The notes beneath the pieces are model-generated. The model was not told where the DNA came from. It saw only the letters and a list, made by a program, of their open reading frames with translations, and ran no database searches. This document shows positions 1 through 64,000 of a DNA stretch of 64,000 bases, one piece after another (position 1 is the stretch's first letter; each line of letters opens with the position of its first letter). The position numbers and the translations under genes are program-made. Origin of the DNA: Phototrophicus methaneseepsis (GTDB taxonomy: Bacteria > Chloroflexota > Anaerolineae > Aggregatilineales > Phototrophicaceae); the NCBI RefSeq assembly GCF_015500095.1, contig NZ_CP062983.1, positions 2,170,001 through 2,234,000 of the forward strand. Direction: 5' to 3'.

Positions 1-248
1 AGATTTTAGACTAATCAAACTTTTAGTGCAATAGGTCCATGGAAAATGCTTATATTCTTCCAAGCTGCCTATAAAATGGGGCGTTTTTTTGCTAGTGGGT
101 AAAGCGTCATTTAGCATAGCGAGGGCCTGATGCGCATAAGGTGCCGCGCTTGATGACTTTATTTCCCCATAATAATTGGTGCCATTATGCAACCTGCCTA
201 GAAGTGCCCCATGTTTGTTGACACGAGTGACTATTTGTGATATTTTCG
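1..248. other. Left-edge intergenic DNA
   Basis: No open reading frame or recognisable RNA gene is visible between the window edge and the operator-like palindrome at 249. The DNA is AT-rich and probably holds the promoter of the LacI-family gene that follows, plus the end of an unseen upstream unit. Confidence 0.5.
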
Positions 249-262
249 TGAAAACGTTTTCA
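249..262. promoter_or_regulatory. LacI-family operator-like palindrome 1
   Basis: TGAAAACGTTTTCA is a perfect 14-bp palindrome centred on CG, the form expected for LacI/CcpA-type operators. It lies about 90 bp upstream of the LacI-family gene starting at 354. Autoregulation or control of the sugar operon downstream is inferred. Confidence 0.65.
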
Positions 263-335
263 AAGGGTTTTCATCATTAATAGGTCTTTTGCAATAGAAA
301 TAGATGAATTAAGGGTTATTTCTTCTTGGAATGTA

Positions 336-349
336 TGAAAGCGTTTGCA
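336..349. promoter_or_regulatory. LacI-family operator-like site 2
   Basis: TGAAAGCGTTTGCA fits the catabolite-responsive-element pattern TGWAARCGNTTNCA at every position. It ends 4 bp before the ATG at 354 and would block transcription or initiation there. Together with the palindrome at 249-262 it forms a pair with centres 87 bp apart, about eight helical turns, a spacing compatible with looping. Confidence 0.55.
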
Positions 350-353
350 GTTT

Positions 354-1367
354 ATGTCAATTAACGTCACGATAAAAGATGTCGCACGTGCTGCGGGAGT
401 CTCTTATTCCACCGTCTCACGCGTCATCAACAACACAGCCAACGTCGATGAAAATAAGCGCCAGCGCGTCATAGATGCCATGAAACAACTTGGCTATGTG
501 GCGAATTTACAAGCGCGTAGTTTAGCCGGTGGGCGCTCCCAGGTGGTCGGCATGCTCGTGCCTGATCTCGGTAATGGCTATACCGGTACGATCCTGCAAG
601 GCGTTAATGCAGAAGCCACAGCCAATGAATACGAGATGATGCTCTATACCACGCATCATCGTAAGGTTAAAGAGCCGCTCTATGTGCAGACGTTGACCCG
701 TGGCATGACAGATGGCTTGCTGCTTCTGTTACCTGTAGACCCTGGTGCTTACTTAGAGAGCTTGCGGGGCAAAAACTTCCCGTACGTCGTCATCGATCAT
801 CAAGGCTTCGATACATTTAGCCCGACTGTCGTCTCCACAAATCGGCAGGGAGCTTATGACGGTACGACCTACCTCATCGAACTAGGGCATCGGCGTATTG
901 GCTTTGTTTCCGGGTCGAACCATACCAGCAGCGCGATAGAGCGCTTACGTGGTTACAGAGATGCCCTCGAAGCACATGGCCTTTCTTACGATGAACAACT
1001 CGTCGTCCCTGGCAATTTCGACCAGCCTGATTCTTACAGGGCAGGGCTACGACTCTTAGATTTGCCAGAGCGCCCGACGGCGATCTTCGCAACCAGCGAT
1101 ATTTCAGCATTTGGGGTGATTGATGCGGTGCATGAGCGCGGTCTGCGCATCCCGGATGATATTTCTATATTGGGCTTTGATGACATCCCCCAGGCGGAGT
1201 GGATTAATCCAGCCCTGACGACTGTTCGACAACCCCTGTATGAGATGGGGCGGCGTGCTATGAAAATGTTATTGGACTACATCGAAGAACCAGACGCCCC
1301 GACTCAACGTTTAGTTTTGTCAACCGAACTTGTGATCCGTGCGACATGTCGCCGCATCACAGATTAG
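354..1367 (+). CDS. LacI-family transcriptional regulator
   Basis: DNA-binding repressor of the LacI/GalR family, 337 residues, the usual length. The N-terminal helix-turn-helix (about residues 6-26, [19 protein letters not shown]) is followed by a hinge and, from about residue 60, a periplasmic-binding-protein-like effector domain. A TTG nine bases upstream (345) is in frame, but the ATG at 354 is preferred because the TTG lies inside an operator-like site; no strong ribosome binding site is seen for either. The gene precedes a sugar ABC transporter and a GH3 enzyme on the same strand, so it probably senses a beta-glucoside or its product and controls that locus. The effector cannot be told from sequence. 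Confidence 0.9.
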
Positions 1368-1394
1368 GTGTTTGATGAGTCGTTGCAGCTTTAT

Positions 1395-1457
1395 AAGGAG
1401 GATATGGCGTCAAATTGCTTGAACAAGTCTCTTGTCCATGCTCGAACGTATAAATAG
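1395..1457 (+). other. Possible short leader ORF before the sugar-binding protein gene
   Basis: A very strong Shine-Dalgarno match (AAGGAGGAT, 1395-1403) precedes an ATG at 1404 that opens a 17-codon frame ending in TAG at 1455-1457. The spacing from GGAGG to ATG is only 2 bp, shorter than normal, so translation is doubtful. It lies 20 bp upstream of the binding-protein gene. Confidence 0.25.
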
Positions 1458-1477
1458 TTTAAATTAAGGAAAGTAAA

Positions 1478-2782
1478 ATGCGAAAACTTCTTCTTTTCCT
1501 CGTACTTGGGTTGATGATCTTCCCAAATGTCGTATTCGCTCAAGATGACATTACCATTGAACTCTGGCACATTCAGAATACGGACCCGGGCCCGCAGCTC
1601 TTTGCAAGTGCGATTGAGCGTTACCAGGCAGATCATCCGAACGTCACCATTGATGCCATTGCCATGCAGAATGACCCCTATAAGCAGCGCATTCGTACCG
1701 CTATTGGCGCAGGTGATGAACCGTGCGTATTTATGTCCTGGGGCGGTGGCCCAATGCTGGAATATGTGGATGCTGGCACCATCATCCCGCTGACCTCTTA
1801 TTTTGAGACCCGTATCCCCAGTTACTACGATGGGGACAACTATATGGATTACTTCATGCCCGCTGGCTTCTCTAATGTGACGGCCCCTGACGGCGAAGTC
1901 TATGGCGTCCCTGTGGAGAATGTCTCCGTTGCAGTGTTCTACTATGACAAGCAAATCTTTGCAGAGTATGGCCTTGAACCGCCTACAACCATGAGTGAAC
2001 TGGACGCCATTGTGCAGACGCTGATTGATAATGGCATTGCGCCGTTCTCATTGGCTGGTGCTTCAAAGTGGCCGAGCTCCATGTATTACATGTATCTGGT
2101 TGATCGCCTTGCTGGCCCCGGTGCTTTTGCTGACGCTGCTGCTCGTACGGGCAGTATGGAAGCAGAGCCCTTCGTCCGTGCTGGCGAAATCATCCAGAAT
2201 TGGGTGGAGATGGGCGCTTTTGTCGATGGCTTCAACGGCCTGGATTACGACACAGGGCAGTCTCGCATCCCGATGTATGCGGGGCAGGCAGCGATGGAAC
2301 TGATGGGTACCTGGGGTATCAGCACGGTGAAGGCTGAAAACCCGGATTACTACGAAAATAACCTGGGCTTCTTCGCCTTCCCGGCGATTGAAGATGGTGA
2401 AGGCGACCCGACCGCTGTTGTTGGTACAGTTGGCGATAACTACTATCACATTTCCTCCAACTGTGAGCACCCTGAAGAAGCGTTTGACTTCCTCACCTAC
2501 CTGGTGGACCCCGATGGTATTACAGAGCGCATCGAAGCTGGCCGTATCCCGCCGGTTGCTGGTGTGAGCGAACGCATCGAAGATCCGCTTCTGGCTGAGG
2601 TTGTGTCGATGATCGAGAACGCGGGCAGTGTGCAGCTCTGGTACGATCAATACCTGCCGCCGGAACTGGGCGAAGTCCACAAAGATACGATGCAGGCACT
2701 CTTTGGTATGGCGATCACGCCAGAAGAAGCGGCTGCCCAACAAGAAGAAGCTCTGGCTGAGTACTTCGACAGCGAAGGCTAA
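1478..2782 (+). CDS. Sugar ABC transporter substrate-binding protein (family 1)
   Basis: Extracytoplasmic receptor delivering a sugar or oligosaccharide to the two permeases encoded just downstream. The 434-residue protein has a type I signal peptide (about residues 1-21, cleavage predicted between FA and QDD) and a MalE/UgpB-like fold (early IELWH segment, later the AAMELMGTWG-type segment). No lipobox cysteine is present. A ribosome binding site AAGGAAAG precedes the ATG. A large hairpin follows the stop codon and may raise the level of this protein relative to the permeases. The GH3 enzyme in the same locus suggests a beta-glucoside ligand, by inference only. Confidence 0.9.
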   Translation: MRKLLLFLVLGLMIFPNVVFAQDDITIELWHIQNTDPGPQLFASAIERYQADHPNVTIDAIAMQNDPYKQRIRTAIGAGDEPCVFMSWGGGPMLEYVDAGTIIPLTSYFETRIPSYYDGDNYMDYFMPAGFSNVTAPDGEVYGVPVENVSVAVFYYDKQIFAEYGLEPPTTMSELDAIVQTLIDNGIAPFSLAGASKWPSSMYYMYLVDRLAGPGAFADAAARTGSMEAEPFVRAGEIIQNWVEMGAFVDGFNGLDYDTGQSRIPMYAGQAAMELMGTWGISTVKAENPDYYENNLGFFAFPAIEDGEGDPTAVVGTVGDNYYHISSNCEHPEEAFDFLTYLVDPDGITERIEAGRIPPVAGVSERIEDPLLAEVVSMIENAGSVQLWYDQYLPPELGEVHKDTMQALFGMAITPEEAAAQQEEALAEYFDSEG

Positions 2783-2811
2783 GCTGGCGCGTCAGTAAAT
2801 TCACTTAGATC

Positions 2812-2855
2812 AGATGGAACCCCTAGGCACCAGCCCCTGGTGAGGGGTTCCATCT
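2812..2855 (+). terminator. Intercistronic hairpin after the binding-protein gene
   Basis: A perfect 13-bp stem (2812-2824 with 2843-2855) encloses a second 6-bp stem CACCAG/CTGGTG. There is no U-tract, so it is more likely an mRNA-stabilising or attenuating element between binding protein and permeases than a full terminator. Confidence 0.7.
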
Positions 2856-2907
2856 ATAAAAAGTTCATTTCTAGTAAAGTTCATTGAAGAGGGAGCACAT
2901 TCATACG

Positions 2908-3861
2908 ATGGACACGACCTCTATACAAGCTGAAGGCCCAGTCAGTGGGGGGTACGGTCAAAAGAATCCGTCCTCTTTCTGGAATGAGAAGATCATAACG
3001 GCCATATTATTTTTGACACCAACCATTTTGATGTTAGCCGTCTTCGTGGTGTGGCCTATTTTATCGACTTTGCGGCTCAGCCTCTTTGACTGGAACGGTA
3101 TTGACCCAACTCAGACCTTTGTAGGCCTGGAAAACTGGGCACGAATTCTGAACGATGACATCTTTATCAAGGCATTTGGCAACAACATCCTGATTGTCGT
3201 GCTTTCCATCGTGATTCAAATCCCCATTGCCATGCTGCTGGCAATCTTCCTCGACCGTTACAGTAAGTTGTTTATCTCTAAATTTTTCAAGACGATTTAT
3301 TTCTTGCCGCTTCTGATGTCCTCTGTGGCGATTGGTATTCTGTTTAAATTTATCTACGATCCTTCTTTTGGTCCAATCACCATGACACTTAAGGACCTGG
3401 GGCTAAATCAGCTTGTACGCCCCTGGCTTGCGGACCCGGATATTGCAATTTATTCCATCATTGCGGTTGTGTGCTGGCAGTTTATCCCATTTTATATGGT
3501 GCTGTTCCTGGCTGCGCTGACGTCGATTCCTAGCGAAATGCGTGACGCAGCCTTGTTAGATGGCGCGACAGAGGCCCAATTCTATGCCAGGATTGCAGTG
3601 CCGATGATCCAGGGCACTATGCGGACTTCCGTGATCCTCTCGCTGATTGGCTCATTGAAATATTTTGATCTGATCTGGGTCATGACGCAGGGGGGCCCCT
3701 TTAACTCAACGGAATTGATGGCGACTTATATGTATAAGAAGGCGTTTGTCTCTGCAGATATGGGGTATGGTGCGACAGTGGCGTCGGCCATGTTCATCAT
3801 CGTGATGGTGATTTCTTCTGTGGTCTTTTATGCCAGTCGCCGCTTCGAGACGGAGGTTTAG
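2908..3861 (+). CDS. Sugar ABC transporter permease (MalF/UgpA type)
   Basis: Inner-membrane subunit of a carbohydrate importer of the binding-protein-dependent (MalFG) family, 317 residues from the ATG at 2908. A TTG at 2884 is in frame but unlikely, because the purine-rich GAGGGAG (2889 onward) would then lie inside the gene. Six transmembrane segments are visible, and the EAA coupling loop reads around SEMRDAALLDGATEAQFY, where the ATPase docks. The stop TAG overlaps the candidate GTG of the next permease, so the two are translationally coupled. No ATPase gene accompanies them. Confidence 0.9.
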   Translation: MDTTSIQAEGPVSGGYGQKNPSSFWNEKIITAILFLTPTILMLAVFVVWPILSTLRLSLFDWNGIDPTQTFVGLENWARILNDDIFIKAFGNNILIVVLSIVIQIPIAMLLAIFLDRYSKLFISKFFKTIYFLPLLMSSVAIGILFKFIYDPSFGPITMTLKDLGLNQLVRPWLADPDIAIYSIIAVVCWQFIPFYMVLFLAALTSIPSEMRDAALLDGATEAQFYARIAVPMIQGTMRTSVILSLIGSLKYFDLIWVMTQGGPFNSTELMATYMYKKAFVSADMGYGATVASAMFIIVMVISSVVFYASRRFETEV

Positions 3862-3863
3862 TG

Positions 3864-4703
3864 ATGACGTCTGGTAAGCGTATTTCCATAACTCAGATTA
3901 TTTTGCTGCTCGCCAGCATTAGCTGGCTGTTGGTTGCGGGTACACCTTTTTACTTAATGGCACTGACTGGCTTTAAAGCGCGCTTTGAACTGATGTCCGG
4001 CGGCAGTGTTTTCGATTTACCTGAAGTATTCCTCTTCGATAATTATCGAGAAGTGCTCTTCGAAGGCCCATTTTTAAAATATTTGGGGAACAGTGTCTTT
4101 GTGGTTTCAATTTCTGTCCTCCTCATTCTGACGCTGAGCGCGATGTCTTCTTATGTCTTTGCTCGTATCAAGTTCCGTGGACGGAGCGTAATCTTTTCAT
4201 TGATTATCGCTGGTTTGGTGATTCCGCTACATGTCACCCTGATTCCTGTATATTTGCTCACGCAGCAAATCGGCATTTACGATACACTCTGGGCGTTGAT
4301 CGGCCCCTATGTGGCGTTTAACCTGCCGCTGTCGATTTTCATCCTGACGGAATTTATGCGCCAGATCCCAATCGAATTGGAAGAAGCCGCGCGTATTGAT
4401 GGCAGCAGCACGCTGAATACATTCATCAAGATCATTTTGCCACTTTCGACGCCAGGTATGGCGACGTTGGCGATCTACAATGCGGTTATGTTATGGAATG
4501 AGTTTGTCTTCTCGTTTGTACTGATCCTGAACCCGGACAGCCGCACGCTGCCGTTGGCAATCTGGGAATATCAGGGCGAGTATTCAATGAATATCCCGGC
4601 TGTGATGGCTGTGCTAACCCTTTCCGCCTTGCCATTGATTTTGCTATTTATCGTTGGGCAGGAGCGCGTGATTAAGGGCATGATGGCAGGCGCGCTAAAG
4701 TAG
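3864..4703 (+). CDS. Sugar ABC transporter permease (MalG/UgpE type)
   Basis: Second permease of the heterodimer, 279 residues, with six predicted membrane helices and an EAA loop (IELEEAARIDGSSTLNTF). The start at 3864 is chosen because CGGAGG at 3851-3856 gives a 7-bp spacing; a GTG at 3861 would leave 4 bp. The C terminus ends in the QERVIKGMMAGALK signature typical of this subfamily. It pairs with the preceding permease and the binding protein at 1478; the energising ATPase is presumably encoded elsewhere. Confidence 0.9.
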   Translation: MTSGKRISITQIILLLASISWLLVAGTPFYLMALTGFKARFELMSGGSVFDLPEVFLFDNYREVLFEGPFLKYLGNSVFVVSISVLLILTLSAMSSYVFARIKFRGRSVIFSLIIAGLVIPLHVTLIPVYLLTQQIGIYDTLWALIGPYVAFNLPLSIFILTEFMRQIPIELEEAARIDGSSTLNTFIKIILPLSTPGMATLAIYNAVMLWNEFVFSFVLILNPDSRTLPLAIWEYQGEYSMNIPAVMAVLTLSALPLILLFIVGQERVIKGMMAGALK

Positions 4704-4824
4704 CGTTATGAGTTGAATGACCATGGGCAGGTTACATGCTTCTGATGTTAGCGTTCTCAGGTGCCCATCGTTTTTGATTTTATGAGGTGTTGGTTCATGA
4801 TTTTCTCTTCAGAAAGGGTGTTGC

Positions 4825-7173
4825 ATGTCAAATGCAATTTATCTAGATTCATCCAAAACAATTAACGAGCGCGTCTCGGATTTAATAGAGCAGATGACCC
4901 TGGACGAAAAAGTCGCTCAATTGGGCAGCTTCTGGGTCTATGAAGTGCTCAACGGTGTCTTGCTCGATCCGGACAAAGCCGCTGCCCTGATGCCACACGG
5001 TATTGGTCAGGTGACGCGCGTTGGTGGTGCGAGTAACGTCACGCCAAAAGAATCTGCCGAGTTAAATAATGCGATCCAGAAGTGGCTGCTGGATAACACG
5101 CGTTTGAAGATACCGGCTGTTATCCACGAAGAGAGCTGTTCAGGGTACATGGCAAACGGTGCAACTGTCTTCCCACAGACGATAGGTGTTGCCAGCACAT
5201 GGGACCCTGAACTGACAGAAGCGATGGGCGAGATCATCCGTCGGCAGATGCGGGCTGTTGGCGCACATCATGCCCTTGCGCCCGTTTTAGACGTCACACG
5301 AGATGCCCGTTGGGGCCGTATGGAAGAAACATATGGCGAAGACCCTTATCTCGTGTCGCGTATGGGCGGCGCCTACATCAAAGGCTTACAAGGTGAAGAT
5401 TTAAAATCTGGCATTGTAGCGACGGGCAAGCATTTTGTCGGCTATGGCCTGAGTGAGGGGGGCATGAACTGGGCCCCGGTGCATATCCCAGAGCGTGAAC
5501 TGCGCGAAGTCTACTTGTTGCCTTTTGAAGCCGCAATCCGGGCGATTGGCCTTGGTTCCATCATGAATGGTTATCATGAGTTGGATGGGGTACCGTGTGC
5601 GGCCAATAAGCGCTTGTTGACCGATATTCTGCGCGGTGAATGGGGTTTTGAAGGCACAGTTGTCTCTGATTACTTCGCAGTGAATATGCTGGAAGAGCAT
5701 CATCATCTGGCGGCTGATAAATGTGAATCAGCAAAAATTGCCTTGATGTCGGGCATTGATATTGAACTGCCGGGGACAGATTGCTACGGTAGCCCGCTGA
5801 AGGATGCTGTCGAAAGCGGTTACATCAGCATGGATTTGCTGGATACAGCGTTGCGCCGCCTCTTGACGCAGAAATTCGCCCTGGGCGTGTTTGATCATCC
5901 CTTTGTGGATGCCACGACGGTGACGTTCGATACGCTGGATGAACGCGCTGTTGCCCGTGAACTGGCGCAGAAATCCATTGTTCTGCTGAAGAACGACGGC
6001 GGCTTGCTGCCGCTCTCGAAAGAAATAGGCTCTCTGGCTGTGATTGGCCCGAATGCGGACACCGTACGCAATCTATTCGGTGATTACACCTACCCAGCAC
6101 ACATTGAAACACTCCTAGAGAGCAAAAAGGATAATCCGCTCGGTATGCCTGCGCCTAAGGATGTCGATGTGGATAACCTGGAAGACTTCATCCCGGCGAT
6201 GAGTATCCTACAGGCGATTAAGGAAACAGTCAGCGCGGGAACAACGGTGACATATGCAAAAGGTTGTGATGTCCTCACGGAATCGCGAGATGGCTTTGCG
6301 GCTGCTGTAGAAGTGGCTCAACAAGCCGATGTCGCCGTGATGGTAATGGGTGACAAGGCTGGGCTGACGGATGATTGCACCACGGGCGAAGCACGCGACC
6401 GGGCCATCCTGGATTTACCTGGCGTCCAGCAAGATTTGGTGCGCGCAATTTATGAAACAGGCACGCCCCTGGTCCTGGTTCTGCTCACAGGGCGTCCTGT
6501 GACGCTGAACTGGATTGCTGAAGACGTCCCGGCCATTGTTGAAGCCTGGTTCCCTTCAGAAGAAGGCGGGCCTGCTGTAGCCGATGTGCTCTTTGGCGAT
6601 GTGAACCCAAGTGGTAAGTTGCCTGTTACCTTCCCGCAGGCCGTTGGTCAGGTACCCATCTTTTACGGGCACCGTCCATCCGGTGGGCGCTCGATGTGGA
6701 AGGTCAATTATGTGGAGACAAGCTCTAAGCCCTTGTATCCCTTTGGCTATGGCCTGAGCTATACCACCTTTGCCTATGATAATCTGCGCATTCAGGCCGA
6801 GGATGCTACTGCTCAAGGCAGCGTACGGGTGCAGGTCGATGTGACCAACACAGGTGATCGTACGGGTGATGAAATCGTCCAGTTATACACGCATACAACC
6901 CGTGCTAGCGTCACCCGCCCGATTAAGGAACTGAAGGGCTTTAAGCGTGTGACCTTACAGCCAGGGGAAACACGCACCGTAACCTTTGAGATTGCGGTCA
7001 AACAATTTGCTTATTATGGCATGGATATGCGCTATGTGGTGACGCCTGGTGAGGTCGAAGTCATGGTGGGGGCTTCAGCGATAGATCTACCGCTGAAGGA
7101 TAGCTTCACCATTGCTGGTGACGAGACTGAAATCACAGAAAAAGCCTTCTTCACGACCGTTTCTGTGGACTAA
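4825..7173 (+). CDS. Glycoside hydrolase family 3 beta-glucosidase-type enzyme
   Basis: Retaining glycosidase that removes terminal beta-linked glucosyl or xylosyl units. The 782 residues show the GH3 N-terminal barrel (GRMEETYGEDPYL and GKHFVGYG segments), the nucleophile region VVSDYFAVN with Asp near residue 282, the second domain (QKSIVLLKNDGGLLPL) and a C-terminal fibronectin III-like domain from about residue 660. No signal peptide is present, so it acts in the cytoplasm on imported sugar. AAAGGG 7 bp before the ATG supports the start. It closes the LacI/ABC locus, and a strong terminator follows. Beta-xylosidase activity is a possible alternative. Confidence 0.92.
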   Translation: MSNAIYLDSSKTINERVSDLIEQMTLDEKVAQLGSFWVYEVLNGVLLDPDKAAALMPHGIGQVTRVGGASNVTPKESAELNNAIQKWLLDNTRLKIPAVIHEESCSGYMANGATVFPQTIGVASTWDPELTEAMGEIIRRQMRAVGAHHALAPVLDVTRDARWGRMEETYGEDPYLVSRMGGAYIKGLQGEDLKSGIVATGKHFVGYGLSEGGMNWAPVHIPERELREVYLLPFEAAIRAIGLGSIMNGYHELDGVPCAANKRLLTDILRGEWGFEGTVVSDYFAVNMLEEHHHLAADKCESAKIALMSGIDIELPGTDCYGSPLKDAVESGYISMDLLDTALRRLLTQKFALGVFDHPFVDATTVTFDTLDERAVARELAQKSIVLLKNDGGLLPLSKEIGSLAVIGPNADTVRNLFGDYTYPAHIETLLESKKDNPLGMPAPKDVDVDNLEDFIPAMSILQAIKETVSAGTTVTYAKGCDVLTESRDGFAAAVEVAQQADVAVMVMGDKAGLTDDCTTGEARDRAILDLPGVQQDLVRAIYETGTPLVLVLLTGRPVTLNWIAEDVPAIVEAWFPSEEGGPAVADVLFGDVNPSGKLPVTFPQAVGQVPIFYGHRPSGGRSMWKVNYVETSSKPLYPFGYGLSYTTFAYDNLRIQAEDATAQGSVRVQVDVTNTGDRTGDEIVQLYTHTTRASVTRPIKELKGFKRVTLQPGETRTVTFEIAVKQFAYYGMDMRYVVTPGEVEVMVGASAIDLPLKDSFTIAGDETEITEKAFFTTVSVD

Positions 7174-7227
7174 GGCCACCTCATAACGACAAAGATAAAG
7201 CGCGAAGATAAACTCTAAAGCGTGCAG

Positions 7228-7259
7228 CAGAGCGATACAATCGGTATCGCTCTGTTTTT
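7228..7259 (+). terminator. Intrinsic terminator of the GH3 locus
   Basis: A perfect 11-bp stem (CAGAGCGATAC with GTATCGCTCTG), a 5-base loop and TTTTT directly after the stem: a textbook rho-independent terminator 54 bp past the GH3 stop codon. Confidence 0.92.
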
Positions 7260-7428
7260 ATATGGCCGCTTGATGTGGCCCAATATAATGCTGTGTTGAT
7301 TGAAGCTAAAAATTGTGAAATACTTCACAGTAGCGCGCGGTTGCAGAGCATGCTGCTAGGCGGGGAATCGTCTCGTTGCATGAGCATGGCGCTTTGTTGG
7401 GTGGCATAACGAGAAAAAGCGATATCAT

Positions 7429-8421
7429 ATGATGGCAGATCTGGCTTTTATCGATAACCAGTTAAAGCAGCAGGCACAAGAACGGTACGAACGCTTTGGG
7501 ACGGAGCCAATTTTTACCTTGCTGGCACCAGCACCGGAATTCCGCCATGTGCCTGAGCGATGGTATGACTTCATGATTGAAAATCGTGAGGGTATTCAGG
7601 CATGGCTGCGCCACTATGCGGGGCCAGCGCCGGAAAAAACGATGCTTCGCTTTTTTGTCTCTCGCATGATGATGTACCTCTATCAGCACAATCAATTTTT
7701 GCAAATATCCCCGGCACAGCAGGCCGATCTTGAGGCGATTTATGCGCGTTTTGTTCGGAATTATTTGCTGCCCGTGGTTCGTGCTGAGGATGGCATCTCG
7801 CTTAGAGAGCAAATCATTACGGCCCTGGCGGACCATCAAGCCCAACTGGCGCAATTTGTGCAAGCGATTGGCCGCGAGAATGGCAGCCTGGATTTTACTC
7901 TGGCGGAACCTGTTTGCAGCCAGTATTCGCCACAACTACAGCTGGAACTGCTTGGCTTATCGGTTGATTCGTTGGAGGGGCCTGTCCTCGATATCGGATG
8001 CGGCCCTGATGCGCGTCTTGTGAGATATTTGAATGCAGCAGGCATTTTGTCTTATGGTATGGATCGCGGCGTTGAATCGACCTCACATACTATCCAGTCA
8101 GACTGGTTCGGATTCCCCCTGGAAATGATGGAGTGGGGCACCATTATCAGCCATATGGCTTTCTCGACGCACTTTTTGCACCATCATTTACGGCGTAACG
8201 GCCATCCTGAACAGTACGCAAGCCGCTATATGCAGATACTACAAGCCTTAAAGCGAGACGGTCGTTTTATATATACGCCGGGTCTGCCTTTTATTGAAAT
8301 GTATCTGCCGCCGGATCAATATGTTGTTGAGCAGCATCATATCAGGACGAATAAAGCAGCATTTGCTGCTGTGCCAAGCCTGAGCAACGTCAGCTATACG
8401 ACGATCATCACGCGCCTCTAA
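7429..8421 (+). CDS. Methyltransferase-like protein of unknown substrate
   Basis: A 330-residue soluble protein. The C-terminal half has an S-adenosylmethionine motif I (VLDIGCGPDARLVRYL, around residue 187) followed by an acidic-loop-like YGMDRG, as in class I methyltransferases. The first 150 residues are helical and not recognised. A substrate cannot be named, and other expected methyltransferase motifs are not obvious, so it may be divergent or inactive. The ribosome binding site is weak. The stop codon overlaps that of the convergent carbonic anhydrase by 4 bp. Confidence 0.65.
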   Translation: MMADLAFIDNQLKQQAQERYERFGTEPIFTLLAPAPEFRHVPERWYDFMIENREGIQAWLRHYAGPAPEKTMLRFFVSRMMMYLYQHNQFLQISPAQQADLEAIYARFVRNYLLPVVRAEDGISLREQIITALADHQAQLAQFVQAIGRENGSLDFTLAEPVCSQYSPQLQLELLGLSVDSLEGPVLDIGCGPDARLVRYLNAAGILSYGMDRGVESTSHTIQSDWFGFPLEMMEWGTIISHMAFSTHFLHHHLRRNGHPEQYASRYMQILQALKRDGRFIYTPGLPFIEMYLPPDQYVVEQHHIRTNKAAFAAVPSLSNVSYTTIITRL

Positions 8422-9074
8422 GTCGCATTCGGCATTGTATTTGAATAAATAGGGCGAGCGTTCGTAGCTTGTATCGGGCGATTGTTGCCTGTGCGATAAG
8501 CCCCGTAAGCTGCTACCTGCTGCTGGGATAAGGCAACGGGATCTGCCAGGATGAACCACTGGATATTTTCTGTGCAGGGCGGTGTCGTGAGTGACCCTAT
8601 ATAGTGATAGAAATGTGCTGTATCTGCCGGGAACAGCGCTGATAGATCAAGAGGTGTGTCTTCTGCTGAGGCATTGTTACCCGTAATCGGGAGCTGCTGC
8701 CACAGAGCATCATAGCCAGGGTGTTCGGACGCGCCAATGGTTAGCATAACGGCCACAACCAGCATGTCTCCGGCATCATTGCTATGGACGAAATGAAGCT
8801 CCATAGCGTAAGGCTCTCCGTTGATGGTGTGCTCCCCAGGATGGTGAAAGTGGTATTGTTGCAATGTGTACGTCTGGTTGTTATAGACCAGCGTGCTCTC
8901 TCCACTGCACATCATGAGGATATTGAATTCGGTGTCTTCTAGCTTGAGCACTTCTGGCACATAGTGGAATTCTAACTTCCCCAGTTCTTTCGTCTCTGTA
9001 GGGATGATATTGATAGGGGATTGCATTTTCCCGGTATTACAAAGTGGGCAGTCCCAATCGCCATAAGCGGACAT
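8418..9074 (-). CDS. Alpha-class carbonic anhydrase
   Basis: Zinc enzyme interconverting CO2 and bicarbonate. From the ATG at 9074 (GGAG about 8 bp upstream; a GTG at 9080 is too close to it) the protein has 218 residues. Family hallmarks are present: QSPINI near residue 18, zinc ligands His75 and His77 (QYHFHHPGEH) and His94 (MELHFVH), and the substrate-pocket loop SLTTPPCTE. Alpha-type enzymes are usually exported, yet no signal peptide is encoded and the N terminus is shorter than usual. It therefore appears cytoplasmic, or the start is misjudged. It converges on the methyltransferase-like gene with overlapping stop codons. Confidence 0.9.
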   Translation of the reverse strand: MSAYGDWDCPLCNTGKMQSPINIIPTETKELGKLEFHYVPEVLKLEDTEFNILMMCSGESTLVYNNQTYTLQQYHFHHPGEHTINGEPYAMELHFVHSNDAGDMLVVAVMLTIGASEHPGYDALWQQLPITGNNASAEDTPLDLSALFPADTAHFYHYIGSLTTPPCTENIQWFILADPVALSQQQVAAYGAYRTGNNRPIQATNARPIYSNTMPNAT

Positions 9075-9162
9075 CTGCACAACTCCAAAATCAGCTTTCT
9101 TCGCGGCCCCCAGTCTACCAGCCCTTTATAGATTCGTCATGTGTAGTGATTAAATGCCCTAT

Positions 9163-9225
9163 GACAAGACGCTTGTCTATGTATGAAGCTGTATTACCAG
9201 CTTTTTCATCACTTTACATGATGAA
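9163..9225 (+). other. Cluster of three small hairpins upstream of the radical SAM gene
   Basis: Three consecutive inverted repeats: GACAAG/CTTGTC (9163-9177), AAGCTG/CAGCTT followed by TTTTT (9186-9206, terminator-like) and TTCATC/GATGAA (9205-9225). No gene on this strand ends here, so this could be the 3' end of a small RNA, or chance structure in the gap between divergent genes. Confidence 0.3.
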
Positions 9226-9293
9226 TGTCATAATTACTTTGCTAGGCTAAATAAATCGTGCTAGAGTGATTTGCGGAGCACTTAGCTGAATAC

Positions 9294-9394
9294 GGGGAGC
9301 CCAACAGGCGATTGAGGTCTTAGCAATCGCTCAAGAGGATTCCTGTCCCTGCGTCGCTGCTTCTGCGAATGGATTCTCCCCTCTTCCCCTGTTG
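9294..9394 (+). ncRNA. Structured 5' leader, possible cis-regulatory RNA
   Basis: Nested complementary segments precede the radical SAM gene: GGGGAG (9294-9299) with CTCCCC (9376-9381); ACAGG (9304-9308) with CCTGT (9342-9346); GCGATTG (9308-9314) with CAATCGC (9324-9330). CAACAGG (9302-9308) can instead pair with CCTGTTG (9388-9394), which would exclude two of the other stems. This is consistent with a switchable leader, but no known riboswitch class was recognised. Confidence 0.4.
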
Positions 9395-9426
9395 TACGCC
9401 CCGGCCAACACGAAAGGCAATTCAAA

Positions 9427-10707
9427 ATGCAGTTGTCAAAGCGTGATCTCTATCGGTTTCCGTGGTCAGGCAACGATAACCCTATCGGGTGGTTGGAAGT
9501 GACTGACAGGTGTAATACTTATTGCCGTGGGTGCTATCGCATTAACGGCATGCAGGGGCACAAATCTCTGGAACAGGTGAAAGAGGAGATTGCCCTCCTG
9601 AAGAAGTGGCGGAACTGCGATAATATCTCCGTCGCAGGTGGTGAGCCGCTCATCCATCCAGACATCCTGGATATTATCGCTTATATCCGCAGTCTGAAGA
9701 TGAAACCGCTCATCCTCACCAACGGCATCAAGCTAGACCATGATCGCCCCTTTATGGTTGAGCTGAAAAAAGCTGGTGTAACGGGCTTCACCTTCCACAT
9801 TGATAGTGAGCAGCAGCGCCCTCATTGGAAGGGCAAGTCGGAGACGGATCTCTTCGAACTACGGCAGCACTTTGCCGATATGGCCCACTCCATTGGTGGG
9901 TTGTACGTTAGCTTTGGCATGACCGTTTACCCGGCCAACATTGACTTCGTGCCCCAGTTGGTGAAATGGGCCAATAGGAATATTGATCGTGTGAATGGCC
10001 TTGTGTTCATCAGCTTCCGCAATGCGGCGTTAGAGGGCGAATATGACTATTTTGCAGGTGGACGCCCCATCAACCCGCAGACGAGCTATGTGGCTGATTC
10101 GATGGAAGAATCTTATCTGACCTCCGTCGATATTTATAACAAGATCAAAGAAGATTTCCCGCATTACGAAGCATCCTCTTATATGGGTGGCAGCCAGACA
10201 GAAGATAAAATTACATGGCTGGTCTCGGCACAATTAGGTACCAGGAAGAACATGTATGGCTCTGCTGGTGCAAAGATGATGGAGTTATTCCAGGTTTTCC
10301 ATCATCTGCGTTATGGCACCTATATGATTTATTCGCCGCGCAACACTGTGCCGAAGATCGCTCTGCTGGCGGGTTCGTTCGATAAGGGTATTCGGGCAAC
10401 GGTTGGCAAGCTGTGGGAAGGCATTCGTAAGAACCCGGTCGAGCTTTTGCGTCCGGTCTATATGCAGAGCATAGGCATCATTCAGGGGCCGGATCTGTTG
10501 GAGGATGGCCGCGTCGATATGTGCGAAAGCTGCCCGGATATGACAGTTTGGGATGGGCGTCTTGTGCATTCATGCCGTATGGATGAATGGCGTCTCTATG
10601 GCAACTACGTAACCGTTCAACCGCATTCAGCAGTGATTAATACGGAAAATATCCCCGTCAATGAAGTGGCACAGGCGCCAGCATCTGCTGAAGTCACAGT
10701 CGAGTAA
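9427..10707 (+). CDS. Radical SAM domain protein
   Basis: Iron-sulfur enzyme expected to cleave S-adenosylmethionine to a 5'-deoxyadenosyl radical. The 426-residue protein has the CX3CX2C cluster motif early (Cys29, Cys33, Cys36 in DRCNTYCRGCYR) and the GGEP motif (SVAGGEPLIHPD). Near the C terminus an extra cysteine set (DMCESCPDMTVWDG, then HSCRMDEW) suggests a second metal site, as in SPASM-like proteins. AAAGG about 9 bp before the ATG supports the start. No partner peptide, cofactor pathway or maturase gene lies nearby, so the reaction is unknown. It sits behind a structured leader and ends in a bidirectional terminator. Confidence 0.82.
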   Translation: MQLSKRDLYRFPWSGNDNPIGWLEVTDRCNTYCRGCYRINGMQGHKSLEQVKEEIALLKKWRNCDNISVAGGEPLIHPDILDIIAYIRSLKMKPLILTNGIKLDHDRPFMVELKKAGVTGFTFHIDSEQQRPHWKGKSETDLFELRQHFADMAHSIGGLYVSFGMTVYPANIDFVPQLVKWANRNIDRVNGLVFISFRNAALEGEYDYFAGGRPINPQTSYVADSMEESYLTSVDIYNKIKEDFPHYEASSYMGGSQTEDKITWLVSAQLGTRKNMYGSAGAKMMELFQVFHHLRYGTYMIYSPRNTVPKIALLAGSFDKGIRATVGKLWEGIRKNPVELLRPVYMQSIGIIQGPDLLEDGRVDMCESCPDMTVWDGRLVHSCRMDEWRLYGNYVTVQPHSAVINTENIPVNEVAQAPASAEVTVE

Positions 10708-10721
10708 GCACATATTTCAGG

Positions 10722-10756
10722 AAAATCGGGGCGTATTTATGATGCGCCCCGGTTTT
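10722..10756. terminator. Bidirectional terminator between radical SAM and GH2 genes
   Basis: A stem of about 12 bp with one G-U pair (10722-10733 with 10745-10756), flanked by A-tract and T-tract, serves both convergent genes. The stop codon of the minus-strand GH2 gene (10737-10739) lies inside the loop. Confidence 0.88.
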
Positions 10757-13109
10757 TATATTGCGTTGGCGCTGTTTTTTTCACCCCTGTTACAAAATCA
10801 ACCACTTGTGCAACCCATGAGATGAACTTGAGCGGTAGCTGCTGTCGTAACATCAACTCCGCAAGGGGTTCGCGCAGGCGCAAGGGCAGCAGCTTGACCA
10901 ACGGATTGACCGTCTCATTGGTCAGGCTGGGAGCATCATCCCGATCAAATACTTTGGTGCCCAGGTAACGATTGAACTTCCAGGGGTAACCTCTTGGGCG
11001 CTTTAATGGTTGGAAAGGCCGCTTATAGTCATTTTCGCAGAGCAGGTCACCATCGGCTGTGTGGACGCTGAGCCGGATTTCTGCACAATTGCGCCGTGCA
11101 ATAGGCCATTGAACAGGCATCACTTCTTGAGAGGCGTTTGCTTGAATATAGAAAGATGTTTCGCCTTCATGGCGAGTTTGCCCGTGCTGGTCTTTGATTT
11201 GCCAGCGGATCGTGACATCTTGATAAGCTTGCTGTGTATCATTGAAGATCCACAAGGCTTTAGGCTGACGTCCATCATGTTCAAGGGCAATATGCAGTGG
11301 CTGAGAAGCTCGTCGCAGGGCATCGTAGCCCCCTTTGGGGATGCGATGTGCATCTAATACGCCACATCCCACCTGCGGGACGAGATCAGCCAGCCAGAAG
11401 TGAATATAGCCCGCACAGGATAATGACCTCAAACGCCGGAAGTGCTCAACATGATACTGGGTCAGTACAGCCTGATAAGCCCATATGGAGTCAATCGTTG
11501 GTTCATCCAGGTGATCAAGCCGCTGCCATGTATCCGGATAGGCGCGCAGGGTCTCTAACGCGGCAGGCGTTTCGACACCAAACTCCGTGTTGATGAGCGG
11601 ATAGTGTTTGTATACGTCGGTGTAGCGGCTGCTCCAGATGGCCCCATAGTATGAGTGAGAATCCCCGGATCGCTGCCAGTCTTCCTCGATCTGCCCGGAG
11701 CAGATAAAAACAGGGCGAGTTGGGTCCTGTTGTTGGGCATCCGCATAGAGAGCCGGGTCAGGGTGATATTCCAGATTCTGGCGGCGCATGAGGACCATAG
11801 TCGGCTCATTATGGCAGGCCCAGGTCATAATCGAAGCGTGATTTTGCAGCATCCCAATCATATCGTGTTGTAAATCGCGGGCGCGCTGCTCAAATGCCAG
11901 TGAACTATCATGAATCCAATTCAGCTCAAAATCTTGCCAGACGAGCATCCCGGCTTCGTCACACAGGTCGTATAGCTCCGACGGCGAGACGTGCACATGG
12001 ACGCGCAGTAAATTCAGGTTCGCGTCTTTTGCCAGGGCAAGATCACGCGACAATGTCGCCTCTGTGCATTCGGAGAGGTAAAGCGATGGAATATAAGAGA
12101 TGCCGCGTATGTAGACGGGCCGCTCGTTGATCCAATAGGTAAATCGTTGCGGTGTGCGTTCCAGATGGACCGTACGCACGCCAAACTTCGCCCGTTTATG
12201 GGCTGTCGGGGCCTGATCCTGGTTGGATAACGTTGCATCAAGCTGATACAGATTCGGCAAGCCCTGATCCCACGGCCACCATAAGCGAACATCGGGAATC
12301 TGCAAGGTATGATCGATTGTGTGGGTACTCGGCGGTACCTCGATATCGAGATGCTTCGTTACACCCTCACCGTCGTGATTATGAGCGCTGACCTGGAGTT
12401 GTAATTGCCCCTGCCATGGTTGTGACGTGCTGTTATGCACACGCAGCCGGACATCAACATGACCATTGAGTTCAGTCCGTATCCGCATATGGTCAATGCT
12501 GATGCCCTGGTCCAGCAGCAGCCAGACGGGCCGCCAGATACCTAGCGGATTCACGTTTGGGGGGATGACACCCTCCCCGTGTTCATACAACCCTTTGACG
12601 AGGTGCCGCACGATGTGATCTGATGGATAGGTGCCGGATGGGTTTGGTGCGTCCCAGGGGGATGTCACCCGTACGGTGATGACAACTTCGTCGCCAGCCT
12701 CTAAATCGTCCAGAATAGCCGTTATATCAAAATCAAAGGGTGCAAAATGCCCTTCATGCTGCCCCACAAAGACATCATTCACCCACACCTCTGCAAAATA
12801 ATCGACACCTTCAAAGCGAAGACGAACCCGCTTATAGGGGCCTTCAGGCTTCTGGAAAGTCCGGTGATAGATCCAGGCTTGTTCGTTGATTTTGCGTAGA
12901 TGGTTGCCCCAATAAGGTCGATCAGGATAAAGTGCCGTCTGCAAATGGGCACATTCCGGCACATTATAAAGGGATTGTGTGGTCGTGAGGGGCGTGTCGT
13001 TGGGGGAGAAAAGCTGATCTAGCGGTATGGAGTAGACCTGCCAGTTCCCCGTTAAACGGATGGCTTTAAACAGGTCATCATGGGGTGCTGAACGCTGTTG
13101 TTGATTCAT
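10737..13109 (-). CDS. Glycoside hydrolase family 2, beta-mannosidase-like
   Basis: Cytoplasmic retaining exo-glycosidase, 790 residues from the ATG at 13109; an in-frame TTG at 13166 is less likely and the ribosome binding site is weak either way. It shows the GH2 order: jelly-roll sugar-binding domain (VWVNDVFVGQHEGHFAPFDFD), immunoglobulin-like domain, then a TIM barrel with the acid/base Glu in WACHNEP and the candidate nucleophile Glu in LINTEFGVE. The family includes beta-mannosidases, beta-galactosidases and beta-glucuronidases; the overall arrangement looks closest to beta-mannosidase. The DeoR/LacI chimeric regulator immediately upstream on the same strand probably controls it. No transporter is adjacent. 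Confidence 0.85.
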   Translation of the reverse strand: MNQQQRSAPHDDLFKAIRLTGNWQVYSIPLDQLFSPNDTPLTTTQSLYNVPECAHLQTALYPDRPYWGNHLRKINEQAWIYHRTFQKPEGPYKRVRLRFEGVDYFAEVWVNDVFVGQHEGHFAPFDFDITAILDDLEAGDEVVITVRVTSPWDAPNPSGTYPSDHIVRHLVKGLYEHGEGVIPPNVNPLGIWRPVWLLLDQGISIDHMRIRTELNGHVDVRLRVHNSTSQPWQGQLQLQVSAHNHDGEGVTKHLDIEVPPSTHTIDHTLQIPDVRLWWPWDQGLPNLYQLDATLSNQDQAPTAHKRAKFGVRTVHLERTPQRFTYWINERPVYIRGISYIPSLYLSECTEATLSRDLALAKDANLNLLRVHVHVSPSELYDLCDEAGMLVWQDFELNWIHDSSLAFEQRARDLQHDMIGMLQNHASIMTWACHNEPTMVLMRRQNLEYHPDPALYADAQQQDPTRPVFICSGQIEEDWQRSGDSHSYYGAIWSSRYTDVYKHYPLINTEFGVETPAALETLRAYPDTWQRLDHLDEPTIDSIWAYQAVLTQYHVEHFRRLRSLSCAGYIHFWLADLVPQVGCGVLDAHRIPKGGYDALRRASQPLHIALEHDGRQPKALWIFNDTQQAYQDVTIRWQIKDQHGQTRHEGETSFYIQANASQEVMPVQWPIARRNCAEIRLSVHTADGDLLCENDYKRPFQPLKRPRGYPWKFNRYLGTKVFDRDDAPSLTNETVNPLVKLLPLRLREPLAELMLRQQLPLKFISWVAQVVDFVTGVKKTAPTQYKNRGAS

Positions 13110-13235
13110 AAAAGAAACAATATAGGTGTGGATCCAGTTTTCGTAATTCTCAGATTTGTCATGCAATCTTATCGAACATGTACGACCATATCACAGCGAT
13201 GGTTGCAATAACAGTGAGTTTCATCCATATAGGGT

Positions 13236-14291
13236 TCATTCATCTGCTTGGCCGCCACAGGATTGCCTCACAATCAGCGAAGTGGGCGTGGTAATTTGCA
13301 AAGAGATTTCGTCCGGGTCTTCGATACGCTGCACAATGCGCTCGGCAGCGAGCTTGCCCATATAAGCCTTATGAACATGGACGGTCGTCAGCGGCGGGAA
13401 GGTGAAGGCTGACTCCTGAATATTATCGAAACCCGTCACAGCAATATCTTCCGGCACACGATGCCCATTCTTGAGCAACCATTGCATGACACCAACCGCA
13501 ATGCGATCTGAGGCACAGGCGATAGCTGTCGGCGGGGTCTTTAGCGCCATGAGCTGGGCTGCGCCCTGCTCGCCCATTTCCGGCAGCCAACCGTCGAGGC
13601 CTGCTTTAATTTCCACATGTAGGGTCGGGTCATCATCCAGACCGTTCTCATGGATAGCCTGCATAAAACCTTGATAGCGAAAGTCCTTATATCCTGTGAT
13701 AAAGCCAATACGTTGATGCCCCAGGCGAATCAGGTGTTGCGTGACCATCTGCATCCCATCGAAGCCATCAAATGTGATGAGATCATATTCACGGCCTATC
13801 GAATGCACCGTTGTGACGAGATGCTCAATATGCTGGCGAAGGTAAGTGACGCTTTCTGCGAATTTGTGTGTGCCCAGCATCAGGATGCCATCTACCGGGT
13901 TGGATTCCAACAAGGCCTTTGTTTGGGGGACGGTAGCTACATGGTAGTAGGTTTTTACGTAGGCTGTGCGATAGCCCAATTCCGTCAGGCGCTGATCTGC
14001 ACCCTCCAACACTTCATTGAAGAACGGGTCAGAATAGCGGTCCATCCTTGAGACGAGCAAGACCCCAATCTCACCCCGTATATTGGCCCTTGTGCGCTGT
14101 TTTTGGGGTAAAGCGCCCCCGTGCTGGCGCAAGATCAAGCCTGCGTCTGCCAACTCCTGGAAGTCACGACGAATCGTCGTTTCTGAGATGTTGAGGTTTT
14201 GTGCCAGGTCCCGCGTGCTCAATAAATCCTGTTGGCTGCTGGTGTCGTTGATCAGTTCAAGTATTTTTTGTTGACGTTCAGTTTTATTCAT
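13236..14291 (-). CDS. DeoR-type HTH / LacI-type sensor transcriptional regulator
   Basis: A 351-residue regulator joining two families. Residues 1-60 are a DeoR-type winged helix (RQQKILELIN, LSTRDLAQNLNISETTIRRDFQEL). From about residue 70 onward comes a GalR/LacI periplasmic-binding-like sensor (GVLLVSRMDRYSDPFFNEVLEGADQRL, ending VTGFDNIQESAFTFPPLTTV). Such chimeras are known among sugar regulators. It is about 126 bp upstream of the GH2 gene on the same strand, so it likely controls it, and it is divergent from the SH3b gene at 14600. The effector is presumably a sugar, by inference. Confidence 0.88.
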   Translation of the reverse strand: MNKTERQQKILELINDTSSQQDLLSTRDLAQNLNISETTIRRDFQELADAGLILRQHGGALPQKQRTRANIRGEIGVLLVSRMDRYSDPFFNEVLEGADQRLTELGYRTAYVKTYYHVATVPQTKALLESNPVDGILMLGTHKFAESVTYLRQHIEHLVTTVHSIGREYDLITFDGFDGMQMVTQHLIRLGHQRIGFITGYKDFRYQGFMQAIHENGLDDDPTLHVEIKAGLDGWLPEMGEQGAAQLMALKTPPTAIACASDRIAVGVMQWLLKNGHRVPEDIAVTGFDNIQESAFTFPPLTTVHVHKAYMGKLAAERIVQRIEDPDEISLQITTPTSLIVRQSCGGQADE

Positions 14292-14599
14292 GCTGTCGAT
14301 TCAGGTATCTGCTTTTATGCCGCCATTATAGCGCCTGTTTTCTAAGGCTTAATGACGACAATCCTACCGCGTTTCAGGTCGATTGGCACGGCTCAGAGCA
14401 CTTAAATAAGGAATTGTTTTTCTTGCTTTCTGCTAAATGGTGATGAGCAACGACCGTACGACATCGGCCTGGTAGCAAGCCGTATGACGATTTCGCCGTT
14501 TAGTGTGCGTCTGCTAAACGCTTCACCAACGGCACACTTAAGAACATCTATTTGGATGCCATAATGTGTATACGATCGTTTGCTATGAGGGAGTGCCTG
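14292..14599. promoter_or_regulatory. Divergent promoter region with inverted repeat and shared motif
   Basis: A 308-bp gap between the DeoR/LacI regulator and the SH3b gene, with no gene seen. It contains CGTTTAG (14497-14503) inverted against CTAAACG (14514-14520) with a 10-bp spacer. The sequence GCTAAACGCTTCACC (14513-14527) recurs at 25057-25071 with one mismatch. A weak promoter for the SH3b gene is possible at TTAAGA (14538) and TAATGT (14562), 18 bp apart. Confidence 0.5.
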
Positions 14600-15352
14600 A
14601 TGTTCCGCTATATCATGTTGTTGAGTGTGCTTTTATCGATGATGGTGGGTGTGGCTACTGTTGCCCAGGAGGAGGAAGAAGAGCCGCCGCCACGGCCTGT
14701 CGCAGGGAATATCTATGGCCTGGTGACAGTCGATCTGGCAGATATACGCACGGGGCCGGATTTCGCTTATCCGACTATCGGGCAGTTGCCATTGAATGCA
14801 TCTGTCGTTGTTTATGGCCGCTCTGGCGATTTTTTCAATCGGTGGGATGGGCGGCAATGGCTGGAAATCGACTATGGTAACAGCCACGCCTGGATTTATG
14901 CGCGCTTATTGCGTACCAGCATCGCGTTTAATAGTATCCCCCCCACTGGGCGCTTGCTGCCACGCAATGCTGACGGTCGTGTGCCGGATGTCTTCGACCT
15001 TTCGACAGATTTGTGTGCTCAATGGCCGACAAGTCCTTTCACACAATCAGCAGGGGATTTTTACGGTGGGCAGGAAGAAATTGAAGTGACATATCCGGGG
15101 ATGCCGGGTGCCAACGTCTACAGTGTGATTGTCATCTCGCCGGAGGGTGTACGCCGCGCATTCGACAGTGAGACGACCATAGCGACGATTCGCCTCGCAA
15201 GCTTGCCCGCGGAAGGTGGTACTTATACCTGGCGTGTCGCGCCTTACTGGACAGATTCACCTTATCGCTACCGCTGGCAGCAGGTTTGTCTGCTCCGTAC
15301 AGGCGGCACGATTGAAGTCCCGCCTTATGAGGAGCGCATCAGAGAGGAATAA
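14600..15352 (+). CDS. Exported SH3b-domain protein
   Basis: A predicted secreted protein of 250 residues. The start at 14600 follows GAGGGAG (14587-14593) by 6 bp and begins a clean signal peptide (MFRYIMLLSVLLS, cleavage predicted at TVA/QEE). An acidic and proline stretch (EEEEEPPP) precedes one bacterial SH3 domain (about residues 35-100: VDLADIRTGPDFAYPTIGQLPLNASVVVYG...). The C-terminal half looks like a beta-sandwich (YSVIVISPEGVRR, TYTWRVAPYW) with two cysteines. SH3b domains commonly bind cell-wall or protein ligands; no catalytic residues are evident. It opens, divergently from the regulator, the exported-protein cluster. Confidence 0.75.
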   Translation: MFRYIMLLSVLLSMMVGVATVAQEEEEEPPPRPVAGNIYGLVTVDLADIRTGPDFAYPTIGQLPLNASVVVYGRSGDFFNRWDGRQWLEIDYGNSHAWIYARLLRTSIAFNSIPPTGRLLPRNADGRVPDVFDLSTDLCAQWPTSPFTQSAGDFYGGQEEIEVTYPGMPGANVYSVIVISPEGVRRAFDSETTIATIRLASLPAEGGTYTWRVAPYWTDSPYRYRWQQVCLLRTGGTIEVPPYEERIREE

Positions 15353-15403
15353 GGTCCTTTGCTTTTTTGCAAACCTTTAGGTAACAAGGTCTTCAGCGAA
15401 ACA

Positions 15404-15429
15404 AAAACCCCTCTAGTGTGAGGGGTTTT
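15404..15429. terminator. Bidirectional terminator
   Basis: AAAACCCCTC and GAGGGGTTTT pair around a 6-base loop, with an A-tract on one side and a T-tract on the other. It lies between the convergent SH3b gene ending at 15352 and the SH3b gene ending at 15470. Confidence 0.88.
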
Positions 15430-15469
15430 CTATGTGTAACGCTTTTGTCAGCATCATCCGTGCTGTTGC

Positions 15470-16513
15470 CTAGCGGATTTGTGCTTCTAGGTTGTCGAGC
15501 TGCTCAAGGGTGGCCTGAAAGATGATCTTAGCATTGATGGCATCGTTGCGCGCAGTGTAAACATCATCTGGTTGAACGACCCCACATTGACGCATCGCAC
15601 CAATGGAATCTCTAAGATAGCGCACAGCTGTGACTGAACGCGGTGCGTAACGGTCAAGCTCTGGTAGTTGCTGCACGTCACCATCGCCGTAAAGATAGTT
15701 AGCGACTTCCGCGGGTGGGTTACAGGGCATGATCTCGCCCCTGAATACGGACCACCAGAAGTTTTCCAGGTTCTGGGCAAGCAGGAGCTTATCTTCTGTC
15801 CAGGTACGGAAGCGAGTAACCTGTTCTAGCTGTAGCTCCGGCGGGATGACAATAACCGGGATCGTTTCTAGCGGCGGTAGATTAGGAGCCTGTGGTAGCT
15901 GCATGACATCTGCACGCTGGCGTGTGGTGAAACCGCTTATCCATCCTTCTGTACCCAGATAATTCACATACAGCCAGGAGGCATCCTGGTTACGCTTTAT
16001 CGCTGGTACGATAACTGAGGGCGGAATATTCAGAATGCGTTGTGAGTTTTGTAAAGAAGGCCATGTACGCAGCGCCACACCTTCAATGATAAACACAGCA
16101 TAATCTGTAGTAACGGGTATGCCGTCCCCTGCGATGGTCGCATTTGCAGTTTCGTTGAAAGAGAGATACTCCGCGGCGAAGTCCCACAACAGCATTTCAT
16201 TGAACATCCACCCTAAGTTGGTCATGCGCCCTGGGCGTCGTACTTCAAACCATGTGCCATCCAAATTGCGGCTGACGATTTCAAGGCGTTCATCGGCAAA
16301 TACAGAGGCGACGGCTTCTGCTTCTTCCGAAGGCAGCACACGCACAAAGGCACTTTCTACATCGACAATTGCTGTAAAAGCTGTGCTGGCAGTAGTCTGG
16401 CTTATGGGTGTGGGCGTCGCTTGCATTGTAGGCGTTGCTTCCTGGGCTGTTAGCGGCCATTGAACAACAAGGAGGCATAACAACAGGATGCTATTTTTAA
16501 GGATTGCGTTCAT
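15470..16513 (-). CDS. Exported protein with two SH3b-like domains and helical C terminus
   Basis: 347 residues from the ATG at 16513, which overlaps the stop of the preceding gene as ATGA, so the pair is translationally coupled. A signal peptide ends at LTA/QEA. After a Thr/Pro-rich linker come two SH3b-like regions (VDVESAFVRVLPSEEAEAVASV and YAVFIIEGVALRTWPSLQNSQRI). The last 130 residues are helical with CNPPAEVANYLYGDGDV and a later Cys. A similar C-terminal arrangement occurs in the protein at 19960-20961, so these two are probably paralogues. It is last in the six-gene operon. Function unknown. Confidence 0.75.
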   Translation of the reverse strand: MNAILKNSILLLCLLVVQWPLTAQEATPTMQATPTPISQTTASTAFTAIVDVESAFVRVLPSEEAEAVASVFADERLEIVSRNLDGTWFEVRRPGRMTNLGWMFNEMLLWDFAAEYLSFNETANATIAGDGIPVTTDYAVFIIEGVALRTWPSLQNSQRILNIPPSVIVPAIKRNQDASWLYVNYLGTEGWISGFTTRQRADVMQLPQAPNLPPLETIPVIVIPPELQLEQVTRFRTWTEDKLLLAQNLENFWWSVFRGEIMPCNPPAEVANYLYGDGDVQQLPELDRYAPRSVTAVRYLRDSIGAMRQCGVVQPDDVYTARNDAINAKIIFQATLEQLDNLEAQIR

Positions 16514-18297
16514 CGGGCTACCCGCCATGTTTCAATATTCCAGAAAGGTTGGTTCGGCAATGGGTCAAAGCCAATGATGGTATCGCGTACGAGTACGAGG
16601 TCATTTGGCGCGAACAACCAGGCGTAGGGCAGGTCTTGCTGGAGCATCTGCTCTACAGCATGATACATTTCGGCTTGTTCGGTGATGTTGCAAAGAGGGA
16701 TTGTGCGCGCATCCTGCAGCAATGCTTCGGCTTCTGGATTTACATAGGAACCGATATTTAAGCCGCTACCCACGATGTCTTCTTCTCTGGCAAATAAACC
16801 GCTTAAATCCGGGCTGATAGGGAAACGTTGATGCCATGTGCCTAGATAGAGATCGAACTGTTGATATGTGATTTCGTTAAAGTCGACGGGGTAAATGTAT
16901 GCGCCGATGCCGACAGCTTCTAACTGACGCTGAATTAACTTTGCAATGCGCCCTAGTTCTGCCGTGTTATCGTAAGACAAATTAATGCTTAAGGCTGTGC
17001 CCGGTTCAGCGTAAAGGCAGTGGATGCAATCTAATATCCCGTTATTACCACGATCTCGCCAGCCGGCTTCTTCTAGTAGCTGGCGTGCTGCATCAGGATC
17101 ATATGGAATGGGGGCCAGGCTCTCGTCATGCGCCCAGGATTGCGGTAGCAATTGTGCGCTCATCGGAGTGCCATAACCATATGCGCCGACTTCAATGAGT
17201 TCCTGCACGTTAAGGGCATACTGCACAGCTTGCCGAATGCGAATATCGCTGAATAGTGGGTGCTGGCCTTGTTCGACAGGCTCGCCCAGGTTGTTGAAGG
17301 CACTTCTTCCTCTGTAGGGTTCTGCGAAGTTGAAGGCCATGTAATACCAGGACAGACCTGGATACTCTACCGACTGCACACCTTGCAGTGTGGTCAGGCT
17401 GTCGCGCACGTCCGACGGCGGATTAACCAGAATGTCCGTCTTGCCCTGGCGGAATGCGTCTACAGGGGAAATCTGCGCATCTGGTTCATTGAGTTCATAT
17501 GCCAATCGCCCATCGGGTGTTTCTAGCCGGATATGTTCCTGGGCCGTAAAATCGCGGAAGATAAAATCCCCGGCTGTTACATGAGGCCGCAGGTCGACTT
17601 CATGCCCGACCATAGCCCGAAATTGGGTGTTTGGATAATGCTCAACCCAGGCATTGTACTGTTCCTCCGGCGTGCCCTCTGCTGAAAAAGCCGCATAACT
17701 TTCTGCGAAATCTGTATCAAAGACATGATAGGGCACAACAGGTATATTCGCGTCCGTAATAGACTGGCAGTCTGGCGATGAGAAGTAGATCTCCAGCGTA
17801 TGATCATCTACCACGCGCATAAAGGGTACATCTTCCTGGATGATAGCGGTATAAGGCGATATGAACGTCCTGCTTTTGACAGCCAGATAACTATAGAACA
17901 CATCGTATGCTGTGATAGGCATGCCATCGCTCCACGTCATATCCTCCCTTAGCGTGACGCGGTACGTCTCTGCCGCTTGGGGTTCAATATTGAGTGCCAG
18001 CCCATCACGATCATGTGCATCCACAGGTTGCTGTGTCGCGGGGTCAATCGCAAACAGCATCGGGAACAGCCAGCTTGTGATGCGCTGGCATTCGTTGCTG
18101 TCACAGCGGAGTGGGTTGAGCGAGACAATTTCTGACAAGGGTACTGTGCTTGTTTCGCTGATGACGCCGCCTGTATGGATGGTGTCGGCATCTGTGATGA
18201 TAGCTTCCTGGGCATGAGTGGCCCCGATGAATATCATCAGCAGGTAGACCCAACACCATCGTCTAAAAGGCCGCAGTTTATGAAGTGATTGTTTCAT
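16510..18297 (-). CDS. Orphan ABC substrate-binding protein, family 5 (OppA/DppA-like)
   Basis: A 595-residue exported protein resembling peptide/nickel binding proteins: signal peptide (cleavage at THA/QEA), SEIVSLNPLRC near the mature N terminus, then YRVTLREDMTWSDGMPITAYDVFYSY and the family hallmark IRQAVQYALNVQEL. AGGAGT 7 bp upstream supports the start. Such receptors normally feed a Dpp/Opp transporter, yet no permease or ATPase gene lies in this operon; it is flanked by TPR and SH3b genes. It may have been recruited as a sensor or carrier, or may use a transporter encoded elsewhere. No lipobox is present. Confidence 0.85.
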   Translation of the reverse strand: MKQSLHKLRPFRRWCWVYLLMIFIGATHAQEAIITDADTIHTGGVISETSTVPLSEIVSLNPLRCDSNECQRITSWLFPMLFAIDPATQQPVDAHDRDGLALNIEPQAAETYRVTLREDMTWSDGMPITAYDVFYSYLAVKSRTFISPYTAIIQEDVPFMRVVDDHTLEIYFSSPDCQSITDANIPVVPYHVFDTDFAESYAAFSAEGTPEEQYNAWVEHYPNTQFRAMVGHEVDLRPHVTAGDFIFRDFTAQEHIRLETPDGRLAYELNEPDAQISPVDAFRQGKTDILVNPPSDVRDSLTTLQGVQSVEYPGLSWYYMAFNFAEPYRGRSAFNNLGEPVEQGQHPLFSDIRIRQAVQYALNVQELIEVGAYGYGTPMSAQLLPQSWAHDESLAPIPYDPDAARQLLEEAGWRDRGNNGILDCIHCLYAEPGTALSINLSYDNTAELGRIAKLIQRQLEAVGIGAYIYPVDFNEITYQQFDLYLGTWHQRFPISPDLSGLFAREEDIVGSGLNIGSYVNPEAEALLQDARTIPLCNITEQAEMYHAVEQMLQQDLPYAWLFAPNDLVLVRDTIIGFDPLPNQPFWNIETWRVAR

Positions 18298-18320
18298 ATG
18301 CGTTACTCCTATGCATGCGC

Positions 18321-19058
18321 TTAACGATCTACTGCGTCCTGGAGACGTAACCAGATATCAGGGTCTCCCGTGCTCTGGTTGTTATCAATAGCGCTCAGCA
18401 CAGTGGTGGGGCTGCCTGCTGGCAGCGGGGCATCCTCACCGCCATGTGCGACAAAAGCGCGATAATTTTCATTCGCCAATGCAGAATAGATCGCTGCCTG
18501 GGTGGCATACGCGGCGAGATACTCTGGATCAGCGGCGATGGCTGCCTGGGTATCGGTCAGGGCAAAGCCATAATTGCCTTCAATGGCATGGATAATGGCT
18601 CGATTATTGAGTGCCATGACGTTATCGGGTGCCAGAGCAAGCACGAGCGTGTAATCACTCATTGCTAATCCATAGTTGCCAAGCCGTGTATACAGGGACC
18701 CTCGGTTGAGATAGGTCTCTATAAAAGACTCGTCCAGAGCAATCGCTTGCTCAAAGTCGCTGAGTGCGGCGTCTTCGTCCAGCAGGATAGCATACGCATA
18801 TCCACGCCGTGCATAGGCCGGGGCAGAGGCGGCGTCTTGTTCGATGGCACAGCTATAAGCCTGAATTGCCAGCGCATAGTGTCCCTGTTCCATGTAAACG
18901 GCCCCTTGCCCCAGGTAATAGGCAGGTGTTGCGTCCGGGATGAAAGGCGCTTCACAGTTGAATTCGGTCTGAGCCTGCGTGATCGCAGGGCTCAGACAAA
19001 CGGTGACCAGGATAAGTAAGATGAATCCTTGGATAAGGATGTGCGTTCGCTGTCGCAT
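18321..19058 (-). CDS. Exported TPR-repeat protein
   Basis: 245 residues from the ATG at 19058; an upstream extension in the same frame is rejected because the signal peptide starts here (cleavage at TQA/QTE) and the gap to the previous gene is then about 10 bp. At least four tetratricopeptide repeats are visible (AYYLGQGAVYMEQGHYALAIQAYSCAI, AYARRGYAYAILLDEDAALSDFEQAI, TYLNRGSLYTRLGNYGLAMSDYTLVL and one more). TPRs mediate protein-protein contacts, so a scaffold for the other exported proteins of this operon is a reasonable inference. It is close in architecture to the neighbour at 19069-19884. Confidence 0.8.
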   Translation of the reverse strand: MRQRTHILIQGFILLILVTVCLSPAITQAQTEFNCEAPFIPDATPAYYLGQGAVYMEQGHYALAIQAYSCAIEQDAASAPAYARRGYAYAILLDEDAALSDFEQAIALDESFIETYLNRGSLYTRLGNYGLAMSDYTLVLALAPDNVMALNNRAIIHAIEGNYGFALTDTQAAIAADPEYLAAYATQAAIYSALANENYRAFVAHGGEDAPLPAGSPTTVLSAIDNNQSTGDPDIWLRLQDAVDR

Positions 19059-19068
19059 CTGGTTGCCC

Positions 19069-19884
19069 TTACTGGTTAAATGGATTGTAGTCAGCGCGCA
19101 GTAACCAGGAGCCATCATCAAGCCGTAATTCGAACGTAAACTGGGATTCCAACGTTCCCGCTGCTGACGTGATTCGTCCATCGGCTCCACCGCGTGTCAG
19201 GGTGATGTAATCGTCGTAATTCTCAAGGGCTTTCAACGAGTTCATGATGCCGAGCAACGCAAAAGGCCGTGCAATGATGGGGTCAAATTCCGGGAATGCC
19301 GCGTTTTCTGGGCGTTCAGGGTCTTCCAGCGAGATGAGGATGGAGGCTGCATTGGTCTGGCTCAGGGCTGTTTCCAGAATAGTGATGGCAGTATCCAGGT
19401 CATCGTTGAGCGCGCTCATAATGGCCTGATTGTTATAGGCTTCGATGAACGAGGCGTCAATTTCAACCGCTTGTTGGAAGTCACTTTCCGCCCGGTTGAA
19501 TTGTGCCAATGCCATGTAGAGCACACCACGATTGTTATAGGCTTCTGCCAGGGATGAATCCAATTGTATGGCACGCGTGTAATCCTGGACTGCTTCTTCA
19601 TAGAGCCGTAACTGCGTCAGGATGGCACCGCGCATCATGAAAGCGGGCACATAGTCGGTGTCGATAACCATAGCGATACAGTCGAAGCTGTGGCGGGCCT
19701 GAGAGAGTGCGCCAGATTGATAGTAGCCCATGCCTTCGCCCATATAGTAGCTGACGCGCATATCTGTGGGCTGGCCTTGCAGCGTTGGGCATTCCGGCGG
19801 GGGCTGTGGCGTGGCTTCCTGGGCCATAGATGGCACAGCGAGCATCGCGATAATCAGCAAAATGGGGATGAAACGACGAATCAT
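19069..19884 (-). CDS. Exported TPR-repeat protein
   Basis: 271 residues with a signal peptide (MIRRFIPILLIIAMLAVPSM, cleavage before QEA) and a strong GGAG 7 bp before the ATG. After a proline-rich start come three or more TPR units (SYYMGEGMGYYQSGALSQARHSF, AFMMRGAILTQLRLYEEAVQDY, AYNNRGVLYMALAQFNRAESDF) and a non-repeat C-terminal domain of about 90 residues ending in a beta-rich LESQFTFELRLDDGSWLL. It and the following TPR gene share layout and a cysteine near the mature N terminus, suggesting duplication. A 75-bp gap separates it from the upstream SH3b gene, the largest within the operon. Confidence 0.8.
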   Translation of the reverse strand: MIRRFIPILLIIAMLAVPSMAQEATPQPPPECPTLQGQPTDMRVSYYMGEGMGYYQSGALSQARHSFDCIAMVIDTDYVPAFMMRGAILTQLRLYEEAVQDYTRAIQLDSSLAEAYNNRGVLYMALAQFNRAESDFQQAVEIDASFIEAYNNQAIMSALNDDLDTAITILETALSQTNAASILISLEDPERPENAAFPEFDPIIARPFALLGIMNSLKALENYDDYITLTRGGADGRITSAAGTLESQFTFELRLDDGSWLLRADYNPFNQ

Positions 19885-19959
19885 GAGAGTTCTCCTGGTT
19901 GAGTCATTTGGTAAATAGATCAGTCAATAGAGCATGTAGATATGTCAAAAAAGTCTGTC

Positions 19960-20961
19960 TTAGTTGTTGCCTATAGCATTCACGAGGGGATTTCGTCCTC
20001 GCAGCGGTTCTAGCAGCGATGCTGCCAGCAGTAAATTTCGCTCGGCTTCATTGAGCAGGCCTAGCGCTTCATCGATATCTTCGCGCGTCAGAAAGCGGCT
20101 GGTATCGGCACAGATCGTCTCAAATGATGAGATCGTCAGGTTGGTCATGCGGATCGCTTCATCTAATGCCGTCACGGCGGGTACGAAGGCGACCTCTCGG
20201 GTGACATCGCCTTCCGTCAGGATGCGATTGACACGTGGGGGGATCGGGTCACAAGCGACAGTGGCACCGTTATTCAGCCGCTGCCAGATGCTGCGGATTT
20301 GCTGGAAGCTACCCGTCACCAGCGCGATATTTTCCTCATATTGTTGGACCAATCGCCCATAGGGGTAGAGATATTGTGTATCCAGCAGGCGCAGGTATTC
20401 TCCACCTGTGATGCGCACATTCCAGGAGCCAATCCAGTACAGATTGTCCTGATATTTGATCTGGAATTGCCAGAAGCCGAAGGTGGCATCTCCAAGTCGT
20501 CCGACGAGTTCAACGGTGGTGCCAACAGGGATAGTACCAACGAAAGTCTGCTCGGAAATTTCATCACGGTAGTAGGGTGTTTCTCGGCTGGTGACGCCGA
20601 CAGCGCCCGCACGCCGCACATAAGGTTCCGGGTTTACCCCATCTACCGGTAGGGCAATGACATCGCCAGACCACACCAGCAGAATTGAGGCAATCCAGCC
20701 CGGCGAGCCGTCACTGTTGATAACTTGTATCCAGCGTGTATCGGCTGAACGGCCAATGGCGGGTAAGGTCACCGTTGGGTCGATGATGGTCATCCGCTCG
20801 AACCCTGTGCCGGGGCCGCGTCGCAGTGAACTATAATCCTGTGTGGTGACCCATACAGCATACGGATTATCAGCGTTTTGGGCTCCCTCACCTGTTTCCT
20901 GGGCTGTTGTGTGGGTTACAAGCAGGCACAGCATTAGCATGATCGTAACGATAGACTTCAT
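19960..20961 (-). CDS. Exported SH3b-domain protein with helical C terminus
   Basis: 333 residues starting at 20961, where the ATG overlaps the preceding stop (ATGA) and AGGAGG lies at ideal distance. Signal peptide cleavage is predicted at TTA/QET. Two SH3b-like modules follow (VTTQDYSSLRRGPGTGFERM and a second around ETPYYRDEISEQTFVGTI). The C-terminal 140 residues are helical and contain CDPIPPRVNRILTEGDV and a later ETIC. The Cys-Pro-Pro/GDV/Cys pattern matches the SH3b protein at 15470-16513. Translational coupling to the large propeller protein suggests the two are needed together. Confidence 0.78.
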   Translation of the reverse strand: MKSIVTIMLMLCLLVTHTTAQETGEGAQNADNPYAVWVTTQDYSSLRRGPGTGFERMTIIDPTVTLPAIGRSADTRWIQVINSDGSPGWIASILLVWSGDVIALPVDGVNPEPYVRRAGAVGVTSRETPYYRDEISEQTFVGTIPVGTTVELVGRLGDATFGFWQFQIKYQDNLYWIGSWNVRITGGEYLRLLDTQYLYPYGRLVQQYEENIALVTGSFQQIRSIWQRLNNGATVACDPIPPRVNRILTEGDVTREVAFVPAVTALDEAIRMTNLTISSFETICADTSRFLTREDIDEALGLLNEAERNLLLAASLLEPLRGRNPLVNAIGNN

Positions 20962-23900
20962 GGCTGCACCTCCTGGGCGACCCATGTGAAGGCATCCGCT
21001 GCTTCTACACTGATGATGGTGACGGAACCTGTTTGGGTATCCAGTATCAGCGTGCGCGGGGCCTGATAGTCGTAGATTTGCTCAAGTGGCATGGGTGTTG
21101 GTGTTGGTTGCGGCGTATATTCCACCGTTGGCACCGGGAATACATCGCCTTCTGGCGGTAGTGAAAGCCTGAATGCCAGATAGCGGCTGTCTGGTGACCA
21201 TAGGAGTTGTTGACCCTCGTAATTCTGAAGGCCTGTTTCTGGCAGGCAGTACCGCCGGATTTGTCCGCTCGTGCTATCCCAGATTTGGAGCTTGGGCAGT
21301 CTTTCTTTATTGGCCCAGCGTTGCCATTGTTCTTCGCCTTGGGCGGTATACCATCCCGCGCTATAAGTGCCGTCTGGTGACCACAGGCCGTTATAGACCG
21401 ACCCCAGGACACTGTGTTGTGTCGTCTCGGTATCAAAGACAAACCAGTCATCTTCAGTCGGTAGCTTGTAATAGAGATATTGCCCCATCGGGTGCCAGAG
21501 TGACATGATCTCAGCGCCCACGCTACGGCTAAAGTAGGTAAACACATCGGTCTCTATATCGTACATATAGTATTTATAGCCACCGGTGGCTCCAGCATTG
21601 TACGGTGTCGTGACCAGTGCCCATTTACCAGTGAGAGGCTGTCTGCTGATGATTGTCGTCGGCAGATCATAGACCTGGGGTGGCTCGGGCAGTGGCTGGA
21701 CCTCGCCATAGGTCCCTGTGTTGGGGTCATAAATTTGAAGATACATAAGCAGATTAGGAGAAAGGTCCAGATCATATTGCTGAAAGATGATCTGCAAGCG
21801 CGAATCTGGCAGCCATACCGGTCTGATGTTGAAGAATGGCTCGTCGCTCTGGGGTGTGATGACGAGCGGATCGGTACCCTCGGCATGGGCCAGGATGATC
21901 TGTTCGCCGGAATGTATCACCCACTGCCCATCGGGCGAAAAACGGCAGGATTGCGCCTCGCAGTTAGGCAGTGTCTCAACGGGGCGATATACGCCATTTT
22001 GCGGGTCCAGCATCCATGTAGAGGGGATGGGTTCTGTACGAATTTCATCCGGCATAGCGGTTGGTGTTGTTGCTGAGAGCACCTGCCCCGTAATGAGCAT
22101 CTGGCTCACGCTTGAGCTTGGGATATACAGGCTGCCGCTAACGTCATAATCCGGTGGCGGATTATCCAGCGTGAAGAGTTTATCGTAAGGGCAGATTTCG
22201 ACGATGTCGCCGCGTTGCTGCCAGTCGAATGTTGCGGATGGCGTTGGTGGCTGTGTGGGGCTGATTGTCGGCGTTATTGTTGCCTGTGGCTGGCCGAGAT
22301 AGTCGAACCCCTGGGTTGCTGTCGGTAGTAAACCAACTTGATATGTGCTGCGGATCGGCACTTGTGCTTGTTGCTCATTGATGTGGTGGACGTAAACTTG
22401 CTGTGGCCGTGGAATTCCTAGCTGGTAAATGGTGATGAAACCCCGTTCATTCTGTACGGCCATATAGTTGCCATCAGGGCTGAGCTGTATGTTGCCCTGT
22501 GGGTATCTGTTATAAATATTTTCGTATTCATCCAGCACACGGCGCTGCTGGGAGGTAATAACGGTTGTTTCTCTGGGGGGCATATATGCACCTACGGAGC
22601 GTGCCTGTGTCTCAATGTCGAGCGTCATAAAGCTCTGAGAAGGTTGGCGTCCGCTATCGACAGTGTTCGCGACCTGCTCAATGGGGGTTGCCGTGGCTGC
22701 ACCCAGCATGTTGGGGTTCATAGTCGGCGTAGCTTCTATGTGATCAATAGACGTGATCAACCCTTCACAGAGCATATCCTCTAGATTGAGGATTTCTTCC
22801 TCGGTCATTCCCTTAGACATCGCTCGCCAGATTTCCGCATAGGCCAATGGCTCGTTCGCAAATCGCGTTGTCAGGCAGGCTGGTACTCCAGCGATTAAAT
22901 TCGTATCTGCAGTGTGCTGAACTTCATAAGAGAATTGCGGGGTAGGCGTCAGGATGCTCGTGAAATCAGCGGCATCAGCTGGCAGCGCGTTGCAGATTTT
23001 CACTGTCAGGCGGTTCAGTTGGGCGGCATTCAAATTGAGGTTGTAGAGCTCCCATAAGGGTAAGAATTGTTCCCATTCACCGGGATAGGCGTCAACCATG
23101 CATTGAGGTAAGCCGGACTCATGATAGTCGATGCCATAGATGTGGCTTGGCTCGCTATACAATTGTGAACTCTGGATGACGATTGTACGTTCATCGAGCC
23201 ATTCATAGATTCGGCCTGCTGCGGCTGGCATTGCCTCATCGACAAGATAGGTCCGTATATTGCCATCTGCATCATATACGACCATGTCACTGATGGGGTT
23301 GGGGCTCTCGTTCGTGGTGTCATCATAGGTGACGATGAACTGCCGCCAATCATCATCTGGTATGACAGCCGAAATGATGTATCCCTCACGCTGGGGGACT
23401 TTAAAGCGCCAGCGCTCCCCTGACCAGATATCAACTGTTTCGTAGTAGAGATCTTCGCCTTCAAAAAGCATCATGAGGTAGCGGCTCATATCCTCGCGTC
23501 GCGCTACAACCTCGCCCTGTAAATGCACTGTCGATTCACGAATCAGGCTGGCTGTCGCAATATCCCAGATTTGCCAGGTATCGCCAACGCGCGTAATGAT
23601 GGACTGACTATCATCACTGAAGATATATTCCCCGGATGTGAAGCCGATGTGGTCATTATCGTAAAGTACACGGCCTGTAAGGGTATCAAAACGCTGAAAG
23701 TCACTTGTAATGCTGCTGCCATCTGCGTTGAAAGCCAGGGTATGGCTGCCCATTTCATCAGGGACATCAGGGTAAATTGTTTGGGTCAGGTCGCCTGTCT
23801 CCAGGTCGTATATTTCAATAGCCTGTGGGGCACCTGCACGGCGGACCATGAGGTGGCGGTTATCCGGATGCAGCACGAATTGCTGGATACTGGTTGGCCG

Positions 23901-24986
23901 GATGAATTCAATGACGCCGCTGCCGCGGTCCTGGCTGTAGCGATAGATCAAAAAGCCTGCTTCTTGTGGCGAAACTGTTAGAGGGGCGAGAATATCCAGC
24001 AGGACGACGCTTGTTGGCGAGAAGTTCTGATAGCTCAGATAATCATTGCCCAGCAGGAGGCGTAGCAACGGCACTTCTTGCTGTGTCATGGCCTCGCCAA
24101 TTGTGCGATGCAGACTGCTCCTACCCATGTCATTCATTGCAAGCAGGCTGCTATAGGGTAGGTCGTAGCCAACTGGAATATTGAACGTGGTATTGGCGGC
24201 CGGGTCGATCTGGACGATTTCGTTATACCCTGCTGGTAGCACATAGGTATAGTCATCGCGCAAACTGTGCCACACATCAAATGGATCGCGTAATTGTCGG
24301 TTGGCATCGATCTCGCTGATGATAGGTAGGGATGCGTCATCGGCATCCATGACCATGAGGCGAGAAGGTGCCCCCGCAATGACGATATTGCCCGGTGCCA
24401 ATACCAACCCGGTCCCGCGATAGTCGAAGAAGGCATATGCGCGGGCGCGGCCTGGGAGGATAGATGTGGCTTCTCGGCGTGCTGAGGCCAGGTCCCATAT
24501 CCACGGTAGGATGATCGTGTCATTCTCACTACGGCGGAGTTCTTCTGGTGTGCGGACGAGCGCGTCGAATTGTAGCAGGCGGTCATCATCGCCAAAGTGA
24601 ATGGGTCCCTGTACATTTAAAGCTGCATCTGGCTCTAGTGTGACAGCCAATTCCCCTGTTTGTGTGTTCCATAATTCCATGCGAACATCTACAGCGAGGG
24701 CCAACCATTGACCATCGTGACTGAATTCATAAGCGTTAAAAGCATCAGGCGTTTCATAAAGAATATGTTCTGGTGTGTAAGTGGACGCATCGACTAAGAC
24801 GAGGCGTCCGGCGTCATCAACCCAGGCGAATTGATCGTAATTTGGGTCGTACTTGATGCCCCTTGGCCGATCTGCGCCAAGCTGTTGCAACACAGTGAAG
24901 TTCTGCTGGGATGTGGTCTGGGCAAGCGCCATACCGACAACCAGCAGCACGAGTGCAACTGTGAGGGGCACAACTAATCGTCGCAT
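20958..24986 (-). CDS. Giant exported beta-propeller-like protein
   Basis: First gene of the exported-protein operon: 1342 residues with a signal peptide (cleavage at ALA/QTT) and GGAG about 9 bp before the ATG. The N-terminal half has WD40/TolB-like blades (YEFSHDGQWLALAVDVRMELWNTQTG, LFNADGSS-type turns). The C-terminal third has further SPDG turns (LSPDGNYMAV, FSPDGQWVI, WSPDGTYSA, WSPDSRYLAF) with Thr/Pro-rich linkers between them. Between the halves lie two Cys-bounded helical segments. No enzymatic motif is recognised. Propellers of this kind act as interaction platforms. Its size and lead position make it the likely core component of the cluster. Confidence 0.72.
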   Translation of the reverse strand: MRRLVVPLTVALVLLVVGMALAQTTSQQNFTVLQQLGADRPRGIKYDPNYDQFAWVDDAGRLVLVDASTYTPEHILYETPDAFNAYEFSHDGQWLALAVDVRMELWNTQTGELAVTLEPDAALNVQGPIHFGDDDRLLQFDALVRTPEELRRSENDTIILPWIWDLASARREATSILPGRARAYAFFDYRGTGLVLAPGNIVIAGAPSRLMVMDADDASLPIISEIDANRQLRDPFDVWHSLRDDYTYVLPAGYNEIVQIDPAANTTFNIPVGYDLPYSSLLAMNDMGRSSLHRTIGEAMTQQEVPLLRLLLGNDYLSYQNFSPTSVVLLDILAPLTVSPQEAGFLIYRYSQDRGSGVIEFIRPTSIQQFVLHPDNRHLMVRRAGAPQAIEIYDLETGDLTQTIYPDVPDEMGSHTLAFNADGSSITSDFQRFDTLTGRVLYDNDHIGFTSGEYIFSDDSQSIITRVGDTWQIWDIATASLIRESTVHLQGEVVARREDMSRYLMMLFEGEDLYYETVDIWSGERWRFKVPQREGYIISAVIPDDDWRQFIVTYDDTTNESPNPISDMVVYDADGNIRTYLVDEAMPAAAGRIYEWLDERTIVIQSSQLYSEPSHIYGIDYHESGLPQCMVDAYPGEWEQFLPLWELYNLNLNAAQLNRLTVKICNALPADAADFTSILTPTPQFSYEVQHTADTNLIAGVPACLTTRFANEPLAYAEIWRAMSKGMTEEEILNLEDMLCEGLITSIDHIEATPTMNPNMLGAATATPIEQVANTVDSGRQPSQSFMTLDIETQARSVGAYMPPRETTVITSQQRRVLDEYENIYNRYPQGNIQLSPDGNYMAVQNERGFITIYQLGIPRPQQVYVHHINEQQAQVPIRSTYQVGLLPTATQGFDYLGQPQATITPTISPTQPPTPSATFDWQQRGDIVEICPYDKLFTLDNPPPDYDVSGSLYIPSSSVSQMLITGQVLSATTPTAMPDEIRTEPIPSTWMLDPQNGVYRPVETLPNCEAQSCRFSPDGQWVIHSGEQIILAHAEGTDPLVITPQSDEPFFNIRPVWLPDSRLQIIFQQYDLDLSPNLLMYLQIYDPNTGTYGEVQPLPEPPQVYDLPTTIISRQPLTGKWALVTTPYNAGATGGYKYYMYDIETDVFTYFSRSVGAEIMSLWHPMGQYLYYKLPTEDDWFVFDTETTQHSVLGSVYNGLWSPDGTYSAGWYTAQGEEQWQRWANKERLPKLQIWDSTSGQIRRYCLPETGLQNYEGQQLLWSPDSRYLAFRLSLPPEGDVFPVPTVEYTPQPTPTPMPLEQIYDYQAPRTLILDTQTGSVTIISVEAADAFTWVAQEVQP

Positions 24987-25029
24987 GGATAGTCTCCGAG
25001 GATTGTGCGTTAATACAGGCTTCTATTTC

Positions 25030-25242
25030 CATTGTGGGGGAAGACGCATCTCGGATGCTAAACGCTTAACCTACGGGCAAACATTGCCTTCCCTACGCAT
25101 CTTAACTTGCGATATATGATGTGGCTAACGACGTGGAGCGTCCTGTTTTTGCTGTAGAAATGCCCAGTGCAAAAGCATCAGAGTTTGTTGCATACACACG
25201 TCTTCTTATCGGCATTGAGTAAGCAATCTTGGGGAAGTACGC
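25030..25242. promoter_or_regulatory. Divergent promoter region of the exported-protein cluster
   Basis: Intergenic DNA between the propeller operon and the divergent FecR-like gene. It contains GCTAAACGCTTAACC (25057-25071), matching the sequence upstream of the SH3b gene at 14600 at 14 of 15 positions. The core AAACGCTT resembles a LacI-type half-operator. No convincing -35/-10 pair was settled. Confidence 0.45.
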
Positions 25243-26901
25243 ATGAAAAGATGGGGATATATTCTGCTCATTTTGCTGATTATGGGGCATGCTGCGGCCC
25301 AGGATGCGGCGGCTTGCTCTGCTGATGTCCTGCTGGCGCTGGCTCGTGCGAGTTCAGCCTGCTATAGCATGGCGCGTAATGAAGCCTGTGCAGGCAGCGG
25401 GAGCGTTGTTTTTACAGTGGTGGATGATGGTACAGATAGCAATATAGAAGCACAACCAGGGACGACAGTCCTGCTCAATGAGCTATCGCAGGTCGGTGTT
25501 TTCCCTGGCGCTGGCGATATTTCCCTGGTGCGGCTCCAGGTACAAGCTAGCATCCCCGATAATGAAGGTGCCAGCCTGACCTTGCTCGCGGTTGGGGATG
25601 CGCTGCTGCAAAACGACGTTGCACCGATGGCGAGCTTCTTCGTCACTGCAAGGGGTACTGTGAAGGTGCGTGCTGTCCCGCAGGTTAATGGCTCTATCCT
25701 TACGGAGATGCCAGTTAATCGGGCGCTGGTTGCTAATGGGCGTACAGATGATACCCAATGGATACGCGTCCTCATCCCAAACAGCAATGATCTAGGTTGG
25801 GTCTCTGCAGATGTGATCACCTCATCGGAGCCGTTAGCTGCTCTGAGCGTAGTCAATGCCAGTACGTCTTATCGCAGGCCCTTCCAGGATTTCCAATTCA
25901 GCCATAATGATGTTCGCTATTGCGACGGCTCCCTGCCGGGTGGGCTGCTGATCCAATCGCCTCAGCCAGACCACGCTGTTGAAGTGACGTTAAATGGCAT
26001 AGCTCTACAGGTTGCTGCGACCGTTTTTGTACATAACGCTGGCGACGCGCTCGCGTTCGATGTACTAGAAGGGCATCTGGTGGTTGGTGAGCCAAGCGTA
26101 GGGCAGAGCGAAGTTTTTGTGCCAGCAGGTGCGCGGGTACATGTCGCAGATGGTCAGGTTACTGGGCCTGTGCCATTTGGCAGTTTTGAAGATGCAGGCC
26201 TACCATTGAATATGCTGCCTCGCCGTATGACGGTGGTATCAAATATCACAGAGGCGGATATCGACGCTGCACGGCAGACTTGGTTGGAAGAAACACAACC
26301 TTCATTGATGAATCGCCCCGCCAGTACGCCAGATACAACCTGTCGCCACGTCGTCAGCATGAATACTCAGCTTTATGCGGGACCTGGTGATTTTTATGAA
26401 GTTGTGAACCCGGTCTCACAGGGTACGCGTATTCATCCAGTGCAGCAGACGACGGACGCCAATGATGTCGTCTGGTATCAATTGCGACAATCTAGCTGGA
26501 TCAGAGCCTCGCGCGTTGAGGCGCAGGGCATATGTAACCCGGTTCCTATTGTCAATCGGGAGCCTGCCCCTGCGACGAATACCGTATCTTTGGAGACCTG
26601 TGAGCCAACGAATGGCCCTGTCCGTGCCGGGCAAATGGTGACGTTCCAGTTTATGCCGCCCCCATGGGATAACTATGGTGAAGCACGGGATGCCGTCATC
26701 ATTGATCCCGGTGAAATTGTGCTGAATGAGCAAACGTATTTAACAGTCTGTGCTACGGAGCCGCGCCGCCTGGGGACAGAAGATGACCGTTACCTGCGTA
26801 TCTTCCAGGCTGTCTGGCAGGCTGAGCCGGGGACGTATCGCGTCAGAGGCGAACGACTCTCTTATATCGCGATATGCAGTATCACAGTGCCCGTTGAATG
26901 A
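25243..26901 (+). CDS. Exported FecR-like / SH3b-domain protein
   Basis: 552 residues, divergent from the propeller operon. A signal peptide ends at AAA/QDA. The mature protein begins with a cysteine motif (ACSADVLLALARASSACYSMARNEAC). A first SH3b domain follows (about residues 140-195, FVTARGTVKVRAVPQVNGSI), then a FecR-like strand-rich segment (LAFDVLEGHLVVGE... VFVPAGARVHV), a second SH3b (RHVVSMNTQLYAGPGDFYEVV) and a C-terminal beta domain with paired cysteines. This mosaic fits an extracellular binding protein. FecR-like segments also occur in anti-sigma regulators, but no cytoplasmic part or sigma factor is present here. Function unknown. Confidence 0.72.
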   Translation: MKRWGYILLILLIMGHAAAQDAAACSADVLLALARASSACYSMARNEACAGSGSVVFTVVDDGTDSNIEAQPGTTVLLNELSQVGVFPGAGDISLVRLQVQASIPDNEGASLTLLAVGDALLQNDVAPMASFFVTARGTVKVRAVPQVNGSILTEMPVNRALVANGRTDDTQWIRVLIPNSNDLGWVSADVITSSEPLAALSVVNASTSYRRPFQDFQFSHNDVRYCDGSLPGGLLIQSPQPDHAVEVTLNGIALQVAATVFVHNAGDALAFDVLEGHLVVGEPSVGQSEVFVPAGARVHVADGQVTGPVPFGSFEDAGLPLNMLPRRMTVVSNITEADIDAARQTWLEETQPSLMNRPASTPDTTCRHVVSMNTQLYAGPGDFYEVVNPVSQGTRIHPVQQTTDANDVVWYQLRQSSWIRASRVEAQGICNPVPIVNREPAPATNTVSLETCEPTNGPVRAGQMVTFQFMPPPWDNYGEARDAVIIDPGEIVLNEQTYLTVCATEPRRLGTEDDRYLRIFQAVWQAEPGTYRVRGERLSYIAICSITVPVE

Positions 26902-26949
26902 ATGATCTCGGTTCTCTACTCAGTATCATTGGCCGGAGCTGATAGTCGT

Positions 26950-28596
26950 TCAGTTATTTTGATAGTACTTGTCGTAGTGGGGCCCGTAGTATGAATGTGC
27001 GCGCGGGTCCGAGCGGTTAAACAGCGTGCCGATAGTATTGACCTGGACATTTTTGAAACGCTGGACTGCCTCAATAGCGGAGCCACGCTTTGTCTTTTGA
27101 GCGTCGATGACCAGCAGGACCTCTGCATTCAGGCGAGACGCCAATACAGCAGCATCAGAGGCGACAAGGATTGGCGGCGTATCGAATATCACATAGTCAA
27201 CGCCGGATTGCAGCATTTGATCTGCCCAGCGTTTAACGAGCATAGTTCCTAGGAGTTCGGTCGGGTTGGGTGGATTGAACCCGCTTGTAATGACCGTTAA
27301 ATTCGGTTGTTCTGTCTCCTGGGCGATTTCTTGCCAGTAGTCCGGCATGGGTACACGTGCGAGCGAAACTTCGCTGCTTGCATGTGTCGGCTTGGCGATC
27401 TGCGAGCGTTGATTGAGAATGAGGTTCGTCAGGCCGATGCCATTCGCCAACCCAAAGACCTCATGCTGCCTGGGGATGCGTAAATCGCAGTCCACTAAGA
27501 CAACAGACATGCCCGCCTGGGCAATCATCAAAGCCAGGTTCGCCGCGGTGATGGTCTTGCCTTCTTGCGGTAAGGGACTGCTCACAACAATGAATCGTTT
27601 GTCCTGTAAGGCAAATAGTAGGTTTGTCCTGAGCGTGCGATATTCTTCCGGGATTTGCGACAGTGGAGGTAATTCCGTAATGAGGCCGCTATGGTACGAT
27701 TTGTTGGCCTGTTTGATCTTTGAGATAACGCCCAATGTTGGCACGCTCAAGGTATGCATGACGTCATTGCTATCCTCAAACGTATCGTGCGAGTATTCAT
27801 AGAGGAGTGCCAGCCCGAATGCAAGCATCGCACCAATAAGCGCTGCCAGCAGCACTTTAATGACGAGATTGCGGCTGAGAGGCTCCCTCGGGATGATCGC
27901 TTGCTGGATAATTTCAATTGAATTGGTTCGCTGCTGGATGTTTGCCAGCGTCATGGTGTACTGCGCGATGTTGGAATTCGTCTCGTTGATCTGGTCCACG
28001 AGCGTGCTGCGTTCTTCCACCAGGGTTTGACGCCTCGCTGCGGATAAATCTTCATCCTCTAGTTCAGTCTCAATATCACCTAATTGGGACCGCAGCGCCT
28101 GCAGGTCATTCGATTGGGCGTTGATGTGCTCGTTCAGGCTTGTAATCTGTAACTGCTGCTCTTCGGTCAAATTGGTTGGGCTTTGTTCGATGAGCTGTTG
28201 CGCCAATTCATTGGCAATATCTGCCGTCAATAGGGGGTCAACGTAGGTAACAGAAACTTGCAGCAGAGACGTTTTGGCTATCGTCTGGGTCGAAACAAGG
28301 TTGTCAAATTCATCTTCAGTTAGCGAGAGGGATAGTTTTTCAATCACTGCGTTGTGCAAATTGGGTGTGCGTAAAATCTGGGCATAAGTATCTGCCAGGG
28401 CAATGCCCGTATTGATGTCTTGCGTTGTTGGATTCTGGCTTTCCAGAAAGTTGCCCACAGAAAGGGTAACTTGTGCCTGGTATTGGTTTGGCGCTGCCAT
28501 CGTTGTGATATAAGCCAGCGTCCCGCCAACAACAGCGCAAAGGATGAGTGCCCAACCCCATTTGCGCAACAGGCGAATATACTGAATAAGCTCCAT
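26950..28596 (-). CDS. Wzz-type chain-length protein fused to BY-kinase
   Basis: Membrane regulator of exopolysaccharide or capsule synthesis and export, 548 residues. The N-terminal Wzz domain has a membrane helix near residue 15-35, a long coiled-coil extracytoplasmic region (about 100-215) and a second helix near 235-255. The cytoplasmic tyrosine kinase follows: Walker A variant SSPLPQEGKT, Walker A' VVLVDCDLR, Walker B YVIFDTPP. The C terminus ends in a tyrosine cluster (SYYGPHYDKYYQNN), the usual autophosphorylation site. GAGGAC about 8 bp upstream supports the start. No glycosyltransferase or Wzx/Wzy genes lie nearby, so it stands apart from its pathway. Confidence 0.92.
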   Translation of the reverse strand: MELIQYIRLLRKWGWALILCAVVGGTLAYITTMAAPNQYQAQVTLSVGNFLESQNPTTQDINTGIALADTYAQILRTPNLHNAVIEKLSLSLTEDEFDNLVSTQTIAKTSLLQVSVTYVDPLLTADIANELAQQLIEQSPTNLTEEQQLQITSLNEHINAQSNDLQALRSQLGDIETELEDEDLSAARRQTLVEERSTLVDQINETNSNIAQYTMTLANIQQRTNSIEIIQQAIIPREPLSRNLVIKVLLAALIGAMLAFGLALLYEYSHDTFEDSNDVMHTLSVPTLGVISKIKQANKSYHSGLITELPPLSQIPEEYRTLRTNLLFALQDKRFIVVSSPLPQEGKTITAANLALMIAQAGMSVVLVDCDLRIPRQHEVFGLANGIGLTNLILNQRSQIAKPTHASSEVSLARVPMPDYWQEIAQETEQPNLTVITSGFNPPNPTELLGTMLVKRWADQMLQSGVDYVIFDTPPILVASDAAVLASRLNAEVLLVIDAQKTKRGSAIEAVQRFKNVQVNTIGTLFNRSDPRAHSYYGPHYDKYYQNN

Positions 28597-28771
28597 ACGT
28601 CATAGTCCTCAGAAGTTAAACGGCAACCTTTGAAAAAATAGGTCCCGCAAGTAGAGCATATGTGAATTATAGGCCCGATGACATTAAGATGTTGGGGCAT
28701 TGGCGGTTTTTAGGGTAATAGTCCTATCTTGTGCTACCTGAGCAGTTCTATTTGTTGGTCATGTGTCTAAT

Positions 28772-28803
28772 AAAAAGCACTGGTTTCTCAGCCAGTGCTT
28801 TTT
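28772..28803. terminator. Terminator downstream of cydC
   Basis: A perfect 12-bp stem (AAAAAGCACTGG with CCAGTGCTTTTT) and an 8-base loop lie 25 bp past the cydC stop codon. A-tract and T-tract flank both sides, so it can work in either direction. Confidence 0.92.
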
Positions 28804-28827
28804 ATGGTTGTCGTATGGGTGCTGCGT

Positions 28828-30513
28828 TTAACTCAGGATAGGCGTTTCTGACGTTTGGGTATCGTTGGTATGGATTTGTAAGGTAATGATTTGGCTGAAG
28901 TCACTTTGTTCAGTCAGGGGGGCGCGGTGTGTCATGAAGATGATTGTGCGCTCTTTGCCAGCAGATAAAACAGACGCCAGCACACTGTTCGCTGTGACGG
29001 GGTCCAGATTAGCTGTGATCTCATCTAACAGCCAGATGGGCGAATCTTTTAGCAGAATACGTGCCAGGGCCACGCGCTGACGCTCCCCACCGCTGAGTGA
29101 TGCCCCATCTTCACCAACATACGTATCGTAGCCTTGTGGCAGCGAGAGGATGAAGTCATGGATGTAAGCGGCTCTGGCGGCTGTTTCGATGTCTTCATCT
29201 GTCGCCTCTTTACGAGCGATGCGGATATTTTCACGGATGGTGGTGTTGAACAGATGGGTGCGTTGTGTCATCACGCCGAAAATCTGGCGGATGTCCTCGT
29301 GTGCGAGCGCCTTAAGGTCGCTGCTCCCAATTGAAATTTGCCCTGTTTCATAATCCCAGAAGCGCATCAAGAGATTCACCAATGACGACTTGCCGGAGCC
29401 GCTCTCGCCCATGATGAGGATACGCTGGCCGTAGGGCACGGTCAGTGAAAAATCAGACAGGACATACGGTTCATCAGGCGCATAGCGAAAAGATACATGA
29501 GACAAGTTTAGGTCCATACTGCTTGTTGGTGCTGCCTGCGGTGCGGAAGGTTCCGGGATAATCGGCGTGCTGTCGATGACTTCAAACACGCGCTGGGCAG
29601 ATTCAATCTCCTTGCCTAGGTGCTGTGTCGCTAAGGCCAGCGGCGTGAGCGCTTCAAATGCGGCAATCGTACCCAGGGCCAGCGTCGCCAGATAGACCCC
29701 ATCGACGCGGTTTACGGCCACCAGCAGCACACAGAAAGCCGCTATATTCACCAACAAAACGGAAATCCCGCCCTGTAAGCCATCCAGGCGGGCCATTTGT
29801 TGTTCCCGTTGTGCCAGGTCGTCGTTGACCGTATGGAACGTATTTGCACGCTGTGCTGCATAACCATACGCCATGCTATCCGCCAGGCCCTGGATGCTGT
29901 CCACCAGATGAATATTCATCAAGGTGCGGGCCCGGACGACCTGCTGCCCAATGGATTTACCAATCCACCATGTGAAGAGAGGCAGCAGCGTCCCGGCTAT
30001 GACCATGAAGATCACCAGCACCAGCGCAGACAGCGGGTCGAATAGGGCAAAGACGAGTCCCATCACCACGGTGATGATGAGCGCAACAATAGGGGGTGCC
30101 ACCACGCGCAGATAAAGATTTTGCAGTTCATCAATATCTGTGACGAGGCGCGACATCAAGTCGCCACTGCTGTACGCTCTTAACTGAGCTGGCGAGAGCG
30201 GTTCAATGCGTTCATAAAACCAGACTCGCAACTGCGCCAGCAGTCGGAAGGTGACATCATGGCTGATGAGGCGCTCCAGATAGCGGAAGATGGCCCGCGA
30301 TAAGCCAAAGAAGCGTACGGCGGTCGGGGCCACACCCAGGGATGTAATGCCCAGTTGTAGGCCTGCTGTACTGATAAGCCATGCTGAGGTCATCATGAGG
30401 CCAATGCTGCTGCCAATCGTCGCGACAGAGAGCAGCAATGCCAGGAGAACCTGCCGTGAGAAGGGCCGCATCAGGCGGATGAGCTGCCATAAGATGGATT
30501 TAGGGGAGCGCAT
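28828..30513 (-). CDS. cydC: Thiol reductant ABC exporter subunit CydC
   Basis: Half-transporter of the CydDC exporter of cysteine and glutathione, needed to assemble cytochrome bd; 561 residues. Six membrane helices occupy roughly residues 1-310, followed by the ATPase domain with Walker A (GESGSGKSS), signature LSGGERQR and Walker B (WLLDEI). The start codon overlaps the end of cydD by 14 bp, as expected for the two halves of a heterodimer. It is last in the cydABDC operon, ahead of a strong terminator. The C/D naming rests on gene order and similarity. Confidence 0.9.
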   Translation of the reverse strand: MRSPKSILWQLIRLMRPFSRQVLLALLLSVATIGSSIGLMMTSAWLISTAGLQLGITSLGVAPTAVRFFGLSRAIFRYLERLISHDVTFRLLAQLRVWFYERIEPLSPAQLRAYSSGDLMSRLVTDIDELQNLYLRVVAPPIVALIITVVMGLVFALFDPLSALVLVIFMVIAGTLLPLFTWWIGKSIGQQVVRARTLMNIHLVDSIQGLADSMAYGYAAQRANTFHTVNDDLAQREQQMARLDGLQGGISVLLVNIAAFCVLLVAVNRVDGVYLATLALGTIAAFEALTPLALATQHLGKEIESAQRVFEVIDSTPIIPEPSAPQAAPTSSMDLNLSHVSFRYAPDEPYVLSDFSLTVPYGQRILIMGESGSGKSSLVNLLMRFWDYETGQISIGSSDLKALAHEDIRQIFGVMTQRTHLFNTTIRENIRIARKEATDEDIETAARAAYIHDFILSLPQGYDTYVGEDGASLSGGERQRVALARILLKDSPIWLLDEITANLDPVTANSVLASVLSAGKERTIIFMTHRAPLTEQSDFSQIITLQIHTNDTQTSETPILS

Positions 30514-32239
30514 AGGTCGTTTCTCCGTAGGCTTGCATCAGCTCATAATAAGCGCCCTGTTGCGCGATCAGCGATTCATGTGTGCCGCTTTCCACAATAC
30601 GGCCACCATCTAACACAAAGATTTTATCGGCCTGAACGATGGTATTCAGCCGATGTGCAATCACGATGAACGTGCGGCCTTTGATATAGGCTTGCAGGTT
30701 CTGTTGAATCTGTGCTTCATTTTCGGCATCCAGGTTGGCTGTTGCTTCATCGAAGATATAGATAGGGGCATGGCGTAAGAATGCCCGTGCCAGCGCGATA
30801 CGCTGTGCTTGCCCACCGCTGAGACGCGTCGCATTCTCGCCCAGGAGGGTGTCGTAGCCTTGGGGCAGTCGCTCGATGAAAGTATGGGCCTGGGCATCTT
30901 TGGCCGCCTGGATGATCTCTGCTAGGGAGGCATCTGGCTTACCAATGCGGATGTTATCGGCAGCGCTCATGTTGAATAGATAGCTGCGCTGGGGGACCCA
31001 TGCGATATGCTGTCGCCATTGGTCCGCGTCAATTGCCTGTAAGTCTTTTTCTGTGCTGCCATCGAAGACGCGGATGTTGCCCTGGTCTGGTTGGGCAAAG
31101 CGCAGCAGTAAATTAGCAATCGTCGTCTTGCCGCTGCCTGTCGCGCCGACAAAAGCGACGTGCTGGCCCGCTTCAATTGTGAATGTCGCTTCTTTGAGGG
31201 CGGGGCGTGCACCATCTTCATAGGCACAACTTACCTGTTCAAACTGGATGCGCTGGACCTGTGCAATGGGCGCTGTGCCTGTTTCGTCGGGTAAGGGTGT
31301 ATTGAGTATCGCGTAGATGCGGTCCGCAGCAGCAGCGCCATCCTGTGCCGAGTGCCATTTTGCGCCCAGGTCGCGCAGTGGCATATAGAACTCCGGCGCG
31401 AGGATCAGCAAAAAGAGGGCCTGCTCAAAGATAATGCCCCCAGCCAGCAACCGCAGGCCAATCTCGACGGCTACCACGGCTACGCTGATCGTCGCCATAA
31501 GTTCCAGCACAAAAGCGGAGAGAAAAGCGACGCGTAGCAAGCTGAGCGTACTGGCCCGGAACTGATCGGTGATCTTGCGAATTGTGGCAATTTGTGGCTT
31601 GCTGCGATTGAACAGCTTGAGTGTTGTTAAGCCCTGCATCACATCCAGGAAATGTGCGCTCATCTGCCCAAGCTGGCTGTATTGACTGCGGGCGAGTGCC
31701 CCCGTCGCCATACCGATGAGTGCCATGAACAGCGGGATCAGCGGGGCGGTGATAAGCAGGACCACGAAGGTCAATAAGTCGCGTGGCAGCACCACGATCA
31801 GGATTGCCAGTGGGATGAGCAGCGAAGTGAACAGGGCGGGTAGATACTCCCTGAAGAAGCTATCGAGCGCTTCGATGCCGCTTGTGGCGGTGATGGTGAG
31901 TTCGCCGCTGCGCTCTTGTTGTGTGAAAGCAGGCCCTAGCTGCATGAGATGATTCGTCAGGCGTTCGCGTAAATCTGCCTTGATGCGAATCGCTACTTCC
32001 GAAGCTGTAACTTGGATGCCAGATTGATTTACGGCTCGCAGCAAGATGACGATCAGCAAAGCAATAAACAGACCGCCGACTTCAGCCCGCGTGGCTTCTT
32101 GTAGGAAAACCTGGTTGATGATCTGACTCAGAAAATGAGCCTGCGTGATAATGAGTAATCCACCCACTAAACTCAGTGCGACAGTCGCCATAAAAGCATA
32201 CCGAGCGAGGCGGGTTTCCGCCATTAAGCGTCGATCCAT
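30500..32239 (-). CDS. cydD: Thiol reductant ABC exporter subunit CydD
   Basis: Partner half-transporter of CydC, 579 residues. The N-terminal membrane domain contains LGPAFTQQERSGELTITATSGIEALDSFF, typical of CydD. The ATPase domain has Walker A (GATGSGKTT), signature LSGGQAQR and Walker B (YIFDEATANLD). It exports thiols that maintain redox conditions for haem insertion into cytochrome bd. The gene follows cydB after 135 bp that hold a strong hairpin, so its expression may be lowered relative to cydAB. The ribosome binding site is weak; an internal ATG five codons on is an alternative start. Confidence 0.9.
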   Translation of the reverse strand: MDRRLMAETRLARYAFMATVALSLVGGLLIITQAHFLSQIINQVFLQEATRAEVGGLFIALLIVILLRAVNQSGIQVTASEVAIRIKADLRERLTNHLMQLGPAFTQQERSGELTITATSGIEALDSFFREYLPALFTSLLIPLAILIVVLPRDLLTFVVLLITAPLIPLFMALIGMATGALARSQYSQLGQMSAHFLDVMQGLTTLKLFNRSKPQIATIRKITDQFRASTLSLLRVAFLSAFVLELMATISVAVVAVEIGLRLLAGGIIFEQALFLLILAPEFYMPLRDLGAKWHSAQDGAAAADRIYAILNTPLPDETGTAPIAQVQRIQFEQVSCAYEDGARPALKEATFTIEAGQHVAFVGATGSGKTTIANLLLRFAQPDQGNIRVFDGSTEKDLQAIDADQWRQHIAWVPQRSYLFNMSAADNIRIGKPDASLAEIIQAAKDAQAHTFIERLPQGYDTLLGENATRLSGGQAQRIALARAFLRHAPIYIFDEATANLDAENEAQIQQNLQAYIKGRTFIVIAHRLNTIVQADKIFVLDGGRIVESGTHESLIAQQGAYYELMQAYGETTYALP

Positions 32240-32318
32240 GATGACACGATCTCTTTTGACTCAATGGATGGTCTGGTTCAAATGATAGGTTCAAATGACT
32301 GGTAGAGTATAACGGAAA

Positions 32319-32347
32319 CGGGCAGATCGAAAATGCTGATCTGCCCG
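32319..32347 (-). terminator. Intercistronic hairpin between cydB and cydD
   Basis: CGGGCAGATC (32319-32328) pairs with GATCTGCCCG (32338-32347) around a 9-base loop. On the transcript only a short, interrupted U-run follows, so partial termination or RNA stabilisation separating cydAB from cydDC is more likely than full termination. Confidence 0.65.
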
Positions 32348-32374
32348 CCGGATGAAGCATTGAGGTCTTATAGA

Positions 32375-33394
32375 TTAATATTCGAGGTGGCTATCTGTGG
32401 TCAGGCGCTTGCGGAAGACCCAGTACGACCAGGCCTGATAAGCCAGGACGATAGGCACCATCGTCAGCGCAATCACCGTCATGATCTGTAGGGTGTAGGG
32501 GCTGGATGATGCATTGTAAATCGTCAGGTCGAACTCTGCGCCCATAGATGACGGCATCACACGCGGGAACAGCCCACCGAACAGCAGAATCACAGTGCCG
32601 ATGATGGTCACACCGGTGCCGATGAAGCTGGCTCCGTAGCGGCCCTGGCGCATGGTCCAGCCGACGGAGAGCAGCGCTACAACCGCAGCGAGCAGGCCAA
32701 CGCCCTGGACGATATTAAAGCCTTCGAACAGGTCTGTTTCGAAGTAGCTCAGTGCGACGAATGCAACCACCAGTACGACGACGGGTATCCACAGCATCTG
32801 GATGTATTTTTTCGTGCGTTCCAACACAACGCCATCCATCTTAAGGCTGAGGAACAGCGCGCCATGGAGTGTGAAGAGTACCAACGTGACCACGCCGAAG
32901 AGCAAGCTGTATGGGTTCAGCAGGGTGAAGAGATTGCCCGTAAATGTCATGCTTTCATCAATCGGCACACCACGCACGATATTGCCGAAGGCAACGCCCC
33001 AGAGCAGTGCAGGGAGCGCGCTGCCAAAGATGATGGCATAGTCCCAACCCCGGCGCCAGCTTGCACTATCGTGTTTGCTGCGGAATTCAAAAGCAACACC
33101 CCGTACAATCAAGGCCACAAGGATCAAGAACAGGGCCAGATAAAAACCGCTGAACAGGGTCGCGTACCAGTTGGGGAAGGCGGCGAAGATCGCGCCACCG
33201 GCTGTAATCAACCAGACTTCATTACCATCCCAGTGCGGGCCAATGCTGTTGATCACCATGCGGCGTTCATTGTCATTCTTGGCGACGAAGGGCAGCAAAA
33301 TGCCTACGCCAAAGTCGAAGCCTTCCAGGAAGAAGTAGCCTGCAAACAGGACAGCAACCAGCACAAACCAGATCGTATTTAAATCAAGAGTCAT
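32375..33394 (-). CDS. cydB: Cytochrome bd ubiquinol oxidase subunit II
   Basis: Membrane subunit of the terminal oxidase that reduces oxygen to water with quinol, 339 residues, eight or nine predicted helices. Family hallmarks are clear: an N-terminal FFLEGFDFGVGIL, GPHWDGNEVWLITAGGAIFAAFP and FEFRSK. GGAG about 9 bp upstream and a 12-bp gap to cydA indicate one operon. Subunit II pairs with CydA, which carries the haems. A hairpin follows before cydD. Confidence 0.95.
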   Translation of the reverse strand: MTLDLNTIWFVLVAVLFAGYFFLEGFDFGVGILLPFVAKNDNERRMVINSIGPHWDGNEVWLITAGGAIFAAFPNWYATLFSGFYLALFLILVALIVRGVAFEFRSKHDSASWRRGWDYAIIFGSALPALLWGVAFGNIVRGVPIDESMTFTGNLFTLLNPYSLLFGVVTLVLFTLHGALFLSLKMDGVVLERTKKYIQMLWIPVVVLVVAFVALSYFETDLFEGFNIVQGVGLLAAVVALLSVGWTMRQGRYGASFIGTGVTIIGTVILLFGGLFPRVMPSSMGAEFDLTIYNASSSPYTLQIMTVIALTMVPIVLAYQAWSYWVFRKRLTTDSHLEY

Positions 33395-33406
33395 CGTGTT
33401 TTGCTC

Positions 33407-34825
33407 CTAGTAAGCGTTCTCAAGTTGCAGGTCATCAGGCTGATCAGACGGTGTGGGCAGTAACTCGTCGGACATATCGCCACTGCTGCCGAACTTCCAC
33501 AGCAGGTAGAAATCTGCGACAGCCAATGCGCCGTACACAACAGTGAACCCAATTAAGGAGATCCAGAGGTCCGTCGGTGTTAAATTCGGCGAAATGGCGT
33601 CTTCCGTGCGCATCAAACCCTGCACGATCCAGGGTTGGCGACCGACTTCCGTCATCACCCAGCCTGTTGAGTTCGCGATGTAAGGCAGCACAATCGTAAA
33701 GGGCAGCAGCGTCAGGAACCACTTAGCATTGGGTAGCTGTTTACGCGACCATAAGAACAACCCAACGAGCGAGATCAAAGCCATCAACATGCCGAAGCCA
33801 ACCATCGCGCGGAAGCTCCAATAGATCATCCAGATCATAGGCGGCACGTAATCGGCATCCGGGCCATAAACATCAGCATATTCTTCCTGATAAACAGCAT
33901 TCAGGTCGTTGATGCCAGGGATCAATCCATTAAACTCGTCATAAGTGAGGAAGCTCAGCAGCGATGGAATACGAATATTGATGATGGAGGTTCTGTCTTC
34001 TTCGTTACCAATCTGGAAGAAGGACAAGCCAGCCGGGTCTTCTGATTCCCATAAAGCTTCTGCAGCGGCGAGCTTCATCGGTTGCTTTTCCACCAGGAAT
34101 TGGCCGGAAAAGTGGCCAGAGAGCATCGTCACCATGACTGATGCCAGCCCGAAGACGAGGCCATATTTAAGCGAACGCAGGAACAGAACATTATCTTTGC
34201 CCTGTGTACGCAGCAAGCGGTAGGCACTGATGGCCGCAACGAAGAAGCCGGCTGTCGTGAAGGAACCGAAGATCAGGTGCGGGAACTGACGGAAGATGTT
34301 GGGATTGGTGATAACCGCGATGAAATCGTTCATCTGTGCCCGGCCATTGACGACTTCGTAGCCAACTGGGTTTTGCATCCAACTGTTGGCGATCAAAATC
34401 CACAAGGCGGAAAGGGCCGTTGCGAAAGCAACCAGCCAGATGGTCAATAGATGAATCCTCTTGGGGAGCTTATCCCAGCCGAAGATCCACAAACCAATAA
34501 ACGTGCTTTCGATGAAAAAGGCCATCAATGCTTCGATAGCCAGCGGCGCGCCAAAGATATCACCTACAAAGCGCGAATACTCTGACCAGCCCATGCCAAA
34601 TTGAAATTCCTGCACGATACCCGTCACAACGCCCATGGCGAAGTTAATGAGGAAAAGCTTACCCCAGAACTTCGTCATCCGCTTATACCCTTCATCACCT
34701 GTGCGGACGTACTGCGTCTGCATGATGGCGATCATCAGAGATAAGCCGATTGTCAGGGGCACAAAGATAAAATGGTATAACGTCGTGGAGGCAAACTGAA
34801 GCCTTGCTAAGTCAACAACTTCCAT
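33407..34825 (-). CDS. cydA: Cytochrome bd ubiquinol oxidase subunit I
   Basis: Haem-bearing, quinol-oxidising subunit of cytochrome bd, a high-affinity oxidase useful at low oxygen. The ATG at 34825 is chosen over an upstream in-frame extension because AGGAAG stands just before it and the protein then begins MEVVDLARLQFASTTLYHFIF, containing the b595 haem histidine. The 472-residue length, the short quinol-binding loop (EKQPMKLAAAEALWE) and the GRQPW motif all fit the family. It leads cydABDC, and an inverted repeat about 140 bp upstream may be an operator. Confidence 0.95.
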   Translation of the reverse strand: MEVVDLARLQFASTTLYHFIFVPLTIGLSLMIAIMQTQYVRTGDEGYKRMTKFWGKLFLINFAMGVVTGIVQEFQFGMGWSEYSRFVGDIFGAPLAIEALMAFFIESTFIGLWIFGWDKLPKRIHLLTIWLVAFATALSALWILIANSWMQNPVGYEVVNGRAQMNDFIAVITNPNIFRQFPHLIFGSFTTAGFFVAAISAYRLLRTQGKDNVLFLRSLKYGLVFGLASVMVTMLSGHFSGQFLVEKQPMKLAAAEALWESEDPAGLSFFQIGNEEDRTSIINIRIPSLLSFLTYDEFNGLIPGINDLNAVYQEEYADVYGPDADYVPPMIWMIYWSFRAMVGFGMLMALISLVGLFLWSRKQLPNAKWFLTLLPFTIVLPYIANSTGWVMTEVGRQPWIVQGLMRTEDAISPNLTPTDLWISLIGFTVVYGALAVADFYLLWKFGSSGDMSDELLPTPSDQPDDLQLENAY

Positions 34826-34964
34826 CTTACTTCCTGTCACTTCTTTACTGATGAGTTCAAATAATGATAACGAAAGCCTCGACCTAATTTTAGTGAGGTT
34901 CGTTTTCAAATGACACGAAGGACTACATAGATTGTAATTTTGGGGACGGCCAACGTGCTGATAC

Positions 34965-34986
34965 TAGCATAACGCTTGTTATGCTA
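34965..34986. promoter_or_regulatory. Inverted repeat upstream of cydA, candidate operator
   Basis: TAGCATAAC and GTTATGCTA form a perfect 9-bp inverted repeat with the 4-bp spacer GCTT, about 140 bp upstream of the cydA start. A further half-site GCATAA follows at 34992-34997. It does not match the Rex or FNR consensus. As RNA it could also be a hairpin. The rest of the 34826-35053 gap shows no gene. Confidence 0.5.
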
Positions 34987-35053
34987 TGGAGGCATAATGA
35001 TATTTGTAACTGAATTTGTATGCTTTATGTCGTTCTATAAAGGGGCTGTTATG

Positions 35054-35085
35054 GCAAGGACCCCTCGTAAACGAGAGGTCCTTGC
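35054..35085. terminator. Hairpin at the end of the GH4 locus
   Basis: GCAAGGACC (35054-35062) pairs with GGTCCTTGC (35077-35085), with an inner CTCG/CGAG stem and one mismatch, about 60 bp past the GH4 stop codon. No U-tract is present, but the stem is long and GC-rich. Confidence 0.65.
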
Positions 35086-35146
35086 GAACGAAAGAAGGAA
35101 GTATGCCTTGAAGTAGGCGACTTCTAGAAGGAATTAGCTAAAAGAA

Positions 35147-36538
35147 TTAGCTGTATGCTGGCAGCATATCCCCGTGAGCTTCAATCAGCTCATCCACCAT
35201 CGACCAGATCTGATCGAGCGTGAGTTCTGCGGCTGCGTGCGGGTCCAACATAGCGGCGTGGTAGATATGTTCGCGCTTGCCTGTGATGGCTGCTTCAACT
35301 GTCAGCGCCTGGACGTTGATATTCGTCTGCATCAAAGCGGCCAGATGGGGCGGAATATTGCCGATGACGGTCGGTTGAATGCCGTTGGCGTCGATAAGGC
35401 AAGGGACTTCGACACTGCATCCATTGGGCAAGTTGGTGATGATATCTGTATTGGGCACGTTGCCGTAAATCTTGCGTTCGATGCCTGTTTCCATACTATG
35501 GATAATCAGCGAACCGTATTCAACGCTGCGCTCGAATTTGTCATAGTTCAGGACGCTGCTTACGGTACCTTCAACCATGCGTGGCATCAACTTAATGCCG
35601 TCCAGCGCTTCGCGGATCATAGATTCTGAGACGTTATAATCTTTATCACGGGCGTCCTGCATCATATCCCAAGCTGTGATCTGGGCCTGGCAGCGAGCGA
35701 GATATTCGTCGATCGGAATGTTGTATTTCTCAACTAATTCAGGTTTGTCGTGCTTGATGAACCAGGGCACATACTCGCTGAAGTGCTCGCTGCTTTCTGT
35801 GACGAAGTAACCCAGGCGATTGAACATTTCGTAGCGTACGCGGTTCCAATCTGGCATGCGGCCTTCATCATAAACCTGGCGGATACGCGGATACAGGTCT
35901 TCGCCCGTGGTACGGTCTTCAAACTTGAGGTAGAAGGCCATGTGGTTGATGCCAGCGACAAGGTAGTTGATATTTTCGTGCGGGACGTTGATATCTTCTG
36001 CCAGTTCACGGGCGGTATGGGGTACGCTGTGGCACAGGCCAACTGTCTTGACGCTTGAGCCACGGTTGAGCGCCCACTGGTTCATCGCCATCGGGTTGAC
36101 ATAGTTGATGAAGAGGGCATCCGGGCACAGTTCTTCCATATCATGGGCAATATCGAGCAGGACCGGGATGGTACGCAGGCCGCGCATAATACCGCCAATG
36201 CCAAGCGTATCGGCGATGGTCTGGTTAAGGCCATATTTCCGCGGAATTTCGAAGTCGATGACGGTAGCGGGTTTGTAACCGCCGACCTGAATCATGCAGA
36301 TGACATAGTCCGCGCCCTTGAGCGCTTTGCGGCGGTCGGTGGTTGCTTCGATTGTCGCATGGGTGCCCAATACGTCATTGATATGATGTGCGACCTGTTC
36401 TGAAGTCGCCAGACGGCCTTCATCAATGTCCATCAGGACAATGGTGCTGTCGGCTAATTCTGGGAAGCCGAGGATGTCCCCCATCAGGTTTTTAGCGAAG
36501 ACGGTACTGCCCGCGCCGATGAATACAATTCTTGCCAT
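35147..36538 (-). CDS. Glycoside hydrolase family 4, alpha-galactosidase-like
   Basis: NAD- and metal-dependent glycosidase using a redox-elimination mechanism in the cytoplasm. 463 residues from the ATG at 36538, preceded by AAAGG; an upstream in-frame extension is rejected because the Rossmann fold begins here (MARIVFIGAGSTVFAKNL). The metal-binding cysteine sits in GLCHSVPH and the histidine in GINHMAF. The CHSV form is typical of MelA-type alpha-galactosidases rather than CHEGH alpha-glucosidases or CN[IV]P phospho-beta-glucosidases, so melibiose-like substrates are favoured. It is last in the operon behind the ABC transporter, separated from it by two hairpins. Confidence 0.88.
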   Translation of the reverse strand: MARIVFIGAGSTVFAKNLMGDILGFPELADSTIVLMDIDEGRLATSEQVAHHINDVLGTHATIEATTDRRKALKGADYVICMIQVGGYKPATVIDFEIPRKYGLNQTIADTLGIGGIMRGLRTIPVLLDIAHDMEELCPDALFINYVNPMAMNQWALNRGSSVKTVGLCHSVPHTARELAEDINVPHENINYLVAGINHMAFYLKFEDRTTGEDLYPRIRQVYDEGRMPDWNRVRYEMFNRLGYFVTESSEHFSEYVPWFIKHDKPELVEKYNIPIDEYLARCQAQITAWDMMQDARDKDYNVSESMIREALDGIKLMPRMVEGTVSSVLNYDKFERSVEYGSLIIHSMETGIERKIYGNVPNTDIITNLPNGCSVEVPCLIDANGIQPTVIGNIPPHLAALMQTNINVQALTVEAAITGKREHIYHAAMLDPHAAAELTLDQIWSMVDELIEAHGDMLPAYS

Positions 36539-36724
36539 GTTGCTCAACCTTTCGCGTGTTGTAGTAGGTTCTTGTTGGTTGCTTAGACTGGATACATCCA
36601 GTGTAAATTGCTCCAAATAGTTACCATGTGAAAACCTATTTAAAAAACCTATTTAAAGGTCCTTTGAAGAAAATTTTTGAGTTAAGTATGTGTCGTCTAC
36701 ACGCGGGGGCCATAGGAGGGTGCT

Positions 36725-36755
36725 ATAAGGGCAAGAGATTGTCTCTTGCCCTTAT
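36725..36755 (-). terminator. Intercistronic hairpin after the second binding-protein gene
   Basis: A 14-bp perfect stem (36725-36738 with 36742-36755) with a 3-base loop, between the binding-protein gene and GH4. No U-tract follows on the transcript. Likely RNA protection or attenuation. Confidence 0.65.
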
Positions 36756-36767
36756 TCGCTACCGGAA

Positions 36768-36802
36768 GGGCTGCTGACCACGATGTCTTCATGAAGCAGC
36801 CC
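36768..36802 (-). repeat. Second hairpin between binding protein and GH4
   Basis: GGGCTGCT (36768-36775) is complementary to AGCAGCCC (36795-36802) with a 19-base loop. With the neighbouring 14-bp stem it makes a tandem hairpin pair in the 304-bp gap between binding protein and GH4. Confidence 0.5.
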
Positions 36803-36842
36803 CTCCTGTCACGAAAAAGCTTGCCTGAGCAGTGAGACTAGA

Positions 36843-38165
36843 TTATTCAAACAGCTCGTTGACTTCTGCATTTGCAGCCGGGAGAGCTTCTTCTGCAGTT
36901 GTTTCGCCAAGGGCGATGGATTCCATCGTTTCATTCATGATGGTGGTGATTTCGCCACCGAAGTCTGTAATCGGGAAGAGGAAGGTGCCATTTTCTTCGT
37001 TGGCCTGTTCGGTGAAGGCACTCACATCCACACCCTGGTCAGCATAAACTTGCAGGGTCATGTCTGCGGCTTCCGGGATGGCCGGGAAGACGACGCCGTA
37101 TTCACCAACGACCGTCTGGCAATCTGCGGAACCGAGGTACTTCACCCATTCCCATGATTCATCCAGGTGATCCGTGCCGACCCAGATGGAATCCGCCAGA
37201 CCATTGAACATGCTCTTGCGGCCTTCAGGGCCAATCGGCAGACGAGCGAAGCCAACCGGGAAGTCGCTGCCCAGATAGCTGCTGATCATCCAGGAGCCAT
37301 CCAGGAGCATCGCGCCCTGGCCGGCCTGGAAGATGGAGAGCTGGCCCAGGTTGGTGATGTCGGCCAGGGTCGGGGAATAGCCCTTGTCCAGGTTCAGGCC
37401 GAAGTACCAAGCAATGGTGTCGATGAAGCGAGGATCATCATAGTAGTAGGTGCTGCCCCACAGTTCGCCACCGGTATGCAGCCAGCCTGTGCTAGCAGCG
37501 AAGGCGCTCCACTCGGTCTGGCCGGAGAAGCCACCAGCGCTGTTATACAGGAAACCATACTGAACCACGTTGTCCTTGTCGAAGTCCGGGCTCAGGCCAT
37601 TGTTGCCATTGGCATCCAGCGTCAGGCGAGCGACCATCTCTTCGAAGGTGCCACCGTCTTCCGGGTTCCAGGTCAGGTCATTCAGTTCTGCCGGGTCAAC
37701 GCCTGCTGCTTCCAGCATGTCCACATTGTAGATCAGTGAGACGGTATCCCAGTCCTTGGGCAGGCCATAGGTGCCGCCTTCACGCTGCCACAGTTCGAGC
37801 AGGCCATCGAGATAAATGCTGGTATCCACACCATCACGCTCGATCAGGGGCTGCAGGTCAACCAACTGTTCCAGCACAACGAACTCAGGGTACTTCGCCA
37901 GGTGATCGGTGAAGACATCCGGGGTGTCGTCTGTGAAGAAACCAGTGGTAATGGCTGTCCAATAGTCATCCCAGCCGAGTTGTTCAATTTCGATGTTGAT
38001 GCCAGGATTGGCCGCTTCAAAGTCAGCCGCGCATTGTTCATAGGCAGGCTGCTGGTTGGTATCCCACAGGGCATAACGGATGGTGACGTCTTGTGCGCTT
38101 GCAACCCCGACGATGGAGAGCAGCAACATCAAGCTCATGGTGATACTAAATATTTTACGATTCAT
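36843..38165 (-). CDS. Sugar ABC transporter substrate-binding protein (family 1)
   Basis: Exported receptor of 440 residues with a type I signal peptide (cleavage at ASA/QDV) and no lipobox. The mature protein starts with TIRYALWDTNQQPAYEQCAADFEAANPGI, typical of MalE/UgpB-like proteins. GGAG about 10 bp before the ATG supports the start. It is third in the operon, after the two permeases and before GH4, so it probably binds an alpha-galactoside such as melibiose or raffinose. Two hairpins follow the gene. Confidence 0.9.
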   Translation of the reverse strand: MNRKIFSITMSLMLLLSIVGVASAQDVTIRYALWDTNQQPAYEQCAADFEAANPGINIEIEQLGWDDYWTAITTGFFTDDTPDVFTDHLAKYPEFVVLEQLVDLQPLIERDGVDTSIYLDGLLELWQREGGTYGLPKDWDTVSLIYNVDMLEAAGVDPAELNDLTWNPEDGGTFEEMVARLTLDANGNNGLSPDFDKDNVVQYGFLYNSAGGFSGQTEWSAFAASTGWLHTGGELWGSTYYYDDPRFIDTIAWYFGLNLDKGYSPTLADITNLGQLSIFQAGQGAMLLDGSWMISSYLGSDFPVGFARLPIGPEGRKSMFNGLADSIWVGTDHLDESWEWVKYLGSADCQTVVGEYGVVFPAIPEAADMTLQVYADQGVDVSAFTEQANEENGTFLFPITDFGGEITTIMNETMESIALGETTAEEALPAANAEVNELFE

Positions 38166-38248
38166 TCTGTTTGTACTCCTGATAGATAACGCTTAATTGT
38201 GTTGAAATGTCATATATGCGTCTGCTCAGAACGCTTTGTGACCAAGGT

Positions 38249-39199
38249 TTACTTAAATCCAGAGAACTGGATGCTATCCACCACTTTGCGCCCGAAGAAC
38301 AAGAAGATCAGGACGGTGGGGACGATGGCAACCGCTGTACCAGCCATCAGGCCAGTCCAGTCTGGGGAGCCTTGCGGCGTCTGTTGGCGGAAGATCGCCA
38401 GGGCTACCGTCAGCACGCGGATATTTTCGTCGCGCCCAACAAGCAGCGGCCACAGATATTCGTTCCAGCTCTGGATAAAGGTGAGAATGCCGAGCGTCAG
38501 GATAGGACCCTGTACGAGCGGCAGTGCGACACGCCAGAAAATGCCAACCCGGGTTGCACCGTCCAGGGTAGCGGCTTCTTCCAGGTCTTTATTCAACCCG
38601 AGGAAGAACTGACGCATGAAGAAAACAGCGTAAGGTGTCATCAAGAAGAATGGTGCAACCAGGCCCGCAAAAGTACCTGTCAGGCCTGTCTGGCGGATGA
38701 AGACGAAGTTCGGGATGAACAACACGATACCTGGGATCATCAAGCCAGTGAGATACAAGAAGAAGATCCTGTTGCGCCCAGGGAACCTGAAGCGGGCAAA
38801 GGCATAGGCTGCCATCGTGCTGAAGGTCGTCTGACCCAGCGTAACCAGCATCGAGAAGATGAACGAGTTACGCAGATACAGCCAGAAGTTCAGCGTACCA
38901 GTAGAGATGTTCGAGTTACCTGCCGCCACCAGTTCGCTGGCATCAACAGAGCCCAGCACACGGCGGAAGTTCAGCAAAGTCGGATCGACTGGCAGTAAAG
39001 ATGAGGCATCGGTAAAGACTTTGCCAGGGCTCGTCAGCGCGGTTCTCAGTACCCACCAGAAGGGGAACATGATCACCAGCACGAAGATCACCAGGATAAT
39101 GCCGATCATGATGTCGCCCCACGTCAGCCGTGCGAAGAAGCGCTTCCACGCGGTGTTCATGGTGTCTGTTTCGGTGCGGGTTTGTGTCGTCGTTGTCAT
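38249..39199 (-). CDS. Sugar ABC transporter permease (MalG type)
   Basis: Inner-membrane subunit of 316 residues with six helices from about residue 30 and an EAA loop (LNKDLEEAATLDGATRVGIF). GGAGG about 7 bp upstream gives a clear start 12 bp after the MalF-type permease stops. The N-terminal threonine-rich tail (TTTTQTRTETDT) is cytoplasmic and low-complexity. An 83-bp gap follows before the binding-protein gene. The partner ATPase is not encoded nearby. Confidence 0.9.
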   Translation of the reverse strand: MTTTTQTRTETDTMNTAWKRFFARLTWGDIMIGIILVIFVLVIMFPFWWVLRTALTSPGKVFTDASSLLPVDPTLLNFRRVLGSVDASELVAAGNSNISTGTLNFWLYLRNSFIFSMLVTLGQTTFSTMAAYAFARFRFPGRNRIFFLYLTGLMIPGIVLFIPNFVFIRQTGLTGTFAGLVAPFFLMTPYAVFFMRQFFLGLNKDLEEAATLDGATRVGIFWRVALPLVQGPILTLGILTFIQSWNEYLWPLLVGRDENIRVLTVALAIFRQQTPQGSPDWTGLMAGTAVAIVPTVLIFLFFGRKVVDSIQFSGFK

Positions 39200-39211
39200 C
39201 GCAGGGCCTCC

Positions 39212-40153
39212 TTAACTGTAATCCTGCAGATCGGATTGATCTGCTTGTAAGAATCGCATCTGGATGATGGTGACGGAGATCAAGATCAGGAACAGAACCA
39301 CCGACGCAGCCGTTGCCGTACCCATGCTGATACGTCTGTTAAAGACTTCATCCATGATGTAATAGATAATCACGCGGGTTGCACCAGCAGGGCCGCCCTG
39401 GGTGGTTACGGCAATCGTGTCGTAAACCTGGAAGGACCCAATGACGGAGGTCACCAGCACAAAAGTCAGGACCGGGCGTAGAAGCGGTAACGTAATTTTC
39501 CAGAACTGTGTCCAGAGATTAGCGCCATCAATCCCAGCGGCTTCGTAAAGGGATTTAGGGATTGTCTTTAAACCAGCAAAAATTAATATCGCGTTGTAAC
39601 CGGCATATCGCCAGATGTTAATCATCGCGATCCATGCAATGGCCTGGTCTGGATCACCGAGGAAGTCCTGTTTGGGGACACCAACAATATTGAGCAGGAC
39701 GTTGGCAATACCGATCGAAGGATCGAGGATCCATAACCAGAGTAGGGCCACGATGACGTTCGGCAGCAGCCAGGGCAGGATCATGACGCTGCGCATGAGA
39801 TTGGAGATCGCATCACTGAAACGATCTAGCACAACCGCCATGAAGAGCGCGATCACCGTCTGAATGGGGATGTTCCATAGAACATACCAAACCGTTGCTT
39901 CCAGGGAGCGCCAAAAACGTTCGTCTGCGAAGATTTCATTGTAGTTATCCAAGCCGACGAATTTGGCATCCGTTAACAGATTCCACTCTGTAAAGCTAAT
40001 GAATACGGAGCGGATTGCCGGGTAGGCATAAAACAAGATGAACCCTACGACGCTCGGCAAAATAAACAGATAAGCGATTAACTTTTCGTTATCAGCTAAC
40101 CTGCTTAAGAGGGAGCTTTTCGGAGTGGATGCATTTGCGACTCCTTGAGACAT
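39212..40153 (-). CDS. Sugar ABC transporter permease (MalF type)
   Basis: First gene of the alpha-galactoside operon, 313 residues. Two in-frame ATGs exist; the one at 40153 is chosen because the GGAG at 40160-40163 lies 6 bp away, whereas it directly abuts the ATG at 40159. Six membrane helices are seen, with an EAA loop (IPKSLYEAAGIDGANLWTQF). The shared operator-like element (40260-40272) stands about 107 bp upstream, and the LacI gene ends just beyond it, so transcription of this operon is probably repressed by that protein. Confidence 0.9.
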   Translation of the reverse strand: MSQGVANASTPKSSLLSRLADNEKLIAYLFILPSVVGFILFYAYPAIRSVFISFTEWNLLTDAKFVGLDNYNEIFADERFWRSLEATVWYVLWNIPIQTVIALFMAVVLDRFSDAISNLMRSVMILPWLLPNVIVALLWLWILDPSIGIANVLLNIVGVPKQDFLGDPDQAIAWIAMINIWRYAGYNAILIFAGLKTIPKSLYEAAGIDGANLWTQFWKITLPLLRPVLTFVLVTSVIGSFQVYDTIAVTTQGGPAGATRVIIYYIMDEVFNRRISMGTATAASVVLFLILISVTIIQMRFLQADQSDLQDYS

Positions 40154-40259
40154 ACTCATCTCCTTTCGTTTCTTCCTTCGTTCGTTACCTTTGTTACTTC
40201 GTAGCTTGCAACATCACTGAATGCGTTGTTGGTGCTGTTTTTTCAATATTATCTGCGAT

Positions 40260-40272
40260 TAATTCGTATTAG
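40260..40272. promoter_or_regulatory. Operator-like element shared with the lacI promoter
   Basis: TAATTCGTATTAG, a near-palindrome centred on CG, lies between the lacI stop codon and the permease operon start. The identical 13 bp recurs upstream of the LacI gene (41377-41389). Confidence 0.68.
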
Positions 40273-40315
40273 CTTCTTAAAACAATAACTCATCCACAAT
40301 GCTTGGCCCTTTAGT

Positions 40316-41353
40316 TCATGCAGCACCGCAGGACGCACGAAGCATCAGTTGCGTCTCTAGCATAACCTGTAATTCAGAAATGGGATTGTTTTCGATAATA
40401 TCGATCAACATTTTGCCTGCGATTTGTCCTTGTTCAACTTCAGGTGCGCGGACGGTCGTCAGGGCGGGATTGATGAATTCAGCGAAGCGCATATCGTCGT
40501 AACCGACAACCGCTATGTCTTCTGGCACACGTAGGCCAGCATCCAGAATGGCGCGGATTGCGCCCAGAGCCATCAGGTCGTTCATGCCGAATACAGCTGT
40601 AACGCGTGGTGTTTCTTCTAACAACGATTGCATCGCAAGGTAGCCTCGTTCAGGTTCATAATGCCCGAAACGCAGGTAACGATCCTCAAAGGTAAGCCCG
40701 GCTTGCGTGATGGTATCTCTGAAGGCCTTGATACGCTTGTGGAGATGCACATCTCGTGGCGTCCCATAGGCGATACAGGCAATGCGTTCATGTCCCAGGC
40801 TGATGATATGTTGTGTAGCGCAACGAATGCCGGAGAAATGATCGATGCCGACAGATGGGGCTGGGGCAAGAATGCCTTCTGGTTTTTCCAACAGGACGAT
40901 GGGATATTCTTCCTTGATCAATGGCCCGGCAACTTGCTCAGCCATCTGGAAGTTCGTCATGACAATGCCTGCGACTTCGCCGCTCTTCAGCATATGGCGA
41001 ATGGTCATGATACCGTTGTAATCATTGATATGCTCGACCATCAAACGATAATCGCTTGAGCGCACGACATTGCTCAAACCCGTGATGATGTTTGGAATGT
41101 AAGGATCGCGGAAGACTTGATAGTGAGGGTTTACGAGCACGAGACCAATGTTATTGCTGCGCCCATGGACGAGTGATTTTGCGGCGGCCTGGGGAACATA
41201 ACCCAGTTCCTTGGCAACATCCAATACGCGCTGCCGGGTATCGTCGCTAATGGCAATCTCAGTAGAGCCGTTTAGGACGAAAGACACAAGTGTCTGAGAA
41301 ACCCCAGCTTCTTTAGCAATTTGTTTTTGCGTTACAAAGGTCCGCTTTTTCAT
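40316..41353 (-). CDS. LacI-family transcriptional regulator
   Basis: Repressor of 345 residues. The helix-turn-helix (TQKQIAKEAGVSQTLVSFVLNG, about residues 8-29) is followed by the hinge region (AAKSLVHGRSNNIGLVLVNPHYQVF) and the sugar-sensing domain ending in [20 protein letters not shown]. It lies upstream of, and reads in the same direction as, the permease/binding protein/GH4 operon. The same 13-bp operator-like sequence stands before it and before the operon, so autoregulation together with operon control is likely. The inducer is probably an alpha-galactoside or galactose, inferred from GH4. Confidence 0.9.
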   Translation of the reverse strand: MKKRTFVTQKQIAKEAGVSQTLVSFVLNGSTEIAISDDTRQRVLDVAKELGYVPQAAAKSLVHGRSNNIGLVLVNPHYQVFRDPYIPNIITGLSNVVRSSDYRLMVEHINDYNGIMTIRHMLKSGEVAGIVMTNFQMAEQVAGPLIKEEYPIVLLEKPEGILAPAPSVGIDHFSGIRCATQHIISLGHERIACIAYGTPRDVHLHKRIKAFRDTITQAGLTFEDRYLRFGHYEPERGYLAMQSLLEETPRVTAVFGMNDLMALGAIRAILDAGLRVPEDIAVVGYDDMRFAEFINPALTTVRAPEVEQGQIAGKMLIDIIENNPISELQVMLETQLMLRASCGAA

Positions 41354-41376
41354 AAAATTGCCGTAAACACTTAAAA

Positions 41377-41389
41377 TAATTCGTATTAG
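41377..41389. promoter_or_regulatory. Operator-like element upstream of lacI
   Basis: TAATTCGTATTAG, identical to 40260-40272, begins 24 bp upstream of the lacI start codon. This is the expected place for autoregulation. Confidence 0.68.
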
Positions 41390-41586
41390 TATGCAGGAGT
41401 ATATTGAAAGCTGGCCTCAGTGTCAAGAAGTTACTTTCCAAATTAGGTGCAGATTAGCCTCAATATTACGTATATCACCTTTCTCAGGTGATGGTTCATC
41501 GGATCAGATATGAGGTTGTGACGAGTGTGGTCATGGCGTGTAACGAATAGCCTGATGCGGTATATCTAGGCGTGGTATGAAAGTTT

Positions 41587-41615
41587 AGAAGGCGACATCG
41601 ACAGTGTCGCCTTCT
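41587..41615 (-). terminator. Terminator hairpin after the DUF2807/membrane protein pair
   Basis: A perfect 11-bp stem (AGAAGGCGACA with TGTCGCCTTCT) and a 7-base loop lie 13 bp past the stop codon of the membrane protein gene. Only a weak U-run follows. Confidence 0.72.
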
Positions 41616-41628
41616 TGAGGTATAGCAC

Positions 41629-42093
41629 TTAAATGAGTTGATAGTAGCGGCGCATGGCTGGCACCAGAGGCATGATGATCAGAAGCACAGCCAGGCCATA
41701 CAGGATGAACTGGATAGGCGCGATAGCTGGTAACGTAAAGACCTGCACCGTAAGCCAGATGACGAGCGCGATCCCCAGCAGAATCGATAGATCCCAGGCC
41801 CAATGTTCATGCGTCCAGGCTGTCAGACGGTTGAACAAAGCCGTTTGCTGTTGGGCCCATAGGCCAACCAATGTTATAAAGCTGCCGATACCCCAAACAA
41901 GGATGAGGGTCAGTCCGGGAATCGTATAGTTCTCAAATGGCGTTCTTGCAAGCGTATCGACGGGTAGTCCCATCGGTGCCCCATTAGGGTCGCTGAGCAT
42001 TGCATAGCCGCCTATCAGGCCGTTGATCCCTAAAAACAGTAGGCTCAACGATAAGACGAATAGTGGAACGATAGGTTGTTTACGTGTTGCCAT
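41629..42093 (-). CDS. Small integral membrane protein, unrecognised
   Basis: 154 residues from the ATG at 42093, chosen because GGGAG lies 8 bp upstream; an in-frame extension to 42153 has no such support. Four hydrophobic segments are visible (around IVPLFVLSLSLLFLGINGLIGG, IPGLTLILVWGIGSFITLVGLW, WDLSILLGIALVIWLTVQVF and IQFILYGLAVLLIIMPLV). No family is recognised. It follows the lipoprotein gene by 31 bp on the same strand, so the two are probably co-transcribed. Confidence 0.7.
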   Translation of the reverse strand: MATRKQPIVPLFVLSLSLLFLGINGLIGGYAMLSDPNGAPMGLPVDTLARTPFENYTIPGLTLILVWGIGSFITLVGLWAQQQTALFNRLTAWTHEHWAWDLSILLGIALVIWLTVQVFTLPAIAPIQFILYGLAVLLIIMPLVPAMRRYYQLI

Positions 42094-42124
42094 GATATGA
42101 CTCCCATGCCCGAATTGGGCGATT

Positions 42125-42793
42125 TTATAATGGGTTGATATTGGCCATACCACTGACTTGTTTGGTCACGGCAGGGTCTCCAACGTAGCTGATGTTACCC
42201 ATCCCTGCGACTTTGATGTCGAGCGTTTCATCAACCTGCACGGCTATTGTACCGTTGCCGCTGATGTCGATGGCGACATCCTCACTGTTGAGGTCCAGGT
42301 TATTAATCGTTGCCTGCCCCTTGATAATGATCGTCTGCTGGCTGACTGTACCCGTAAAGTGCGTCGAGCCAGAGCCGGAGAACGTTACTGTCAGTGCATC
42401 CAGGTCCAGATCATCCGCCACCACATCGCTGCTGCCGTTGATTTCCAGTGCATCCAGCGTATCGAACCCAACATGGAGTTGGATCACGCTGCTGGGTGAG
42501 ATGCGCGTGTTGTGTGGGGTACTCACGATTAACTGACCGTTTACCACTTCTGTCGTTATATAAGATAGAAGGTTATCATCCGCTTCGATGGTGATGCCTT
42601 CTTCGCCGGATTGCGTCAGTTCCAGTTGGGCACCCAGGTTGACCTGAATGCGAGAGAAATCATGGGCTTCGCGTGTTTCGCTGATGACGGTGCCGGAGCC
42701 AGGAATCGTTTCTATGATTTGATTCGTGAAGTCATTGCAGGCAGTTAGCAGGACGGCAAGCCCTATGAGACCCATAAAAAGGTTGTATTTCAT
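42125..42793 (-). CDS. DUF2807 (head-GIN) lipoprotein
   Basis: 222 residues from the ATG at 42793 (GGAG 6 bp upstream). The signal peptide ends in a lipobox, LLTAC, so the protein should be lipid-anchored outside the cell. The rest is a right-handed beta-helix-like DUF2807 domain: SGTVISETREAHDFSRIQVNLGAQLELTQSG, then repeated short strands such as ALEINGSSDV, VTFSGSGSTHF and VDISGNGTI-like units. Members are cell-surface proteins of unknown role. This is the only clear lipoprotein signal seen in the window. Confidence 0.85.
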   Translation of the reverse strand: MKYNLFMGLIGLAVLLTACNDFTNQIIETIPGSGTVISETREAHDFSRIQVNLGAQLELTQSGEEGITIEADDNLLSYITTEVVNGQLIVSTPHNTRISPSSVIQLHVGFDTLDALEINGSSDVVADDLDLDALTVTFSGSGSTHFTGTVSQQTIIIKGQATINNLDLNSEDVAIDISGNGTIAVQVDETLDIKVAGMGNISYVGDPAVTKQVSGMANINPL

Positions 42794-43329
42794 GTATGTC
42801 TCCACTTGTTAGAGAAGTATCGCGATTTAAATGACGTTTGTGATGCGATGGCCGGGGGGGTGCTTCCTCCTGAACCCGGCTGCCTGTGACGCATATAGAA
42901 GGTCATCTCTCACAGTGACGTTTGCGATTCATCATCATTAATTACGTTGCCTTATATGCGAAGTTGCGTTGATGATGTGCATTTCGTAGATCATAGACGT
43001 GCGTCCAGGATTTGGGGTAGTTTTTGACCACTTAAGAGTCGTTATGGACTGTCAAAAATGCCAATGATTGCTTATGAGATGTATAAAGTACGATAGACGT
43101 AACTACTTTGAAAATATGCTTGGTTATCTGTTTCATTCAATAGATTGCAGTTTGTAGAATGTCCGTGACCGCACAGGTGTCATCAGGCACGCGATAAGAT
43201 GACATTTCATCTTTGCATCTCAGTTGGATAACCATTTAATTATAGGAGTGTGTAGATTTACTCAGATTTTGGGTAGATTTTAAAGCAAATTTGAAGTTAC
43301 TCTTGTCGTTGTTGAAGTCAGGTTATGGT
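42794..43329. other. Intergenic region with no gene seen
   Basis: About 536 bp between the divergent DUF2807 and ferrochelatase genes. No convincing open frame, RNA gene or strong inverted repeat was found. It must hold the two divergent promoters, but no clear -35/-10 pair was assigned. Confidence 0.5.
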
Positions 43330-44406
43330 ATGCACGAAGCTGAAACAAAACCTATCGGCGTCATTGTCGCACAACTTGGCACCCCGGAGGCACCCACAGC
43401 AAAAGGGCTGCGGACCTACTTGGCGGAATTTTTGTCTGATATGCGCGTTATTGACTATCATCCCTTAGTCTGGCAGCCGATCCTGCGGGGCATCATCCTG
43501 CGGGTTCGCCCGAGCAAATCCGCTCGCTTATATCAACGGATCTGGCTTAAAGAAGGCTCGCCCTTGCTGGTTTATTCACAGCGGCAGGTTGAGAAGTTGC
43601 AAGCGATCTTAGGGGATCATTACCGCGTCATTCTAGGCATGACGTATGGACGCCCCAACATTAAAGACGCCGTTGCAACCCTGGAAGCCGAAGGTATTGA
43701 TCGTATACTGGTGCTGCCGATGTTCCCGCAGTATTCATCGACGACGACGGCATCTATCTATGATGCTGTTTATGATGCAGCGGCGGGTAACAGGGCCTCT
43801 TTTGCACATCAACGGAAGCGCTTTGTGCCGACACTGCGCTTTGTCGAACCTTATTATGATGATCCGCGCTATATCGACGCCATGAAGACGCACTTGCAGC
43901 AAACGATCAATTCACTCTCCTATGTGCCAGATCAGTACATTATCACCTTCCATGGCATCCCGGACCGCTATCTGCGCACAGGGGATCCATATCGTCAGCA
44001 ATGTGAGCATACGGCTAATTTACTCGCAGATGCGATGGGCTGGCGTGCTGATGAGTGGCAGATCTGTTTTCAGTCTCGTTTTGGGCCGGAAGAATGGCTC
44101 CAGCCTTATACAGATCAGGTATTAGAAGGACTGCATCATCAAGGCTATGAACGCCCGCTCGTCTTTTCGCCCGGTTTCGTCACAGATTGCCTTGAAACAC
44201 TGGATGAGCTGGGGAATGAAGGCCAGGAGCAATTTGAAGAAGGCGGCGGCCATCCTGAGACGTACCATCTGGCATCTTGCCTGAATGATCACCCTGCGTG
44301 GATTGATACGATGGTTGAATTGGTACGCCAGAATGCCCTGGGATGGGCACCTCAGGAACACGAGGAAGCCGATTTACTACCTAGTTTTTCCGTGCACCCC
44401 AATTAA
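43330..44406 (+). CDS. hemH: Ferrochelatase
   Basis: Inserts ferrous iron into a porphyrin (protoporphyrin or coproporphyrin) at the end of haem synthesis. 358 residues from the ATG at 43330; an in-frame TTG at 43291 is less likely. Family signatures are present: GVIVAQLGTPEAPT at the N terminus, SPLLVYSQRQ, the active-site histidine in TFHGIPDRY, QSRFGPEEWLQP, and the conserved glutamate in SPGFVTDCLETLDEL. It is a single-gene unit; no other haem genes lie nearby. Its product would supply the cytochrome bd encoded at 32-35 kb. It ends at a bidirectional terminator. Confidence 0.95.
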   Translation: MHEAETKPIGVIVAQLGTPEAPTAKGLRTYLAEFLSDMRVIDYHPLVWQPILRGIILRVRPSKSARLYQRIWLKEGSPLLVYSQRQVEKLQAILGDHYRVILGMTYGRPNIKDAVATLEAEGIDRILVLPMFPQYSSTTTASIYDAVYDAAAGNRASFAHQRKRFVPTLRFVEPYYDDPRYIDAMKTHLQQTINSLSYVPDQYIITFHGIPDRYLRTGDPYRQQCEHTANLLADAMGWRADEWQICFQSRFGPEEWLQPYTDQVLEGLHHQGYERPLVFSPGFVTDCLETLDELGNEGQEQFEEGGGHPETYHLASCLNDHPAWIDTMVELVRQNALGWAPQEHEEADLLPSFSVHPN

Positions 44407-44414
44407 TCATGAAA

Positions 44415-44445
44415 AAGCCGCCTGTGATCATGACACAGGCGGCTT
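44415..44445. terminator. Bidirectional terminator between hemH and the small membrane gene
   Basis: A perfect 12-bp stem (AAGCCGCCTGTG with CACAGGCGGCTT) and a 7-base loop; a U-tract follows on the minus-strand transcript. The minus-strand gene's stop codon (44428-44430) lies inside the loop. Confidence 0.88.
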
Positions 44446-44784
44446 GAACATATCGTAAGTGTTGATCTCTTCGGCCTGTTGACGTGTCATAACGCGCAGG
44501 TATTTCGTCTGATAGCGGTTGTTTTGTAGGATTTCCAACACGACCTGAATGATTTGACCAAAGGCTGCTAATCCAAGTGAGATCAAAAAAGAAATGAAGA
44601 TAACGCTAAAGCCCAAGATCGCAGTAGGCATCCCAATGACAAGTGCGCCAGGAAAATAATAAATATCGGCTGATTCCATGATAATATCGATGCCTGAAAG
44701 GACGCCCACAAATAATACGAGTGCTGCCGATAGGAGATAAAGCGCTCCCAAAATCCTCAAAGCTAAGTAAGGCCGATCTGTCAT
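44428..44784 (-). CDS. Small membrane protein, unrecognised
   Basis: 118 residues with two strong hydrophobic stretches (about residues 9-31, LGALYLLSAALVLFVGVLSGIDI, and 45-75, ALVIGMPTAILGFSVIFISFLISLGLAAFGQ) and a charged cytoplasmic tail (ILQNNRYQTKYLRVMTRQQAEEINTYDMF). No family is recognised. Its last codons form one arm of the terminator shared with hemH. Confidence 0.6.
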   Translation of the reverse strand: MTDRPYLALRILGALYLLSAALVLFVGVLSGIDIIMESADIYYFPGALVIGMPTAILGFSVIFISFLISLGLAAFGQIIQVVLEILQNNRYQTKYLRVMTRQQAEEINTYDMFKPPVS

Positions 44785-44897
44785 CTTGAACTCATTTCTA
44801 TTCTATACAGATTCCAATATATACCTTAACTGTATTACAGGAAGGCTTGCTGCCAGCCTTAAGAAGCAGCGGTTTTTAAGCTGCGAATTTCAATTGG

Positions 44898-45368
44898 ATG
44901 GATAGCGCGATGACATCCCCACATATGGCTATACCTACCCAGAAAGGGACTTATATCCTCCATATGCATTTGCCCACCCACGCACACCTGGTCATTGGGC
45001 GCTTAGGGGCTTATGACTTTGCTGAAGGATGGTATCTCTATGTAGGGAGTGCTTTCGGGGCGGGTGGGCTGCGTGGGCGCTTAAAGCATCATCTTGCCCA
45101 CGTAACTAGGCCGCATTGGCATGTTGATTATCTGAGGCAGGCGGCCCCTGTGTACGAGGTGTGGTATCTCGCCAGCGAAACGATTTATGAACATGCCTGG
45201 GCCCAGGTACTGAGAAATATGGACGGGGGGCATGTGCCAGTGAGCCGCTTTGGCGCTTCTGACTGTCGGTGCGAAAAACACCTGGTTTCTTTCTCGTTCC
45301 CGCCTGATTTAACGTTATTTTGCCAGCAAGCAGGCGTCACATTACAACGATATGCTGTGTCATCATGA
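44898..45368 (+). CDS. GIY-YIG-like DUF123 protein
   Basis: A 156-residue protein of the DUF123/COG1833 family, distantly related to GIY-YIG nucleases. The GTYILHMHL and GWYLYVGSAFGAGGLRGRLKHHL segments correspond to the GIY and YIG elements and the catalytic-arginine region. HWHVDYLRQAAP and a C-terminal GASDCRCEKHL complete the family pattern. Start choice is uncertain: ATGs at 44898, 44910 and 44925 are in frame with no strong ribosome binding site, and the conserved part begins after the third. The cellular role of this family is unknown. Confidence 0.82.
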   Translation: MDSAMTSPHMAIPTQKGTYILHMHLPTHAHLVIGRLGAYDFAEGWYLYVGSAFGAGGLRGRLKHHLAHVTRPHWHVDYLRQAAPVYEVWYLASETIYEHAWAQVLRNMDGGHVPVSRFGASDCRCEKHLVSFSFPPDLTLFCQQAGVTLQRYAVSS

Positions 45369-45370
45369 CG

Positions 45371-45390
45371 GGCTGCCATTGCTGGCAGCC
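45371..45390. terminator. Hairpin between convergent genes
   Basis: GGCTGCCA and TGGCAGCC pair around TTGC, 3 bp after the DUF123 stop codon and 65 bp from the end of the convergent membrane-protein gene. It lacks a U-tract, so termination is possible but unproven. Confidence 0.55.
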
Positions 45391-45454
45391 ATGCCACGCT
45401 CACTACACCTTCTGGAGAGATAAACGCCAGAAGTAAACGCCTTGATGCTTCTCA

Positions 45455-46297
45455 CTACAGTGGTATGCCCATGACATCCATCCGGTGACTTTGAATGATG
45501 AAGTAACACCAGAAGCCGATATAGACATAGGCCGCCGACTTTGGATATTTTGCAGCGACCACAGCCAGCAGCCCCGCGAAGCTATAAGGCGCGACATACG
45601 GCATCAGAAAAGGCGTTGATGCCGCTGCGATGACTTCATCATCTGCTTTCCAGCCTTCATAAAGCAGATACAGGCCAAGCGGAATCATGTAAGGGAAGGG
45701 GGCGAAGTTCCATGGGGATTGTCGGACGGCTTCGCTATTGAGATCGGCCAGCCAGTTCCCAAAGACGAGGAACGACAACCCCGCCAATATCACCAATGGA
45801 ATTAGATACTTGATATGGAAGTTGTTGCGCTTCCAGATGACGAGTGCGGCCCCGCTGGCAACCTGGGGCTTCGTCAATAAGAATGTGATCCCCCAACCTG
45901 CGGGCAACAAAAACCCGACCAGGGCCAGCCAATCGACGTTGTTGGTGCGCATCAGGTCGAAGAACATAGGTGATGTGAATGTCATGGCGATAGCCAGCCA
46001 ACTCCCGCGATATTTGCGGATGACGAGCAGTGGCAGGGTGATATTCAAGATAAAGTTGATGACATTGCCAAGTTCCAGCGGTAAGAAGATATGGGGCAAA
46101 AAGAAGAGCGCCCAGCCAACCCCTTCATAATCTGTGATTTTATAATGATCCCGGAATTGCGTGATCCCAGGTGAATGGAAGGATTCAAGCCAATCCACGC
46201 CGACGGGATAAATCTGTGAAAAAACAACGATGAAAACGAGCAACAACACGATAATAGGAAGGATGTAGAGGATGCGGCGAGATTTCAATAAGGACAT
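45455..46297 (-). CDS. Polytopic membrane protein, unrecognised
   Basis: 280 residues from the ATG at 46297 (GGAG about 9 bp upstream). Eight or more hydrophobic segments span it. An early loop reads SQIYPVGVDWLESFHSPGI, and a later region reads RTNNVDWLALVGFLLP. The layout (an aspartate in the first extracytoplasmic loop, many helices, no soluble domain) recalls GT-C-type glycosyltransferases that use polyprenyl-linked sugars, for example family 87, but it is shorter than those. This is a suggestion, not an assignment. Confidence 0.55.
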   Translation of the reverse strand: MSLLKSRRILYILPIIVLLLVFIVVFSQIYPVGVDWLESFHSPGITQFRDHYKITDYEGVGWALFFLPHIFLPLELGNVINFILNITLPLLVIRKYRGSWLAIAMTFTSPMFFDLMRTNNVDWLALVGFLLPAGWGITFLLTKPQVASGAALVIWKRNNFHIKYLIPLVILAGLSFLVFGNWLADLNSEAVRQSPWNFAPFPYMIPLGLYLLYEGWKADDEVIAAASTPFLMPYVAPYSFAGLLAVVAAKYPKSAAYVYIGFWCYFIIQSHRMDVMGIPL

Positions 46298-46535
46298 GCA
46301 ATACGCTCCAGATGGGATGACCTCTCGCATTATAATCCAGACTCGTATAAGGGAACCTTAACAGTCATAGACCAATGAATATTCTTGCAGCATACTGAAC
46401 GATGGGCGAGCGTCAGGTAGAATGAAATAAATCCATGTTTAATGTCAACTTGTGCATCGTGATCTATGCGCAACAAAACATAGGCCAAGCGCCTGCGATG
46501 TACAAAAAATCACACATATGAGGGGAGTTCTGATT

Positions 46536-47351
46536 ATGATTAAACGAATTCTGTTCGTCACTGTTCTGGCTGCGATGTCGGCCTTAGCGATTTCTGCGCA
46601 GGATATGCCGGCTCCGGCACCTGTTGCGATAGAATCTGTTCCGTTTGCACGCGTCAATTATGAAGGCGTTCAATTTACCTTTGATGCAGCCCTGGCGGCT
46701 TCCGTCGCTGTTGCTGATTATGCGGCGACAAATGACGGCGATGGCCCGGTGGCTTCACCCGCTTATACAGAGTTCACGTTTGAGGGCTATGGGAATGGCG
46801 ATTATGTCAATTATGCGCCCATGCCGCGTGTGGATGTCTTTGCTATTGAAGACTTCGGCCCCTATCCGGCGTTTATTGAACAACTCGATGAACTCAACCG
46901 TCTTCTGGCGGACCGCCCGGACCTGAACGCTTACGTCAATGCGGATATTACCAACCCTGAACCCGTCTGGCTGCCATTCCTGCCTGTCCTCCCAGCAGCG
47001 CAAGTTTTCCGTGTTCAGCCAGAATATATTGATGTCGATGGTATCCAGGGGATTCGTTACCTGGTGTATTATTCCCAGGCTATGAACCCGATTACTGAAG
47101 GTGAAGTCTTCTATACCTTCCAGGGCATCACGGATGATGGGCAGCACTTTGTCTCAATCATCTTTCCTATCAGCACAGGCACCTTATCCGGCGAAATCCC
47201 GAACATTGATGACTATGTTGCCTTTGCTGAACAGTATGAGCAGTATCTGACTGAAACCGTACAAGGCATCGCACCATTGGATGCAAACAGCTTCTCGCCC
47301 ACACTGGGTATGCTGGATGCTGTCGCCCAATCGGTCAAAGTCAGCCGCTAG
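46536..47351 (+). CDS. Exported protein of unknown function
   Basis: 271 residues from the ATG at 46536, chosen because GGGGAG stands 8 bp upstream and a signal peptide follows (MIKRILFVTVLAAMSALAISA, cleavage before QDM). The mature part is a single soluble domain with PAPAPVAIESVPFARVNYEGVQFTFD at its start and DVDGIQGIRYLVYYSQ near the middle. No family is recognised. It forms its own unit with a terminator 25 bp after the stop codon. Confidence 0.65.
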   Translation: MIKRILFVTVLAAMSALAISAQDMPAPAPVAIESVPFARVNYEGVQFTFDAALAASVAVADYAATNDGDGPVASPAYTEFTFEGYGNGDYVNYAPMPRVDVFAIEDFGPYPAFIEQLDELNRLLADRPDLNAYVNADITNPEPVWLPFLPVLPAAQVFRVQPEYIDVDGIQGIRYLVYYSQAMNPITEGEVFYTFQGITDDGQHFVSIIFPISTGTLSGEIPNIDDYVAFAEQYEQYLTETVQGIAPLDANSFSPTLGMLDAVAQSVKVSR

Positions 47352-47376
47352 GACTTTGTCTATAGGGCAGTTTGTT

Positions 47377-47404
47377 AAAGGCCTCCTTTTATGGGGGCCT
47401 TTTT
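47377..47404 (+). terminator. Intrinsic terminator
   Basis: AAAGGCCTCC pairs with GGGGGCCTTT (one G-U pair) around a short loop, followed by more T residues. It closes the exported-protein gene ending at 47351. Confidence 0.9.
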
Positions 47405-47435
47405 GATTCCTGTAATCTCGCTTTATCACCGATAA

Positions 47436-47501
47436 CTTGACATTATCTTGACGATTATGATGCGCTTCTTGCCCCGAACTTGAGATGCACTGTCCTAAAC
47501 T
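47436..47501 (+). promoter_or_regulatory. Phased CTTGA repeats with -10-like hexamer
   Basis: CTTGA occurs at 47436, 47447 and 47479, and CTTGC at 47468, giving steps of 11, 21 and 11 bp. TAAACT, a -10-like hexamer, begins at 47496, exactly 17 bp after the start of the last repeat. The same geometry is seen upstream of kimA (51575-51640). A response-regulator (KdpE) site is inferred. The small membrane protein gene begins 52 bp past the hexamer. Confidence 0.6.
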
Positions 47502-47553
47502 GCACAATATCGCGTTCCGTTTTGTTTTTTGTTCGATATGCGGAAGAAATGCT

Positions 47554-47781
47554 ATGACTCATCATCAACATTTTCCATGGATACCTTTTATAGGGACGGC
47601 CTTTGTTGTCCTGACGTTATGGGGTCTCTTTGCGGCTCTACCTGAGCCGTTGATCGTTTTGTTTTTCGTGGTTGGTGGCTTTATTCTCAGCGCGATGGCT
47701 CTCTGGCAGCATGCCAATATGGCGTCATCAGATGAAGCCTGGTGGCAGGATGATCAATGTTCTGGCTGGCGCGGTTATTGA
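47554..47781 (+). CDS. Small two-helix membrane protein upstream of kdpD
   Basis: 75 residues from the ATG at 47554, preceded by GGAAG. Two hydrophobic helices (IGTAFVVLTLWGLFAALP and LIVLFFVVGGFILSAMALWQHA) are followed by a short acidic, tryptophan-containing tail (DEAWWQDDQCSGW). It lies between a phased CTTGA array and kdpD, on the same strand. It is longer than KdpF (about 29 residues) and not obviously related. A role in the potassium locus is suggested by position only. Confidence 0.6.
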   Translation: MTHHQHFPWIPFIGTAFVVLTLWGLFAALPEPLIVLFFVVGGFILSAMALWQHANMASSDEAWWQDDQCSGWRGY

Positions 47782-48006
47782 GCTTCGGTTCAAGGACAGT
47801 GGACTTATTACATTGAACTTATTAACGAGGACCACAGTAAGTCTTAATAAGGGAAAAAGCGTCACCACAAACCACCCGTTTCAAGGGTGAAAACCCTGAT
47901 GCAATCGCTTTCAGTTGATTTGCGTATAAATAATCAGGCAAAGCGTTACCTTTGACGAGGTTCATATGGTTTATGGAATAATATAGTGAGTGATTAAACC
48001 ATTTGA
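47782..48006. other. Gap upstream of kdpD with short repeats
   Basis: 225 bp containing ACTTATTA twice (47803-47810 and 47817-47824) and an inverted copy TTAATAAG at 47844-47851. Further on, ACCC/GGGT/ACCC segments could form alternative small hairpins. No promoter was assigned with confidence; kdpD may be read through from the small gene or from its own promoter here. Confidence 0.4.
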
Positions 48007-50736
48007 ATGGGTGCGTTTGTGTCCAATAAATCTGAAAATTTCGATTCAGGGCGTCCTTTTGTGGGCGGGCCTGTCCGTGATGGTCAACTTCGTAAGGCGT
48101 CTCATGACACGCGAGTTGAGCAAGCGAAGGCTCGGCGCGGCAAGCTGCGCATCTTCCTCGGATATGTTTCCGGCGTGGGTAAGACGTATGCCATGCTGGA
48201 GGCGGCCCAATGGCGGCGCGTCGAAGGCGCAGACATCGTTGTTGGCTATGTCGAAACACATGGATACCCTGATCTTGAAGCATTGTTAGAGGGTTTGGAA
48301 GTCGTACCTCGTCGTGAGGTCGATTATCGTGGGATGAGTCTGGCTGAGATGGATACTGACGCGATTTTAGCTCGTCAGCCACATATCGTTCTCGTGGATG
48401 AACTGGCACATACCAATGCGCCGCATTCACGACATCCTAAACGATATATGGACGTCGAAGATTTGCTCGATGCGGGCATTAACGTCTATACGACGGTTAA
48501 TGTACAGCATATTGAGAGCTTGCGCGACGTCATCTCCCATATCACGGGCATTTATATTGATGAAACCGTGCCAGATTACCTGTTTGATGCTTCTGATCAA
48601 ATTGAGCTGATTGACATCGTTCCAGAAGATTTGCTGCGGCGGCTGGATGAAGGCAAAGTTTACGTTTCCGAATTAGCGGAACGCACAATTCGGAAGTTCT
48701 TCCGGCCAGGGAACCTGACGGCTTTGCGAGAACTGGCTATGCGCCAGACGGCTCGCCGTGTTGATCACCAGATGCGCGCCTATATGCAGACGCGAGACAT
48801 CCCAGGCCCATGGGCTGCTAGCGAACGCTTGCTGGTTTGCATCAGCGCCAGCCCTATGAGCGGGCGGTTGGTACGGACGGGATGCCGCCTTTCTCAGGAA
48901 TTGGACGCAGAGTGGTACGTTGTATACGTCGATGATGCCGCACACACACCGCTCGATAATACGGACCGGGAGCAGCTTAACGAGACGCTGAATCTTGCGG
49001 AAAGCCTCGGTGCACGCGTCGATATGATTACAGGCACATCTGTAGCGGATGCACTCGTCGCCTATGCTCGCCACAACAACATCACGAAGATCGTCATTGG
49101 TCAGCCGCTGCGGCCCCGTTGGCAAGAAATGTTATATGGCTCTGTGGTGACGCGCCTCGTCCGCCAGAGTGGCCCGATTGATATTTACGTGATGAACAGC
49201 GGCGATCAACAGCTAACGCCTAAGCCCCGGACGAAGCAGCAGTCCCAAATTGACCAGGCTACAGATTTGTTCAAAGCTGTGGCGATAGTGTTGTTAGCGA
49301 CCCTGGCAAGCGCTTTGCTCAATGTGATGGTCTCGTTGAACCCGGCGAATCTCGTCATGTTCTATCTGCTGGCCGTGGTGATTGTCGCCCTGTGGCTGGG
49401 CTATGGTCCCTCTATCGTGACGGCGATTTGCAGCGTCCTGGCCTTTAATTTCTTCTTCGTACCCCCGCAATATACTTTGCAGGTGGCAGATGCGCAGTAT
49501 TTGCTGACCTTCCTGGGGCTGTTAGGGACGGGCATTGTCATTGCACGGCTGACGTCACGGGCGCGCAACCAGACGGAAGCTGCTCGTCAGCGAGAACAGG
49601 AAACAGCCCAGCTCTACTCTTTGAGCCGCGAGCTTTCAGCCACGGTGGAGCGGAGCACGATCGTACAGCGTATCGTCAGCCACACATATCAGACGTTCCA
49701 TTGTGAAACAGCGCTCTATTTGCCAGAGGCCGGTGGCTTGAAGTTGGCTTATAAGACGGATGGCTTCCAATCGGAGAAGGATGAAGCCGATCTTGCGCAA
49801 TGGTCTTATGAGCAGGCAAAACCAACGGGCAAGGGGACGAATACAATCCCCAGAGCTGTCGGGCATTATGCGCCATTGCGCACCGCACAGCAGACGATTG
49901 GCGTGCTCGTTTTGCACCTGCAAAAGCCGATCTCTCTCACGCAGCAGCGATTACTGGATGCGTTTACCACACAATCTGCATTGGCGATTGAAGCCGTCCA
50001 ACTGGGGGAAGAAGCGCAGCAAGCGCGCTTGCTGCGAGAAAAAGAAAAGCTGCAATCTGCCGTGCTGAATTCCATCTCCCACGATTTACGGACGCCGCTG
50101 GTTTCTATTACGGGTTCCCTAAGCACGCTCCTTGAGAGCGACACGCATTTTGATGAAGCGATGCAGCATGATTTGCTCACAGGGGCTTACTCAGAAGCTG
50201 AGCGCTTAAATCGCCTGGTTGGGAATTTGCTGGATATGTCGCGGTTAGAAGCCGGTTCCATGAAGCTGAAGCGCGACCTATATGACCTATCAGAGGTGAT
50301 TGGGGTCGCGCGCTCCCAACTGCGGGAGCAGCTTGCAGGGCGCCAGATCATCATTAATATCCCGGATGATTTGCCCATGATCCCCATTGACCTGACTTTA
50401 TTTGCACAGGTTATCGTGAACCTGTTGGATAACGCGATGAAATATTCCGAGCCAGATACACCGATTGAAATTGGTGCGATTCAGACGGATGACCACATCG
50501 AGATTTCTGTAGCGGACCGGGGTGTGGGCATCCCGGAAGACGAAATACCACACATATTTGAAAAATTCTACCGAGCAACCACAGTGAACGGCCAGGGCGG
50601 CAGCGGCTTGGGGCTGTCCATCTGCCAGGGCATTGTCGAAGCTCATGGCGGCAAGATATGGGTTGAAAGACGATCGGAGGGCGGTACATGTTTTATAATC
50701 AGCCTATCACTCCAGCCAGAGAACCTGATGCTATGA
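48007..50736 (+). CDS. kdpD: Potassium/turgor sensor histidine kinase KdpD
   Basis: Membrane sensor kinase that phosphorylates KdpE when potassium is limiting. 909 residues in the canonical order: N-terminal KdpD domain with a P-loop (GYVSGVGKTYAMLE) and DELAHTNAPHSRHPKRYMDVEDLL; universal-stress-protein domain (about 275-395, beginning LLVCISASPMSG); four clustered helices (about 420-520); GAF-like domain; HisKA with phospho-acceptor His692 (NSISHDLRTPLVSI); and ATPase domain (NLLDNAMKYS, DRGVGIPEDE, GGSGLGLSI). Its stop overlaps the kdpE start as ATGA. The kdpFABC pump genes are absent here; a KimA-type importer follows instead. The ribosome binding site is weak. Confidence 0.95.
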   Translation: MGAFVSNKSENFDSGRPFVGGPVRDGQLRKASHDTRVEQAKARRGKLRIFLGYVSGVGKTYAMLEAAQWRRVEGADIVVGYVETHGYPDLEALLEGLEVVPRREVDYRGMSLAEMDTDAILARQPHIVLVDELAHTNAPHSRHPKRYMDVEDLLDAGINVYTTVNVQHIESLRDVISHITGIYIDETVPDYLFDASDQIELIDIVPEDLLRRLDEGKVYVSELAERTIRKFFRPGNLTALRELAMRQTARRVDHQMRAYMQTRDIPGPWAASERLLVCISASPMSGRLVRTGCRLSQELDAEWYVVYVDDAAHTPLDNTDREQLNETLNLAESLGARVDMITGTSVADALVAYARHNNITKIVIGQPLRPRWQEMLYGSVVTRLVRQSGPIDIYVMNSGDQQLTPKPRTKQQSQIDQATDLFKAVAIVLLATLASALLNVMVSLNPANLVMFYLLAVVIVALWLGYGPSIVTAICSVLAFNFFFVPPQYTLQVADAQYLLTFLGLLGTGIVIARLTSRARNQTEAARQREQETAQLYSLSRELSATVERSTIVQRIVSHTYQTFHCETALYLPEAGGLKLAYKTDGFQSEKDEADLAQWSYEQAKPTGKGTNTIPRAVGHYAPLRTAQQTIGVLVLHLQKPISLTQQRLLDAFTTQSALAIEAVQLGEEAQQARLLREKEKLQSAVLNSISHDLRTPLVSITGSLSTLLESDTHFDEAMQHDLLTGAYSEAERLNRLVGNLLDMSRLEAGSMKLKRDLYDLSEVIGVARSQLREQLAGRQIIINIPDDLPMIPIDLTLFAQVIVNLLDNAMKYSEPDTPIEIGAIQTDDHIEISVADRGVGIPEDEIPHIFEKFYRATTVNGQGGSGLGLSICQGIVEAHGGKIWVERRSEGGTCFIISLSLQPENLML

Positions 50737-51419
50737 ACAAGATGAAAGTGCTCATAGTAGATGACGAACACGCGATCCGCCGTTTTTTGCGGACATCGCT
50801 CGCGGCACATGGCTATGATGTGCATGAAGCGGCCACAGGTGAAGATGCGATTTTACAGGCCGTCAATGTGCAGCCAGATCTCATCATCCTTGACCTGGGC
50901 CTGCCCGATATTAACGGCATCCAGGTAACGAAGCGTATCCGTGAATGGGCAAAGACGCCGATCGTCATTTTGTCTGTTCAGGACCAAGATTCTGATAAGA
51001 TTGAAGCGCTGGACGCGGGCGCAGATGACTATCTGACCAAACCATTCAGCGTCGGGGAACTGATGGCGCGCTTGCGGGTGGCTATGCGCCATACCTTCCA
51101 ATCGGAGCCTAAGCCTTTGTTCGAGGTGGATGGCTTGCGTGTAGACCTGGCAGCCCGCCGGGTGACGTGCCGGGGGGAAGAAATCCAACTGACGCCCACT
51201 GAGTATGATTTGCTGCGCGTGATGATCCAGAATGCGGGCCGCGTCATGACGCATCAACAGCTCTTGAAGGAGGTACGCGGGGCAGGCTACCAGACGGAGA
51301 CGCACCTGCTGCGCGTCCATATGAGTAACTTACGGCGCAAACTGGAAGTTGACCCGACGAACCCACAATACATATCGACAGAGCCAGGCGTCGGCTATCG
51401 TTTATCTGTCGATTCCTGA
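50733..51419 (+). CDS. kdpE: Response regulator KdpE (OmpR family)
   Basis: Transcription factor activated by KdpD. 228 residues from the ATG at 50733, which shares ATGA with the kdpD stop; an in-frame start at 50688 inside kdpD is unlikely. The receiver domain shows Asp10/Asp11, phospho-acceptor Asp54 (LIILDLGLP) and Lys103 (TKPF). The C-terminal winged helix contains IQLTPTEYDLLRVM and VHMSNLRRKLE. OmpR-family proteins bind direct repeats about 10-11 bp apart, and such CTTGA repeats stand upstream of kimA and of the unit preceding kdpD. Confidence 0.94.
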   Translation: MNKMKVLIVDDEHAIRRFLRTSLAAHGYDVHEAATGEDAILQAVNVQPDLIILDLGLPDINGIQVTKRIREWAKTPIVILSVQDQDSDKIEALDAGADDYLTKPFSVGELMARLRVAMRHTFQSEPKPLFEVDGLRVDLAARRVTCRGEEIQLTPTEYDLLRVMIQNAGRVMTHQQLLKEVRGAGYQTETHLLRVHMSNLRRKLEVDPTNPQYISTEPGVGYRLSVDS

Positions 51420-51574
51420 TAAGCCATTGTGATAGCGTGCTTCTAAAGATTAATTTTTGGATTGTATCAATCATTTTAGTGCGCAAGCTGCATCCTCCAT
51501 ATTGATCCCACTGATGTCACATCAAGGGGCCTAAAATTGTGTCGTTGCTGCCTAAAAACGGCCATTCTGGGCAC
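51420..51574. other. Intergenic DNA upstream of the kimA control region
   Basis: No gene is seen between the kdpE stop codon and the repeat array. No clear terminator hairpin follows kdpE, so some read-through into kimA is possible. A c-di-AMP (ydaO-type) riboswitch was looked for and not recognised. Confidence 0.45.
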
Positions 51575-51640
51575 CTTGATGTTTTCTTGATGTCTCCTTG
51601 ATATACCTTGACCCCTTCTTGACGTGTCGTCTGCTACCTT
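51575..51640 (+). promoter_or_regulatory. Phased CTTGA array and -10-like hexamer of kimA
   Basis: Five CTTGA direct repeats start at 51575, 51586, 51597, 51607 and 51618, with steps of 11, 11, 10 and 11 bp, so all face the same side of the helix. A TGC-preceded hexamer TACCTT at 51635 begins 17 bp after the start of the last repeat. This is the layout of an activator array bound by an OmpR-family regulator; KdpE, encoded next door, is the obvious candidate. Confidence 0.68.
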
Positions 51641-51665
51641 GGTTGCGTTATGCAAAACCGACTGA

Positions 51666-51688
51666 GACACCCTTTTTTGACGGGTGTC
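51666..51688 (+). repeat. Hairpin in the kimA leader
   Basis: GACACCC (51666-51672) pairs with GGGTGTC (51682-51688) around a loop containing six T. It lies between the CTTGA array and the kimA ribosome binding site (GGTGGAG at 51703). It may affect translation or mRNA stability. Confidence 0.5.
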
Positions 51689-51719
51689 GTTCGTATTTTA
51701 AAGGTGGAGACCTCAAGCA

Positions 51720-53741
51720 ATGAACATGACTGACTTCAAGCGCGTCTTGATTGGTCAACCGTTCCGGACCAGCCAGGAAGCCCATGAACGTCTTGACAAA
51801 GTCCGAGCGCTGGCTGTTTTCGCTTCTGACCCGATTAGTAGTAATGCCTATGCCACAGAAGCGATCATGAGCGTACTGATCGTACTCGGCAGCAGCGCCT
51901 TGCATTTGACGCTGCCGCTGGCGATGGGTGTCGCCGCGCTCGTCTTGATGGTGATTTTCAGCTATATACAGACGATTATGCACTATCCCGATGGTGGTGG
52001 TGCTTATACAGTGGCTAAGGATAACCTGGGCCGCTTACCTTCACTTCTGGCAGCGGGTGCCCTGCTGACAGACTATGTGCTGACTGTATCCGTATCGGTT
52101 GCGGCGGGTGTACGCGCTGTAACATCAGCGATCCCAGAGATCTACGATTACCGCGTGATTATCGCGCTGTTAGCGATTGCCCTCATCACATGGATTAACC
52201 TCCGTGGTGTGCGCGAAAGTGGTACGATCTTCGCATTCCCGACGTATTCATTCGTTGCAGGCGTCCTGCTGACGATTGTGATCGGCCTGGTTCGCTACTT
52301 CGGTATTCTGGGTGCTCCGGCCCTGCCCGTCTTCCATGATGCTGTCCCGGCAGAGGAGACGCTAACGGGCTTTGCCTACATCTGGTTGCTTTTGAGGGCC
52401 TTTGCGGGTGGTTGTACGGCCCTGACAGGTATTGAAGCCATCAGCAACGGCGTGCAGGCCTTTAAAGCGCCTGAATCTAAAAATGCTGTCAAGACAATGG
52501 TGGCGATGGGCGTCATTGCGATGTCCCTTTTCGTCGGCATTACCTTCCTGGCAACCCATATGCACCTCGTCCCAACTGAAGAAGGGGAAAGTATCCTCTC
52601 CCAGATGACACGCCAGATTTCCGGCGGTGGTATTCTCTACTTCTGGGTGCAGTTGTTCACAGCGTTGATCCTATTCCTGGCTGCGAACACAGGCTATCAG
52701 GACTTCCCGCGCCTGAGTTCTTTCCTGGCGAAGGATGGCTTCTTGCCGCGCTGGATGCAGAATCGTGGCGACCGTCTTGTCTATAGCTCCGGCATCCTGG
52801 TCCTGGCTGCGATCTCGTCCATTATCGTCATTATCTTCCAGGCTAGCGAAATCGCCATGCTGCCGCTGTATGCCCTGGGTGTGATGCTGAGCTTTACGCT
52901 ATCACAGGCGGGTATGTCTCACTTGATGCGGCGCATCAGCAAGTTGAAGCCGGGTGAAGTAGACCACACTGGCGTGACCACCATTCATCACGAAGATGGT
53001 TGGCGCTGGAAGATGGTTGTGAATACGGTAGGTGCTATCACTACGGGTATTGTGTTCCTGATCCTCCTGGCGACCAAGTTTGTGGATGGTGCCTGGATTG
53101 TCGCCGTGGCGATCCCGCTGCTGGTCCTGATGTTCTACAAGATTCACAAGCATTATGAACACGTTGCCCAGAGCCTGACGACAGAGAACTTCGAAGAAGA
53201 AGACCTGGCCCAGATCGCCAATATCGCTATTGTGCCGATTGCTGATGTTCATCGTGGTACGCTGCGCGCCCTGCAATATGCAGCTCGTATCGCAGATGAT
53301 GTCCGTGCGGCCTGTGTGGCGACCACGCCAGAAGTTCATGCCCGCGTTGAAAAACGCTGGATGCGCTTCCCAAGCCTGACCAAAGACATCACCCTGGTGA
53401 TGATCGACTATGACTTCCGCGATATTCTCTCGCCGCTGGCCGCCTACATTGAGAAGGTCAAGCGTGATGAATTCCCGGATAGCCTGATCACAGTCGTCAT
53501 TCCTGAATTCGTACCGGAATCCCAGTTGGCCCAGGGGCTGCACAACAAGACCGCTGACCTGCTGCGTCGTAAGCTGCACTCCAAGCAGGATATCATCATC
53601 ATTGATGTGCCGTACCATATTCTGGCAGATGCAGAACCGGAAGAAGCCGATATCAGCCTGGATAACCTGGAAGCGGAAATCACCGAAGTTAAGGTGGAAG
53701 AACTCCTGGAGCCGTCGGACCCTATCCAGACGACGAACTAA
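51720..53741 (+). CDS. kimA: KimA-type potassium importer (APC family)
   Basis: A 673-residue membrane transporter resembling Bacillus KimA (YdaO), a proton-coupled high-affinity potassium importer. The N-terminal FKRVLIGQPFRTSQEAHERL leads into about twelve helices with family segments ALAVFASDPISSNAYATE, YPDGGGAYTVAKDNLG, CTALTGIEAISNGVQAFK and ANTGYQDFPRLSSFLAKDG. A cytoplasmic domain follows from about residue 490 (ANIAIVPIADVHRGTLRALQYA), with KWRF-like and VPYHIL segments matching the KimA tail. GGTGGAG about 10 bp before the ATG supports the start. Its place after kdpDE behind a CTTGA array suggests KdpE control. General amino-acid permease function is the less likely alternative. Confidence 0.88.
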   Translation: MNMTDFKRVLIGQPFRTSQEAHERLDKVRALAVFASDPISSNAYATEAIMSVLIVLGSSALHLTLPLAMGVAALVLMVIFSYIQTIMHYPDGGGAYTVAKDNLGRLPSLLAAGALLTDYVLTVSVSVAAGVRAVTSAIPEIYDYRVIIALLAIALITWINLRGVRESGTIFAFPTYSFVAGVLLTIVIGLVRYFGILGAPALPVFHDAVPAEETLTGFAYIWLLLRAFAGGCTALTGIEAISNGVQAFKAPESKNAVKTMVAMGVIAMSLFVGITFLATHMHLVPTEEGESILSQMTRQISGGGILYFWVQLFTALILFLAANTGYQDFPRLSSFLAKDGFLPRWMQNRGDRLVYSSGILVLAAISSIIVIIFQASEIAMLPLYALGVMLSFTLSQAGMSHLMRRISKLKPGEVDHTGVTTIHHEDGWRWKMVVNTVGAITTGIVFLILLATKFVDGAWIVAVAIPLLVLMFYKIHKHYEHVAQSLTTENFEEEDLAQIANIAIVPIADVHRGTLRALQYAARIADDVRAACVATTPEVHARVEKRWMRFPSLTKDITLVMIDYDFRDILSPLAAYIEKVKRDEFPDSLITVVIPEFVPESQLAQGLHNKTADLLRRKLHSKQDIIIIDVPYHILADAEPEEADISLDNLEAEITEVKVEELLEPSDPIQTTN

Positions 53742-53777
53742 ACGCCGTCGATAGAGACCCTATCCTCTGATATATAG

Positions 53778-53820
53778 AATCCTGATCGTAGCAGACTGAT
53801 AGGCTGCGATCAGGATTTTT
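53778..53820 (+). terminator. Intrinsic terminator of kimA
   Basis: AATCCTGATCG pairs with CGATCAGGATT, with a short inner AGC/GCT stem, followed by a T-run. It lies 36 bp past the kimA stop codon. Confidence 0.9.
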
Positions 53821-53867
53821 GATTTGTGCAAATCGTTACAATCCCATTTGTGAATTGTCATAAAAAC

Positions 53868-53906
53868 TAGTCAAACATACTTAGAGAACCTATAATGTTA
53901 TATAGG
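53868..53906 (+). promoter_or_regulatory. Promoter of the third sugar ABC locus with overlapping inverted repeat
   Basis: TAGTCA (53868-53873) and a perfect TATAAT (53891-53896) are 17 bp apart, a good sigma-70-type promoter. CCTATA (53889-53894) is repeated inverted as TATAGG (53901-53906), covering the -10, so a repressor could bind there. The transcript would have a leader of about 85 bases before the start codon at 53990. Confidence 0.65.
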
Positions 53907-53989
53907 AATCTAGAGTTGAGTTTAAAGCCAATTCTGGTTTCTATTCAAATTTAAGTATTTTGTTGATATTTATGGAGGCAATAAAGATT

Positions 53990-55264
53990 ATGAAGCGTTT
54001 TTCTATTTTCCTGCTTGTTTTTGCGGTCGCGCTGCTCAGCTTAATGCCTGCAGCTGCTCAGGATGAAGCCCCTTCTGGTGATCTGGAAATTTTCTCTTGG
54101 TGGGTTGGTGGTGGTGAGGCTGCTGGCCTTGAAGCACTCATCGAAGATTTTGCCGCGAAGTACCCTGATGTCAACGTGATCAATGCTGCTGTTGCTGGTG
54201 GTGCTGGCGTCAATGCGACAGCCGTCCTCACGTCTCGTATGCTCGGTGGTGATCCGCCGGATACCTTCCAATGGCATGCAGGCGAAGAACTCAGCTCCAT
54301 CTGGGTGCGAGCTGGCCTGCTGGAACCCCTGAATGATATGTACGAAGAAAATGGCTGGTTCGAGGCATTCCCACAAGGTTTGCTGGATCTCATCAGCGAT
54401 GATGAAGGCAATGTCTATGTGGTGCCGGTGAATATCCATCGCTCGAATGTGATGTGGTATGTACCGGGCAACCTGGAAGAATGGGGCGTCACGGTCCCGG
54501 CTTCCTGGGATGAATTCGTCAATGAAACCTGCCCGACGTTGCAAGAGCAGGGCGTAACCCCCATTTCCGTCGGCGAAACCTGGACGCAAGTCCATCTGTG
54601 GGAAAGTGTCGCCCTGGGCGTGCTTGGCCCAGAAGGTTATGCCGGCCTGTGGGATGGCTCTACGGATTGGACGAGCGACACGGTTACGAGTGTCTTCGAG
54701 ACATTTGGTCAGGTTCTGGATTGCGCCAATGAAGATATGAGTGCCTTGAGCTGGCAAGATGCCTCTCAAATGGTCGCAGAAGGCAGTGCTGCCTTCAACA
54801 TCATGGGCGACTGGGCCGCTGGCTTGTTCCTGGTGGACCTGGGCCTTGTGGCAGACGAAGGTTTCGCCTGGGCACCCAGCCCTGGTACAGAAGGCACTTT
54901 CATGATGCTCTCTGATACGTTTGGCCTGCCTGTTGGTGCGCCTAATGCAGGTGCTGTCCGCGCATGGCTGAACTACCTCGGCTCAGTAGAGGCACAGGAC
55001 ATCTTCAACCCGCTTAAGGGGTCCCTGCCTGCCAATACACAAGCCGATATCAGCAACGAAGAACTCTATAATGTTTACTTCCAGGATGCTTATAACGACT
55101 GGACCAGCAATGAGATCGCCGGTAGCCTGGCACATGGTGTCGTCGCATCCCGTGCCTTTATGAACGGCTTCAACGATATTATTGCATCCTTCGCTGCTGA
55201 CCATGATGCAACTTCAGCCGCAGCGAATGCGGCAATCCTTGGCCTACAGACAGGCGATTTTTAA
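53990..55264 (+). CDS. Sugar ABC transporter substrate-binding protein (family 1)
   Basis: 424 residues from the ATG at 53990. GGAGG at 53974-53978 lies about 11 bp upstream and overlaps an earlier in-frame ATG (53972), which is therefore rejected. The signal peptide ends at AAA/QDE with no lipobox. The mature domain starts LEIFSWWVGGGEAAGLEALIEDFAAKYPDV and contains GGDPPDTFQWHAGEEL, typical of glucose/mannose-type binding proteins (CUT1). A terminator-like hairpin follows before the permease genes. No glycosidase or regulator accompanies the locus, so the ligand is unknown; glucose or mannose is possible from the resemblance. Confidence 0.9.
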   Translation: MKRFSIFLLVFAVALLSLMPAAAQDEAPSGDLEIFSWWVGGGEAAGLEALIEDFAAKYPDVNVINAAVAGGAGVNATAVLTSRMLGGDPPDTFQWHAGEELSSIWVRAGLLEPLNDMYEENGWFEAFPQGLLDLISDDEGNVYVVPVNIHRSNVMWYVPGNLEEWGVTVPASWDEFVNETCPTLQEQGVTPISVGETWTQVHLWESVALGVLGPEGYAGLWDGSTDWTSDTVTSVFETFGQVLDCANEDMSALSWQDASQMVAEGSAAFNIMGDWAAGLFLVDLGLVADEGFAWAPSPGTEGTFMMLSDTFGLPVGAPNAGAVRAWLNYLGSVEAQDIFNPLKGSLPANTQADISNEELYNVYFQDAYNDWTSNEIAGSLAHGVVASRAFMNGFNDIIASFAADHDATSAAANAAILGLQTGDF

Positions 55265-55317
55265 TAGCTAAGTCTCTCTTAGGCTTACGGTAGCCCATTC
55301 ATGTCATCTGATTGATG

Positions 55318-55356
55318 AAAAAGTCCTGTGGCCGTCTGGTTTGCAGGACTTTTTTC
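55318..55356 (+). terminator. Terminator-like hairpin between binding protein and permeases
   Basis: AAAAAGTCCTG pairs with CAGGACTTTTT around a 15-base loop, with a T-run. It lies 54 bp past the binding-protein gene and 135 bp before the permease. Partial termination here would favour the binding protein over the membrane subunits. Confidence 0.85.
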
Positions 55357-55490
55357 AACTCATGGTCTGATCTGCTGGTTGCTGGCATGACAGACATGAC
55401 GCAGTATCCCAATGGATGGCTTCTGTGTGCATCGCCTCTGTGTGCACAGTATCTCAAAAAATAGAAAAAATAGTTCGAGAAGGTATTGCT

Positions 55491-56609
55491 ATGGGACGAG
55501 GAAAGCGCGACCGAATCGTCGCAATCTTGATGCTCTTACCATCGATTATCCTGCTGGCGATTTTTGTTTATTATTTTATTGGTAGCAATGTTTTAACTTC
55601 GCTGACGGATTCGAACGTTGTGCAGCGTTTGAGCCAACAGCCCGCTAATTACGTTGGCATGCAAAATTATGAATCGTTATTTACGGGCACGCTCAACGGT
55701 CGGTTTCGCATTGATATTATCAACACGATTTTTTTCACCGTGTTGTTTATTGCGGCATGTCTCTCTATCGGCTTACTGCTGGCGGTTTTGCTGGACCAGA
55801 AGATCAAAGGGGAGGCCATCTTCCGTACGATTTTCTTGTTCCCGATGGCGCTTTCTTTTGTGGTGACGGGCGTTATCTGGAAGTGGCTGTTTAATCCATC
55901 AAACGGCATCAATGTGCTGCCGACTTTTATCGGCTTGCCCCCTATTGATTTCGATTGGTTTATCAGTCAGGAGCGATGGTTTGAATTTAACTGGCAAGAT
56001 TTCCCCGTCATCGTCAGCATTGTGATCGCGGCGATTATCTTTGCTGTTGGCGTTTACTTTTTATATAAACAGCGCACCCCAACCGCTTATTACATCATTG
56101 GCTTTGCCCTGTTGATGAGCGTGTGGATTCTATTGGGTGGGGCCGCCAGCCTGAACGGCCTCGCACGGCAGGAGACGCATGGCTTTAATCTGGCATTGTT
56201 TGCGCTGGTAGTCGCGGCTACCTGGCAGATGTCTGGCTATACCATGGCAATGTACCTGGCGGGGCTGCGTGGCATCCCGGAAGAACTGCGCGAAGCGGCC
56301 CGTGTCGATGGCGCGGGCGAACTGGGCGTGTATCGCTATGTGGTCATGCCGATGCTTGCGCCGATTACCTTGAGTGCAATCATCATTCTGGGGCATATTT
56401 CTTTGAAGATATTCGACCTCGTCTTTGTGATGGGTGGCGGCGATAACTTGTTCATTGATATGCCCGGTATCAACATGTACTTTACGACCTTCCGCGGCCA
56501 GGAATTCGGCGTGGGTGCTGCGATTGCGACGATTATGCTCGTTATGGTGGCGACGGTGATTATCCCATACCTGGTTAGCAGCCTGCGCACTGAGGAGGTG
56601 AACTCATGA
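55491..56609 (+). CDS. Sugar ABC transporter permease with an extra membrane hairpin
   Basis: 372 residues from the ATG at 55491 (AGAAGG upstream); an in-frame start at 55416 lacks support. The core is a MalF/GtsB-type permease with the EAA loop IPEELREAARVDGAGELGVY. It is longer than its relatives because of an insertion at about residues 164-233, after WFISQERW and before the conserved ALVVAATWQMSGY. The insertion carries two extra hydrophobic helices (about 172-191 and 200-217). It shares ATGA with the next permease, so translation is coupled. No ATPase gene accompanies the pair. Confidence 0.88.
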   Translation: MGRGKRDRIVAILMLLPSIILLAIFVYYFIGSNVLTSLTDSNVVQRLSQQPANYVGMQNYESLFTGTLNGRFRIDIINTIFFTVLFIAACLSIGLLLAVLLDQKIKGEAIFRTIFLFPMALSFVVTGVIWKWLFNPSNGINVLPTFIGLPPIDFDWFISQERWFEFNWQDFPVIVSIVIAAIIFAVGVYFLYKQRTPTAYYIIGFALLMSVWILLGGAASLNGLARQETHGFNLALFALVVAATWQMSGYTMAMYLAGLRGIPEELREAARVDGAGELGVYRYVVMPMLAPITLSAIIILGHISLKIFDLVFVMGGGDNLFIDMPGINMYFTTFRGQEFGVGAAIATIMLVMVATVIIPYLVSSLRTEEVNS

Positions 56610-57508
56610 CCGCTGTATCCACTTCGGCCCCTGTATCGCCATCGCATGCGGCTCGCAACCGCCGCCTGGTGACGCTCCTCATCTACATTGTGCTGATCCT
56701 CTTCGCGCTCTTTTATTTGCTGCCTGTATTCCTTGTGCTGATTACCAGTTTTAAGAGCACTGAAAACGTTAGCCTGTCGCGCATGTGGGAACTGCCATCG
56801 ACGGTCTCGTTGCAGAGCTTTGAGGTGGCCTTTAACGAGCTGCGTTCTGGCCTTTTAAATAGTGTAGCCTTGGTGATTCCGGGTACGCTGTTCTCGTCTT
56901 TCCTGGGGTCAATCAATGGCTATGTGCTTTCTAAATGGCGCTTCCCTGGGGCGAATATTATCTTCCCGCTCATGCTTTTTGGGATGTTCATTCCCTATCA
57001 GTCGATCCTCATCCCACTGGCGGAATTCTTGCGTTCTGTTTGTGTGGTACCTGGTACGGGCGGCGCTGCCTGTGAAATGACGCTTTTTGGTAACTTATTG
57101 GGCCTTATCCTGACGCATGTAGTCTATGGCCTACCCATTACGACGCTGATTTTCCGTAATTACTATATGGAAGTCCCCGATGAAATGCTGGAAGCTGGCG
57201 CGATTGATGGGGCGGGCTTCTTTGGCCTGTATCGTCATATTGTTTTGCCCATTTCATTGCCGGGCTTTGTGGTCGTGATTATCTGGCAGTTTACGCAAAT
57301 CTGGAACGAATTCCTTTTCAGCGTCACCATTGCTCAGAACAGCCCAACGGTAACGGTTGCTTTGCAGAACCTCTCCGGCAGCCAGATTGTGCAATGGAAT
57401 GTGCAGATGGCGGCGGCCTTCCTGGCGGCGATTCCCACGCTGCTGGTTTATGTTTTACTGGGACGTTACTTCATTCGCGGGCTTCTCGCCGGGTCGATCA
57501 AAGGCTAG
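56606..57508 (+). CDS. Sugar ABC transporter permease (MalG type)
   Basis: 300 residues, starting in the ATGA overlap with the previous stop; GAGGAGGTG lies just upstream. Six helices start near residue 20, and the EAA loop reads VPDEMLEAGAIDGAGFFGLY. The end, LLVYVLLGRYFIRGLLAGSIKG, is typical of the MalG/GtsC group. Two cysteines in an extracytoplasmic loop (SVCVVPGTGGAACEM) might form a disulfide. The locus ends in a strong terminator. Confidence 0.9.
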   Translation: MTAVSTSAPVSPSHAARNRRLVTLLIYIVLILFALFYLLPVFLVLITSFKSTENVSLSRMWELPSTVSLQSFEVAFNELRSGLLNSVALVIPGTLFSSFLGSINGYVLSKWRFPGANIIFPLMLFGMFIPYQSILIPLAEFLRSVCVVPGTGGAACEMTLFGNLLGLILTHVVYGLPITTLIFRNYYMEVPDEMLEAGAIDGAGFFGLYRHIVLPISLPGFVVVIIWQFTQIWNEFLFSVTIAQNSPTVTVALQNLSGSQIVQWNVQMAAAFLAAIPTLLVYVLLGRYFIRGLLAGSIKG

Positions 57509-57550
57509 CAGTCGTTTTGCCCACGATCATAGGGGCATAAAAATGGGAAT

Positions 57551-57587
57551 AAAAAACGGCCCTGCCAGTTGGCAAGGCCATTTTTTT
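57551..57587. terminator. Bidirectional terminator
   Basis: GGCC-C-TGCC and GGCA-A-GGCC form the stem with a 4-base AGTT loop, flanked by an A-tract and seven T. It lies between the convergent permease and ammonium transporter genes and can serve both. Confidence 0.9.
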
Positions 57588-57618
57588 ATGTCTGTTTTTA
57601 TGTCTGATTGCGTAGTGG

Positions 57619-59028
57619 CTAATCGCCACCTTCGACGATAATTACTTCTTCAGGAATCGGCAGGATGTCAGGCCATACGGAAGCGCCATGTTCGTAGACA
57701 TCGATACCCACTTCGTCGGCTTTCGGATCGACACGCAGGCGGCCAATGGCCTTCAGACCGGCGTAGACGATCACGCTTGTGACTGTGACCCAGATGATGG
57801 TCGCGGCTGAGCCGATGAACTGGTTGACCAGAACATCCAGGCCACCACCAATCAGCAGGCTGGTGCTGCCGCCCATCAGTTCAGGCTGACCAACGATGCC
57901 AATCATCAGCGTACCGAAGATACCGCATGCGCCGTGTACAGCGAAGGCACCCACCGGGTCATCAATTTTGAGGGATTCGATCAGGTCAACAACCAGGATG
58001 ACCAGGACGCCAGCAATCGCGCCGATGACAACAGATGCCCACGGTGCGACGAAAGCACAGCCAGCTGTGATCGCGACCAGGCCAGCCAGGGAGCCGTTCA
58101 GGGTGATGCCGAGGTCCCATTTGCCAGTGCGGGCGAACATGAAGAACATGGCAGCAATCGTACCTGCGCAGGCGGCCAGGGTTGTGTTCACTGTGACCAA
58201 GCCCGTCAGGCCAGGATCGCCCATGCCCAGGGTTGAACCAGGGTTAAAGCCATACCAGCCGAACCACAGAATCATGGTACCGAGTGTTGCCAGGCCCAGG
58301 TTGTGCGGTTTGGGCATCTCGCCGAAGACGCGCCCAGCGCGGGGGCCAAGCATAATGGCACCGACCAGAGCTAGCACACCACCGACTGTGTGAACAACGG
58401 TGCTGCCTGCGAAGTCGAAGAAGCCACGTTCTGCCAGCCAACCGCCGCCCCAGATCCAATGGACAACGACAGGGTAGATGATGGCCCCAGCGATGATGCT
58501 GTAGATTACATCGCCGATGAAATCGGTGCGTTCTGCCATACCACCTGTTGCGATGGTACTGGCTGTCGCGGCAAAGGCAAACTGGAAGAAGAAGAGTGTG
58601 AAGATACTGAGGCCATCGCCACCGTAGACGACGGAACCATCAACAAATGAAACGGCATCGCTGAGGAAGAAATTGCTGGTGCCGAACAAGCCACCGGAGG
58701 ATGTACCGAATGCAATCCCGAAGCCAACGGCCCAGAAGGCCAGGCCGGTCAAGCCAGCATCCATAAAGTTTTCGAGCAAGGCATTAACAACGCCGGTGTG
58801 ACGGATGAAGCCCGCTTCCAGCATTGCGAAACCACACTGCATGAAAAACACAAGGAAAGCCGTAATGAGCACCCAGGTGGTATCCAACGAAACCTGGAGC
58901 GCTGTCACGGTTTCAGCGGTGACTGCGTCGTCCTGCGCACTGATGGTGGGCGCAAGGATGGCCATGATGAGGGCAGCAACTGCAATTGTGAGCAGACGTG
59001 TCCATGTACGTGATCTACGCCTTTTCAT
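57619..59028 (-). CDS. amt: Ammonium transporter (Amt family)
   Basis: 469-residue channel for ammonium/ammonia in the cytoplasmic membrane. A cleavable signal peptide (cleavage at ISA/QDD) precedes eleven helices, as in several bacterial Amt proteins. Hallmarks include VFFMQCGFAMLEAGFIR, FWAVGFGIAFG, and the two pore histidines in TVVHTVGGVLALVGA and FAVHGACGIFGTL. The C-terminal tail (DEVGIDVYEHGASVWPD) matches the Amt regulatory tail. No GlnK/PII gene is adjacent, which is unusual because amt and glnK are often paired. AGG close to the ATG supports the start. Confidence 0.95.
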   Translation of the reverse strand: MKRRRSRTWTRLLTIAVAALIMAILAPTISAQDDAVTAETVTALQVSLDTTWVLITAFLVFFMQCGFAMLEAGFIRHTGVVNALLENFMDAGLTGLAFWAVGFGIAFGTSSGGLFGTSNFFLSDAVSFVDGSVVYGGDGLSIFTLFFFQFAFAATASTIATGGMAERTDFIGDVIYSIIAGAIIYPVVVHWIWGGGWLAERGFFDFAGSTVVHTVGGVLALVGAIMLGPRAGRVFGEMPKPHNLGLATLGTMILWFGWYGFNPGSTLGMGDPGLTGLVTVNTTLAACAGTIAAMFFMFARTGKWDLGITLNGSLAGLVAITAGCAFVAPWASVVIGAIAGVLVILVVDLIESLKIDDPVGAFAVHGACGIFGTLMIGIVGQPELMGGSTSLLIGGGLDVLVNQFIGSAATIIWVTVTSVIVYAGLKAIGRLRVDPKADEVGIDVYEHGASVWPDILPIPEEVIIVEGGD

Positions 59029-59468
59029 AAGCCTACTTCCTTAGATAATGACTGCGAATCTTGCTGCAGAATGTGAATGTTGAGGTCAGTTTAACTCTCT
59101 CTAAGGAAGTATTCATGTCAACTTGTGATGAATTTTGAAGAATAGTTTTGGCGGAAGATAACAATGCATCAAAAGAAAGGGCATTTTTTGGTTATATTTA
59201 CCTGTATTTTTTGTCTTTTGATGTAATTCTCCAAAGAAGCTGTATTCTTTTTTATGTACTTTGCTAAATAGGCCATTATGCCTATTTTCAGGAATCAGGC
59301 TATTAAACAAAGTTTTTTGTTAGAATTGCTCAATAAGTTTTACAGGACCACAGTACTAAGCCCAATAAAGGCTTCTCATAATGTAATAGAGTGTTATTTG
59401 TGTATAAGCACATGTTAAAATACTACAAAAGGACTTTGTTAAGCTTGTTTGCTGTTAAGTTAGATATG
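59029..59468. other. AT-rich intergenic region
   Basis: About 440 bp upstream of amt with no gene seen on either strand. It is clearly more AT-rich than the surroundings, with many short A/T runs. It probably carries the amt promoter; no NtcA- or GlnR-type site was recognised. Confidence 0.45.
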
Positions 59469-59499
59469 AAAAAAGCACATCATTGCGATGTGCTTTTTT
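59469..59499 (-). terminator. Terminator of the peptidase/deacylase operon
   Basis: AAAAAAGCACATC pairs with GATGTGCTTTTTT around a 5-base loop, 29 bp past the deacylase stop codon. A/T tracts on both sides make it bidirectional. Confidence 0.92.
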
Positions 59500-59527
59500 G
59501 CTCGGTTACGATACTGAGTAAGGATGC

Positions 59528-61147
59528 TTAATCGCCCGTGTAACCCGGGCCTTTGACGAAGCGGCCTGGCTTTGCACCAGTATGCTCGCCCTCTGCAATG
59601 ACTTGCACCCCATTGACGAAGACGTGCTCCATACCCGTTGCATATTGTGCCGGGTTCTCAAAAGTGGCCGGTGCCGTGACATTGGCCGGGTCGAACACGA
59701 CGACATCAGCAAAGAAGCCTTCTTCCAGCTTGCCGCGCCTGGGTATACGCAGCACTTCCGCTGGTAAGGCCGCTAACCTGCGGATCGCTTCTTCAACAGG
59801 TACAAGGCCTTCTTGATAAGCGTAATAGCCTAAAAAGCGGGCGAAGGAGCCATAGGCACGGGGATGGGCATGTTCTTTTAAGAAGATGCCTTCTGGCGCT
59901 AGCGAGGGAGAATCTGAGCAGATGCTGACCCAGGGAATCTGGGCCTGACGCCGGATATTGGCTTCGTCAATCATGAAGTAAATCGCGCTGACGTTGCCTT
60001 TATCTTCAATGATGAGGTCCATAGCGGTATATTCTGGCTTGGTACCCCGTTCTTCAGCGACTTGTGCCAGCGTTTTCCCTACGTAGGGCTGCATTTCCGG
60101 TGAGTCAAAATCAACGAGCAGGATATTCTCAGGGCCACCTACCGCACGATACAGATTTTCCCAGCCTTCTGTGCTGGTATTCATCTCGATCTTGATTTGT
60201 TCGCGGAGTTCCGGGTCCTTGAGCCGCTCAATGAGCTTTTCCGTACCGCCATCGTGCACCCAGGGTGGGATCGTCGCCCGCAGGCCCGTGCTGCCTGCTG
60301 GATAAGTATACATATCCGCAGTGACTTCGTACCCTTCCGCCTGCGCCGCTTCGACCTTTTCAACCAGCCAATCCAGCTTGCCCCAGTTATCGCGCCCGGC
60401 GATCTTAAGGTGATAAATTTCGCCACGCACATTGGCATCGCGCACAATCGACAGGAATTCTTCCAACCCTTCTTCGATCGTATCGCCTTCGCTGCGCATA
60501 TGGGAGATATACAGGCCATCGTACTCCGCGACAACGCGGCATAGCTCTGTCAATTCTTCCGTGCTGGCATAGGCCCCAGGCGGGTAAATGAGCGCGGTAG
60601 ACATGCCGACCGCGCCTTCTTCCATGGCCTGCCGCACCATCTGCTTCATCTCTTCGAGTTCTTCCGGTGTGGCCGGACGGTCATCATAGCCGACGGTGTT
60701 CATACGCAGCAGGGAAGCGCCCACAAAAGAGGTGATGTTGGTCGAAATACCTCGGTCTTCCATAAATTGCAGGTATTCACCGAGTGTTTCCCATTCCAGC
60801 TTGGCCCCCATATTGCCGCGCATACTTTCCATCTCCGGGCGAGATTTTTCATTGACAGGCCCCATCGAGATGGCTTCGCCCACGACTTCCAACGTCACAC
60901 CCTGGCGGATGTCGCTCTGGGATTTACCATCAACGATGAGGGACACCACAGCCCAACTCAGCATATTGATGAAGCCTGGGGCGACGGCAAGCCCGCTTAC
61001 ATCAATTTCCTGTGCAGCGGTTTTATCGCTCAGGTTGCCGATAGCTGCAATGGTATCTCCCTGTAGGGCGATATCGCCTATGATGGGTGCCTCACCGGAC
61101 CCATCATAGAGCGTGCCGCCGCGCAGGATAACGTCATAATCTGGCAT
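59528..61147 (-). CDS. D-aminoacylase / N-acyl-D-amino-acid deacylase family protein
   Basis: 539 residues of the amidohydrolase superfamily (Amidohydro_3). It begins YDVILRGGTLYDGSGEAPIIGDIALQGD and ends with the second half of the small beta domain (FVNGVQVIAEGEHTGAKPGRFVKG). Such enzymes release D-amino acids from N-acyl forms or act on cyclic amides. The usual metal-binding HxH after APGFID is replaced by INMLSW, and the conserved VVGNCG by VVGEAI. Later ligands (ISHMRSEGD, YHLKIAGR, CSDSPSLAPEG) remain. It therefore has an altered metal site and may use a different mechanism. It follows the S9 peptidase by 5 bp in the same operon. Confidence 0.82.
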   Translation of the reverse strand: MPDYDVILRGGTLYDGSGEAPIIGDIALQGDTIAAIGNLSDKTAAQEIDVSGLAVAPGFINMLSWAVVSLIVDGKSQSDIRQGVTLEVVGEAISMGPVNEKSRPEMESMRGNMGAKLEWETLGEYLQFMEDRGISTNITSFVGASLLRMNTVGYDDRPATPEELEEMKQMVRQAMEEGAVGMSTALIYPPGAYASTEELTELCRVVAEYDGLYISHMRSEGDTIEEGLEEFLSIVRDANVRGEIYHLKIAGRDNWGKLDWLVEKVEAAQAEGYEVTADMYTYPAGSTGLRATIPPWVHDGGTEKLIERLKDPELREQIKIEMNTSTEGWENLYRAVGGPENILLVDFDSPEMQPYVGKTLAQVAEERGTKPEYTAMDLIIEDKGNVSAIYFMIDEANIRRQAQIPWVSICSDSPSLAPEGIFLKEHAHPRAYGSFARFLGYYAYQEGLVPVEEAIRRLAALPAEVLRIPRRGKLEEGFFADVVVFDPANVTAPATFENPAQYATGMEHVFVNGVQVIAEGEHTGAKPGRFVKGPGYTGD

Positions 61148-61152
61148 GACAG

Positions 61153-63114
61153 TTATTCGCTTTCTGCTTCGAGGACGTAACGATTAAACCAGTCCATCAT
61201 GGCTTCATTCTGTGCACGGCGCAGCGGGGGTGCCCCGACAATTGCGCCCGCATGAGGGCTGTTCGGCAGACGCAGCATCTCGACTGTGCAGCCATTGGCC
61301 TTCAAAACAGCATAGAATTGCTCAGATTGTTCTGCCGGGCAGCGATAGTCATGCTCGCCCTGAACGAGCAGGGTCGGCGTGGTGCAGCGATAGGCGTAGG
61401 TGATGGGAGAGCACTTCACATATGTTTCTGGGATTTCGTGCGGATGTCCGCCTAATTCTTCAACGGAGAACCAGATACCAATGTCAGAGACGCCATAGAA
61501 GCTCAACCAGTTTGTTACAGGGTTTTCAGGGATGGCTGCTTTAAAGCGATCTGTTTGGCCCACTATCCACGTTGACAAATTGCCACCGCCGGAAAGGCCA
61601 CACACGCCAAGTTTATCCGCATCAGCCAGGCCCTGTTCAATCGCATAATCGACACCGGTCATCAAGTCGTTGTAGTCGAGGTTGCCCCAGTCGCCTTTAA
61701 TCGCTGTGGAGAAATCATTGCCATAACCGAGTGATGCGCGGTGGTTAATCGCCAGGACGCCGTAGCCAGCCCCGATCAACATCTGGAAGTCGAACGAGAA
61801 GACGTTACCAAACGCTGAGTGTGGCCCCCCATGGATGTATAGGATGGTCGGATATGGCGCTTCGCCAACGGTTGGCTTGAGATACCAACCTTCAACTTCC
61901 ACATCATCGACGCTGGACCAGCGCAGATTGACGACTTCCGGCAGCAGTTTCTGGCTCAGAAAGTCATCGTTGATGTCGGTGACTTGCTCTTCGTTGCTGC
62001 CATCGAGTTCACTGATATACAGTTCGAGCGGGTTGGTAAAGCTGCTGACTGCATAGAGTAGCTTGCCATTTGCTAAGCCTTGAGGATGGCAGGAGCGTTC
62101 GCCAGTGACGACAGCCTCGTAGCTTTCATCTCCTGTAAGTGCCACTTCATAGATATGGACCATGCCGCTTGTTTGGACCCACACGTAAGCTTTATCGCCG
62201 ACGACATAAGGCACCATGCCACCACGTAGCTGGTTGAAGGTCGGGATGTCGCCCTGCAGCCCACTGCCAACGCCTTCTAATAGGCTTGGTGTCCGGTTTT
62301 CAGGTTCTTTACCCGTCACATCTGTGACCCAAAGGTCCGTTTTGGTGCCGATGGGCAACCCATCAACCTGGCCGATGAAGGCAATGTTCGTGTCGTCAAT
62401 CCAGGCAGCGGCACCGGTATCCCCCCAGCCTTCCAGCAAGGTGGTGATGTCCCCATCCAGGGTGATGGTGCGCATCAGGGGCGAGAATTTGTGCGTGTTG
62501 GTGGGGAATGCCGCGCTGTAGAGGATTTTGCTGCTATCAGGGGACCATTTAAGCCCTGTGTTGATGTAGGTATCGTCTGTGAGCTGTTTGGCTTCGCCAC
62601 CTGTGGTTGGGATGACGTAAACCTGCTGTACTGCCGGATCAATATAGCCAATGCCATCCGTCCGGTAGACGTGACGCGTTACGCGGTAGGGCTTGGTCAG
62701 GTCGGGCATGTCTTCTTCGCTCCAACCGGATGTAAAGGCGACCCATTCCCCATCTGGCGACCAAACCGGGCCTTCGCGCACGCCTTGGTCAATAGACGTC
62801 AGTTTCTGGCCCTCGCCCCCGTCAATCGGCAGCACAAAGATTTGTGGCTTACCTTCTCTGTCGGAAATAAAGCCAACTTTTGTGCCATCTGGCGACCAAC
62901 TCGGTGATTTGGCGTTGGAACTGGGCGGCGTTAGCTGGCGCTTTTCCCCACTGCTGAGATCAGCAAGCCAGAGCGTCTGAATATCCGCGTCTTTTTCTTC
63001 GTCATAATGGGAAACCCCATAGACAACCTGTGTGCCGTCTGGAGATAACGCGGCACCCGATAAGAACTTGAGTTTGAAGTAGTCGTCTAGCCCGATTGGT
63101 GTTGTGTCTGCCAT
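61153..63114 (-). CDS. S9 family serine peptidase (acylaminoacyl/dipeptidyl type)
   Basis: Cytoplasmic oligopeptidase of 653 residues with a beta-propeller lid and an alpha/beta-hydrolase domain. Propeller turns include SWSPDGTKVGFISDREG, VWSPDGEWVAF and KWSPDSSKILY. The hydrolase part starts with PYPTILYIHGGPHSAFG. The catalytic serine is in CGLSGGGNL, the aspartate in VQGEHDYRCP and the histidine in NSPHAGAI. AAGGAAG 7 bp before the ATG supports the start. It sits between a beta-lactamase-fold hydrolase and a D-aminoacylase-like gene, suggesting a peptide or amino-acid salvage operon. No signal peptide is present. Confidence 0.93.
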   Translation of the reverse strand: MADTTPIGLDDYFKLKFLSGAALSPDGTQVVYGVSHYDEEKDADIQTLWLADLSSGEKRQLTPPSSNAKSPSWSPDGTKVGFISDREGKPQIFVLPIDGGEGQKLTSIDQGVREGPVWSPDGEWVAFTSGWSEEDMPDLTKPYRVTRHVYRTDGIGYIDPAVQQVYVIPTTGGEAKQLTDDTYINTGLKWSPDSSKILYSAAFPTNTHKFSPLMRTITLDGDITTLLEGWGDTGAAAWIDDTNIAFIGQVDGLPIGTKTDLWVTDVTGKEPENRTPSLLEGVGSGLQGDIPTFNQLRGGMVPYVVGDKAYVWVQTSGMVHIYEVALTGDESYEAVVTGERSCHPQGLANGKLLYAVSSFTNPLELYISELDGSNEEQVTDINDDFLSQKLLPEVVNLRWSSVDDVEVEGWYLKPTVGEAPYPTILYIHGGPHSAFGNVFSFDFQMLIGAGYGVLAINHRASLGYGNDFSTAIKGDWGNLDYNDLMTGVDYAIEQGLADADKLGVCGLSGGGNLSTWIVGQTDRFKAAIPENPVTNWLSFYGVSDIGIWFSVEELGGHPHEIPETYVKCSPITYAYRCTTPTLLVQGEHDYRCPAEQSEQFYAVLKANGCTVEMLRLPNSPHAGAIVGAPPLRRAQNEAMMDWFNRYVLEAESE

Positions 63115-63134
63115 GTGTTTTCTTCCTTATATGA

Positions 63135-64000
63135 TTACGATGTCACACGTGGGTTGATGCGTAGCCCTAATCTGACGTAGGCGATTTCATCCTCCTCATT
63201 GCGGATGAAATCAAGGCGAATATCCTTGAATGGCCCTTCAATGACCACCATCTGATCGACACCGCAGAGTTGTAATGTTGCAGGCGGTGGCGGTGGTGGC
63301 GTGTCCTCGCTCGGTATGCCCCCATTTTTCATGGTGAGCTGCATGATGAGCTTATCATCTTCGTACTTCAGTTCGGTATCCATCGTCGGGCGGGAATAGG
63401 TGCCAAGATAAGGCTGTAATTCTTCCGGCGATGCCTGAATGGCTTCTGGTTCGGGTTCTTCAACGCCGAGGAAGTCCTTCATGACCCATTTTTCGACCTC
63501 GGAATTTAATTTACTGCCCTTATCCGCATTGGTCAGCACACCCATCACGAGGTTATGTTCCGGGAAGATCGTCAATTGGGCTTGCTGGCCCAGGGTAGAC
63601 CCGCCATGATCGACAACTTTTGTGCCGCCCACATCCCGCACAAACCACGATAGGCCAATTGCGCCGCTCTGGTCATTGATGGGGAACTGGGGCGTTTGCA
63701 TCATATCCAGGCTTTCTCGTTTGAGCAGGGGGGAACCATCGCCCAGGTGATATTGCCCGTAAGCCAGCAAATTCTTGATACTGCTGGCGATGCCGCCTGC
63801 CGGATTGGATGAGCGTGGGATCGGCCAGGGGCGCTGGACAATAGCGCCTTGCTCGTCATCCACACGATGCCCCATGACGAAGCGATAAGTCATGACTTCC
63901 TTGGGGAAGAAAAAGGTATGATCCAGGCCAAGCGGCTCAAATATGAGCTGCTTCATGGCTGTTTCGTAGACGAGGCCCGTCACGGCTTCAATCACCCGGC
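63135..64000 (-). CDS. Serine hydrolase of the beta-lactamase (class C) fold, partial
   Basis: The C-terminal 288 or so residues of a gene that continues past the right edge; the SxxK and YxN motifs would lie in the missing part. What is visible begins at RVIEAVTG, a common segment of this family, followed by IFEPLGLDHTFFF, then NPAGGIASSIKNLLAYGQYHL and DHGGSTLGQQAQLTIFPEHNLVMGVLTN, where HGG is the family's third motif. A separate C-terminal domain (PYLGTYSRPTMDTEL) follows. It lies 20 bp upstream of the S9 peptidase on the same strand. Function as esterase or D-aminopeptidase is possible. Confidence 0.85.
   Translation of the reverse strand, partial: RVIEAVTGLVYETAMKQLIFEPLGLDHTFFFPKEVMTYRFVMGHRVDDEQGAIVQRPWPIPRSSNPAGGIASSIKNLLAYGQYHLGDGSPLLKRESLDMMQTPQFPINDQSGAIGLSWFVRDVGGTKVVDHGGSTLGQQAQLTIFPEHNLVMGVLTNADKGSKLNSEVEKWVMKDFLGVEEPEPEAIQASPEELQPYLGTYSRPTMDTELKYEDDKLIMQLTMKNGGIPSEDTPPPPPPATLQLCGVDQMVVIEGPFKDIRLDFIRNEEDEIAYVRLGLRINPRVTS

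Follow-up and report, generated by a model that had tools for sequence, protein, structure and literature searches.

A putative KdpE-dependent repeat array upstream of kimA, a potassium importer gene of Phototrophicus methaneseepsis

The two-component system KdpDE is best known as the switch of the KdpFABC pump, and the potassium importer gene kimA mainly as a target of cyclic di-AMP. In the window analyzed here, i.e., the whole stretch of 64,000 nucleotides from the Phototrophicus methaneseepsis chromosome (NZ_CP062983.1), a series of CTTGA repeats lies between kdpE and kimA. This arrangement raises the question of which regulator reads the repeats and whether kimA is one of its targets.

A first, sequence-only reading had claimed five CTTGA copies at steps of 10–11 bp, and all five were found exactly at the positions given, starting at 51575, 51586, 51597, 51607, and 51618 (steps of 11, 11, 10, and 11 bp; mean 10.75). 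It had further placed a −10-like TACCTT 17 bp behind the array. This distance holds when counted from the start of the last copy, but amounts to 12 bp from its end. The features of this region are:

51575–51590, plus strand: predicted distal KdpE-type box with CTTGA half-sites at 51575 and 51586 (offsets 0 and 11 of the array common to relatives)
51597–51601, plus strand: extra in-phase half-site between both boxes, with CTTGA at this offset in just 4 of 93 arrays
51607–51622, plus strand: predicted proximal KdpE-type box with CTTGA half-sites at 51607 and 51618 (offsets 32 and 43), occupying the −35 place
51635–51640, plus strand: predicted −10 element TACCTT, 12 bp past the last half-site
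51666–51688, plus strand: hairpin GACACCC-N9-GGGTGTC, within the 5′ leader predicted for kimA
51720–53741, plus strand: kimA, encoding an APC-superfamily potassium importer (predicted function; AA_permease_2, match to 6S3K)

The KimA protein aligns with the solved KimA structure 6S3K over residues 6–634 (E 7e-127), and no NCBIfam family was matched. Two CTTGA copies separated by 4–7 bases are expected 0.65 times in the window and were observed five times, four of them in the kimA array. In the genome scan proposed by the sequence-only reading (5.63 Mb), three copies with gaps of 5–6 bases occur nowhere else than in front of kimA (three overlapping matches; reversed control 0). Upstream of the array, ACATCAAG at 51519–51526 is the reverse complement of CTTGATGT at 51586, possibly by chance.

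In relatives, four copies at offsets 0, 11, 32, and 43 recur before several kimA homologues, namely those preceded by kdpE. The equivalent of the middle copy at 51597 is usually absent, and the four copies form the conserved part. Allowing up to three mismatches, this four-copy pattern was found at 40 sites in the genomes of 24 of 61 relatives (reversed control 4). With up to two mismatches, 59 sites were found in 44 of 396 genomes of the class Anaerolineae (reversed control 9); the reversed-control sites were counted only, without gene context. The surroundings were compared for all 59 class sites and for 28 of the 40 sites in relatives, which mostly lie near kimA or kdp genes, while the remaining 12, all with three mismatches, were left aside as probable chance matches.

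According to our own reading of the locus comparisons with KimA, KdpD, KdpE, and KdpABC, 54 of the 59 class sites precede kimA, kdpA, kdpD/kdpE, or related genes; four have no reference gene downstream and one is cut by a contig end. The targets are kdpA (19), genes of the kimA family (17), kdpD/kdpE (12), and other related genes (6), with kimA taken as any tblastn match to the KimA of the window down to 30% identity, including two cases with a Usp gene first. The six other targets comprise a Na/Ca exchanger gene before kdpDE (twice, once Pfam-typed), a ClC channel, a KdpB-like ATPase, an APC permease with Usp domains, and a small gene divergent from kimA. Among the 61 relatives, KdpD scored above the cut-off in 9 of the 10 genomes that carry the array at up to two mismatches vs. 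11 of the 51 without. At this limit the array is absent in 11 of the 20 KdpD-bearing relatives, several of which carry one at three mismatches.

Among 83 distinct arrays, which stem from fetched regions leaning to kdp/kimA loci, include related genomes and are therefore not independent, TAnnnT starts 12 bases past the last copy in 56 cases vs. 0 to 6 at each of 21 other offsets; the remaining 27 arrays lack it at the fixed position. A few overlapping registers of one promoter are contained in this set (loci L123, L131, L150, L151, and L169), and four loci whose downstream region holds no reference gene (L154, L189, L190, and L191) were removed before the −10 offset and profile counts. By consensus scan, no sigma-70-type promoter pair was found; a TTGACA-like −35 is missing at the usual distance, and no intrinsic terminator was found. 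Based on the −10 at its fixed offset and the missing −35, the proximal box appears to take the place of the latter. In PhoB-dependent promoters, the direct repeats of the pho box replace the −35 about 10 bp ahead of the −10. The proximal box in front of kimA would stand in for the −35 in the same way, but its sequence and its target genes differ.

The number of copies deserves a closer look. The sequence-only reading had spoken of five in a row; five copies are indeed present, but two boxes, each with a pair of half-sites, plus a bridging half-site describe them better. Within 93 distinct arrays, CTTGA occurs at offset 22 in four (the window array included, and one of the four probably a register shift), at offset 21 in one, and at offsets 16–20 or 23–27 in none. 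One relative (G047) carries three boxes before kimA. Taken together, the copy at 51597, seen in few arrays, and the three boxes in G047 indicate that the copy number varies in helical steps. Such variation is compatible with a tunable array.

The conservation of the array before kimA was examined with a profile trained on 40 arrays at kdpA, kdpD, or kdpE, from which kimA sites and the window were excluded. It was scored on the plus strand of up to 500 bases upstream of kimA (about nine loci are shorter). The kimA homologues, 80 kept of 173 and 54–80% identical, came from an alignment-based search, after a search with one protein as query recovered no relatives; some of the 80 loci are the same records as genomes used to discover the array. 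The scores fall apart into 16 homologues at 22.6–58.7 and 64 at 1.7 or less, with L207, which carries its array on the opposite strand, counted as array-less, and the maximum over 4000 first-order randomized sequences was 9.5. In the window itself, only 51575 (50.5) and 47436 (44.6) stand out, followed by an overlapping register at 7.3.

A kdpE match lies upstream of kimA in 14 of the 16 loci with the array vs. 2 of the 64 without (p 9e-12), and for KdpE proteins at least 55% identical the counts are 13 of 16 vs. 0 of 64 (p 2e-12). The two array-bearing loci without an upstream kdpE are located beside kdpA/kdpB and on a 4.8-kb contig, respectively. The expected conservation in related genomes thus holds where kdpE is linked to kimA but fails for the 64 of 80 homologues without an array in the scored stretch, and KdpE control of kimA would be confined to a subset.

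The second site found by the profile and the genes between it and the kimA array are:

47436–47483, plus strand: further predicted KdpE-type array, ahead of the kdpD operon and with one mismatch to the four-copy pattern
47496–47501, plus strand: TAAACT, predicted as the −10 of the kdpD operon, at the same offset as at kimA
47554–47781, plus strand: small membrane protein, first gene behind the kdpD array, with two predicted helices by eye and the end WWQDDQCSGWRGY
48007–50736, plus strand: kdpD, full-length sensor kinase (PF02702 at 1.5e-92, Usp, DUF4118, HisKA, HATPase_c)
50688–51419, plus strand: kdpE, OmpR-family response regulator (open frame with ATG 50733 as possible start; Response_reg, Trans_reg_C)

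An OmpR-family regulator gene is therefore located directly upstream of the array, as the sequence-only reading had noticed. Its best NCBIfam model is KdpE (2.2e-75; 253 bits, below the equivalog cut-off of 325), and 115 of 232 alignment columns are identical to KdpE of Escherichia coli. Receiver and winged-helix domains are present, and the phospho-Asp and DNA-contact residues D52, R193, R200, and T215 are kept; the last three are reported to be important for DNA binding in E. coli KdpE (PMC3264566, in part). In a KdpE tree, 16 of the 17 rows in the group that contains the window protein are kimA-linked; with an SH-aLRT of 90, below the 95 mark, and few kdpFABC-linked rows, this grouping is given no weight here. 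KdpD passes PF02702 with 309 bits (cut-off 26.1) and has KdpD as its best NCBIfam model with 829.8 bits, below the equivalog cut-off of 1123. The E. coli-type motif RXXXR-X8-WXAVY and the motif SXS-X20-FTAXY have been described for the Usp part of KdpD (PMC4686210, in part). By eye, the window protein reads RXXXR-X8-WYVVY, which is near the former, and has SAS at the spacing of the latter without FTAXY. At six loci with a KdpD relative beside kimA (L202, L204, L211, L215, L228, and L230), the match to the window KdpD begins at residue 420–444, so that the KdpD and Usp domains at the N-terminus seem to be missing from these relatives.

The E. coli KdpE site consists of the half-sites TTTATA and TTTACA, 11 bp apart, and its footprint spans −72 to −50 (PMC3264566, in part). 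The kimA array likewise shows pairs of 6-bp direct half-sites with a 5-bp spacer, corresponding to a pitch of 11 bp, and half-sites starting with TT, as TTGA is found in all five copies. The T-rich spacer is also shared, with CTTTT in E. coli and TTTTC in the distal kimA box. However, the full E. coli half-site TTTA(T/C)A is not present, since every half-site has TTGA for TTTA. Moreover, the array comprises two boxes and a bridging half-site, its target is kimA instead of kdpFABC, and the proximal box lies at the −35 place and not at the distance of the E. coli footprint. On these features, the array is classed as a predicted KdpE-type site and not as an E. coli box. A 19-mer derived from a consensus agrees with the E. 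coli K-12 KdpE site in 15 of 19 bases, and with a profile of the first box this site scores 11.2, the highest value in the 10-kb E. coli kdp locus but only narrowly ahead of the next (9.3). The KdpE site of Mycobacterium smegmatis has been reported to be unlike other KdpE sites (PMC5401905, in part).

We consider it likely (about 0.87) that the five repeats form a KdpE-dependent regulatory array which acts as an activator promoter for kimA. Recognition of the repeats by KdpE, or by a close paralogue, is well supported at the level of comparison: the array and its fixed spacing, the target genes kimA, kdpFABC, and kdpDE throughout the class, the link to kdpE, and the likeness to the E. coli site all point to it. 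From this, we infer phosphorylation, binding, activation, and a response to potassium. Upon potassium shortage, KdpD would phosphorylate KdpE, of which one dimer would bind the distal box (51575–51590) and another the proximal box (51607–51622), at a distance of 32 bp along one face of the helix. Standing in for the missing −35, the proximal dimer would then recruit RNA polymerase to the −10 at 51635, and the half-site at 51597 may bridge both dimers. The sequence-only reading had suggested a cooperative array with a graded response, which may be so, but in E. coli the isolated DNA-binding domain of KdpE is reported to bind the half-sites without discernible cooperativity (PMC3264566, in part).

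Enterococcus faecalis possesses both systems, KimA and KdpDE, and KdpE control of kimA is not described in the accessible part of that report (PMC9945522). The literature searched, as far as its text was accessible, contained no report of KdpE controlling KimA. Within these bounds, the regulator family is known and the site related to known ones, while the architecture and kimA as a KdpE target appear to be new.

An improbable alternative is that a paralogous OmpR-family regulator, e.g., the kdpE-like protein beside a second kimA in the same genome, reads the arrays, either by itself or competing with KdpE. A pitch of 10–11 bp is also seen with other members of the OmpR family. Direct repeats in general are common targets of these regulators (PMC3264566, in part), kdpE-like genes do adjoin the second kimA, and arrays of a CTTGAG type stand at other genes in another class. 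Against a paralogue, the arrays are located at kdpDE and kdpFABC themselves and go together with a linked kdpE, and the kimA box resembles the E. coli KdpE site.

Among 151 genomes of the phylum, the array pattern was matched in 17 (reversed control 2). Outside the class, kdpA is preceded by an array in one single genome and in five genomes of genus g271; in the latter, TTTGA or GTTGA is seen by eye at the fifth-copy offset. Further matches, such as those in genus g280, lie at other genes. In g280, also outside the class (L295–L300 and L306), CTTGAG-type four-copy arrays were observed, with TATAAT at the same offset in five loci (L295–L298 and L300), as well as a second array type. The CTTGAG-type arrays precede an APC permease and the second type Usp genes, in two checked loci each. 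A related regulator may thus read a similar code in g280, perhaps a sister code.

It is less likely still that kimA is controlled mainly after transcription start, by a leader hairpin or an RNA switch, with the array in a minor role. A hairpin does follow the predicted start of kimA and could be an attenuator or a stabilizing stem. Hairpins followed by a T-run are also more common upstream of kimA homologues (18 of 81) than upstream of the other long frames at these loci (28 of 446), but the same scan did not pick the hairpin of the window. The motif (G/A)ACACCC...GGGTGT(C/T), often ahead of a T-run, occurs in only 6 of 18 array-bearing kimA leaders, the window's included, which rules it out as their general feature. 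Cyclic di-AMP riboswitches act on kdpFABC in Firmicutes (PMC6488665, in part). The two situations are alike in that potassium importers are regulated ahead of translation, but no such riboswitch reached the threshold near kimA: a search for RNA families between 47300 and 54000 yielded four matches, which all stayed far below their gathering scores and lie outside the leader of kimA.

Finally, a chance repeat without regulatory role can practically be dismissed: single CTTGA-type pairs do arise by chance (10 matches in the genome with up to one mismatch, three of these inside the two window arrays; reversed control 3), but the triple array is unique in the genome, its spacing and −10 offset are common to many genomes, and the class-wide pattern and the kimA profile test refute plain chance.

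If the repeats are a KdpE-dependent promoter, the regulator would also act on its own operon. The array at 47436 would autoregulate the operon of the small protein, kdpD, and kdpE, and a weaker array at genome position 693663 would drive a second operon. The latter (693663–696892, L163) comprises a small protein of the same family, a kdpE-like regulator, and a kimA paralogue whose product is 44% identical to the first KimA; its array reaches a profile score of 30.0, below both window arrays. Further downstream, 2.4 kb beyond the second kimA, a single box of good quality, CTTGATACTTTCCTGATGCC, was noticed at position 699245 together with a poor second one (L278; profile 14.0), with no clear target gene seen.

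Neither KdpA nor KdpC was found in this genome (G000), and their absence is fairly firm because the assembly is a single contig, 95.7% complete, and both proteins are missing. Among the 61 relatives, KdpD scored above the cut-off in 20, KdpA was found in 16, all with KdpD, and four genomes have KdpD without KdpA (G000, G024, G026, and G045), the absence of KdpA not being firm in drafts. KdpD is encoded twice in three genomes (G009, G054, and G059), near kdpA and again near kimA, and in G047 kdpA, kdpD, and kimA all lie within 12 kb. With KdpA and KdpC not found, KdpDE appears to be rewired to KimA in P. methaneseepsis, where on genome content it probably drives itself and kimA without KdpFABC. 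A tentative extension, to which we give slightly less than even chances, is that KdpFABC is gone from this Anaerolineae lineage and that KdpDE, KimA, and the small protein, with its WWQDD...GWRGY end, form a self-contained, autoregulated potassium-starvation module whose response is tuned by the number of boxes (two, two and a half, or three).

Should the KdpE reading hold, switch and transporter would have been recombined, with KdpDE controlling a different importer and persisting where the pump is not found. The arrays would also offer a code by which KdpE sites could be recognized throughout this class, whose members are mostly uncultured, and potassium regulons deduced from sequence, and the natural variants in box number would be material for the idea of a graded response.

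The small membrane protein encoded at 47554–47781 matches no Pfam family, and no NCBIfam model reached its cut-off. Its family is characterized by a length of about 75–90 amino acids and the C-terminus DEWWQDDxASGWRGY. In addition to the window, members were found at L163, L197/L124, L198, L199, L200, L202, L206, L148, L133, and L239, of which those outside the whole-genome scan had been chosen as kimA or kdp loci. The whole genomes of the 61 relatives contain five copies in four genomes, each adjoining kimA or kdpD.
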